Source: Phycisphaerales bacterium (GTDB lineage Bacteria; Planctomycetota; Phycisphaerae; Phycisphaerales; UBA1924). From it: a stretch of 37,708 bases of DNA. The translations under genes were made by a program, and so were the position numbers. Position 1 is the first letter of the stretch; every line of letters begins with the position of its first letter. Below the pieces are notes generated by a model. It made no database searches and was not told where the DNA came from. It was given only the letters and a program-made list of their open reading frames with translations. Positions 1 through 37,708 of this stretch are shown here, in pieces. The DNA is taken from positions 1 to 37,708 of the forward strand of contig JAPKGU010000014.1 in assembly GCA_026647565.1 (NCBI GenBank). The letters run 5' to 3'.

Positions 1-104
1 CCTTTGCCCTTTGCCCTTTGCCCTTTGCCCTTTGCCCTTTGCCATTTGCCATTTGCTATTTGCTATTTGCTATTTGCTATTTGCCATTTGCTATTTGCTC
101 TTTG
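1..104. repeat. Tandem heptamer array (TTTGCNN)n at the left edge
   Basis: Fourteen complete 7-nt units run from position 3 to 100: five TTTGCCC, two TTTGCCA, four TTTGCTA, then TTTGCCA, TTTGCTA and TTTGCTC, with a partial unit at the end. The units form blocks of identical words, as expected if the array grew by local duplication. The first unit is cut by the window edge, so the array probably continues to the left. The opposite strand reads GGGCAAA repeatedly in the first 37 bases, which gives evenly spaced G3 runs. An open frame through this array (MPFALCPLPFAIC...) is a translation artefact. Confidence 0.95.
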
Positions 105-201
105 ATCCCCCCGCTCCCCGCGGGCGTTCTCCCATGCGCTCCCCCGATCTCTGACAACCGCACACGCGCCGCACGCCATCGCGAGCGCGCCGCAACGAAA
201 C

Positions 202-235
202 GGGGCCGACAGGTGGTGCACCACGCGTCGGCCCC
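202..235 (-). terminator. Intrinsic terminator of the 64-aa gene
   Basis: A perfect 9-bp stem (GGGGCCGAC with GTCGGCCCC) encloses a second palindrome, GTGGTGCACCAC. Read on the minus strand it is followed by GTTTCGTT. It lies 33 bp beyond the stop codon of the minus-strand gene at 269-463, so it should end that transcript. Confidence 0.8.
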
Positions 236-268
236 GGATCGGTTGATCAGAAGCTCATGTTCGGTCTG

Positions 269-463
269 TCAGCTCTTCTTGAGCTCCCAGATCACATCGC
301 GGTTGTTGAGCTTGGGCATCGGCTGTCCCTTCGTGAACTTGCCCGTACGCACATCGCTCGCTGGCTGCGGGGATGTGGAGCCGTCCGAGTACGAACGGAA
401 CGCGTAGAAGTCAGTCTCGGGAGCGGGTGCGCCGGAACGAACGGTGATTGGTTGAGCAGCCAT
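269..463 (-). CDS. Small conserved-looking protein of unknown function, 64 aa
   Basis: I do not recognise this 64-residue protein, which begins MAAQPITVR and ends VIWELKKS. It has no signal peptide or membrane segment, is rich in Ser, Pro and charged residues, and looks soluble and partly disordered. The ATG at 463 was chosen because GGAGG sits 7 nt upstream of it. An in-frame GTG at 523 would add 20 residues without any such site. Support for a real gene comes from that ribosome site, the strong intrinsic terminator downstream (202-235), and a long structured leader upstream (464-652). The tight control elements suggest a well-expressed monocistronic gene, but its role cannot be inferred. 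Confidence 0.65.
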   Translation of the reverse strand: MAAQPITVRSGAPAPETDFYAFRSYSDGSTSPQPASDVRTGKFTKGQPMPKLNNRDVIWELKKS

Positions 464-599
464 CTTGAGACCTCCGCGGTTTGTGCCGCGTCTGTGGTTG
501 TGGGTGAGAGGGGCGAGGCCCACGAGGGCGTGCCCTTGACCCGTTGTCCGTCGCCGCGTGCCTGGGCCCCGACCCGCGGATACGGTTCACCAGTATCAT
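411..599 (-). other. Possible leader ORF upstream of and overlapping the 64-aa gene
   Basis: A 62-codon frame (MILVNRIRG...) starts at ATG 599 behind a good ribosome site (GGAGG, 9-nt spacing) and overlaps the first 53 bp of the 64-aa gene in another frame. Its product is Arg/Pro-rich and looks like a shadow translation rather than a folded protein. It could be a leader peptide that couples translation to the downstream gene, or the ribosome site could serve something else. Either reading is inference. Confidence 0.3.
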
Positions 600-601
600 T
601 G

Positions 602-652
602 GTTAGTACCTCCTAACTGTTTCGAGCCGGAGGTCGCTGAGCAATCCTCAGC
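602..652 (-). promoter_or_regulatory. Two small hairpins in the leader of the 64-aa gene
   Basis: On the minus strand, GTTAG and CTAAC (602-617) form a 5-bp stem that presents GAGGTA, part of the ribosome site, in the loop. Just upstream, GCTGAG and CTCAGC (636-652) form a 6-bp stem with a 5-nt loop. The arrangement resembles a translation-control leader. No known riboswitch class is recognisable. Confidence 0.35.
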
Positions 653-861
653 ACCGCGCAACACATTGTGAATGCGCGGCTTGCGATCTCGGTCACGCGA
701 TCGTCACGTGCCGAGCATGGCGTAGTGCTTCCCTCAGGGCCAGGCCTCCGCAAGCCATGAGAAACCAAGAGCTTGTGTTGCGTCACCTTCGGTGACAGGG
801 GCGTGAGGAAGGGTGCGGGGCGGGCGAAGAGAGCGGCAGAAGTCAGGAAGGCGGGGAGGTG

Positions 862-937
862 AGGCAAGAGCACCGAGCTTGGTCCCGAGCGACCATCTTC
901 GGTGGCACGATGGAGGGACAGGTCGGGGCCATCTGCC
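862..937. repeat. Hairpin-forming direct repeat, copy A
   Basis: This copy begins AGGCAAGAGCACCGA and ends TCGGGGCC-ATCTGCC. CACCGA pairs with a later TCGGTG, and GGTGGC can pair with the terminal GCCATC. The second copy lies at 1302-1369 in the same orientation, and the two share start, middle (GGTGGCACG) and end. The copies lie on either side of the 75-aa gene. Confidence 0.65.
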
Positions 938-1001
938 ACGGGGCAACAGAAGGTCTGGGCCACCTGCCGGTAGGATGATCGCGGAAGGAGACTGCTGCCC
1001 G

Positions 1002-1229
1002 ATGGCTTTGGAAGCGATCTTGAATCGGCCGGGCGTCTATCGGATCGTGCTCGAGGAGTACCCCGAGGGTGTGTACGTGCTCGTGTACGACTCTGTGGAG
1101 GCGCCGCGCGGGCCGTGCGAGGATCACCTGCAGGACGACTGGAGTATGGCGAAGCTCGCGGCGTTCGAGGACTACGGCATCACGGATGACCAGTGGAAGG
1201 AGATCCCGGATACCCGCTTTAACGGCTGA
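1002..1229 (+). CDS. Small acidic protein of unknown function, 75 aa
   Basis: The protein begins MALEAILNRPGVYRIVLEE and includes EDHLQDDWSMAKLAAFEDYG followed by ITDDQW. It has a regular, folded-looking composition with a predicted strand-rich first half (VYVLVYDS) and a helix in the second half. I do not recognise a family. The ATG at 1002 is preceded by GGAAGGAG at 983-990 with a rather long 11-nt gap. An in-frame ATG at 976 lies upstream of that site and is less likely. There is no signal peptide or membrane segment. It appears to be monocistronic and is bracketed by two copies of a hairpin repeat (862-937 and 1302-1369), which may mean it moved or duplicated with them. Confidence 0.6.
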   Translation: MALEAILNRPGVYRIVLEEYPEGVYVLVYDSVEAPRGPCEDHLQDDWSMAKLAAFEDYGITDDQWKEIPDTRFNG

Positions 1230-1301
1230 GGTGTCCCGAGAGCGAGATCTTTGAGGGAGTCGGGTGCCGGGCTACAGGGGCGTCCGGCGGGAACGTTCGG
1301 A

Positions 1302-1369
1302 AGGCAAGAGCACCGATCTTCGCTGCGGCGGCAAAGATGCGGTGGCACGGGAGATCGGGGCCACCTGCC
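1302..1369. repeat. Hairpin-forming direct repeat, copy B
   Basis: This copy begins AGGCAAGAGCACCGA, as copy A does. CACCG-ATCTT pairs with AAGAT-G-CGGTG around a GC-rich loop, and GGTGGC pairs with the closing GCCACC. The interior differs from copy A while the pairing ends are kept, which suggests selection on, or origin from, the folded form. Confidence 0.65.
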
Positions 1370-1437
1370 CATCCGCCGTGACAATGGCGGCTTCGGGTTG
1401 ATCGGCACTCCGTGCTATTCCTTTCCGACCCCAGACT

Positions 1438-1462
1438 GGCACCGCTCTCCAGAGCGGAGCCA
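1438..1462. repeat. Palindromic element, copy 1 (ACCGCTCT..AGAGCGGA)
   Basis: GGCACCGCTCT pairs with AGAGCGGAGCC around CC, with a single A-A mismatch. The same core recurs at 9518-9543 and twice at 32290-32346. Confidence 0.7.
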
Positions 1463-1517
1463 TTTTCGCACGCCGTATCCTTCATTTCGCTTTGCTAGTC
1501 TCGCCGCGCGCAGTACA

Positions 1518-1547
1518 TTGATCGCTTCACTCGTTTTCACCGATAGT
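1518..1547 (+). promoter_or_regulatory. Candidate promoter of the secreted repeat protein
   Basis: TTGATC (1518-1523) and GATAGT (1542-1547) are separated by 18 bp. Each matches the housekeeping consensus at four of six positions. It lies in the most A+T-rich part of the intergenic region, about 50 bp before the start codon. Confidence 0.35.
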
Positions 1548-1596
1548 TCGCATCGCCACCTCGCGTCCGTAGCGCTCTCGATAAAGAAAGATCCAA

Positions 1597-4242
1597 ATGC
1601 TGAATACTCGAGAACTCCTTGCCATTGCGGTGCTGTCGGGAGCGATGTCAACGGCTCAAACGACAGCGCTCGCTCAGGGTGACCTTCACGAACCCTTGAT
1701 CTCCACGTCGTTCGAGACGCGCGATGGTTCCTTCGACCGGAGCGTGTGTGAACCGCAGTGGCACTCGTGGGGCGGGGTGCCAGGGCTAGGCGCGTCAATT
1801 GATACCGTGGTTATTTGGGACTCGGATGGAGACGGTCCAGCAGTCAAAGAGTTGATTGCGGCCGGAGACTTCCCTGGTTACGCGGGCGAACGATACAACC
1901 GATTGGCACGATGGAATGGAATCAACTGGGAACCATTTGGGGCTGCTGCAAACGGAAGTCCATCCAGCTCGTTCGTTTCGTTGTTCGTGTGGCATGAAAA
2001 TGGAAACAGCTCAGCGCCCTCTCAACTGGTTGCAACCGGAGATTTTACAAAGCTGGGCAGCACAGTCGTCAATCGGATTGCGCGATGGGATGGGACTGCG
2101 TGGCATCCTTTGGGTTCTGGATTCACCTCGATCCCCCGCGATATGTGTCTTTGGGACTCTGATGGTCCAGGACCTCTTCCGATGCAGCTCACTGTCGTAG
2201 TTGGTTCGGGGGCCAGGCGTTGGGATGGTGCCGCGTGGCAACTTATTGGTGAGGGCGTCTCACTCCCCGGTGGTGTCCCGAGTCTTGACGCGATCACGAC
2301 CTGGGATCCCGATGGGGATGGTCCACAACCACCAACGCTTGTTGTGGCCGGTAAGTTCAGCGCGGCTGGAACAGTTGCGGCCAGCAACATCGCCATCTGG
2401 AACGGAACGCAATGGGAACCGCTCGGCGCTGGTACAGGAGATCAAGTGTGGGATCTGGCAACTTGGGATCAGGATGGCGAGGGGCCGTCGGGTCCGCTGT
2501 TGATCGCGTGTGGCGCGTTCACGACTGCCGGCGGTGTTTCCGCTCGACGCATCGCGAGTTGGGATGGAAGTCAATGGAGTCCGCTCAGCACGGGCTTCAA
2601 CGGCTGGACGGTGTCTTTGGCGACTTGGGATCCGGACGGAGACGGTCCGCAGACAGACCAACTCATTGCCGGTGGAAGTTTCAGTACAGCTGGCGGCGTG
2701 CCAGCACCCAACATCGCAAGGTGGGATGGCGTGCAATGGACATCGCTTGGACCCGGATTGTCGGGGAGTCAGGTGAAGGAGATTGTGGGATGGGACATGG
2801 ATCAGGACACCTCCACACCCGATCAACTCGTAGCGAGTGGGGGCGGACTCGCCGGCGACGTTGATGTGGATGAAGTAGCCCGCTGGGATGGGTCCAAATG
2901 GCATCCATTTGGGCTGGGCTTATCCAATGGCGTGAGAGCTTTGATTGAATGGGATCCAGAATCGGCACATGGCGAAAGGAGGGTCGCCGCAGGCGGTTTC
3001 TTTCGTAGCGCGGGTGGGGTGGCTGTGAACAAAGTCGCTGCGTGGCTTTCCCGTGAGTGGCAATCGATGGCCGGAGGGGCGCCCTCGGGATCCGTCAGCG
3101 CGCTCATCGAATGGGATCCGGACGGCGAGGGCCCGATGATGACACGTCTCATTGCAGCCGGGTCGTTCACGTCGATTGGAGGGCAAGCGCATAACCGAAT
3201 CTCCCAATGGGATGGAGCGCATTGGTACGGACTGGGTTCTGGAGCAAGCTCTTCTGTCGCCTGTCTCGGTTTATGGGATCCCGATGGTCATGGCCCTCTT
3301 TCACAGGCTCTGATAGCTGGCGGCAACTTCGCTCACATCGGTGGCGTCACTGTGAATCGCGTAGGTGCTTGGAACGGGACCGTCTGGCAATCTCTGGGGG
3401 GGGGAGTGTTCGGTGGAGATGTTCAGTCTGTCACAAGCTGGGACTTGGACGGACCCGGACCCGCCTCTCCTCACCTGGTGGTCGCGGGTTACATCACCGG
3501 CACGGGCAATGGTCTCGCGAAGTTCATTGCTTCCTGGAATGGAGAGCAATGGATGGCGCTCGGCTCCGGCACCAACTCGTCTGTGAACGCGGTCATCTCC
3601 TGGGATCCGGATCAAGAGGGGCCGGAGACGCCGCTCCTTATCGCGGGCGGCAGATTCACGACGGCCGGAGGGACTCCCGCCAACTACATCGCTCGCTGGG
3701 ATGGTTCAAACTGGCTGCCGATGGGAACGGGATTCAACGGCGTTGTGGAGGCGTTGGCGATCTGGGATCCCGATGGCGATGGGTCGCAGTCTCATCAACT
3801 GATCGCCGCGGGCGCCTTCACGTCGGCTGGAGCAACGCAAGTCTCTCGCATCGCGCGATGGAATGGATCTGAATGGCTTCCTTTGGGGGACGGGCTCAAC
3901 GAAACAGTCTATGCCATGGCGTCGTGGGATCCCGATGGTGATGGGCCCATGCCCACACGTCTGGTCGTTGGTGGAGATTTCACTGTCGCAGCCGGCATTC
4001 CTGCCGGATACATCGCATGGTGGGGGTGCCCGGTCCCGCCGCCTTGTCCCGCCGATGTCAACGCAGACACACTGGTGGACATCCTTGACTTTCTCGACTT
4101 CATCGACGCATTCGGCGCCTGCAATGGGCAGCCCGCGCCATGCGGTGGATCGGCCGGGACCGCAGCCGATTACAACGCCGACACGCTCGTAGATATCCTC
4201 GACTTCCTCGACTTTCTTGACAACTTCGGCAACGGCTGCTGA
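1597..4242 (+). CDS. Secreted repeat protein with dockerin-like C-terminal tail, 881 aa
   Basis: The protein has a signal peptide (about residues 1-26, cleavage after ALA). About 14 repeats of 50-60 residues follow, each built on the pattern WDPDGDGP...LIAGG-F-T-AGG...IARWDG--W-PLG-G. The WDPDGDGP segment resembles a calcium-binding loop, and the repeats look like blades or strands of a propeller-like or solenoid surface protein. The last 65 residues hold two copies of A-D-x-NADTLVDILDFLDF, the dockerin-like, EF-hand-type tail common on secreted proteins of Phycisphaerae. The ligand is unknown. An A-rich stretch (AAAGAAAGA) precedes the ATG in place of a strong ribosome site. The gene is visibly less G+C-rich than its neighbours, and G9 occurs at 3396-3404 inside it. 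It is convergent with the amylase gene. Confidence 0.85.
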   Translation: MLNTRELLAIAVLSGAMSTAQTTALAQGDLHEPLISTSFETRDGSFDRSVCEPQWHSWGGVPGLGASIDTVVIWDSDGDGPAVKELIAAGDFPGYAGERYNRLARWNGINWEPFGAAANGSPSSSFVSLFVWHENGNSSAPSQLVATGDFTKLGSTVVNRIARWDGTAWHPLGSGFTSIPRDMCLWDSDGPGPLPMQLTVVVGSGARRWDGAAWQLIGEGVSLPGGVPSLDAITTWDPDGDGPQPPTLVVAGKFSAAGTVAASNIAIWNGTQWEPLGAGTGDQVWDLATWDQDGEGPSGPLLIACGAFTTAGGVSARRIASWDGSQWSPLSTGFNGWTVSLATWDPDGDGPQTDQLIAGGSFSTAGGVPAPNIARWDGVQWTSLGPGLSGSQVKEIVGWDMDQDTSTPDQLVASGGGLAGDVDVDEVARWDGSKWHPFGLGLSNGVRALIEWDPESAHGERRVAAGGFFRSAGGVAVNKVAAWLSREWQSMAGGAPSGSVSALIEWDPDGEGPMMTRLIAAGSFTSIGGQAHNRISQWDGAHWYGLGSGASSSVACLGLWDPDGHGPLSQALIAGGNFAHIGGVTVNRVGAWNGTVWQSLGGGVFGGDVQSVTSWDLDGPGPASPHLVVAGYITGTGNGLAKFIASWNGEQWMALGSGTNSSVNAVISWDPDQEGPETPLLIAGGRFTTAGGTPANYIARWDGSNWLPMGTGFNGVVEALAIWDPDGDGSQSHQLIAAGAFTSAGATQVSRIARWNGSEWLPLGDGLNETVYAMASWDPDGDGPMPTRLVVGGDFTVAAGIPAGYIAWWGCPVPPPCPADVNADTLVDILDFLDFIDAFGACNGQPAPCGGSAGTAADYNADTLVDILDFLDFLDNFGNGC

Positions 4243-4261
4243 TCGCTTCGCATTGTTCGCT

Positions 4262-4308
4262 CAAAAACTCGAAAACTCCCGAGGCTGGTCCAATGGGGAA
4301 CACCCTCG
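4262..4308 (-). terminator. Probable intrinsic terminator after the GH57 amylase gene
   Basis: On the minus strand, immediately beyond the stop at 4310, CGAGG pairs with CCTCG and an inner TCC..GGA stem continues the hairpin with mismatches. The T-rich sequence GAGTTTTCGAGTTTTT follows. The imperfect stem lowers confidence. Confidence 0.55.
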
Positions 4309-4309
4309 C

Positions 4310-5632
4310 TCACGCTCGGGCTGCTTGTCCCGGCGCAGCCGAGGTGAGCCCCGCAATCCTCGTCCTCACATTATCCAGCGTGTTCATGAAGTTGATGTAC
4401 GCGTCGTACGGTGAGTCGTACGGCGAGAAGTACTTGTGGACGTCGCCGTCGGCCCAGTACTTCGTGCACATGTAGTAGAAGTGGTCAGAGGTCGTGAGCT
4501 TCCGCCAGTCCTCCAGCAGGTACTCGGCCTGGGCCATCGCGGCGCGGTCGCCGGACTTCTCCGCCGCCGCCAGCCCGCGCTTGATCGCGGCTTCCAGCCG
4601 GTACGTGTCGTCCAGCGCGTTGGTCTGCATGGCGTTGCCGCGCCAGGCCGTGAGGTCGCGCTCGGTGTCCGCCCATGAGATGTAGTCGTGGACGTCGTAG
4701 ACGCCGACGGGCTCGAACTGCTTCGCGGCCATGCTCGGCGTGATGAAGTGGTTCTCCGTCGTGCCGTCCGGCTTCTTCGCCACGTCGAAAACGGCCTCGG
4801 GGAGCTTCTCCAGGAACTTGAAGATGCCGGTGTCGGCCCACTGGTGCTCGCCGAACGTCTCGTAGTCCATGAAGAGGTTGCAGAGGTAGCCGTCGCCGTT
4901 GATCTGGTGGACCCACTGGGCGAACTTCTCCGCGGAGAGGGGCCACTCGGCCCAGCCGCGGTTGCTGAAGCGGAACGCGATGTCGTCCGACAGCCGGTAG
5001 TTCTTCAGGAGCACGCTGAACGGCCGCCCGTCGCGCCCCGGCCCCGACACCATGTGCGTCGGAGGCGAGTACACGTAGTTGGGTGACCTGAAGCCGAGCT
5101 TGTGGTCGGCGCCCTCGCAGATGATGCCGTGGAACCGGGGCTTCCCGTCCTTGTCCTTCATCTGGGAGACGTGCTGCGCCAGCTCGTTGTTGTAGATCAG
5201 CTCGGTGTTGCGGAAGAAGGTCGGCGTCTGCCCGAAGAGGTCCTGGATCCGCTTGGTGTGCATGTCCACCTGGCGGTTGAACTCGTCGCGCGAGTACAGG
5301 AACGACAGCGAGTGGTAGTACGTCTCACCGATGAACTCGCAGCACCCGGTGTCGGCGAGCTGCTTGAAGAGGTCGATCACATCGGGGCACCAGGCCTGGA
5401 GCTGGTCGAGGCAGACGCCGGTGATGGCGTAGGAGACGCGGAAGTTCCCCTTGTGCCGCTTCACCAGGTCGAGGATCAGCGCCGTCGCGGGGCGATAGCA
5501 CTTGTCCGCCACCTTCTTCGCGATCGTCTCGTTCTTCAGATTGTCGAAGTAGAAGGGGTCGGCGTCGAAGACCGAGTAGCGGCGGAGGCGGTACGGCTGG
5601 TGGACCTGGAAGTAGAAGCAGACGGAGGCCAT
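4310..5632 (-). CDS. Glycoside hydrolase family 57 alpha-amylase, 440 aa
   Basis: This is a cytoplasmic-type alpha-glucan hydrolase of the GH57 alpha-amylase group, expected to cut alpha-1,4 links of glycogen or maltodextrin. Conserved regions appear in order: HQP at residues 11-13, a GETYYHS segment near 102, FRNTELIYNN around 140-149 with the likely nucleophile Glu144, and DYETFGEHQW around 256-265 with the likely acid Asp256. There is no signal peptide. The ATG at 5632 was chosen because GGGAG lies 8 nt upstream and the family begins exactly at this F-x-HQP strand; an upstream ATG at 5710 would only add a repeat-derived tail. It lies downstream of the epimerase gene on the same strand, separated by 227 bp of repeats. 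With the glycogen phosphorylase at 20147 it points to storage-glucan turnover. Confidence 0.92.
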   Translation of the reverse strand: MASVCFYFQVHQPYRLRRYSVFDADPFYFDNLKNETIAKKVADKCYRPATALILDLVKRHKGNFRVSYAITGVCLDQLQAWCPDVIDLFKQLADTGCCEFIGETYYHSLSFLYSRDEFNRQVDMHTKRIQDLFGQTPTFFRNTELIYNNELAQHVSQMKDKDGKPRFHGIICEGADHKLGFRSPNYVYSPPTHMVSGPGRDGRPFSVLLKNYRLSDDIAFRFSNRGWAEWPLSAEKFAQWVHQINGDGYLCNLFMDYETFGEHQWADTGIFKFLEKLPEAVFDVAKKPDGTTENHFITPSMAAKQFEPVGVYDVHDYISWADTERDLTAWRGNAMQTNALDDTYRLEAAIKRGLAAAEKSGDRAAMAQAEYLLEDWRKLTTSDHFYYMCTKYWADGDVHKYFSPYDSPYDAYINFMNTLDNVRTRIAGLTSAAPGQAARA

Positions 5633-5693
5633 GGGGGCGTCTCCCGGGGTGAAGTCGTGCAGAGGCAGGGTAGTGACTGCGGGGCGGGAGGAC

Positions 5694-5849
5694 CAAATGG
5701 CAAATCGCAAATGGCCGGATGGCAGACAAAGAGAGGGGGCGGAGAACGGGGCAATGGGGAATGGGCAATGGCAGAAAGGGAGGCACAGAGAGTCAGCAGG
5801 CGTTGGAGCGCTTGCGTCTGGCCATTGCCCATTGCCTATTGACCATTGC
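5694..5849. repeat. Three heptamer arrays between the epimerase and amylase genes
   Basis: Three 7-nt arrays lie in one 227-bp gap: CAAATGG/CAAATCG/CAAATGG (5694-5714), GCAATGG/GGAATGG/GCAATGG (5751-5771) and, in the opposite sense, CCATTGC x4 with variants (5822-5849). The second and third are complementary, so the transcript could fold into a long imperfect hairpin. The rest of the gap shows no gene. Confidence 0.85.
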
Positions 5850-5859
5850 CCTCTTCGGC

Positions 5860-6894
5860 TCAGTCCGCGCAGATCAGCGGCTCGTCCGGCGGCAGGTGCC
5901 AGATCGCCTGCTTGTGCCGCCCCTCGTCGACGTACCAGCGCACCATCCGGGCGATCCCCTCGGTCAGCGGGATCGGGGGCTTGAAGCCCGCCGCGGCCAG
6001 CTTGTCCGCCTCGAACCGCGTCTCCGTGCCCGCGAGCTTCTTCACCCGCGCCGATGAGACCGGCAGGTTCTTGCCCGTGAGCTTGATCACGACGTCAAAG
6101 GGCAGCGCCAGCAACAGGCCCAGGCCCATCGGCACGGAGAACGCAGGGAACTTCCGACCGAGCGCCGTGTAGATCGCCTCGGCGATCTTCCGGCTCGTGA
6201 GGTCGGGCTTATCGATGTAGTTGAAGATGTCGAACGCCGCGCGCTCCGACTCGGGCCGCATCCACAGGAAGTTCGTCGCGCTGACGATGTTCTCGACGTA
6301 CGACAGGGACTTGATGTTCGAGCCGGGGCCGATCTGCACGTACCGCTTGTTGTGGACCTGGCGGATCAGCGAGTACATGTTGGCGAAGTTGCGCGGGCCG
6401 AAGGTGATCGTCGGGCGGATGATCAGGGCGCGACGCCCCTCGCCCTTGTCCGCCCACGGCTTGATCGCCCTCTCACCCGCGAGCTTGGAGGCGCCGTAGG
6501 GAGAGTTCGGCGCGGTCGGCGAATCCTCGCGCAGCGGCGGCTTCGAGTCCCCGAACACGGCGCACGAGGAATAGAAGCACAGGTCGCGGATCCCGTGCGC
6601 GTCCATCGCCTCGCAGATGTTGCGGGTGCCCGTCTCGTTCACGGCGAAGTACGTGCCCTCGGCGATGCCGAAGTCGTGATGGGCCGCGGCAAGCGCCAGC
6701 ACCCGCTCGCACCCCGCCATGGACCGCTGAACGTGCGCCTTGTCGCGCACGTCGCCCTTCACATAGGTGGCGTTCTTGAGGGGGAACGGGGGTTCGATGA
6801 GGTCGTAGATGACCAGAGAGTGCCCGGCCTGCGTCAGCAGGTCGTGGAAGTACGAGCCGATGAAGCCGGAGCCGCCTGTGATGAAGATTCGCAC
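5860..6894 (-). CDS. NAD-dependent epimerase/dehydratase (extended SDR), 344 aa
   Basis: The protein is a Rossmann-fold nucleotide-sugar epimerase or dehydratase. The N-terminal TGGSGFIG (residues 6-13) is the NAD-binding glycine motif. GDVRD, an SSCAVFG segment near 109-115 and YGASK (Tyr133, Lys137) supply the catalytic Ser/Tyr/Lys set of extended SDRs. The length is typical of UDP-glucose 4-epimerase relatives. The exact sugar cannot be read from the sequence. The GTG at 6894 is chosen because the Rossmann strand VRIFITGG begins there and GGGAG lies 9 nt upstream; the open frame continues 105 codons further without any domain. It is divergent from the SLC13 permease and upstream of the amylase on the same strand. 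Confidence 0.9.
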   Translation of the reverse strand: MRIFITGGSGFIGSYFHDLLTQAGHSLVIYDLIEPPFPLKNATYVKGDVRDKAHVQRSMAGCERVLALAAAHHDFGIAEGTYFAVNETGTRNICEAMDAHGIRDLCFYSSCAVFGDSKPPLREDSPTAPNSPYGASKLAGERAIKPWADKGEGRRALIIRPTITFGPRNFANMYSLIRQVHNKRYVQIGPGSNIKSLSYVENIVSATNFLWMRPESERAAFDIFNYIDKPDLTSRKIAEAIYTALGRKFPAFSVPMGLGLLLALPFDVVIKLTGKNLPVSSARVKKLAGTETRFEADKLAAAGFKPPIPLTEGIARMVRWYVDEGRHKQAIWHLPPDEPLICAD

Positions 6895-7231
6895 GCCGAG
6901 CGTCTCCCAAACCAACTCGCGCCGGTGCGCAGCCACCGGAGCGGGCGAAAGAGTATGGTCGGCCAACGGAACGAGGGGCTGAAATCGGTGTCCGTTCGGA
7001 GAAGAAGTTTCTGCGAAGTGCTGGGAGCACGGTTGGGCAAGGTTTGCGCTGCGGCGCCCCGGCACGGGTCTCCGGCAGCCCGATCGCCTCGCCGACGCGC
7101 GGCGTTTCCGTGCCGCCAAGCGGGACCATTGAAATAGCACGGCACTTCGAGGCGAACTCCCACCCACGCGGACCGATAAGGAGGGTCCCGCAGTTGGACC
7201 GAGCGGCATCGCCGCTCAGGAGTGGCACGGC
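6895..7231. other. Divergent intergenic region, epimerase / SLC13 permease
   Basis: This 337-bp region should hold both divergent promoters, but no consensus pair stands out. One notable element is GGACC..GGTCC (7170-7188), a 5-bp stem whose loop carries AAGGAG, a ribosome-site-like sequence too far (44 nt) from the permease ATG to serve it directly. Confidence 0.5.
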
Positions 7232-9043
7232 ATGGGATGGGAAGGCTGGTTCGTCGTCGGAATGATCGCGCTGGTCCTGGGCGCGCTCGTCACCAACCGG
7301 GTCGGCGCGGACATCGTGCTGGTCGGGAGTGTCACGGTGATCGTCCTGGTGGACATCCTCACCGGGCCCGACTCCCACATCCTCTCCACGAAAGAGGCCC
7401 TGGTTGGCATGTCCAACGAGGGCATGCTCACGGTCGCCATCATGTACGTGGTCGTGAAGGGGCTGAGCGAGACCGGCGCCGTGGGCTGGATCGGCCAGAA
7501 GGTGCTCGGACGTCCCAAGTCCCTGCTCGGGGCGCAGCTGCGGATGCTCTTTCCCGTCACGGCGCTCTCGGCGTTCCTGAACAACACACCGCTGGTGGCG
7601 ATGTTCATCCCCGTGATCAACGACTGGTGCAAGCGCCAGGGGATCAGCCCGTCGAGACTCATGATGCCGCTGTCCTACGCCGCGATCCTGGGCGGCACGT
7701 GCACGCTGATCGGCACGAGCACCAACCTCGTGGTCGCCGGGCTCTGGGTCGAGCACTTCAAGGACCGCCCCGCCATCGGGTTCTTCGAGATCGCGTGGAT
7801 CGGAGTGCCTTGTGCGATTGTCGGCATGACCTACCTGATCTTCGCGGGACGCCTGATGATTCCGGAGCGCAAGCCGGTGCTGGACATCGGACAGGATCCC
7901 AGGTCCTACACCCTTGAGATGGAGGTCGAAGCCGGATCCGGCCTGGTCGGTCGAACGATCGAGCAGGCGGGGCTTCGGCACCTTCCGGGGCTGTACCTGG
8001 CCGAGATCGAGCGTGGCGGCCAGTCGCTCCCGGCAGTCGGGCCCGACGAGAAGCTCTTCGCCGAGGACCGTCTCGTCTTCGTCGGTGTGGTCGAGTCGAT
8101 CGTGGAGCTCCAGAAGATCCGCGGGCTTCGACCCGCGACGAACCAGACCGTCAAGCTGAACGCCCCGCGCCCCCAGCGCTGCCTCATCGAGGCGGTCGTG
8201 TCCAACACAAGCCCGCTGGTCGGCCAGAGCGTGCGCGAGGGTCGATTCCGGACGGTCTACAACGCCGTCGTGATCGCCGTCGCTCGAAACGGCGAACGAA
8301 TCACCGACCGAAAGATCGGCGACATCGTCCTCAAGGCCGGCGACACGCTGCTGCTCGAAGCCCACAAGAGCTTCCAGGAGCAGCACCGGAACAGCCGCGA
8401 CTTCTTCCTCGTCTCCGCGGTCGAGAACTCCACGCGCCCGCGCCACGAGAAAGCGCTGCTCGCGATCGGGATCATGGCCGGGATGATCCTGCTGGCGACC
8501 TTCGGCGAGCCGCTCGGCGTCTCGACGATCCACGCCGCGGCGCTCGGCGCAGGGCTCATGCTCCTGACGCGCTGCTGCACCGGCCCCGAGGCCAGGTCGA
8601 GCGTCGACTGGCAGGTCCTGGTCGTGATCGCCTCCGGATTCGCCCTCGGCCGCGCGCTCGAGGTCACCGGCGCCGCCGACGTCATCGCGGCCCAGATGAT
8701 CGCGATCGCAGGCGGAAACCCGTGGGTCACGCTCGCCATGGTCTATCTCACCACGATGATGTTCACCGAGTTGATCACGAACAATGCCGCGGCGGCGCTC
8801 ATCTTCCCCATCGCCGTCGGCGCCGCGGGCAAGCTCGGGGCCGACCCGCTCCCCTTCGCGATCTCGATCATGATGGCCGCGTCCGCGTGCTTCTCCACGC
8901 CGATCGGCTATCAGACGAACCTGATGGTGATGTCGCCCGGTGGATACAAGTTCAGCGACTACCTTCGCGTCGGCATCCCGCTGAACCTGCTCATGGCAGT
9001 CACCACGATCGCGCTGGTGCCGATCATCTGGCCGCTCGTGTGA
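7232..9043 (+). CDS. SLC13-family permease with two internal TrkA_C domains, 603 aa
   Basis: This is an inner-membrane ion-coupled anion transporter of the DASS/SLC13 type. An N-terminal membrane block (residues 1-210) contains the NNTPLVAMFIPV and GTCTLIGTSTNLVV segments typical of the first repeat. Two TrkA_C (RCK C-terminal) domains follow, about residues 216-300 and 315-395, and then a second membrane block with the matching FTELITNNAAAALIFPIAV and PIGYQTNLMVMSPGGY motifs. This arrangement is common in bacterial sulfate or divalent-anion permeases of about 600 residues. The substrate is not determinable here. ATG 7232 has AGGAG 9 nt upstream. It is the first gene of its strand after a divergent promoter region. 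Confidence 0.9.
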   Translation: MGWEGWFVVGMIALVLGALVTNRVGADIVLVGSVTVIVLVDILTGPDSHILSTKEALVGMSNEGMLTVAIMYVVVKGLSETGAVGWIGQKVLGRPKSLLGAQLRMLFPVTALSAFLNNTPLVAMFIPVINDWCKRQGISPSRLMMPLSYAAILGGTCTLIGTSTNLVVAGLWVEHFKDRPAIGFFEIAWIGVPCAIVGMTYLIFAGRLMIPERKPVLDIGQDPRSYTLEMEVEAGSGLVGRTIEQAGLRHLPGLYLAEIERGGQSLPAVGPDEKLFAEDRLVFVGVVESIVELQKIRGLRPATNQTVKLNAPRPQRCLIEAVVSNTSPLVGQSVREGRFRTVYNAVVIAVARNGERITDRKIGDIVLKAGDTLLLEAHKSFQEQHRNSRDFFLVSAVENSTRPRHEKALLAIGIMAGMILLATFGEPLGVSTIHAAALGAGLMLLTRCCTGPEARSSVDWQVLVVIASGFALGRALEVTGAADVIAAQMIAIAGGNPWVTLAMVYLTTMMFTELITNNAAAALIFPIAVGAAGKLGADPLPFAISIMMAASACFSTPIGYQTNLMVMSPGGYKFSDYLRVGIPLNLLMAVTTIALVPIIWPLV

Positions 9044-9063
9044 AGCCGGGCGAGGGAGGGGAA

Positions 9064-9084
9064 GCGCTGGGTGCTTGGCGCTGG
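9064..9084. repeat. Short heptamer array (GCGCTGG)
   Basis: Three 7-nt units, GCGCTGG, GTGCTTG and GCGCTGG, begin 20 bp after the SLC13 permease stop codon. Confidence 0.6.
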
Positions 9085-9169
9085 GGGAAAGCAGCCGCGG
9101 CGTGACGCGTGCGTATGAGGATCCTGAGCCAGTGCGCGCGTGATGCGGCCTCGCTCGGGAGCTTCGGCC

Positions 9170-9454
9170 ATGGGACGTCATCGCGGCGTGTTCGTGTGCG
9201 GGATGGTGGCTGGGATCGGCGTTGCGGCCGCGGGCGCGATGCTCGGGGTTGGTCGTGGGCAGCCCGAAGACCGGATCGTCGGGCTCGCGGCAACGGATGA
9301 GAAGCTGTTCCGGGTATGGGAGTCGGGGAGGATCGAGTTCCTCGTCGTGGACCTCGACAGTGGCACGGCGGAGGGCGTACCGGACTGGACGCCGGTGCAG
9401 ATCGATACGACGAGGATGTGGGATTCGAGGGGCAAGGCGATCAGGAAGAAGTAG
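9170..9454 (+). CDS. Small exported or membrane-anchored protein, 94 aa
   Basis: I do not recognise a family. The N-terminus (MGRHRGVFVCGMVAGIGVAA) is a basic start followed by a hydrophobic segment to about residue 28, so the protein is either secreted or held by one membrane anchor. The remainder (about 65 residues) contains FRVWESGRIEFLVVDLDSG and looks like a small beta-rich periplasmic domain. The ATG at 9170 has GGGAG 8 nt upstream; an in-frame GTG at 9140 and ATG at 9143 add up to ten residues and have weaker sites. It follows the permease by 126 bp and may share its transcript. Confidence 0.6.
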   Translation: MGRHRGVFVCGMVAGIGVAAAGAMLGVGRGQPEDRIVGLAATDEKLFRVWESGRIEFLVVDLDSGTAEGVPDWTPVQIDTTRMWDSRGKAIRKK

Positions 9455-9459
9455 GGAAA

Positions 9460-9480
9460 GCGAAGAGCGAAGAGCGAGAG
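9460..9480. repeat. Short heptamer array (GCGAAGA)
   Basis: Three 7-nt units, GCGAAGA, GCGAAGA and GCGAGAG, begin 5 bp after the stop of the small exported protein. Confidence 0.6.
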
Positions 9481-9517
9481 AGTCCGTTCGTTCTGCTCGC
9501 GGTTCGGGAGGCGATTC

Positions 9518-9543
9518 GCACCGCTCTGGAGAGCGGTGCCACC
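9518..9543. repeat. Palindromic element, copy 2 (GCACCGCTCT..AGAGCGGTGC)
   Basis: A perfect 10-bp inverted repeat separated by GG sits between the convergent 94-aa gene and prfA. It could help 3' end formation of prfA, but no T-run follows on either strand, so a classic intrinsic terminator is not supported. Confidence 0.8.
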
Positions 9544-9549
9544 ATGGAA

Positions 9550-10641
9550 TCAGAGTTCGGCGAGGCGGCGGGCGGTTTCCTGCTCGAGGAGCGCGCTGAA
9601 CATCGGTGCCAGATCGCCCGCGAGGATGTCGCGGAGCTGGAGCTTCTCGTCGAGGCGCTGGTCGGCGACGATGCCCTCCTGGTAGCGGTACGTGCGGATC
9701 TTCTCCGACCGCTCGCCGGTGCCGATCTGGCTGTTGCGTGCTGCGGTGCGCTCCGCCTGCTTTTTCTGACGCTCCAACTCGTGGACGCGCGCGATCAACA
9801 GCCGCCTGGCTCGCTCACGATTCTGCTGGAGCGACTTGGACTCCTGCATTCGGACCTCGATGCCGGTTGGATTGTGGACCAGATGGCACGCGGTGGTGAC
9901 CTTGTTGACGTTCTGGCCGCCGGGCCCCTGCGCCGTCGTGAGGTGCTCCGTCACGTCCTTCTCCCAGTCGATCCTGACGTCGACCTCCTCCGGCTCGGGA
10001 AGGACGGCGACGGTGGCCGTTGAGGTGTGAATGCGACCCTGGGTCTCCGTCGCGGGCACACGCTTGACGGAGTGGACGCCGGCCTCGAAGGACATCTCGG
10101 ACCAGACACCCTCACCCCGAACGTTGATCACGGCGTGCCGCACGCCCCCCACCGTCGGCTCGGGCGTCAGCTCCATCGTTTCGGACTGCCACCCTCGCTT
10201 CGACGCGTATCGTGCGTACATCTCCATGAGGTCGCGGCACCAGAGCGTCGCCTCGTCGCCGCCCGTGCCGGCTCGAAGCTCCAGGATGATCGATCCCACG
10301 CGTCGATCGTCGGTCGTCACGAGCGAGCTCTTCACCTCGGCGAGCAGCGACGCCGACTCCGATTCCAGACGCGGAATCTCCTCCCTCGCAATCGGTCCGA
10401 GCTCGGGATCCGCAAGGATCGCTCGAAGCTCGGCCTGCTCCGAGGCGAGTCGCTTCAGCCGGCGCCAGCCGTCAACAACCGGCTGACTGGCCGCGCGTCG
10501 GATGGACAGGTCACGGACCCTCCTGTGATCGGCGAGGACGGCCGGTTCCAAGAGGTCCGCCTCGATGCGGGCGTGCTGATTCTCCAGCTCGTCGAGCTTT
10601 GCGCGAACGGTCTCGGGGAGCGTGAGGAGTGGGTCGGGCAT
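9550..10641 (-). CDS. prfA: Peptide chain release factor 1, 363 aa
   Basis: RF1 recognises UAA and UAG stop codons on the ribosome and triggers peptide release. The stop-codon-reading tripeptide PAT is at residues 196-198 in the context RVPATETQGRIHTS, which distinguishes it from RF2 (SPF). The catalytic GGQ is at 241-243 within AQGPGGQNVNKV. The N-terminal coiled region and total length match the usual 355-365 residues. The ATG at 10641 gives the expected N-terminus (MPDPLLTLPE); a TTG at 10689 would add 16 residues and is unlikely. No clear ribosome site is visible. The methyltransferase prmC, often next to prfA, is absent here. The gene is divergent from the ABC exporter. Confidence 0.96.
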   Translation of the reverse strand: MPDPLLTLPETVRAKLDELENQHARIEADLLEPAVLADHRRVRDLSIRRAASQPVVDGWRRLKRLASEQAELRAILADPELGPIAREEIPRLESESASLLAEVKSSLVTTDDRRVGSIILELRAGTGGDEATLWCRDLMEMYARYASKRGWQSETMELTPEPTVGGVRHAVINVRGEGVWSEMSFEAGVHSVKRVPATETQGRIHTSTATVAVLPEPEEVDVRIDWEKDVTEHLTTAQGPGGQNVNKVTTACHLVHNPTGIEVRMQESKSLQQNRERARRLLIARVHELERQKKQAERTAARNSQIGTGERSEKIRTYRYQEGIVADQRLDEKLQLRDILAGDLAPMFSALLEQETARRLAEL

Positions 10642-10818
10642 CAGGAACCGAGCGGTCGGAATATGAATGTGCGCGTGCCGATCGCCCAATCATTGCATGT
10701 CGGAATGCCGCCGACGCAGCGTCGAGCGTCGAGAGATGTAGAATCGCGGGCCTCGGAGATGCTGCAGCGGTTCAGGAAGCGGCAGGAGCGGCGGCCGGAT
10801 GCCGCGGAGGATGAACGC

Positions 10819-11787
10819 GTGGGCGATGCGATCACGGTCAGCAAAGTGCGGAAGACCTTCGGATCGAAGGTCGCCGTGGAGGGGATGGACCTCCGGGTCG
10901 GCAAGGGAGAGCTGGTCGGCTTCATCGGTCCGAACGGCGCCGGGAAGACGACCACGATCCGGATGATCATGTCGATCATCTTCCCTGACTCCGGAACGCT
11001 CTCCGTCCTCGGAAAGCCGAGCGCGGTGGAGTCAAAGGACCGCATCGGCTACCTGCCCGAGGAACGCGGCCTCTACCGGAAGATGAAGGTCGGCGCGTTC
11101 CTGTGCCACATGGCCCAGTTGAAGGGTGCGCCACCGACCGACCTCAAGCGCAAGGTCTATACCTGGCTCGATCGCGTCGGGCTGGCGGACTGCTACAAGA
11201 AGAAGTGCGAGGAGCTGTCCAAGGGCATGCAGCAGAAGGTGCAGTTCCTCTCCGCGATCATGCACGACCCCGACCTGCTGATCCTTGACGAGCCCTTCAG
11301 CGGCCTCGATCCTGTCAACATGCGTCTGCTTCGCGACCTGTTCCTCGAGCAGCACCGGATGGGACGGACGATCATCTTCTCCACGCACCAGATGCACCAG
11401 GCCGAGCAGCTGTGCGACCGCATCGTCATGATCAACCGAGGGCAGAAGGTCCTGGACTCCACGCTCCCCGAGATCCGATCGCAGCACGACCCTCGGACCC
11501 TGCTCGTCGAGCCGCTGACGCCCGAGGGCGCGGCCCGCCTTTTGTCGATGCCGTGGGTCCGTGAGATCGCGGATCAGGACGGCGTGCTCGAGGTCGCAAT
11601 CGCGGACAACATGACGCCGCAAGACGCCATCCAACGCATCGTCGAGAGCGTGCCGGTGGCGCGCGTCCAACTGCGCCGCCCCACGCTCGAGGACATCTTT
11701 GTTGAGATCGCACAGGGCGAAGGCCAGAGCGCCGAAGACGTGCGCCAGTCGCTCCGGTCGGGTGTCAAGGCGGAGGTGGAGGCATGA
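10819..11787 (+). CDS. ABC transporter ATP-binding protein, NatA-like, 322 aa
   Basis: This is the ATPase of an ABC-2 type exporter. Walker A is GPNGAGKTT (residues 37-45), the signature is LSKGMQQKVQ, Walker B is LLILDEPFSGLDP, and the H-loop is STHQMHQAEQ. The C-terminal 80 residues resemble the DUF4162 extension found on NatA-type ATPases. The GTG at 10819 is preferred because GGAGG lies 8 nt upstream and the ATPase fold begins right after it (DAITVSKVRKTFG). The frame is open far upstream across prfA but lacks domain content there. Its stop overlaps the permease start by 4 bp (ATGA), so the pair is translationally coupled. The exported substrate is unknown; the NatAB resemblance (sodium or drug extrusion) is by family only. 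Confidence 0.93.
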   Translation: MGDAITVSKVRKTFGSKVAVEGMDLRVGKGELVGFIGPNGAGKTTTIRMIMSIIFPDSGTLSVLGKPSAVESKDRIGYLPEERGLYRKMKVGAFLCHMAQLKGAPPTDLKRKVYTWLDRVGLADCYKKKCEELSKGMQQKVQFLSAIMHDPDLLILDEPFSGLDPVNMRLLRDLFLEQHRMGRTIIFSTHQMHQAEQLCDRIVMINRGQKVLDSTLPEIRSQHDPRTLLVEPLTPEGAARLLSMPWVREIADQDGVLEVAIADNMTPQDAIQRIVESVPVARVQLRRPTLEDIFVEIAQGEGQSAEDVRQSLRSGVKAEVEA

Positions 11788-13169
11788 GAAAGATCATCCG
11801 CGTCGCGGCCCGCGAGTTCGCGTCGACCGCGCTGACCAAGGGCTTCATCATCGGCGCGTTCGTCGTGCCGATCGTGATGATGGGCCTCTTCTTCGTCCTC
11901 ATGCCCATCCTGATGACCGAGAAGGCGCCGAAGGTCACCGGCACCGTCGCCATCGTCGATCCGACCGGCGTCGTCCTTCCCGCGATCCGGGAAGGCATGT
12001 CGCCCGAGGCGATCCAGAAGCGGCAGGAGCAACGCGAGGCACGGATGAAGGAGGCCTTCGGCAAGACAGCGCCCAAGGGGCTGGTCTCCGAGGGACAGAT
12101 GGACATGGCGGCAAAGGCCGCTGCGTCGAGCGAGCCGAAGACCGACCTGACTCTCGAGATCCTGGACGCGGCCTCGGACATCGAGAAGGAGAAAGAGCCG
12201 CTCAAGAGCGGCACCGCGCAGGACGGTGGCCGCCTCGTCCTCGTCGCGATCCAACCGAACGCCGTGACCCGATCGACCCCGGAAGAGCCGTACGGAAGCT
12301 TCGATCTGTTCGTGAAGCCCAAGCTCGACGATCGCGTCAGCGGCGACATCCGGAGCGTCGTCGGCGACGCGATCCTCGACGCTCGCATCCGAGCCGCGGG
12401 ACAGGACCCAGAGTTCATCAAGGCGCTCTCGCGTGTGGACCGCCCGGACGCCGTGACCGTGAGCAAGGAGGGCGAGAAGAAGCAGAGCGAGTGGCAGATC
12501 TTCCTGCCGTTCGGTTTCATGGCCTTGATCATGATCTCCGTCATGGTCGGGGGCCAGTACCTCCTCACCACGACCATCGAGGAGAAGTCGAACCGCATCG
12601 TCGAGGTCATCCTGAGCGCCGTTTCGCCCATGGAGCTCATGACGGGCAAGATCGTCGGCCAGATGGGCGTCGGGTTGGCGCTCCTGCTGATGTACGGCGC
12701 CGTCGGCGGCGGCGCCCTGTTCGCCTTCGCCATGCTCTCGGTGCTCTCGCCGCTCAACGCGATTCTCCTCGTCGTGTACTTCATCCTCGCATACTTCATG
12801 ATCGCGTCGATGATGGCCGCGATCGGCGCCGCGGTGAACGACCTGCGCGAGGCCCAGTCACTCATGACCCCGGTCGTGCTCGTGACGATGCTGCCGTACC
12901 TTCTCTGGCTCCCGATCTCGCGCGACCCGAACGGCATGTTCGCGACCGTCGCTGGGCTGCTGCCCCCGATCAGCCCGTTCGTCATGGTGCTGCGCCTCAA
13001 CTCGACCGATCCGCCGCCGATGTGGCAGGTTCCCGCATCGATCGCGATCAACGTGGTCGCGGTCTATGTCATGCTGCGACTGACCGCCAAGATCTTCCGC
13101 GTGGGGCTGCTCATGTACGGCAAGCCGCCGAACCTCTCGACCCTCATCAAGTGGGTGAGGATGGCGTGA
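11784..13169 (+). CDS. ABC-2 type permease, NatB-like, 461 aa
   Basis: This is the membrane subunit paired with the preceding ATPase. One transmembrane helix lies near residues 20-45, followed by a large extracytoplasmic domain (about 50-240, with charged and helical stretches). A cluster of about five helices runs from residue 245 to the C-terminus, starting at FGFMALIMISVMVGGQYLL. The segment EEKSNRIVEVILSAVSPMELMTGKIVG is the conserved cytoplasmic loop of ABC-2/NatB permeases. Start ATG 11784 overlaps the ATPase stop. The 3' end overlaps the GTG start of the methyltransferase gene by 4 bp, so all three may form one operon. Confidence 0.92.
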   Translation: MRKIIRVAAREFASTALTKGFIIGAFVVPIVMMGLFFVLMPILMTEKAPKVTGTVAIVDPTGVVLPAIREGMSPEAIQKRQEQREARMKEAFGKTAPKGLVSEGQMDMAAKAAASSEPKTDLTLEILDAASDIEKEKEPLKSGTAQDGGRLVLVAIQPNAVTRSTPEEPYGSFDLFVKPKLDDRVSGDIRSVVGDAILDARIRAAGQDPEFIKALSRVDRPDAVTVSKEGEKKQSEWQIFLPFGFMALIMISVMVGGQYLLTTTIEEKSNRIVEVILSAVSPMELMTGKIVGQMGVGLALLLMYGAVGGGALFAFAMLSVLSPLNAILLVVYFILAYFMIASMMAAIGAAVNDLREAQSLMTPVVLVTMLPYLLWLPISRDPNGMFATVAGLLPPISPFVMVLRLNSTDPPPMWQVPASIAINVVAVYVMLRLTAKIFRVGLLMYGKPPNLSTLIKWVRMA

Positions 13170-14023
13170 GCCGGAAGCAGGGACAAAGGGACGGGGGGAC
13201 AAAGGGGCAAAGGGATCTGAGCCCTGAGCCATCGGATCGGCACGGCCAGCTGGATCGGCACGACCTGTATGAGGCGTGCGTGCAGTCGCCCGAGGACCTT
13301 GTCGGCATGATCGCGGGGATGCACGGAGGTGCGTGCCGCGTGCTCGGCGAGGACTTTGCGGGGACCGCGGCGCTGTCGCTCCGGTGGGCCGACTCGGACG
13401 CGAAGCGCCGATCGATCGCCATCGACCTCGACGCGGAGGCGCTCCGCCGCCACGGCGAGCACCCTCGCGTGCTGAGGATCAATCGCGACGTGCTCCGCGT
13501 GCGACCGGACGAGCGTCTGCGCTGCGACGCGATCTTCGTCGGCAACTTCTCCATCGGATACCTGCACGACCGGCGCGAGCTGGTGCGTTACCTGGCACGC
13601 AGCGCCGGGCGGCTCAAGCGACGCGGCATCTTTGTCTGCGACACCTACGGCGGCGCGTCGACGTTCACAACCGGGCACGTGCAGCGGGAGCACCGGCTGC
13701 CGGACGGACGCCGCGTGATCTACACGTGGGAGCAGCGCGAGGCCGACCCCATCAGCGGCCTCGTCACCAACGCGATGCACTTCCAGGTCGATCGCGACGG
13801 TGATGTTGAGGCGATCTTCGCCGATGCGTTCGTGTACCACTGGCGGGTGTGGAGCATCCCCGAGCTGGCCGACGCGATGGAAGAGGCCGGGTTCCGCTCG
13901 TTCGACGTGTTCGACAAGGTGCCGAGCGCCGTTGACCAGACCGGGCGCGTGTACATGGCGCCCGTCGAGCACGGCGAGTCGCTCGAGGAGAGCTTCATCG
14001 CCTGCGTCTGCGCCCGCGTGTAA
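13166..14023 (+). CDS. SAM-dependent methyltransferase-like protein, 285 aa
   Basis: The fold is that of a class I methyltransferase. A nucleotide-binding segment (CRVLGEDFAGTAALSLRW) stands in place of the classic DxGxGxG, an acidic strand end (SIAIDLDAEAL) follows, and then a DAIFVGNFSIGYLHDR motif-IV-like stretch and late aromatic strands (FVYHWRVWSIPELADAMEEAGF). The substrate is unknown. The GTG at 13166 overlaps the permease stop. It is the only usual start codon before the conserved DLYEACVQSP block, so residues 6-17 are encoded by an 8-nt repeat (13181-13214), which is odd. It sits 120 bp before metF but outside the metF promoter, so any link to the methyl cycle is only positional. 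Confidence 0.75.
   Translation: MSRKQGQRDGGTKGQRDLSPEPSDRHGQLDRHDLYEACVQSPEDLVGMIAGMHGGACRVLGEDFAGTAALSLRWADSDAKRRSIAIDLDAEALRRHGEHPRVLRINRDVLRVRPDERLRCDAIFVGNFSIGYLHDRRELVRYLARSAGRLKRRGIFVCDTYGGASTFTTGHVQREHRLPDGRRVIYTWEQREADPISGLVTNAMHFQVDRDGDVEAIFADAFVYHWRVWSIPELADAMEEAGFRSFDVFDKVPSAVDQTGRVYMAPVEHGESLEESFIACVCARV
13181..13214. repeat. Tandem 8-nt array (GGACAAAG) inside a coding start
   Basis: Four 8-nt units, GGACAAAG, GGACGGGG, GGACAAAG and GGGCAAAG, are followed by GG. They resemble the GGGCAAA words of the array at 1-104 but with an extra base per unit. They are translated in the N-terminus of the methyltransferase-like protein if its GTG start is right. Confidence 0.75.
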
Positions 14024-14063
14024 GGGACCGGATCGGGTGCGACGCGCGGGGCCGCCCGAATCT

Positions 14064-14094
14064 ATGACCGTTCATCCGGATGAATGGATATACT
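14064..14094 (+). promoter_or_regulatory. metF promoter with embedded operator
   Basis: A good -10 (TATACT, 14089-14094) is preceded by a weak -35-like ATGACC (14064-14069). The palindromic element ATCCGGATGAATGGAT (14074-14089) fills the spacer and touches the -10, so a bound protein would block RNA polymerase. The same element recurs at 15107-15122. Confidence 0.65.
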
Positions 14095-14144
14095 GAGCCG
14101 GATCCGGGCGTGCGCCCCGGACGCGAACAGGAACGCGCTGATCC

Positions 14145-15068
14145 ATGCACATCTCCGAGCACATCAGGCAGCGCGGCACCACGTTCTCGTTCGAGTTCTT
14201 CCCGCCCCGCACGCCCGAGGCCGCCGAGTCGCTTTTCCAGGCCATCGCCGACCTCACGCCGCTCAAGCCGTCGTTCGTGTCCGTGACGTACGGCGCGGGC
14301 GGATCGACCCGCGAGCTGACCCGCGATCTGGTCGTACGGATCAAGCGCGAGACGACGCTCGATCCGGTGCCCCATCTGACGTGCGTCGGACACTCCGAAG
14401 CGGAGCTGCGCGAGATCATCGAGCGTTACGCGCACGCGGGCGTCGGCAACATCATGGCCCTTCGGGGTGACAGACCCAAGGACGGAAACGGCGAGGGCCA
14501 CTTCTCGTTCGCCTCAGAGCTTGTGGGACTGATCAGAGGCATGAACGGCGCGGGCCTGCATCCCGACCGCAGCGGATTCGGAATCGGCGTCGCGGGGTAC
14601 CCCGAGGGTCACCACGAGACACCGAACCGGATGCTCGAGATGGATCGTCTCAAGGCAAAGGTGGACGCTGGAGCCGACTTCATCGTGACCCAGCTCTTCT
14701 TCGACAACCGCGACTTCTACGACTTCCGCGATCGGTGCGACCTCGCGGGAATCCGGGTCCCGATCATCGCCGGGATCATGCCGATCACGTCGGCGGAAGG
14801 CATGAAACGCATGGCGGAGCTGGCGCTCGGCGCTCGGTACCCCGCGCCGCTCGTGCGTGCGATCAACCGAACCGGCGGAAGCCCCGATGGCGTCCGGCGC
14901 GTCGGCGTGCACTGGGCGACCGAGCAGTGCCGCGACCTCTTGGATCACCACGTCGCGGGGATCCACTTCTACACCCTGAATCGCTCCACGGCGACGCGCG
15001 AGGTGTACACGACGCTGGGGGTCACGGACTCCACGATGCTGGCGGCCGGGGGGGGGTCCTGGAGGTGA
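14145..15068 (+). CDS. metF: 5,10-methylenetetrahydrofolate reductase, 307 aa
   Basis: This FAD-dependent TIM-barrel enzyme reduces 5,10-methylene-THF to 5-methyl-THF, the methyl donor for methionine synthesis. Recognisable blocks are FSFEFFPPRTPEA (about residues 14-26, containing the catalytic Glu), SVTYGAGGSTRE, HLTCVGHSEAEL, NIMALRGDRPKDG, and DAGADFIVTQLFFDN near 172-186. The length is close to the usual 290-310. The ATG at 14145 has only a weak ribosome site (AGGA, 12 nt away). A run of nine G residues (15048-15056) encodes part of the last residues (AAGGGSWR). The gene has an operator-bearing promoter shared in type with the downstream regulator, so SAH-responsive control is likely. 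Confidence 0.95.
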   Translation: MHISEHIRQRGTTFSFEFFPPRTPEAAESLFQAIADLTPLKPSFVSVTYGAGGSTRELTRDLVVRIKRETTLDPVPHLTCVGHSEAELREIIERYAHAGVGNIMALRGDRPKDGNGEGHFSFASELVGLIRGMNGAGLHPDRSGFGIGVAGYPEGHHETPNRMLEMDRLKAKVDAGADFIVTQLFFDNRDFYDFRDRCDLAGIRVPIIAGIMPITSAEGMKRMAELALGARYPAPLVRAINRTGGSPDGVRRVGVHWATEQCRDLLDHHVAGIHFYTLNRSTATREVYTTLGVTDSTMLAAGGGSWR

Positions 15069-15076
15069 GGGGCGGG

Positions 15077-15122
15077 TTGACCGGGCGGAACCGACTTCTA
15101 CTATGTATCCGGATAAACGGAT
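15077..15122 (+). promoter_or_regulatory. Promoter and operator of the SahR-like regulator gene
   Basis: TTGACC (15077-15082) and TACTAT (15099-15104) are 16 bp apart, a good housekeeping promoter. The element ATCCGGATAAACGGAT (15107-15122) covers the expected transcription start and the start codon. It matches the metF copy at 14 of 16 positions, both differences being transitions. The arrangement predicts direct autorepression and a very short leader. Confidence 0.7.
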
Positions 15123-16119
15123 GAAACGACCGACACCCCTCCAACCCGCGCGGCCATTGGTCGACCTCCTCGGCGATGTGTCGGAGATGGTCCGTCTGCG
15201 CGTGCTGCGGATCCTGGAGCGCGAGGAGCTGTCGGTCGGCGAGGTGGCGCAGGTGGTGCAGCTACCCCAGTCGACCGTGAGCCGCCACCTGAAGATCCTG
15301 GCCGAGGGCGGATGGGTCGTGAAGCGGGCGTCGGGGACGGCGATGCTGTACCGGCTGGTGCTTGACGAGCTTTCGCCGGCGTCGCGGGCGCTCTGGGTGA
15401 CGATCCGGGAGAACCTGGGTTCGGGGCCCGGCGCGGCGCAGGCGTCGGAGTTGGCGGGGGACGCGCGTCGCCTTGAGGCGGTGATCGCGGAGCGGGCGGC
15501 GGATCCGCAGTCGTTCTTCGGGCGCGTGGCGGGCGAGTGGGACAGCATCCGGAGCGAGTGGTTCGGCGAACGCTTCACGCCGATGTCGCTGCTCTCGCTC
15601 CTGCCATCATCGTGGACGGTCGCGGACCTCGGGTGCGGCACGGGGAACGTGGCGGAGCTGCTGGCGCCGGTGGTGAAGCGGGTGCACGCGGTCGATCAGT
15701 CGGGGCCGATGCTGAGCGCGGCGCGGAAGCGGCTCGCGGGCGCGGGCAATGTCTCGTTCCACGAGGGTTCGCTGGAAGCATTGCCCCTGGCGAATGGGAG
15801 CGTGGACGCGTGCGTGGCGGTGCTGGTGCTGCACCACGTCTCGTCGCCTGCGCGGGCGATTTCCGAGATGCGGCGGGTGCTGAGGCCGGCGGGACGAGGG
15901 GGGATCGGGGGCGGGGTGGCGCTCATCGTGGACATGCTCGAGCATGATCGCGCGGAATATCGGCATGTGATGGCGCACAAGCACCTGGGGTTCGAGGCGC
16001 GGGCGGTGCAGAAGATGTGCCGCGACGCGGGGTTCGGGGATGTGAGCGTGCGCGACCTGCCCGCGGAGCCGTCGGCGAAGGGCCCCGGCTTGTTTGCGGC
16101 GGTGGCGAGAGTTGACTGA
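15121..16119 (+). CDS. SahR-like ArsR-family regulator with methyltransferase domain, 332 aa
   Basis: Residues about 14-80 form an ArsR-type winged helix (SVGEVAQVVQLPQSTVSRHL is the recognition region). Residues about 145-330 form a class I SAM-binding domain, with motif I ADLGCGTG at 168-175. This two-domain form next to metF and ahcY is that of SahR, known in Proteobacteria to repress methyl-cycle genes and respond to S-adenosylhomocysteine. The effector and target here are inferred. ATG 15121 is preferred: an in-frame ATG at 15103 lies inside the -10 box. The chain has an unusual Gly-rich insert (AGRGGIGGG) before the strand VALIVDM. Expected role: sense SAH and control its own gene, ahcY downstream, and metF upstream. 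Confidence 0.85.
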   Translation: MKRPTPLQPARPLVDLLGDVSEMVRLRVLRILEREELSVGEVAQVVQLPQSTVSRHLKILAEGGWVVKRASGTAMLYRLVLDELSPASRALWVTIRENLGSGPGAAQASELAGDARRLEAVIAERAADPQSFFGRVAGEWDSIRSEWFGERFTPMSLLSLLPSSWTVADLGCGTGNVAELLAPVVKRVHAVDQSGPMLSAARKRLAGAGNVSFHEGSLEALPLANGSVDACVAVLVLHHVSSPARAISEMRRVLRPAGRGGIGGGVALIVDMLEHDRAEYRHVMAHKHLGFEARAVQKMCRDAGFGDVSVRDLPAEPSAKGPGLFAAVARVD

Positions 16120-16186
16120 GTGTGAACCTGATCGCGCGGCCGGCGCCGGGTGATCGATGACTGGAACCTGAATCGAGGAGATTTCC

Positions 16187-17689
16187 ATGACGGCAGTGAT
16201 GACGAGGCCGGCGAGCGGCGCGGCGACCAAGATCGACTTCAAGGTGAGGGACCTCTCGCTTGCGCCGCTGGGTCGGCACGAGATCCGTCTGGCGGAGCAC
16301 GAGATGCCGGGGCTGATGGCGCTTCGGGAGCGATACAAGGGCTCGCAGCCGCTGAAGGGCGCACGGATCATGGGTTCGCTGCACATGACCGTTCAGACAG
16401 CGGTGCTGATCGAGACGCTGGTGCTGCTCGGCGCGGACGTGCGGTGGGTGTCCTGCAACATCTTCAGCACGCAGGACCACGCGGCGGCGGCGGTGGTTGT
16501 CGGCCGCCCGGAGACGGGCGGCACGGCGGCGAGCCCCAAGGGGACGCCGGTCTTCGCGTGGAAGGGCGAGACGCTGGAGGAGTACTGGTGGTGCACGGAG
16601 CAGGCGTTCGTGTGGCCGGACGGCGCCGGACCGAACATGATCCTGGACGACGGCGGCGACGCGACGATGCTGGTGCACAAGGGGACGGAGTATGAGAAGG
16701 CGGGGAAGGTGCCCGCGTTCAATCCGGCGACCGAGCCCGCTGAGTGGGGCGTGATCCTGGAGCTGCTGCGCAAGTCGCTGGCGGCCGATCCGAATCGGTG
16801 GACGCGCATCGGCAAGGCGATCAAGGGCGTCTCTGAGGAGACGACGACGGGCGTGCACCGGCTGTACGAGATGCACAAGGCGGGGACGCTTCTCTTCCCG
16901 GCGATCAATGTGAACGACAGCGTGACGAAGAGCAAGTTCGACAACCTGTACGGCTGCCGCCACTCGCTGCTGGATGGGCTCAATCGCGCGACGGACGTGA
17001 TGCTGTCGGGCAAGGTGGCGGTGGTGTGCGGGTATGGAGATGTGGGGAAGGGATGCTGCCAGTCGCTGCGCGGGCAGGGCTGCCGCGTGATCGTGACGGA
17101 GATCGATCCGATCTGTGCGCTGCAGGCGGCGATGGAGGGGTACCAGGTCGCGCCGCTGGAGGACTTTGTCGAGACGGCGGACGTGTTCATCACGACGACG
17201 GGGAACAAGGACATCATCACGGCGCAGCACATGGCGCGGATGAAGGACAAGGCCGTCGTCGGGAACATCGGTCACTTCGACAACGAGATCGACATGGCGG
17301 GGCTTGCGAAGGTGCCGGGCGTGAAGCGGGTGAACATCAAGCCGCAGTACGACGAGTGGGTCTTCCCGGCGGGTGGCGGGAGGCCTGAGCGTTCGGTGCT
17401 GATCCTGGCCGAGGGGCGGCTTTTGAACCTCGGGTGCGCGACGGGGCATCCGTCGTTCGTGATGTCGGCCTCGTTCACGAACCAGGTGCTGGCGCAGATC
17501 GAGCTGTTCGCGAACACGTCGAAGTACGAGAAGAAGGTGTACGTGCTGCCGAAGAAGCTGGACGAGGAGGTCGCGCGTCTGCACCTTGCGAAGCTGGGCG
17601 TGAAGCTGACGAAGCTGTCGAAGGAGCAGGCGGATTACATCGGTGTGCCGGTGGACGGGCCTTACAAGGCGGAGCACTACAGGTACTGA
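16187..17689 (+). CDS. ahcY: Adenosylhomocysteinase (SAH hydrolase), 500 aa
   Basis: The enzyme reversibly splits S-adenosylhomocysteine into adenosine and homocysteine, relieving product inhibition of methyltransferases. Visible family blocks are [47 protein letters not shown] with the substrate-site residues, the NAD-binding GYGDVGKG near residues 283-290, and the C-terminal KAEHYRY that reaches the neighbouring subunit. The roughly 40-residue insert typical of many bacterial forms (around [20 protein letters not shown]) explains the length above the 430 residues of animal enzymes. ATG 16187 has GAGGAG close upstream. The regulator gene ends 67 bp before it with no promoter or operator evident, so the two are probably cotranscribed. 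A strong terminator follows. Confidence 0.97.
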
Positions 17690-17734
17690 TCGGGCAGGGA
17701 CTTAGGTGACGCGGTTGTGTGATGGGTACGTGCC

Positions 17735-17770
17735 GCCGCGCGGATCGAGCGTCCGCGCGGCTTTCTCTTT
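17735..17770 (+). terminator. Intrinsic terminator after ahcY
   Basis: A perfect 10-bp stem (GCCGCGCGGA with TCCGCGCGGC) with a 7-nt loop is followed by TTTCTCTTT. It closes the regulator-ahcY transcript 45 bp after the stop codon. Confidence 0.88.
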
Positions 17771-17879
17771 CATGGAACGTGTGTCGATTCGGTAGAGTTT
17801 GCACGCCACGTCGACGGATCGCGTGCGAGTGCGCATCCGTTGGATGACCCGGCTCGGTCACCGCTCAGGAGAGCTTCTC

Positions 17880-19586
17880 ATGCGGACTCGGATGTGGATC
17901 AATGGATCAGCGATTCTGGTCTCGAGCGTGGTCTCGGCGGCGGGCCTCATGACGCTCGCGTCGGGGTGCGCGGGAACTCACCAGTCAAAGCCCGGCCCCG
18001 AGGCGAGGAAGGCGGCAGAGCCCGCGCGGATCTATGACGGAAACGCGGGTTACGCGCGGACGGTGACGACGGAATCGGCCGAGGCGCAGCAGTGGTTCAA
18101 CCAGGGCATCCAGTTGCTCTACGGGTTCAATCATGACGAGGCGATCCGGTCGTTCCACAAGGCGGCGGAGATCGATCCGGAGTGCGCGATGGCGTGGTGG
18201 GGCGTCGCGTGCGCGCACGGAATGCACATCAACAACCCGGTGATGGGCGAGGAGCAGTCGCGCCTGGCGTACGAGGCCGCGCAGGAGGCGCTGGCGCGGC
18301 TGGATGGGGAGACGGCCGTGGAGCGGGCGCTGGTGGAGGCGGTGTCGCGCCGGTACGCGTGGCCCGTGCCGGAGGACCGGTCGGCGCTGGATGAGGCGTA
18401 CGCGAGCGCGATGGGGGATGTCTACAGGGCGTTCCCGGGCGATGCCGATGTCGGCGCGCTGTACGCGGAGTCGATGATGGACCTGCAGCCGTGGGACCTC
18501 TGGACGCACGACGGAGAGCCGAAGAAGCGGGCGCTCGAGATCGTCGAGGTGCTTGAGAAGACGATGGCGATCGCGCCGGACCATCCGGGCGCGAACCACT
18601 TCTACATCCACGCGATCGAGGCCTCGCCTTGGCCGGAGAAGGGAACCGCGGCGGCGGAGCGGCTGGGCGGACTCGTGCCGGGGTCGGGGCACCTCGTGCA
18701 CATGCCGTCGCATATTTACATCCGGACGGGGCGGTACGCGGACGCCGCGGACTCGAACGTGAGGGCGATCGAGGCGGACGAGGCGTACTTCGCCAAGGCG
18801 CCGGCGCCCGACTTCTACTCGCTGTACTACATGCACAACACGCACTTCCTGGCGTACGCGGCGATGATGGAGGGGCGCCGCGACACGGCGCTAGCCGCGG
18901 CACGGAAGATCGAGACGAACATCCCCGAGTCGTTCCTGAAGGAGCGTGTGAAGATCGCGGACGGGTTCATGCCGACGACGCTGCAGGTCATGGTGCGTTT
19001 CGGGATGTGGGAGGAGATCCTTGAGGAGCCCGCGCCGCCGAAGTGGCGCAAGGTGAGCGTGATGGAGCACCACTTCGCGCGGACGGTGGCGCTGGCGAAT
19101 CTCGATCGGACGCGCGAGGCGCGGCAGGAGCTGAAGAAGCTCGAGCGTGCGACCAAGGGGCTGGAGGACGGCTGGTTCATGGGGAACAACGCGGCGTCGC
19201 ACATCGCCACGATCGCGACGGAGATGGCCAAGGGCGAGGTGCTGTTCCGCGAGGGGAAGCGCGACGAGGCGTTCGTGCACCTGCGGAAGGCGGTCGAGAA
19301 CGAGATGGCGATGACGTACGACGAGCCGCCGGGCTGGATGTTGCCGGTGCGGCATGCGCTGGGCGCGCTGCTGCTGGCGGATGGGCGGGCGACGGAGGCG
19401 GAGCAGGTCTATCGCGAGGATCTGGCGCGGCATCCGAACAACGGGTGGTCGCTGCTGGGGCTCCGGCAGAGTCTTAAGGCACAGGGGAAACCCACGGATG
19501 TGGACGGGCTTGATCAGCGGTTCGCGGCGGCGTGGGCCCGGGCGGATGTGACGCCCCATGCTTCGTGTTATTGCAGCCCGGAGTGA
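17880..19586 (+). CDS. TPR-repeat lipoprotein, 568 aa
   Basis: The N-terminal signal ends in the lipobox LASGC, placing the lipid-modified Cys at residue 30, so the protein should be anchored to a membrane on the periplasmic side. The remainder is mostly helical with several tetratricopeptide units, e.g. AQQWFNQGIQLLYGFNHDEA followed by IRSFHKAAEIDPECAMAWWG, and ATEAEQVYREDLARHPNNGW near the C-terminus. Conserved His-rich turns (GANHFYIHAIEAS, HLVHMPSHIYIRTGRY) occur mid-protein. The family is widespread but its function is unclear; scaffolding is likely. ATG 17880 has AGGAG 9 nt upstream, and starting earlier would bury the signal peptide. The gene follows the ahcY terminator and appears monocistronic. 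Confidence 0.85.
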   Translation: MRTRMWINGSAILVSSVVSAAGLMTLASGCAGTHQSKPGPEARKAAEPARIYDGNAGYARTVTTESAEAQQWFNQGIQLLYGFNHDEAIRSFHKAAEIDPECAMAWWGVACAHGMHINNPVMGEEQSRLAYEAAQEALARLDGETAVERALVEAVSRRYAWPVPEDRSALDEAYASAMGDVYRAFPGDADVGALYAESMMDLQPWDLWTHDGEPKKRALEIVEVLEKTMAIAPDHPGANHFYIHAIEASPWPEKGTAAAERLGGLVPGSGHLVHMPSHIYIRTGRYADAADSNVRAIEADEAYFAKAPAPDFYSLYYMHNTHFLAYAAMMEGRRDTALAAARKIETNIPESFLKERVKIADGFMPTTLQVMVRFGMWEEILEEPAPPKWRKVSVMEHHFARTVALANLDRTREARQELKKLERATKGLEDGWFMGNNAASHIATIATEMAKGEVLFREGKRDEAFVHLRKAVENEMAMTYDEPPGWMLPVRHALGALLLADGRATEAEQVYREDLARHPNNGWSLLGLRQSLKAQGKPTDVDGLDQRFAAAWARADVTPHASCYCSPE

Positions 19587-19595
19587 GAGAGCGGT

Positions 19596-19955
19596 TCACG
19601 GATGTTCGCCGAGGTCGACGATGGCGCAGGCTTGAACGATGTTCAGGCCCAGGCGCTCGGCCTCGGCGATGACGCGTGGGCCGTCGGCGCCGGGGTTGAG
19701 CCAGACCTCGGCGACGTCGCGCCGAGCGGCGATCTCGGCCATGACGGACTCCCCCACTTCCGGAGGCAGGTATACGAGGGCGCGATCGAACGGGCCGCGG
19801 GGGGCCGCGACGGAGGCGTGGGCCTCGACCCCCTCGATCATGCGTTCGTGGGGATTGACAGGAACGACCTCGTGGCCTTGACGCAGGTAGGCACGAACGG
19901 CCTTGTTACCGAACTTGGAGTGGTTGTTCGAGGCGCCGATGACCATGACGCGCAT
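19596..19955 (-). CDS. CoA-binding domain protein, 119 aa
   Basis: This is a single Rossmann-like CoA_binding domain of the YccU type. The N-terminus MRVMVIGASNNHSKFGNKAV carries the glycine-rich nucleotide loop, and EVVPVNPHE, ALVYLPPEV, EVWLNPGAD and IVQACAIVD are conserved strand ends in order. It is predicted to be soluble and cytoplasmic; a physiological role is not established for the family. The ATG at 19955 is supported by GGAG 6 nt upstream and by the fold starting immediately. The frame is open for another 69 codons without domain content. It is convergent with the TPR gene, with a 9-bp gap, and divergent from glgP. Confidence 0.88.
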   Translation of the reverse strand: MRVMVIGASNNHSKFGNKAVRAYLRQGHEVVPVNPHERMIEGVEAHASVAAPRGPFDRALVYLPPEVGESVMAEIAARRDVAEVWLNPGADGPRVIAEAERLGLNIVQACAIVDLGEHP

Positions 19956-20146
19956 GGTGTGCTCCGTGTGGGGTCTTGGATGCGTGACGAGGTCCGGGCG
20001 TGACGCCCGGATCGGTCTGGTGACGTGGTGGGCCGAGGGCGTTACCCTAGACGCTCGTCGCCGGGACGGATCCCGGACGCGGCGAGGGCGTTCGGGCTTC
20101 GGCGGCCCGGGCGTCGGGTTCAGCCGGCGCCTGGAGGCCCGATCCG

Positions 20147-21841
20147 ATGAGCGTTGTTGCAAAGGACACCATCGCGTACTTCTCGATGGAGATCGGACTC
20201 CGGGCGGATGTACCGACGTACTCGGGAGGTCTTGGGATCCTGGCGGGGGACTCGATCCGCGCGGCGGCGGACCTCGGGCTGCCGATGTGCGCCGTGACGC
20301 TGCTCTACCGCAAGGGCTACTTCACGCAGAAACTGGACGAGCACGGAAAGCAGACCGAGGTGCCGACCGATTGGAGCCCCGAGTCGGTTCTCCAGCCGAT
20401 GGAGCCACGGATCAGCGTCCCCGTTGAGGGCCGCAACGTCTTCGTGCGCGCCTTCTGCCTGCACGTGCACGGCGTGAACGGGCACCGCGTGCCGGTCTAC
20501 TTCCTCGACACCGACCTTGAGTCCAACGCCCCCGAAGATCGCGCCATCACGCACAGTCTCTACGGCGGAGACGCCGTCCACCGGATCAAGCAGGAGACCA
20601 TCCTCGGCATCGGCGGCAGACGGATGCTCCGAGCGATCGGGCACGACGTGACGGTGTTCCACATGAACGAGGGGCACGCGTCGTTCCTGACGGTGGAGCT
20701 GCTCAGCGAGTACATCTGCCGCACAGGGCGAGACGCGATCGACTACGACGCGCTCTCGTATGTGCGCCCGCGCTGCGTCTTCACGACCCACACGCCGATC
20801 GCGGCCGGGCATGACCGGTTCGCAATCGAGGAGGTTCGGCGGATCGTGGGCGATCACCCGGTGTTCCACAGGCCGGATATCTACGGCGAGGACGGGGTGC
20901 TGAACACGACGCGGCTGGCGATGAACCTCAGCAAGTACTCGAACGGCGTGGCGAAGAAGCACGGCGAGGTCAGCCGCGCGATGTTCCCCGGGTACCGAAT
21001 CGACTCGATCACGAACGGCGTGCACGCCGCCACGTGGGCGTCGCCCGCGATGGCCAGGGTGTTCGACGAGCACATCCCGGGTTGGCGCCGGAGCAACAGC
21101 GAGCTCCGCGGGGCGCTCGGGATCGCGCCCGACCGCCTCTGGGCGGCCCACATGGAATGCAAGCGGGCGATGACCGATCGCGTGCGCCGGGACACGGGTA
21201 TCGAGATGGACCCGGACGTGCTGACGCTCGGGTTCGCTCGGCGCGTGACGGCATACAAGCGCACGGATCTCCTGCTCTCCGACTCCGAGCGACTCTCCCG
21301 GATCGCCCGTGAAATCGGCCCGATCCAGATCGTGTACGCGGGCAAGGCCCATCCGCACGACGGCATCGGTAAGTCGATGATCGAGCGGGTGCACGCGTCC
21401 ATCGGCTCCATGAGAGACCACGTCCGCATCGCCTTCCTCCCGAACTACAACATCGAACTCGGCGCGATCCTCACCGCGGGCACGGACGTGTGGGTCAATC
21501 TGCCGGAGCCGCCACTGGAAGCGTCGGGCACGAGCGGAATGAAGGCGGCTCTGAACGGCGTGCCATCGCTGTCCACGGCGGACGGCTGGTGGATCGAAGG
21601 GATGATCGAGAACGTCACCGGATGGACGATCGGGAGCGAGGCGCGCATCGGCGAGCAGCGCGACCACGCCGCCGACAGGGATCTGGTCTACGCGAAGCTC
21701 GAGCAATCGGTGGTGCCGATGTATTACCGTGACCGGGCTCGGTTCATCTCCATCATGCAGCACGCCATCGCGTTGAACGGGTCGTACTTCACGACCCAGC
21801 GGATGATGCGCGACTACGCGCTGAGGGCGTACTTTGGGTGA
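20147..21841 (+). CDS. glgP: Alpha-glucan (glycogen) phosphorylase, short form, 564 aa
   Basis: This GT35 enzyme releases glucose-1-phosphate from alpha-1,4-glucans using pyridoxal phosphate. The early block IAYFSMEIGLRADVPTYSGG followed by LGILAGD, HMNEGHASFL and FTTHTPIAAGHDRF are family hallmarks. The PLP site EASGTSGMKAALNG contains Lys466. At 564 residues it belongs to the short alpha-glucan phosphorylase group and not the 800-residue form. ATG 20147 has GGAGG 9 nt upstream. A small sugar-isomerase-like gene follows after 24 bp and is probably in the same transcript. With the GH57 amylase at 4310 it supports glycogen degradation in this organism. Confidence 0.94.
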   Translation: MSVVAKDTIAYFSMEIGLRADVPTYSGGLGILAGDSIRAAADLGLPMCAVTLLYRKGYFTQKLDEHGKQTEVPTDWSPESVLQPMEPRISVPVEGRNVFVRAFCLHVHGVNGHRVPVYFLDTDLESNAPEDRAITHSLYGGDAVHRIKQETILGIGGRRMLRAIGHDVTVFHMNEGHASFLTVELLSEYICRTGRDAIDYDALSYVRPRCVFTTHTPIAAGHDRFAIEEVRRIVGDHPVFHRPDIYGEDGVLNTTRLAMNLSKYSNGVAKKHGEVSRAMFPGYRIDSITNGVHAATWASPAMARVFDEHIPGWRRSNSELRGALGIAPDRLWAAHMECKRAMTDRVRRDTGIEMDPDVLTLGFARRVTAYKRTDLLLSDSERLSRIAREIGPIQIVYAGKAHPHDGIGKSMIERVHASIGSMRDHVRIAFLPNYNIELGAILTAGTDVWVNLPEPPLEASGTSGMKAALNGVPSLSTADGWWIEGMIENVTGWTIGSEARIGEQRDHAADRDLVYAKLEQSVVPMYYRDRARFISIMQHAIALNGSYFTTQRMMRDYALRAYFG

Positions 21842-21865
21842 GCGGCGCAAGGCGTCGGAGCGCGG

Positions 21866-22666
21866 ATGATGCAGAGTGTTCCCATGTGCCTGTCGCTGGC
21901 GGGGATCGCGCCCGAGGGTGTGGGTGCGCGGGAGGGGCCGCGCGGGTTGATCGACTGGGCGGCGCGGAGCGGCGTAAGGGGTGTGCGACTCGACGGGGGC
22001 GCAAAGGGGCTGCGGGCGCGGGAGCTGGACCGGAGCGGGCGCCGCGACCTGGCGTCGCTGCTGCGCCGGCTGGAGCTTCGGTTTGCCGGGATCGACCTCT
22101 GGATTCCGGCGGAGCATTTCACGGATCCGAACCACGCGGGGCGCGCGGTGGATGCCGTGATCGCGACGATCGGCTTGTGCACTGATCTTGCGACGCTGGG
22201 GCTGTCGGTGGCGGGGAGGTCGGTGTCGATCGTGCTGCCGAAGGGGGCGGATGAGGTGGCACGGGCAATCGAGGCAGCCGCCGAACGGGCGGGCGTGAGG
22301 ATTGCGGATCATGGAGAGGGTGCGGAGCCGCGGGCGGCGCCGGGGGGCGCGGTGGGGGTCGGGCTGGATGCGGCGGCGCTGCTGTTGCGGTCGATCGATC
22401 CGGTGGCGGAGGTCTCCCGGATGGCCGGCGCGTCGGGTTCGCGTCTTGTGTCGGCACGGGCGACGGACACAGACGGGATTGGAAGGGTGGCGCTCGGCGA
22501 CGGGAGATTGGATATCGCGGCGTATGCCGCGGCGCTCTCGATCGCGCGGGGACCACGCATCGACGCGGGTGACGTGGTGCTGGACCTGCGCGGCGTGAGA
22601 GATCAGGGCGCGGCGCTGGAGCGCGGATTGGCTGCGTGGGTCTCGACCGGGATTGGGAGCGTGTGA
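21866..22666 (+). CDS. TIM-barrel sugar-isomerase-like protein, 266 aa
   Basis: The sequence has the rhythm of a xylose-isomerase-like (AP endonuclease family 2) barrel: a strand with GLIDWAARSGVRGVRLDG, then LRRLELRFAGIDLWIPAEHF, and a later SRLVSARATDTDGIGRVALG followed by a catalytic-barrel-like end. Metal ligands are not clearly conserved (WIPAEHF and SARATDTDG are the best candidates), so enzymatic activity is uncertain and it may be a degenerate member. ATG 21866 has GGAG five bases upstream and is followed at once by a second ATG. It lies 24 bp after glgP and overlaps or abuts the next gene (GTGTGA), indicating an operon. The assignment is moderate. Confidence 0.55.
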   Translation: MMQSVPMCLSLAGIAPEGVGAREGPRGLIDWAARSGVRGVRLDGGAKGLRARELDRSGRRDLASLLRRLELRFAGIDLWIPAEHFTDPNHAGRAVDAVIATIGLCTDLATLGLSVAGRSVSIVLPKGADEVARAIEAAAERAGVRIADHGEGAEPRAAPGGAVGVGLDAAALLLRSIDPVAEVSRMAGASGSRLVSARATDTDGIGRVALGDGRLDIAAYAAALSIARGPRIDAGDVVLDLRGVRDQGAALERGLAAWVSTGIGSV

Positions 22667-22686
22667 GCGTCCGACTACGATCGGCC

Positions 22687-23334
22687 ATGTCACAGGCGAT
22701 GGATCGGCGAGCGGATCGGGGCGGGGAGGCGCGAGAGAGGGGGCACGGGCGGGCCCGGGCGCTCCTGGAATCGGTGCATCTGGTCTCGATGGGGCTTTGG
22801 GTCGGCTCGCTGGGCATGGCGGGCGCGGCGGCGGCGATCGTGTTTCCGGAGATGAAGTCCTTGGAGCCGACGCTCGGGCAGTATCCGCTCTACACAGAGC
22901 CGCACTGGCGCCTGGCCGCCGGGCACGTCGCGGCCAAGCTCTTCTTCGTCTCGGACATGGTGCAACTGGTGTGCGCCCCCGTCGCCGGCATCGCGCTGGT
23001 GCTGCTCGTTCTGCGGAAAGTGGTCGCCTGGCCGAGCCGGCTGATCGCCGGGCGGCTCGTGGTACTGACGCTGCTCATGGCGTTCCTGAGCTACAGGTTC
23101 TTCGTGCTCGCCCCGCGCATGGACCGCGAGCTCTCGCTCTACCGATTGGCGGCCATCGCCGGCGACATGACGACAGCGGAAGCCCACCTCTCGAGCTTCA
23201 ACGCCGACCACCCAACCGCGTCCCGGATCATGACGGGCACCTTTGCGCTCGGACTCCTCGGATTTGCGCTTGGGGCCTGGAGCGCCAGCACCGGAATCGC
23301 CCCGGCGGCACGCCGGACGCGCCCCGTGGAATGA
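22687..23334 (+). CDS. DUF4149-like membrane protein, 215 aa
   Basis: Four hydrophobic segments appear: ESVHLVSMGLWVGSLGMAGAA followed by AIVFP, the LFFVSDMVQLVCAPVAGIAL region, LIAGRLVVLTLLMAFLSYRF, and a last one near the C-terminus (GTFALGLLGFALGAW). The order and the ALLESVHLVSMGLWVG opening resemble DUF4149 inner-membrane proteins of unknown function. ATG 22687 is used. An in-frame GTG at 22663 overlapping the previous stop (GTGTGA) would add eight residues and would couple translation to the upstream gene, and is a credible alternative. The nth gene follows after 8 bp, so the run glgP to nth is likely one transcript. Confidence 0.7.
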   Translation: MSQAMDRRADRGGEARERGHGRARALLESVHLVSMGLWVGSLGMAGAAAAIVFPEMKSLEPTLGQYPLYTEPHWRLAAGHVAAKLFFVSDMVQLVCAPVAGIALVLLVLRKVVAWPSRLIAGRLVVLTLLMAFLSYRFFVLAPRMDRELSLYRLAAIAGDMTTAEAHLSSFNADHPTASRIMTGTFALGLLGFALGAWSASTGIAPAARRTRPVE

Positions 23335-23342
23335 GGCGAGAC

Positions 23343-24146
23343 ATGGCCAGGCCAGCCGGCAAGAAGCCCGACAGATCCAGCACGAAGAGCGACGGACCGA
23401 CGCGCTCGGAGCGAGTCCGCGCCGATCGTCTCCTCAAGGCCCTGCGTGCGCATTACCCGGACGCACACTGCGAGCTGGCGCACACGTGCCCGCACGAGTT
23501 GCTGGTGGCGACGATCCTCTCGGCGCAGGCGACGGACGTCTCGGTGAACAGGGTGACGCCCGCGCTGTTCAAGAGGTTCCCGACGCCGGCGGCGTACGCG
23601 GCATCCTCACCCGAGGAGATCGAGCCCTACATCCGCACGATCGGGCTGTTCAGGAACAAGGCCAGAGCGGTGCACGGCGCGATGACGACGATCGTCGAGC
23701 GGTTCGGCGCCGAGGTGCCTCGGACGATGGAGGGGCTGCTGACGCTTCGGGGCGTGGCGCGGAAGACCGCGAACGTCGTGCTTGGAAACTGCTTCGGCAT
23801 CAACGAGGGTGTGGTCGTGGACACCCACGTGCAACGCCTCTCCGCACGCCTCGGGCTGGCGCCCAAGGGCTCGAGCGTGGCGGAGACCGAGCGTCGGCTG
23901 ATGGCGCTCTTTCCTCGCGAGACCTGGTGCGACCTCTCGCACCTGCTCATCTTTCACGGTCGGAGGGCGTGCAAGGCGCGGATGGCGGGGTGCGCGGACC
24001 ATCCGATCTGCTCCGCGTTCGGGCAGGCGTGCGAGCTGCGAGTGTCCGCCAAATCCACGCGGGCGTTCAGCCCGGTCCGCTCGCCGGCGCCCCCCCCGAG
24101 CCGGTCGCGGGCGAGGAGGACGGCGTCGCAGGAGCGACCTTCTTGA
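23343..24146 (+). CDS. nth: Endonuclease III (DNA glycosylase/AP lyase), 267 aa
   Basis: This base-excision repair enzyme removes oxidised pyrimidines and nicks the abasic site. The helix-hairpin-helix LRGVARKTANVVLGN supplies Lys141, and VVDTHVQRLSARLG supplies Asp160, the two catalytic residues. Four cysteines (210, 217, 223, 230) should hold a 4Fe-4S cluster, but their spacing is C-X6-C-X5-C-X6-C, not the usual C-X6-C-X2-C-X5-C. The N-terminus has a basic 25-residue extension. The last 35 residues are Ser/Arg/Pro-rich and lie over the 3' end of the opposite gene. ATG 23343 has GAGG six bases upstream. Confidence 0.93.
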   Translation: MARPAGKKPDRSSTKSDGPTRSERVRADRLLKALRAHYPDAHCELAHTCPHELLVATILSAQATDVSVNRVTPALFKRFPTPAAYAASSPEEIEPYIRTIGLFRNKARAVHGAMTTIVERFGAEVPRTMEGLLTLRGVARKTANVVLGNCFGINEGVVVDTHVQRLSARLGLAPKGSSVAETERRLMALFPRETWCDLSHLLIFHGRRACKARMAGCADHPICSAFGQACELRVSAKSTRAFSPVRSPAPPPSRSRARRTASQERPS

Positions 24147-24915
24147 GTTCTTCCGGCATCTCGATTGACGGCATGTCCTTCGGGTTCGGCTCGATCACCC
24201 GATAGGTGAACACGATGTCGCGCCCGGGCGTTCTGTGCGTCTGACCCGTGACGTACTTCACGCCATCGATCTCTTTGTACTCGCCGTTGATGATGATCAG
24301 CGGAGTCAGGTTGCCCGCTTCATCGTGGATCGTGTGCACCCCGACAATCAGCGATGTCTCCGCGTCGAAGAAGACGAACTGCTCGCGTCCGTTCGGGCAA
24401 CGGACATAGACCTTGAACGCCCTGCGTCCGTTGAAGTCCGTCTCTTCCTTCGTCTCGATGGTCTCGTAGCGGTTCTGGTAGTCCGCGTCCGCGTAGAAGT
24501 CCGCGGAGAAGTACAGGTCATCGTGCTGCGATCCGGAGAAGAAACGCCAGCCGGTCCCCCCTGGCGGCGCGTCGTAGCCCCACGTGCGCTCGCCGTCACA
24601 GAACTGCATCGCTCTCGGGGCCCCGGGCGGTTCGATGTGCATCACCAGGGTGCGCGGCGCCGCCTGCCAGATCGTCAGGAACGCCGAATAGTTCAGGTCC
24701 GCGATCCGGACCGTGCCGACGTACTTGATGGACGTGTGACGCTTGATCGCGTCCATACCGCCGATCGCGTCCACGTACTTCGCGAAAAGGTCCGTCCCCG
24801 CCGGAAGCGCCGTCGACGAGGAAGAAGAACCCGCAGGATCGGTGCTCTGTGCCATTGCCGGCTGCAAAGAAGAGAGGCAAGCCAGGAGAAGGACGCCAAC
24901 GGTGACTCGTTTCAT
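24067..24915 (-). CDS. Exported protein, lipoprotein-sorting-like fold, 282 aa
   Basis: The signal peptide MKRVTVGVLLLACLSSLQPA-MA is cleaved before Gln23. A mature domain with alternating strands follows, typical of outer-membrane lipoprotein-sorting-like (LolA/LolB-fold) proteins: DAIKRHTSIKYVGTVRIADL, TIWQAAPRTLVMHIEPPG, KVYVRCPNGREQFVFFDAET, and GEYKEIDGVKYVTGQTHRTP. The C-terminal 20 residues (SSSPATGSGGAPASGPG) are low complexity. The ligand is unknown, and function is inferred only from fold-like pattern. ATG 24915 has GGAG 9 nt upstream. Its 3' end overlaps nth by 80 bp tail to tail. The tRNA-Arg gene lies 211 bp upstream on the same strand. Confidence 0.75.
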   Translation of the reverse strand: MKRVTVGVLLLACLSSLQPAMAQSTDPAGSSSSSTALPAGTDLFAKYVDAIGGMDAIKRHTSIKYVGTVRIADLNYSAFLTIWQAAPRTLVMHIEPPGAPRAMQFCDGERTWGYDAPPGGTGWRFFSGSQHDDLYFSADFYADADYQNRYETIETKEETDFNGRRAFKVYVRCPNGREQFVFFDAETSLIVGVHTIHDEAGNLTPLIIINGEYKEIDGVKYVTGQTHRTPGRDIVFTYRVIEPNPKDMPSIEMPEELKKVAPATPSSSPATGSGGAPASGPG

Positions 24916-25126
24916 GGCTGACGGCTCCAATGTGCTCCGGCGGGATCCCGCGCGTGTCGCACAGCAAAAGCGTACGACGCAAGGGCCGCCATGGATCGGC
25001 CCGCACACCGGTTCCCGATAAACCACGTCCCCCACTCCGGCCACCGACGCCCGGCCGAATCGCCCCCCCAGATCCACCTCCACGTCCGAGAGCAAACCCC
25101 TCGCCGCGGACTCCCCCTTCGACAAA

Positions 25127-25200
25127 CGTGCCCGACAGGAGTCGAACCTGTAACCTTCGGCTTCGGAGGCCGACGCTCTATCCAATTGAGCTACGGGCAC
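25127..25200 (-). tRNA. trnR: tRNA-Arg (anticodon CCG)
   Basis: The minus strand folds as a full 74-nt cloverleaf: acceptor GTGCCCG with CGGGCAC (7 bp), D stem GCTC/GAGC with loop AATTGGATA, anticodon stem TCGGC/GCCGA with loop CTCCGAA (anticodon CCG, reading CGG), variable AGGTT, and T stem ACAGG/CCTGT with loop TTCGACT. The discriminator is G. No CCA is encoded, so it is added after transcription. The remainder of the surrounding 24916-25309 gap shows no gene. Confidence 0.97.
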
Positions 25201-25309
25201 ATCGGCATCGGACTCAACACGCCAGATGCTACGATCGCCCCCCGCGCGAAGCAACGCCCGGGCCGAGCCCTCAACTGCAAGAACCCGCCCCAACGGACAT
25301 CCCCTCCTC

Positions 25310-26572
25310 ATGCCGACACCCATCGGAAACGGCAGCGATTCAGCACGCCGGGTCGCGGCCCTCGGCCCCGTCCTCTGGCTGACCTTCATCAACTCCGTCG
25401 GCACGGGAATCGTCACCAACGGCATCTACTTCCTCGCCAAGTCCGCCTACGGCCTTGGAACCAAGGGCAACTTCGCGCTCGGCGTCGTCCTCGGCCTCAC
25501 CTACATCGCCGGCGCGCTCGCCGTCGGACCGATCCTCAACTGGGCCAAGCGCAGCCCCAGAGCCAGCACCCGCGGCGCTTTCTGCCTCGCGCTCATCGGG
25601 TGCGGAGTCCTTTGCATCGTCCCACTCGCCGCCAAAGCCGCTGGACTGCAAGGCCCATGGCCCGCTTGGCTCCTCGTCGCCGCGTACTCGCCGCTCACCG
25701 GCTGTATCTGGCCTATGACGGAGTCCTACCTCAGCGGCGGGCGACGCGGCCCGGTTCTCCGGCGCGCCCTCGGCCTGTTCAACATCGTCTGGTCGACCGC
25801 GCTCGTGGTCGCCATGTGGGCCATCGGCCCGCTCGTCAAGGAACGCCCCCTCGAAGTCATCGCCGTGCTCGGCCTCCTCCACCTTGTCGCCATCGCCATC
25901 GTCCGAGTCCTCCCAGCCGAGCCGGCCGCACACACGCACGAAAGCCACGAACCCCACCCCCAGGTCTACGAGCGGCTCCTCGGGGCACACCGCCTGCTCC
26001 TTCCCATGGGCTACCTCATCGTCAGCACCATGTCCCCCTATCTTCCCACCGCATTCGAGCGCATGGGCATCGCCTCTGCCTGGCACACCCCGCTTACCGC
26101 CACGTGGCACGCAACACGCGTCGCGGGCTTCGTTTGGCTCCAGCATGATCACCGCTGGCACGGAAGGTGGTGGGCGCCGGTGCTCGCCACGGTCACGCTC
26201 GTCGCCGGATTCGCGATGGTCATGCTCGCGCCCAAGTTCGTCTCCGCGGACTCCGGCGACTGGCCCATCGTCGTCTTCGTCGCGGGACTCGCGCTCCTCG
26301 GACTTGGCGTCGCCACCGTCTACACCGGCGCCCTCTACTACGCCATGTCGGTCGGCGGCGCCGAGGTCGATGCCGGCGGCACCCACGAGGCCCTTATCGG
26401 GGTGGGCTACACCGTCGGCCCCGGCATCGGACTGGCCGCCACCGTCGCCATCGAGGCCCGAATCATGCCCGCGAGCGTCTTCGAATGGCTCGTGGCAGGT
26501 GCCATCGTCTCGCTCGCCGCGGGCACATGGGCACTCGTCGGCAGCCGACGCAAGTCGCTCGGATCGCCGTGA
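25310..26572 (+). CDS. Major-facilitator-type permease, 420 aa
   Basis: About twelve hydrophobic segments span the chain, with a central charged, His-rich cytoplasmic loop near residues 200-225 ([20 protein letters not shown]), the classic 6+6 arrangement of MFS proteins. The motif-A-like loop between helices 2 and 3 is weak ([13 protein letters not shown]). The substrate cannot be inferred. The ATG at 25310 is chosen because the membrane part starts shortly after it; upstream in-frame codons run into the tRNA flank. There is no strong ribosome site. It is divergent from the tRNA gene and followed by a short hairpin at its stop codon and then the protease promoter region. Confidence 0.75.
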
Positions 26573-26585
26573 CAGAAGCTGTCAC
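26569..26585. terminator. Stem-loop overlapping the stop codon of the MFS gene
   Basis: A perfect 7-bp inverted repeat (GTGACAG and CTGTCAC) is separated by AAG, and the TGA stop lies inside its left arm. No T-run follows, so it may protect the 3' end or act with Rho and is not a classic terminator. Confidence 0.4.
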
Positions 26586-26679
26586 ACCATCGTCACCGCA
26601 TCCTGCATCCCGGGAGCCATACGGCGAAAGATCGCACTGGCCGATAATCTCTCGGTCAACCCGGGACCACCCCAACCCG

Positions 26680-26736
26680 TATAAAGGGCAGCCGGGGTGC
26701 CCGTGCCCGTTCAGCTTTGGGGCACGGCTTGCACCC
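26680..26736 (+). promoter_or_regulatory. ctpA promoter -10 and 5' leader hairpin
   Basis: TATAAA (26680-26685) is a good -10, although no clear -35 is visible. Starting about 8 nt downstream, the transcript would begin with a long hairpin: GGGTGC pairs with GCACCC (26695-26700 and 26731-26736), and CCGTGCCC with GGGCACGG (26701-26708 and 26720-26727), interrupted only by a CTT bulge. About 100 further leader bases lie before the start codon. Confidence 0.45.
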
Positions 26737-26835
26737 GCGGATCGTCTCCGGACGATGGTCTTGGGGTCGGAGTGACGGGAGAGGCCGCAAGCGGGGCGGC
26801 CACGCGAAGCGACGGAAACCACGTCGGGAGCTCAC

Positions 26836-29142
26836 ATGAAGCGTTTGAACGGTCGGAACGGACGTCTGGGTGGGCTTGGGCTCGGCATCGGGATGTGGCT
26901 CGCGATGGCAGGCGGCTCATTGACCCCGCAGCTCGCCATCGCCCAGGAGGCCGCGCTCGCTCCCGCCGCAACGCCGGCCGGCGCTCCCCAGACCCAGCCC
27001 GCGACCACCGATTCACAGGCCGCGAGCGACTGGGGCCTTCGGGTCTGGTCCGCCGCCCGAGGCGGCCGAAGCGATGAGCTCCTGACCACGCTGACGCACG
27101 CGTCGGACATTTTCAGTCCCGAGGGGGGCATCCCGGTTCTCAACAGCGCCGAAGCCCTGCGCGCGAACGTCGAAAGACTCGAGACGGCAAGGACGACCCA
27201 GATCGAGAAGCTGACCGGCGAGATCGACGAGAACCTCGGCTCGGACCGGACCGACGCGAAGGTCAGCGATGCGCTGCGTGCCGCTGTCGAACTGTCCATG
27301 GTCTTCCCGGATCGCGCCGAACTGATGGCCCAGGACCGAATCCGCAACCTCATCACCCTCGCTGTGGAGACGGCCCGCGCCGCCGAGTCTCGCGGCGACT
27401 GGCTGATGGCCAACGAGTTGTACTACCGGCTCAACCTCATCTTCGACGAGGATCGCACCTATCAGGCCGATCTCGACCGCCAGACCCTCCGCCTCAGCAT
27501 GGTCCGGATGTACGCGCCGGAGCGATTCTGGACCATGCGAAACGACCGGCGCCTCGCGGAAGGCCTCAGCGCCCTCCCCCCTTACAACCCCACCGCAGAC
27601 AGCTGGAAAGACAAGACGTCCGGCGTCGACTGGACCAAGGTCCTCCGCTCGCTCAACTACGCCTCGGAGCGCTACGTCGAGCGTGATCGAGTCGGCATGC
27701 GCGAGATGATCGCGGGCGGACTCGACGGCGTCTTCACGCTCGCAACCCTGGGCGACATGCGATCGGTCTTCCCGGGACTGACGGACGACACCCGACGCGC
27801 GATGTTCGAGGAGTATCTGACCAAGCAGGCCGAGGCCGTCGACCAGAGCAAGGGCCGGCTGACCGGTGACGATCTGAGCAACGTGCTCCTCGCCCTCATG
27901 AAGGCCAACCGCGAGACCGTCGCGATCGACGAGGGAGCGCTCCTCCACGAGTTCGGCAACGGCGCCATGGCGCGGCTCGACCCCTTCAGCGCCATCATCT
28001 GGCCCGACGAGCTCAAGACGTTCCAGCGTCAGACCCAGGGCCGCTTCGTCGGCGTCGGCATCCAGATCCAGCTGGACGAACTGCAGAACATCAAGATCAC
28101 CACCCCGCTCGACGGCACGCCCGCCCAGCGCGCCGGCATCCGCTCCAACGACCTCATCAAGAAAGTCGACGGCGTCTCCACCGCCGGATTCTCGCTGGAC
28201 CAGGCCGTCAGCATCATCACCGGAGCACCCGGCCAGACCGTCGTCCTCACCGTCGAGCGCAAGGTCGGCGAAGAGGTCCGCCAACTCGATGTCCCCATCG
28301 TCCGCGCGAACATCGATGTCAAGACCGTCAAGGGTTGGGCACGCACCGGGCCGGGCGACAGAGATTGGGACTACTTCATCGATCGGGCCCACGGCATCGG
28401 CTACGTCCGCCTCACGCAGTTCACCGACACCACCACCAGCGACTTCGACGCCGCCATCCGCGCCATGCGCGAGCAGGGGCTGCGAGGCCTCATCCTCGAT
28501 CTCAGGTACAACCCCGGCGGCTTGCTCGACCAGGCCGTCTCCATCGCTTCGCGCTTCGTCTCGCAGGGCCTCATCGTCACCACCGAAACCGCCGGACAGG
28601 TGACCGTCGACAAGCAGTCGGCCCAGGCCACACGCCATCGCATCAGCGAGATTCCCGTCGTCGTGCTCATCAACGAGGGCTCCGCCTCCGCGTCGGAGAT
28701 TGTCGCCGGCGCGGTCCAGGACCACGCAAAGGAAGGCCGCCTCGACGCCATCGTCGTCGGGAAGCGCTCGTACGGAAAGGGATCCGTGCAGAACGTCTGG
28801 CAGCTCTTCAACGATGCCGCTCTGAAGGTCACCACCCAGTACTACCGCCTCCCCGGTGGCCGACTCATCGACAAGAACAGGCACCTCGTCTCTGACTGGG
28901 GCGTAACGCCCGACCTCGTCGTCGACCGGCTCCCAAGCCAGGAGGCCGAGGCGTACGACATCCGCCAGCTCGCAGACGTGGCGGAAATGGACGAGGCAGG
29001 CAACTTCATCCAGAACGCCGACGCCCGACCCGATCCCATGCGCCTCATCACCGAAGGACTGGACCTCCAGCTCCAGACCGCACTCACGATCCTCCAGTCA
29101 CGCACAACCGTCACTCGCCTCGTCGGGACCGGCGCCAAGTAA
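26836..29142 (+). CDS. ctpA: Carboxyl-terminal processing protease (S41, PDZ), 768 aa
   Basis: This periplasmic serine protease is expected to trim C-termini of exported proteins. The signal peptide spans residues 1-36 (cleavage after AIA). A long helical N-terminal region (about 40-390) is larger than in Tsp/Prc. A PDZ domain (about 404-475, GIQIQLDELQNIKITTPLDG onward) precedes the S41 core. The catalytic Ser is in GSASASEIVAGA (Ser618 by alignment with Tsp) and the general-base Lys648 in SYGKGSVQ. ATG 26836 has GGGAG five bases upstream. The start of the gene is preceded by a structured leader. A short hairpin (29144-29158) follows the stop. No partner lipoprotein (NlpI-like) lies adjacent. 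Confidence 0.93.
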   Translation: MKRLNGRNGRLGGLGLGIGMWLAMAGGSLTPQLAIAQEAALAPAATPAGAPQTQPATTDSQAASDWGLRVWSAARGGRSDELLTTLTHASDIFSPEGGIPVLNSAEALRANVERLETARTTQIEKLTGEIDENLGSDRTDAKVSDALRAAVELSMVFPDRAELMAQDRIRNLITLAVETARAAESRGDWLMANELYYRLNLIFDEDRTYQADLDRQTLRLSMVRMYAPERFWTMRNDRRLAEGLSALPPYNPTADSWKDKTSGVDWTKVLRSLNYASERYVERDRVGMREMIAGGLDGVFTLATLGDMRSVFPGLTDDTRRAMFEEYLTKQAEAVDQSKGRLTGDDLSNVLLALMKANRETVAIDEGALLHEFGNGAMARLDPFSAIIWPDELKTFQRQTQGRFVGVGIQIQLDELQNIKITTPLDGTPAQRAGIRSNDLIKKVDGVSTAGFSLDQAVSIITGAPGQTVVLTVERKVGEEVRQLDVPIVRANIDVKTVKGWARTGPGDRDWDYFIDRAHGIGYVRLTQFTDTTTSDFDAAIRAMREQGLRGLILDLRYNPGGLLDQAVSIASRFVSQGLIVTTETAGQVTVDKQSAQATRHRISEIPVVVLINEGSASASEIVAGAVQDHAKEGRLDAIVVGKRSYGKGSVQNVWQLFNDAALKVTTQYYRLPGGRLIDKNRHLVSDWGVTPDLVVDRLPSQEAEAYDIRQLADVAEMDEAGNFIQNADARPDPMRLITEGLDLQLQTALTILQSRTTVTRLVGTGAK

Positions 29143-29143
29143 G

Positions 29144-29168
29144 CGATTCCGCGAATCGGATTTCATTC
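29144..29168 (+). terminator. Candidate terminator after ctpA
   Basis: CGATTC and GAATCG form a 6-bp stem with loop CGC, and GATTTCATT follows. The stem is short and the T-run is interrupted, so confidence is modest. Confidence 0.45.
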
Positions 29169-29384
29169 GGTGGTTATGGGTGGCGTCGCCGTGCGCAGAC
29201 GCGCACTTTCGCGGCCTCCACGCCGATTCCTCGCGAATGAAGCGGAGTCTCACCCACGCCGCACCCCGGCGCGGCCGACCTAGAATCCCGGTCAGTACAC
29301 ACTCACGCGCGCCAACGTGCGATTTTTGGGTTTTGCTCGCGGCGGCTCCGGCGCCCGAACGCGACACACGAGGATGAACCGTCC

Positions 29385-30557
29385 ATGGCTCAGATGACGA
29401 CCGAAACGCACTCCGGATCGCCGCACCGCAAGGCCCGGACCCATCGGGTCTCCGACTCGCTCCCCGGCGAGACGCTGATCACGTGGCTGCGCGACATGCT
29501 GCTGATCCGCGAGTTCGAGAACCGCTGCGCTCAGGCCTATCAGCAGGCCAAGATCGGCGGCTTCTGCCACCTCTACACCGGTCAGGAAGCCGTCGCCGTC
29601 GGCACCATCCAGTCGCTCGAGCGCGACGACCCGATCGTCACCGCGTACCGCGACCACGGACACGCCCTGGCACGCGGCATGGACCCCGGCGCGTGCATGG
29701 CCGAGATGTTCGGCAAGATCACCGGCTGCGCCAAGGGCAAGGGCGGGTCGATGCACATGTTCGACAAGCCCAACTGGCTCTTCGGTGGGCACGGCATCGT
29801 CGGCGCCCAGACGCCGCTGGGCACGGGCCTCGCGTTCGCCGCTCGCTACGAGTGGGAAGTCATGGGCAAGCCCTGCCCGAATCCCGGCGTGAAGCCGGGC
29901 GATAAGCCCAAGAAGAAGGTCTCGTTGGCGTACCTCGGCGACGGTGCGCTGAACCAGGGCGCGCTGCACGAGGCGATGAACCTCGCGGGTCTCTATTCCC
30001 TGCCCGTCATCTACGTCGTTGAGAACAACGGGTACTCGATGGGCACCGCGATCGAGCGCGGCACCACGATGGCGCACGATCTTCGCAAGAAGGCGGACGC
30101 TTACGGGATCCGCGGCGAGATCATCGACGGGTTTGATGTGATTGACCTGTACGACGATTTCAAGCCGCTGGTGGACTGGTGCCGCGAGAACCAGAGGCCG
30201 GCGTTCGTCGATCTCAAGACCTACCGCTACCTCGGCCACTCGATGTCCGATCCGCAGAAGTACCGGACGAAGGAAGAGGTCGACCAGTTCAAGGGGAAGG
30301 ACTCGATCGATCGGCTCGCGAGCCAGTTGATGGGCGAGCGCAAGGGCAAGGACGGCAAGCCGATCCTCTCCGAGGCACGGTTCACCGAGATCCAGACCGA
30401 GGTGAAGGAAGCCGTTCGCAAGGCGATGGACTTCGCCGAGGAGTCGCCGACGCCCGATGTCGAGGCCGAGCTCTACTCCGACGTCTTCATCAACCCCCAG
30501 CCGAACCTGAGCCCGACGCGGGATTACATCCACGGCGTGAAGAACCCGTTGCTGTGA
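29385..30557 (+). CDS. pdhA: Pyruvate dehydrogenase E1 component, alpha subunit, 390 aa
   Basis: This is the alpha chain of the thiamine-diphosphate-dependent E1 enzyme that decarboxylates pyruvate and loads the acetyl group on E2. The ThDP/Mg motif runs from GDGALNQGALHEAMNLAGLY (G185) to VVENN. FCHLYTGQEAVAVG, GCAKGKGGSMHMFD and the TYRYLGHSMSDP loop are family landmarks. The N-terminal 25 residues are a polar extension. ATG 29385 follows a GAGG about 10 bases upstream; an internal ATG at 29394 is possible. It is first in the order pdhA-pdhB-pdhC, the usual arrangement in bacteria with a heterotetrameric E1. The E3 gene (lpdA) is not in the window. Confidence 0.96.
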   Translation: MAQMTTETHSGSPHRKARTHRVSDSLPGETLITWLRDMLLIREFENRCAQAYQQAKIGGFCHLYTGQEAVAVGTIQSLERDDPIVTAYRDHGHALARGMDPGACMAEMFGKITGCAKGKGGSMHMFDKPNWLFGGHGIVGAQTPLGTGLAFAARYEWEVMGKPCPNPGVKPGDKPKKKVSLAYLGDGALNQGALHEAMNLAGLYSLPVIYVVENNGYSMGTAIERGTTMAHDLRKKADAYGIRGEIIDGFDVIDLYDDFKPLVDWCRENQRPAFVDLKTYRYLGHSMSDPQKYRTKEEVDQFKGKDSIDRLASQLMGERKGKDGKPILSEARFTEIQTEVKEAVRKAMDFAEESPTPDVEAELYSDVFINPQPNLSPTRDYIHGVKNPLL

Positions 30558-30640
30558 GCTTCTGTTTCGGCCCACGCGTGCATGAACAAGCATCGACCAA
30601 GCGTTTGAAACGAACGCGCGGTCTCTGAGCAAACGACACC

Positions 30641-31702
30641 ATGACCACCACACTCGAACACCCCGCCCTTCCCGAGCCGGCGATCCTGCCGGATTTCACC
30701 AAGCCCCTGCCCTCGCGCGAGGGGGACCGCATCATCCAGTTCCGCGAGGCGCTGCGTGAGGCCATGAGCGAGGAGATGCGGAAGGACAGCCGCATCTTCC
30801 TGATGGGCGAGGAGGTCGCGCAGTACAACGGCGCGTACAAGATCTCGCAGGGGATGCTCGACGAGTTCGGGCCGCTGCGGATCATCGACTCGCCGATCTC
30901 GGAGAACGGCTTCGCCGGACTGGCCGTCGGCGCCGCGATGTACGGCCTCCGACCCATCATCGAGTTCATGTCCTGGTCCTTCTCACTGGTCGCGGCGGAC
31001 CAGATCTTGAACAACGTGCCGAAGATGCTGTACATGTCCGGCGGCCAGTGGGGCTGCCCGGTCGTGTTCCGCGGCAACGACGGCGCGGGCGGGCAGCTCG
31101 GCTCCACGCACTCCTGGTGCGTCGAGGGTCTGTATGCGAACGTGCCGGGCGTGAAGATCGTGATCCCGAGCAATCCGTACGACGCCAAGGGACTCTTGAA
31201 GACGGCGATCGCGGACCCGGACCCCGTGTTCTTCCTCGAGTCCGAGCGCATGCTGGGCGACAAGGCCCACGTGCCGCCGGAGGAGTATTACATCCCCTTC
31301 GGTCAGGCCGCTCTGCTCCGCGAGGGCAAGGACTGCACGATCGTGTCGTTCGGCCGTCCAGTCAACTTCTGCCTGGAGGCCGACGAGGCGCTTCGGGCGG
31401 AGGGGATCGAGTGCGACGTGCTCGACATGCGGACGATCCGACCGCTGGATATCGACAGCATCATCGCGAGCGTGAAGAAGACCGGGCGGATCGTCGTCGT
31501 CGATCAGTGCTGGCCCTTCGCGAGCGTCGCCAGCGAGGTGGTGACGCAGGTGATCGAGCGTGCGTTCGACTGGCTGGACCACCAGCCGCTGCGGGTGAAC
31601 ACGGAGGACGTGCCCACGCCGTACTCGAAGGTGCTGGAGGCGGAGTACCTTCCGAACCCGCGGAAGATCGCCGCGGCGGTCCGCAAGACGCTCGCTTCCT
31701 GA
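30641..31702 (+). CDS. pdhB: Pyruvate dehydrogenase E1 component, beta subunit, 353 aa
   Basis: The beta chain completes the E1 active site by supplying the pyrimidine-side residues of the cofactor pocket. Recognisable segments are REALREAMSEEMRKDSRIFL followed by MGEEV, SPISENGFAGLAVGAAMYGL, GLRPIIEFM, IPSNPYDAKGLLKTAIADPD, and the transketolase C-terminal domain from about residue 225 (GKDCTIVSFG, VLDMRTIRPLD). ATG 30641 lies 83 bp after pdhA. Its ribosome site is weak. A 25-residue Pro-rich tail at the N-terminus precedes the usual start of the family. The gene ends 41 bp before pdhC, a gap containing a short heptamer array. Confidence 0.96.
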   Translation: MTTTLEHPALPEPAILPDFTKPLPSREGDRIIQFREALREAMSEEMRKDSRIFLMGEEVAQYNGAYKISQGMLDEFGPLRIIDSPISENGFAGLAVGAAMYGLRPIIEFMSWSFSLVAADQILNNVPKMLYMSGGQWGCPVVFRGNDGAGGQLGSTHSWCVEGLYANVPGVKIVIPSNPYDAKGLLKTAIADPDPVFFLESERMLGDKAHVPPEEYYIPFGQAALLREGKDCTIVSFGRPVNFCLEADEALRAEGIECDVLDMRTIRPLDIDSIIASVKKTGRIVVVDQCWPFASVASEVVTQVIERAFDWLDHQPLRVNTEDVPTPYSKVLEAEYLPNPRKIAAAVRKTLAS

Positions 31703-31711
31703 TCTTCGCTG

Positions 31712-31732
31712 TACGCTTTACGATTTACGCTC
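31712..31732. repeat. Short heptamer array (TACGCTT) between pdhB and pdhC
   Basis: Three 7-nt units, TACGCTT, TACGATT and TACGCTC, fill most of the 41-bp gap between the E1 beta and E2 genes, ending just before the pdhC ribosome site. Confidence 0.6.
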
Positions 31733-31743
31733 TGAGGTTTCCC

Positions 31744-33114
31744 ATGGCCATCGAAATCACCATGCCCCGTCTTTCCGACACCATGCAGCAGGGCACGATC
31801 GTGCGCTGGGCGGTCAAGGAGGGCCAGAGAGTCTCCAGCGGCGACGCGATCGCCGACATCGAGACCGACAAGGCCACGATGGAGCTCACTACGTTCGACG
31901 ACGGCGTCGTCGCATCGCTCGCCGTGCCCGAGGGGAAGACCGTGCCGGTCGGCACCGTGATCGCGGTGCTCGCGGCGGCGGGTGAGGACGTGTCGAAGGC
32001 CAAGGCGGGAGCGGGTGCCGCGGCTCCAGCGGCAAAGGCGGCATCGAGCGGCGGCTCACCGGCTGCATCCGGATCGTCGGGCAAGTCCTCAGGTGGGACG
32101 GCAGTGGCCGAGCCCCCCTCCGGTGCGCACGCCAACGGCGCTCCGACAGGCCGCTCCGGTGAACGGATCTTCGTGTCGCCTCTGGCCCGCAAGATCGCCA
32201 GCGAGGGCGGAATCGACCTCGCGTCGATCCAGGGCACAGGCCCCAGCGGCAGGATCGTGCGGAAGGACGTCGAGGCGGCGATGGCGTCGGGTGGCACCGC
32301 TCTCCAGAGCGGTGACGGATCCACGGCTCTGGAGAGCCGTGCCACCAAGAGCGGCTCCACCAAACCACCGGCACCGATGCTGCCCCCGACCGGCTCGTCG
32401 CTGGCGGCCCGAACGGTGCCGCTCTCGAACATGCGGCGGACGATCGCGACGCGCCTCGTGCAGTCCAAGACGACCATCCCCCACTACCAGGTCACGGTCG
32501 AGGCGGATATGGATGCGCTGATGGCGCTGCGCGAGCAGTTGAACGACCAGCTGTCGTCGCAGGGTGTGAAGCTGACGGTCAACGACTTCCTCGTCCGCGC
32601 GTGCGCGCTGGCGATGCACCAGCATCCGTTCGTGAACTCGCGCTGGGCCGAGAAGGGGAACGAGGCGTCGGTCGAGATCATCGGCCAAGTCAACGTCGGC
32701 GTCGCGATCGCCCTGCCCGAAGAGCGTGGCGGCGGCCTCGTCGTCGCGACGCTGCGGAACGCGGACCAGATCGGGCTCCGCCAGATCAGCCAGCAGACCA
32801 AGCAGCTCTCGGCCAAGGCCCGCGAGAAGGGGCTGACGATCGAGGAGATGTCCGACGCGACCTTCACGATCTCAAACCTCGGCATGTTCGGCGTGGATCA
32901 CTTCACGGCGATCATCAACCCGCCCAACGTCGCGATCCTCGCCGTCGGCGCCGCGATCAAAAAGCCGGTCGTCAAGAACGACGAGGTCGTGCCGGGGTGG
33001 GTGATGTCGATGACGATGTCGAGCGACCACCGGATCGTCGATGGCGCGATGGCCGCCCAGTACCTGAACACCGTCAAGGGATTCCTCGAGAAGCCCGCGA
33101 CGCTGCTGGTGTGA
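31744..33114 (+). CDS. pdhC: Dihydrolipoamide acetyltransferase (E2), 456 aa
   Basis: E2 forms the core of the pyruvate dehydrogenase complex and transfers the acetyl group from lipoyl-lysine to CoA. There is one lipoyl domain (residues 1-80, DKATME with Lys43), an Ala/Gly/Ser-rich linker, the E1/E3-binding domain (about 143-180, VSPLARKIASEGG), a second linker, and the catalytic domain from about 220 with the terminal active site SSDHRIVDGAMAAQ (His429, Asp433). The second linker (residues 183-201, SGGTALQSG then GSTALESRAT) is encoded by two inverted-repeat elements described at 32290-32346. ATG 31744 has GAGG six bases upstream. Confidence 0.96.
   Translation: MAIEITMPRLSDTMQQGTIVRWAVKEGQRVSSGDAIADIETDKATMELTTFDDGVVASLAVPEGKTVPVGTVIAVLAAAGEDVSKAKAGAGAAAPAAKAASSGGSPAASGSSGKSSGGTAVAEPPSGAHANGAPTGRSGERIFVSPLARKIASEGGIDLASIQGTGPSGRIVRKDVEAAMASGGTALQSGDGSTALESRATKSGSTKPPAPMLPPTGSSLAARTVPLSNMRRTIATRLVQSKTTIPHYQVTVEADMDALMALREQLNDQLSSQGVKLTVNDFLVRACALAMHQHPFVNSRWAEKGNEASVEIIGQVNVGVAIALPEERGGGLVVATLRNADQIGLRQISQQTKQLSAKAREKGLTIEEMSDATFTISNLGMFGVDHFTAIINPPNVAILAVGAAIKKPVVKNDEVVPGWVMSMTMSSDHRIVDGAMAAQYLNTVKGFLEKPATLLV
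32290..32346. repeat. Two palindromic elements read in frame inside pdhC
   Basis: The first is GGTGGC-ACCGCTCT-CC-AGAGCGGT (32290-32313). The second is CC-ACGGCTCT-GG-AGAGCCGT-GCCACC (32321-32346). Each has an 8-bp stem, and GGTGGC at one end pairs with GCCACC at the other. The same core lies in intergenic DNA at 1438-1462 and 9518-9543. In frame they encode GGTALQSG and STALESRAT, in the flexible linker. Confidence 0.85.
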
Positions 33115-33121
33115 GGTCACC

Positions 33122-33757
33122 ATGCGACGACATTCGGTTCCGTCGGACGCGAAGCGGTTTCCGACGGAGCGACTGCGTCCGCGCCGTGGCGAGATCTACG
33201 CGTACATCTTCGAGAACCCTCTTGCGGGCGTTCCGCTTGGTGTGTACTGGAACTTCTTTCTACCGTTTCGTCGGTTGAAGTACTGCGATGAGGTGATCGA
33301 CTGTGCGCTCCTGGCCGACTGGGCGACGCCTGACGTGAGAGACTGGCGCGATCTTGAGGGCACCTCGCTGGAGGGAACTGCCGCACGCATGATCGAGGGC
33401 AGTCTTTACGTCGGCGAGCACGATCCGCTCACTCGAATCGACGTTCGAATCGGCGAACGACGAGGCCGAGCGTTTCGAGTACGGTGGGACGTCACCGCAG
33501 GGTTTGAGGGATTCTTTGGGGACGATGCGGATCCGGCGCTTCGAGTCGTGAGCGAGGCATGGATGGACTTCGATGGAATCTCGATCGATAGAGATCTCCT
33601 TCCGGCCGAGGGATCGCTGAAGCGGCACGCGGCCGCGCTTGCCCAGAAGTTCGTTGAGGTCTCTGCCTTCGGCATTCTCCAGAGGAACCCTCGCACCCAC
33701 GAGGACCGCGGCTTTCTGCTTCGTCCGACTCGTTCCCGAAAGCGGTGGGACCGATGA
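33122..33757 (+). CDS. Protein of unknown function, 211 aa, in the pdh operon
   Basis: I do not recognise this soluble protein. It is rich in aromatic and charged residues, with a conserved-looking opening (LRPRRGEIYAYIFENPLAG), a YWNFFLPFRRLKYCDEVIDC segment, and a mid-protein beta-strand pattern (RIDVRIGERRGRAFRVRWDV). No transmembrane helix is evident, and no catalytic signature is visible. ATG 33122 has GAGG five bases upstream and lies 7 bp after the E2 stop. The next gene overlaps it by 4 bp (ATGA). Base composition is slightly lower in G+C than the pdh genes, so it may be a recent passenger, but its coupling suggests cotranscription with pdhABC. Confidence 0.7.
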   Translation: MRRHSVPSDAKRFPTERLRPRRGEIYAYIFENPLAGVPLGVYWNFFLPFRRLKYCDEVIDCALLADWATPDVRDWRDLEGTSLEGTAARMIEGSLYVGEHDPLTRIDVRIGERRGRAFRVRWDVTAGFEGFFGDDADPALRVVSEAWMDFDGISIDRDLLPAEGSLKRHAAALAQKFVEVSAFGILQRNPRTHEDRGFLLRPTRSRKRWDR

Positions 33758-34107
33758 CAACCGATCAGTCACGCGAACACGATCGGCTCGAGGGCGAGCG
33801 AACCGTGCTGGCGTTCGATGCGCCGGCGGCGCGTGAACGCGGGACGGGTGTCGGCCGCCGCCTCGTCGTCGGGTTTGTGCTGTGCAGTCTGGTTGCGGGC
33901 GTGTGCTGGGGCGTGCTGCCCCGGTTCGGCGTGTGGGTGCCCGTGTGGCTGCCTCTCGGAGGATTCGCGTTGATCGTTGCGGCGACGGTGGCCGCGAGCC
34001 CGGATCGGGATGAGCGGGACGACGGACCACGAGGCGGGTGCGGCAACGACGATGGGCGACCGATCTGCTGCTCGGGGCCGCGGCCGATGCGGATGTTCAG
34101 GAAGTGA
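33754..34107 (+). CDS. Small membrane protein of unknown function, 117 aa
   Basis: Two hydrophobic segments are visible, about residues 37-55 (LVVGFVLCSLVAGVCWGVL) and 62-82 (WVPVWLPLGGFALIVAATV). They are preceded by a charged N-terminal region and followed by a Gly/Asp/Cys-rich tail (GGCGNDDGRPICCSGPRP). No family is recognised. ATG 33754 overlaps the preceding stop (ATGA), so translation is coupled and the pair probably works together, for instance as a soluble and a membrane part; this is inference. The 3' end is 20 bp from the end of the convergent minus-strand operon. Confidence 0.65.
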   Translation: MTTDQSREHDRLEGERTVLAFDAPAARERGTGVGRRLVVGFVLCSLVAGVCWGVLPRFGVWVPVWLPLGGFALIVAATVAASPDRDERDDGPRGGCGNDDGRPICCSGPRPMRMFRK

Positions 34108-34127
34108 GGACGGATCGCGACATGACT

Positions 34128-34877
34128 TCAGTCCTCATCCCCGCCGATACGCTTCCATTTCCCGTACGCAAGTCGTGAGGCGCGGCGAGTGGTCTTGGGT
34201 GCCGGTGCGCCGATGCTGGCGCGGCACGCCTCCGCCAGCGCCTGATGAAGCTTCTCGTGGAGCGGATGGCAATCCAGAAACTCCAGCAGGTCCTCCACGC
34301 GGAAGTGCGGGTGGTCGTCGGGGTTTACCTGCGCGATCGCCGCATCACCCAGGGCCTCGGACGCCGCGAGAAACCACGCGATGTCGGGCGGCCCGGGGGC
34401 ACGGTCGCGCGTCGGAGAATCCAGTACGCGTTCGAGGGGCCAGGGTGGTGCCATCTGCACGCGTATCGACACCTCGCCGTTCACCGACACGATCGGCCAC
34501 CTGCCGACGCTCGTCATCGGCTCGCGCGTCAGGACGTGCACGGGGATCTTGCGGTGGTCCGCGTCGTAGACCATCGTGCGGGTCTCGATGGCGATGCAGG
34601 GGGGTTGGACCAGATAAAGGCCGGGCGTCCCAAGACGCGCACACGCATCATCCACCACCATCACCACGCCCGCGTCCGAGGCAAGCTGCATCTTCTGCCG
34701 ACGCGCCTCCTGGAGCGGGAGCGCGATGCGTGACATCCGCTCAAAGTCGAGCCCCCGATGCGCAAGGGTCAGGGCCTTGATCGCATCGCGCTCCGCCTCG
34801 AAATAGCGCATCGCAACAATGGACTCGCACGCGCGCTCCATCAGGGCGTCGATCTGGTCTGCAAGCGTCTGCGACAC
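34128..34877 (-). CDS. Protein of unknown function, 249 aa
   Basis: I do not recognise this protein. It opens with a helical region (LADQIDALMERACESIVAMR followed by YFEAERDAIKAL) resembling TPR-type helices. Middle strands include VVMVVDDACARLGTPGLYLV and RPMTSVGRWPIVSVNGEVSI-like segments, and the C-terminus is helical and basic. It has no signal peptide or membrane segment. The GTG at 34877 has GAGG 9 nt upstream, and no ATG gives a better start. It is the last gene of the minus-strand run and follows the 206-aa protein by 15 bp, so the two are almost certainly cotranscribed and may share a function. Confidence 0.65.
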   Translation of the reverse strand: MSQTLADQIDALMERACESIVAMRYFEAERDAIKALTLAHRGLDFERMSRIALPLQEARRQKMQLASDAGVVMVVDDACARLGTPGLYLVQPPCIAIETRTMVYDADHRKIPVHVLTREPMTSVGRWPIVSVNGEVSIRVQMAPPWPLERVLDSPTRDRAPGPPDIAWFLAASEALGDAAIAQVNPDDHPHFRVEDLLEFLDCHPLHEKLHQALAEACRASIGAPAPKTTRRASRLAYGKWKRIGGDED

Positions 34878-34892
34878 CCCGAAGGACCTCTC

Positions 34893-35513
34893 TCACCTGT
34901 CCGGCGTAGAAACGACCTCCGAGATCGCGCCGAGCAGATCCCGCCACTCCGCCGCCAGGTCAGTCAACTCATCCGTCAGAATGTCCGCAAGGCCCGACCA
35001 GTCCTGCGCCTGCACGCTCGCTCGCACACCGGCCAGCGCCGCCGTCAGACCCTCCAGGGCGCCACGCCCGGCGTCCGGGGCGCCCGCGCCCGCCGCAAGC
35101 TCATGCAGGTCGACGCCGAGCAGCACGCACACCTGATCGCAGGCCTCGCGCACGCTCTGCCACACCGTCAGCACCTCCTGCAGCCCCGCAGCAGCCGGCT
35201 CCAGCCGCGTGGCGACGATCTGGTCCGCCACGTGGCGCTGCGCCGCCTCGAGGTCACCGAGCGCCGCCGCCGCCGCGAGAAGCACGCCCGACGCGAGCTC
35301 GCCCCGCGAGACCGTCGTCACCGAGATCTCCTTGAACGACCCGGGCACGTCGGGCGCCGACTCGATGTCGCGCTCGGCCAGCGTCACGCCGTCCGCCCTC
35401 ACTTCCACCACGATCCGCCCGCGGGACTCCGCATCGCCGGCCCCAGCCGAGATCGCCGCCGCGAGCGTCGGCCGGTCCAGTCGCACCTCGCGTTCATCCA
35501 CAAGCAGTCGCAT
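34893..35513 (-). CDS. Protein of unknown function, 206 aa
   Basis: No family is recognised. The first 70 residues are strand-rich (MRLLVDEREVRLDRPTLAAA, GRIVVEVRADGVTLAERDI). The rest is strongly helical and Ala-rich (GVLLAAAAALGDLEAAQRHV, TDELTDLAAEWRDLLGAISE) and may form a coiled-coil or helical bundle. There is no signal peptide or membrane segment. ATG 35513 has AAGGA 7 nt upstream. It lies 40 bp downstream of the LAB_N protein and 15 bp upstream of the 249-aa protein in the same strand run. Small, compact coupled genes of this kind are often complex partners, but nothing in the sequence names the process. Confidence 0.65.
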   Translation of the reverse strand: MRLLVDEREVRLDRPTLAAAISAGAGDAESRGRIVVEVRADGVTLAERDIESAPDVPGSFKEISVTTVSRGELASGVLLAAAAALGDLEAAQRHVADQIVATRLEPAAAGLQEVLTVWQSVREACDQVCVLLGVDLHELAAGAGAPDAGRGALEGLTAALAGVRASVQAQDWSGLADILTDELTDLAAEWRDLLGAISEVVSTPDR

Positions 35514-35553
35514 CCCTGTGTCCTTTCCGTTGACGCCGACACGCCCGTTGCGT

Positions 35554-36231
35554 TCAGATCGCGCCGGCCGCCGCCGCCGCGTCGACCATCCGCCGCTCCC
35601 GCCGCCTGTGCTTGTAGATCAGCCGGATGTTCCGCGCGTAGATCACCAGGCCCGACGTCTGGCCGATCACGCCGACGATGTCCTGCCTCCACACGAAGTA
35701 CGCAAAGAGCATCACGCCCCCGATCAGACTCATCCACCAGAACGCCTCCGGAACCGTGCTCCTCCGCTCCTTCTCAGAGACGAACCACTGCACGAGCATC
35801 CGGCCCGAGAACGCGATCTGGCCACCGAAGCCGATCACGACCCACACCAGCGAGCTCCAGGACGTGATGCGGAACAACTGGAACAGCGCGTTCTGCTCCG
35901 TCGAGATCGCGTCGTGATAGACCCGGTCGCCGAACGTCGCTCGGAACGAAGAGGCGTCCATGACCGGCGAGGCGTGGACCTCCTTCGACGCCCGGACGCG
36001 TGTGAGCACGCGGAAGGTCGGCTCGTTCGTCTGCGGATCGACCACAACCTCGACCCGGCCCTTCGAGTGCACCGCCTGGAACTCGTGGAGCGTCGCGCCC
36101 GGACGCATCACCGCCGAGAAGTTCCCCATCCCGGGCCCGATCACCAGCGCCGCGCCGACAAGGAACACGGCCACCATCGCCGCCGCCGGCTCCCACTTGA
36201 TCCTCCCCCGAGGCCGTGTCGTGCCGCTCAT
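35554..36231 (-). CDS. Membrane protein with lipid A biosynthesis N-terminal (LAB_N) domain, 225 aa
   Basis: One hydrophobic segment lies near residues 15-33, followed by a polar domain. A C-terminal block of three helices carries the LAB_N signature: SLVWVVIGFGGQIAFSGRML followed by VQWFVSEKERRS, then PEAFWWMSLIGGVMLFAYF and RQDIVGVIGQTSGLVIYARN. LAB_N proteins are small membrane proteins commonly coded beside polyprenyl-phosphate-type glycosyltransferases, and here the GT2 gene directly precedes it with a 4-bp overlap. A role in sugar transfer at the membrane is likely; lipid A itself is not shown. ATG 36231 is inside the GT2 gene's end. Confidence 0.88.
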   Translation of the reverse strand: MSGTTRPRGRIKWEPAAAMVAVFLVGAALVIGPGMGNFSAVMRPGATLHEFQAVHSKGRVEVVVDPQTNEPTFRVLTRVRASKEVHASPVMDASSFRATFGDRVYHDAISTEQNALFQLFRITSWSSLVWVVIGFGGQIAFSGRMLVQWFVSEKERRSTVPEAFWWMSLIGGVMLFAYFVWRQDIVGVIGQTSGLVIYARNIRLIYKHRRRERRMVDAAAAAGAI

Positions 36232-37073
36232 CTCCTGGCCCCGCCGATCTGGAGCTCAGCCGCGGCGGACACCGGTTCACGCGATTCGCCCCGAACCTCC
36301 CGGCACGTCACCGGCCGGCGCCGGCTCCGCATCCATCGCACCGCCAGCAGGTCAAGCAGGCCCGGTATCGCACGCTTGGTGATCCCCATGCCGTACTTGG
36401 TCTCTCCCGCGACCCGCGCCCGGTGATTCACACGCATCTCCACCACGCGATATCCGAGATGACGCGCCGTCGCCGGGATGAACCGGTGCACACCCTTGAA
36501 CTCCAGAGGCAGCGCCAGCGCGATCTCACGCCTCATCACCCGCAGCGAACACCCCGTGTCGCGGATCGTGTCGCCCAGCAGCCAAAGCCGGGTCTTCCGG
36601 CCGACGACGCTCCCCCACCTCCGGACGACATTGTCCTTCCGCGCGTGCGAGCGGTCCCCCTGCACCATGTCCGCTCCCTGCCCGCGCAGGAACTCCAGCA
36701 TCGCCGGAAGGTCGGCCGGATCATTCTGCAGATCCGCGTCCAGCACGGCGATCAGCTCCCCACGCGCCGCGCGAAAGCCCGCGTGAAACGCCGCCGACTG
36801 CCCGTTCCCCTTCCCCGGCGGCGTATTCGTCATCGCCACGCAACGAAGATGCGGGCGAGTCGCCATGGCGCCCACCAGCCGCTCACGAGTCCGATCCGTC
36901 GATCCATCGTCCACGATGACGATCTCGTACGCGATCCCGCGCCCCGCGAGCGCTCCATCGATCTGCTCCACCAGCGGGAGAATGTTCTCCTCCTCGTTGT
37001 GGGCGGGAGCAACGACCGAAAGATCGAGAAGACCAGAGTTGTTCGGGGCCTGAAAGGCCTCCTGTGATGCCAT
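36228..37073 (-). CDS. DPM1-like family 2 glycosyltransferase, 281 aa
   Basis: The protein is expected to transfer a sugar from a nucleotide sugar to polyprenyl phosphate. SVVAPAHNEEENILPLVEQI opens the GT-A fold. VIVDDGSTDRTRE, the DADLQNDP (metal-binding DxD type) segment and GCSLRVMRREIALAL are family landmarks. The last 60 residues are basic and hold no transmembrane pair, so this is the short, soluble or peripheral form. ATG 37073 was chosen over a TTG at 37082, with no clear ribosome site for either. It is 33 bp downstream of the RF3-like fragment and overlaps the LAB_N gene by 4 bp. Confidence 0.92.
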   Translation of the reverse strand: MASQEAFQAPNNSGLLDLSVVAPAHNEEENILPLVEQIDGALAGRGIAYEIVIVDDGSTDRTRERLVGAMATRPHLRCVAMTNTPPGKGNGQSAAFHAGFRAARGELIAVLDADLQNDPADLPAMLEFLRGQGADMVQGDRSHARKDNVVRRWGSVVGRKTRLWLLGDTIRDTGCSLRVMRREIALALPLEFKGVHRFIPATARHLGYRVVEMRVNHRARVAGETKYGMGITKRAIPGLLDLLAVRWMRSRRRPVTCREVRGESREPVSAAAELQIGGARR

Positions 37074-37106
37074 GGACCACAAGGGTAGGGCCGAGCCGGG
37101 GCGGGA

Positions 37107-37708
37107 TCAGGCCTCTGGCGTGCCGGTGGCGACTGGCGGGCGCGTGCCGATCGGAACCGGCCACAGCTCAATCGTCGCGTTTCGCTGCGTGAACACCCGC
37201 ATCGCCCACTCATCCGTGAACAAAGCCACACCCCTGCCGCGATCATCGAACGCAAGCAACGCCCCGTCCAGCGTCTCCGGGAGCGCCAGGTTCTCATCGT
37301 CGGACGTCGGCGCCGGCTGCCCCTTTACACGCCACCAGCGGACCTGCGTCCACTTGGCGCTCTCCAGCACCGCCTCGGCCCCGTACTCGCCCTCGAGCCG
37401 GTGCTTGAGCACCTCGAACTGGAGCGGGCCGACCGCCGCGAGCAGCACCGAACTCTGCGTTCCACCGCCCGAGCCGACGGACGTGAATCGCCGCGCAACG
37501 CCCTCGCGCAGCAACTGGTCCAGCCCGAGCCGGAACTTCTTGAAGTTTGCGGGCTGGGGGTTGCGAAGGTACGCGAAGCACTCCGGCGTGAACTCCGGAA
37601 TCTCGTCATAGACGATGCTGCGGTCGTCCGTGATGATGTTGATGACGCCGCACATCGCGTTGGCGCCCCAGCTCACGCCCGCCGGCCCGCGAATCACCTC
37701 GATCCGCT
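37107..37708 (-). CDS. prfC: RF3 C-terminal part fused in frame to a TonB plug fragment (partial, chimeric)
   Basis: From about residue 27 the chain matches the C-terminal domain of peptide chain release factor 3: DDRSIVYDEIPEFTPE, FRLGLDQLLREGVARRF, AAVGPLQFEVLKHRLEGEYG and AEAVLESAKW. The GTPase domain (roughly 380 residues) is missing. Instead, the first residues at the window edge (RIEVIRGPAGVSWGANA, GVINIIT) are the plug-domain signature of TonB-dependent outer-membrane receptors. The two pieces meet in frame around 37629, at an ITDDR sequence both families can supply. A cytosolic GTPase tail on a receptor plug is not plausible, so this is more likely an assembly chimera than a real protein. 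The reading continues beyond the window. Confidence 0.85.
   Translation of the reverse strand, partial: RIEVIRGPAGVSWGANAMCGVINIITDDRSIVYDEIPEFTPECFAYLRNPQPANFKKFRLGLDQLLREGVARRFTSVGSGGGTQSSVLLAAVGPLQFEVLKHRLEGEYGAEAVLESAKWTQVRWWRVKGQPAPTSDDENLALPETLDGALLAFDDRGRGVALFTDEWAMRVFTQRNATIELWPVPIGTRPPVATGTPEA

Follow-up and report, generated by a model that had tools for sequence, protein, structure and literature searches.

An open frame across two unrelated genes at a contig end

The analysed stretch of DNA (37,708 nucleotides, hereafter the window) constituted the entire contig C46 of genome G000, the assembly of which comprises 265 contigs and 3.94 Mb (completeness 89.2%, contamination 1.3%). 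At the upper end of the window, a minus-strand frame (37706-37107) of 199 amino acids, lacking a start and running off the contig end, was open across a join located at about 37628/37629. The frame consisted of 26 residues of a TonB plug (RIEVIRGPAGVSWGANAMCGVINIIT), followed in frame by 173 residues of peptide chain release factor 3 (RF3; DDRSIVYDEIPEFTPECFAYLRNP...). Downstream of the RF3 part came a glycosyltransferase gene, which is the usual downstream neighbour of the RF3 gene (prfC) in relatives, and next a gene with a lipid A biosynthesis domain (Table 1). No repeat common to the tip and the window was found that could explain the join, the longest shared word being 12 bases.

Table 1. 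Coordinates of features at the end of contig C46 and of a second contig tip in the same genome
Feature	Position	Strand	Evidence
Putative foreign tip, partial TonB-dependent receptor plug (RIEVIRGPAGVSWGANAMCGVINIIT)	37629..37708	-	80 bases; NCBIfam TonB models only
Junction zone, ATC ACG / GAC	37626..37634	-	prfC of nine relatives and TonB homologues compared
prfC (RF3), C-terminal third, DDRSIVYDEIPEF to stop	37107..37628	-	NF001964 383-522, E 1.5e-25
Family 2 glycosyltransferase	36228..37082	-	PF00535, E 1.5e-27; DNA collinear with G001, G002 and G003
Protein with lipid A biosynthesis N-terminal domain	35554..36231	-	PF07578, E 1.4e-28; collinear
Putative chimeric tip of C124	L135, about 2464-3207 of 3207 (also L122, L127)		~744 bases of Opitutaceae-like TonB receptor

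Searching the two parts of the frame separately gave matches far beyond chance to two different families, receptors only and RF3 only, respectively. For the 26-residue part, the best match was NF053590 (E 2.2e-9), and 14 NCBIfam receptor models in all matched it, always at one position of the plug, while the Pfam Plug model (PF07715) reached an E value of only 0.12 because of the shortness of the stretch. The likeness to TonB-dependent receptors comprised these 26 residues with the motif IEVIRGP..WGANA..GVINIIT; only the plug-end piece was present, without the remainder of the plug, the barrel or a signal peptide, and the codons that came after it were those of RF3. The 173-residue part aligned with profile positions 383-522 of the 529 in NF001964 (see also TIGR00503), and the C-terminal domain of RF3 was present in the frame (RF3_C, PF16658, E 6.6e-31). 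Relative to known prfC genes, the piece was truncated at a DDR motif, and the codons before it were unrelated. The original prediction, that the last 80 bases of the minus strand encode a TonB plug which continues without a stop into the C-terminal domain of RF3, was thereby borne out.

The remainder of prfC and its arrangement in relatives

The N-terminal GTPase domain of RF3 was absent from the C46 frame, and it had been proposed that prfC, were the fusion real, would have lost this domain. This was contradicted by an RF3 profile search of the same genome, in which residues 2-274, including the GTPase domain, were located at C254:4-822 (minus strand) in a piece that ran off the first base of that contig. 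The native continuation of the broken gene was thus present in the assembly, but on another contig, and no second prfC was found in G000. The stretches homologous to C254 and to C46 were direct neighbours, in matching order and orientation, in each of the three same-genus genomes (G001, G002 and G003). In G002, homology to C46 ended at 10239 (corresponding to 37631 of C46) and homology to C254 began at 10549 (base 1 of C254), leaving 309 bases between the two stretches. About 310 bases (~103 codons) of prfC were accordingly missing between C254 and C46, and the ~100 middle residues of RF3 were on no contig found. Since the two contigs are neighbours in relatives and ~103 codons are lacking between them, prfC, as judged from the contig sequences, is split by an assembly gap, with no sign of loss of the GTPase domain, and the organism most likely carries an ordinary full-length RF3 gene.

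RF3 was encoded by a single uninterrupted frame of 564-617 amino acids in each of the three same-genus genomes, to which the RF3 part of C46 was 71-72% identical. These alignments began at query residue 14, within the plug part; our reading is that a Gly-Val and a Thr common to both sequences let them extend by chance. At the position of INIITDDR in the contig, nine relatives from the genus and family have GDTL[TA][DE]DR, and TonB homologues have INIITKK and similar sequences. The exact junction base is ambiguous because the Thr codon can come from both parents. The suggestion that the whole Ile-Thr-Asp-Asp-Arg stretch could be supplied by either parent therefore held in part, for Thr, the RF3 relatives having Leu-Thr/Ala-Asp/Glu-Asp-Arg and the TonB homologues Ile-Thr-Lys.

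Source of the plug sequence

Neither a second copy of the plug nor another receptor with the plug was found in G000, and no TonB plug match was obtained in the three same-genus genomes. Of 392 planctomycete genomes, 171 had plugs that matched the 26 residues, the best match excluding the window itself being 85% (in several distant planctomycetes); verrucomicrobia gave matches as well. In these other genomes, the plug sat within receptor frames of about 600-800 amino acids. Both parent genes were thus separate and intact elsewhere, RF3 in G001-G003 and the receptors in other genomes. No donor genome was identified for the 80 bases: the 26 residues, with matches of at most 85% in many planctomycetes and verrucomicrobia, are too generic to name a source, and judging by these matches the tip may have originated within the phylum.

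A second contig tip of the same kind

The plug search of G000 also brought up the end of contig C124, where, within a frame of 438 amino acids, ~248 residues of a TonB receptor led directly into the C-terminal part of DnaX (Table 1). The three same-genus genomes matched only residues 249-423 of this frame, inside dnaX, a gene that is essential in well-studied bacteria. If the join is an assembly artefact, the N-terminal half of dnaX is expected to run over the end of another contig; it was found at C74:12-1007 on the minus strand, cut by the start of that contig, with similarity to relatives extending to the first bases of C74. The three same-genus genomes contained neither a plug-RF3 nor a receptor-dnaX fusion. 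Receptors of two receptor-rich genomes (62 and 32 matches), one of which is labelled Opitutaceae, were 46-47% identical to the receptor part of C124, and nothing matched that part in the four planctomycete genomes of the same search. This pattern of matches, of Opitutaceae type and to none of the planctomycete genomes searched, points to another community member as the source of the receptor sequence, at least on C124.

In dnaX itself, a run of seven A is closely followed by a stop (GGAAAAAAACGCTAG in G002, L137:1514-1528; GCAAAAAAACGGTAA in G000, on C124 near the junction), and past the run and the stop the C-terminal part is open in another frame. From its sequence, this arrangement resembles the programmed frameshift known to produce the gamma and tau subunits.

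Origin of the join

The join between the TonB plug and RF3 is very probably an assembly artefact at the contig end, given the intact prfC of relatives, the presence of the missing half on C254 and the second tip on C124. The foreign-looking part amounts to 80 bases at the extreme end of the contig, which is shorter than a usual short read and compatible with the contribution of one such read, and an open frame across the join would be expected in one third of random joins between two open frames. Sequence coverage most likely failed inside prfC, so that the assembly broke there, with the N-terminal half of the gene terminating C254 and the C-terminal third terminating C46; the C46 end would then have gained 80 bases of an unrelated TonB-receptor gene, probably from another community member. 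We infer that the join was made by a chimeric read or by a graph error (a false edge) and not by the cell, and that the tip derives from another organism. In spike-in work, organisms of low to intermediate coverage were more often built into chimeric contigs (PMC7881036). C46 resembles such metagenome contigs in its foreign-looking end, in the fragmented assembly and in that the gene is intact in relatives, but differs in that its putative chimera is judged here from the assembled sequence and not from reads.

A true fusion gene, in which a genomic rearrangement joined the plug in frame to the C-terminal domain of RF3, would agree with the open frame and is compatible with the window sequence taken alone. 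It is nevertheless extremely unlikely, as both contigs end within one prfC at complementary places and with conserved gene order on either side, no same-genus relative has a counterpart, the product would combine a barrel-less plug with only a third of a factor that acts in the cytosol, and a comparable tip occurs at dnaX in the same assembly. RF3 is dispensable in some bacteria, and prfC could have been interrupted in some of the cells by a real insertion or rearrangement bringing in a segment that carries a TonB receptor gene, with the assembly breaking at the resulting branch, since a true branch point would likewise stop an assembler. However, C254 lacks the other side of an insertion, its homology to prfC reaching base 1; moreover, ~310 bases of prfC are missing, compared with none lost in a simple insertion, and the genome holds no other matching receptor, which makes this explanation very unlikely. 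A real rearrangement in the lineage that either fused the plug with the C-terminal part of RF3 or placed a receptor gene inside prfC is likewise very unlikely.

The plug-RF3 fusion is thus almost certainly not a real feature, to judge from the sequence comparisons, and the original view of a functionally senseless fusion at a chimeric contig end agrees with the intact prfC of relatives, which show no such fusion, with the half on C254 in conserved order and with the second tip. At least two contig tips of G000 have a housekeeping gene joined in frame to receptor sequence of foreign appearance, a number that came from a search selecting for plugs and does not represent an assembly-wide rate. 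Automatic annotation would list each of the two tips as a fusion protein, in both cases falsely, and would wrongly record RF3 as having lost its GTPase domain; the join matters only as a warning to trim or verify contig ends in such assemblies before reporting fusions.

Composition and the opposite contig end

GC content was considered as a marker of foreign origin and set aside, the tip (67.5%) and the RF3 part (67.7%) showing no contrast. The opposite end of the contig (window 3-98) carries a 7-base tandem repeat, TTTGCCA, in 13.7 copies, a type of place at which assemblies often break.
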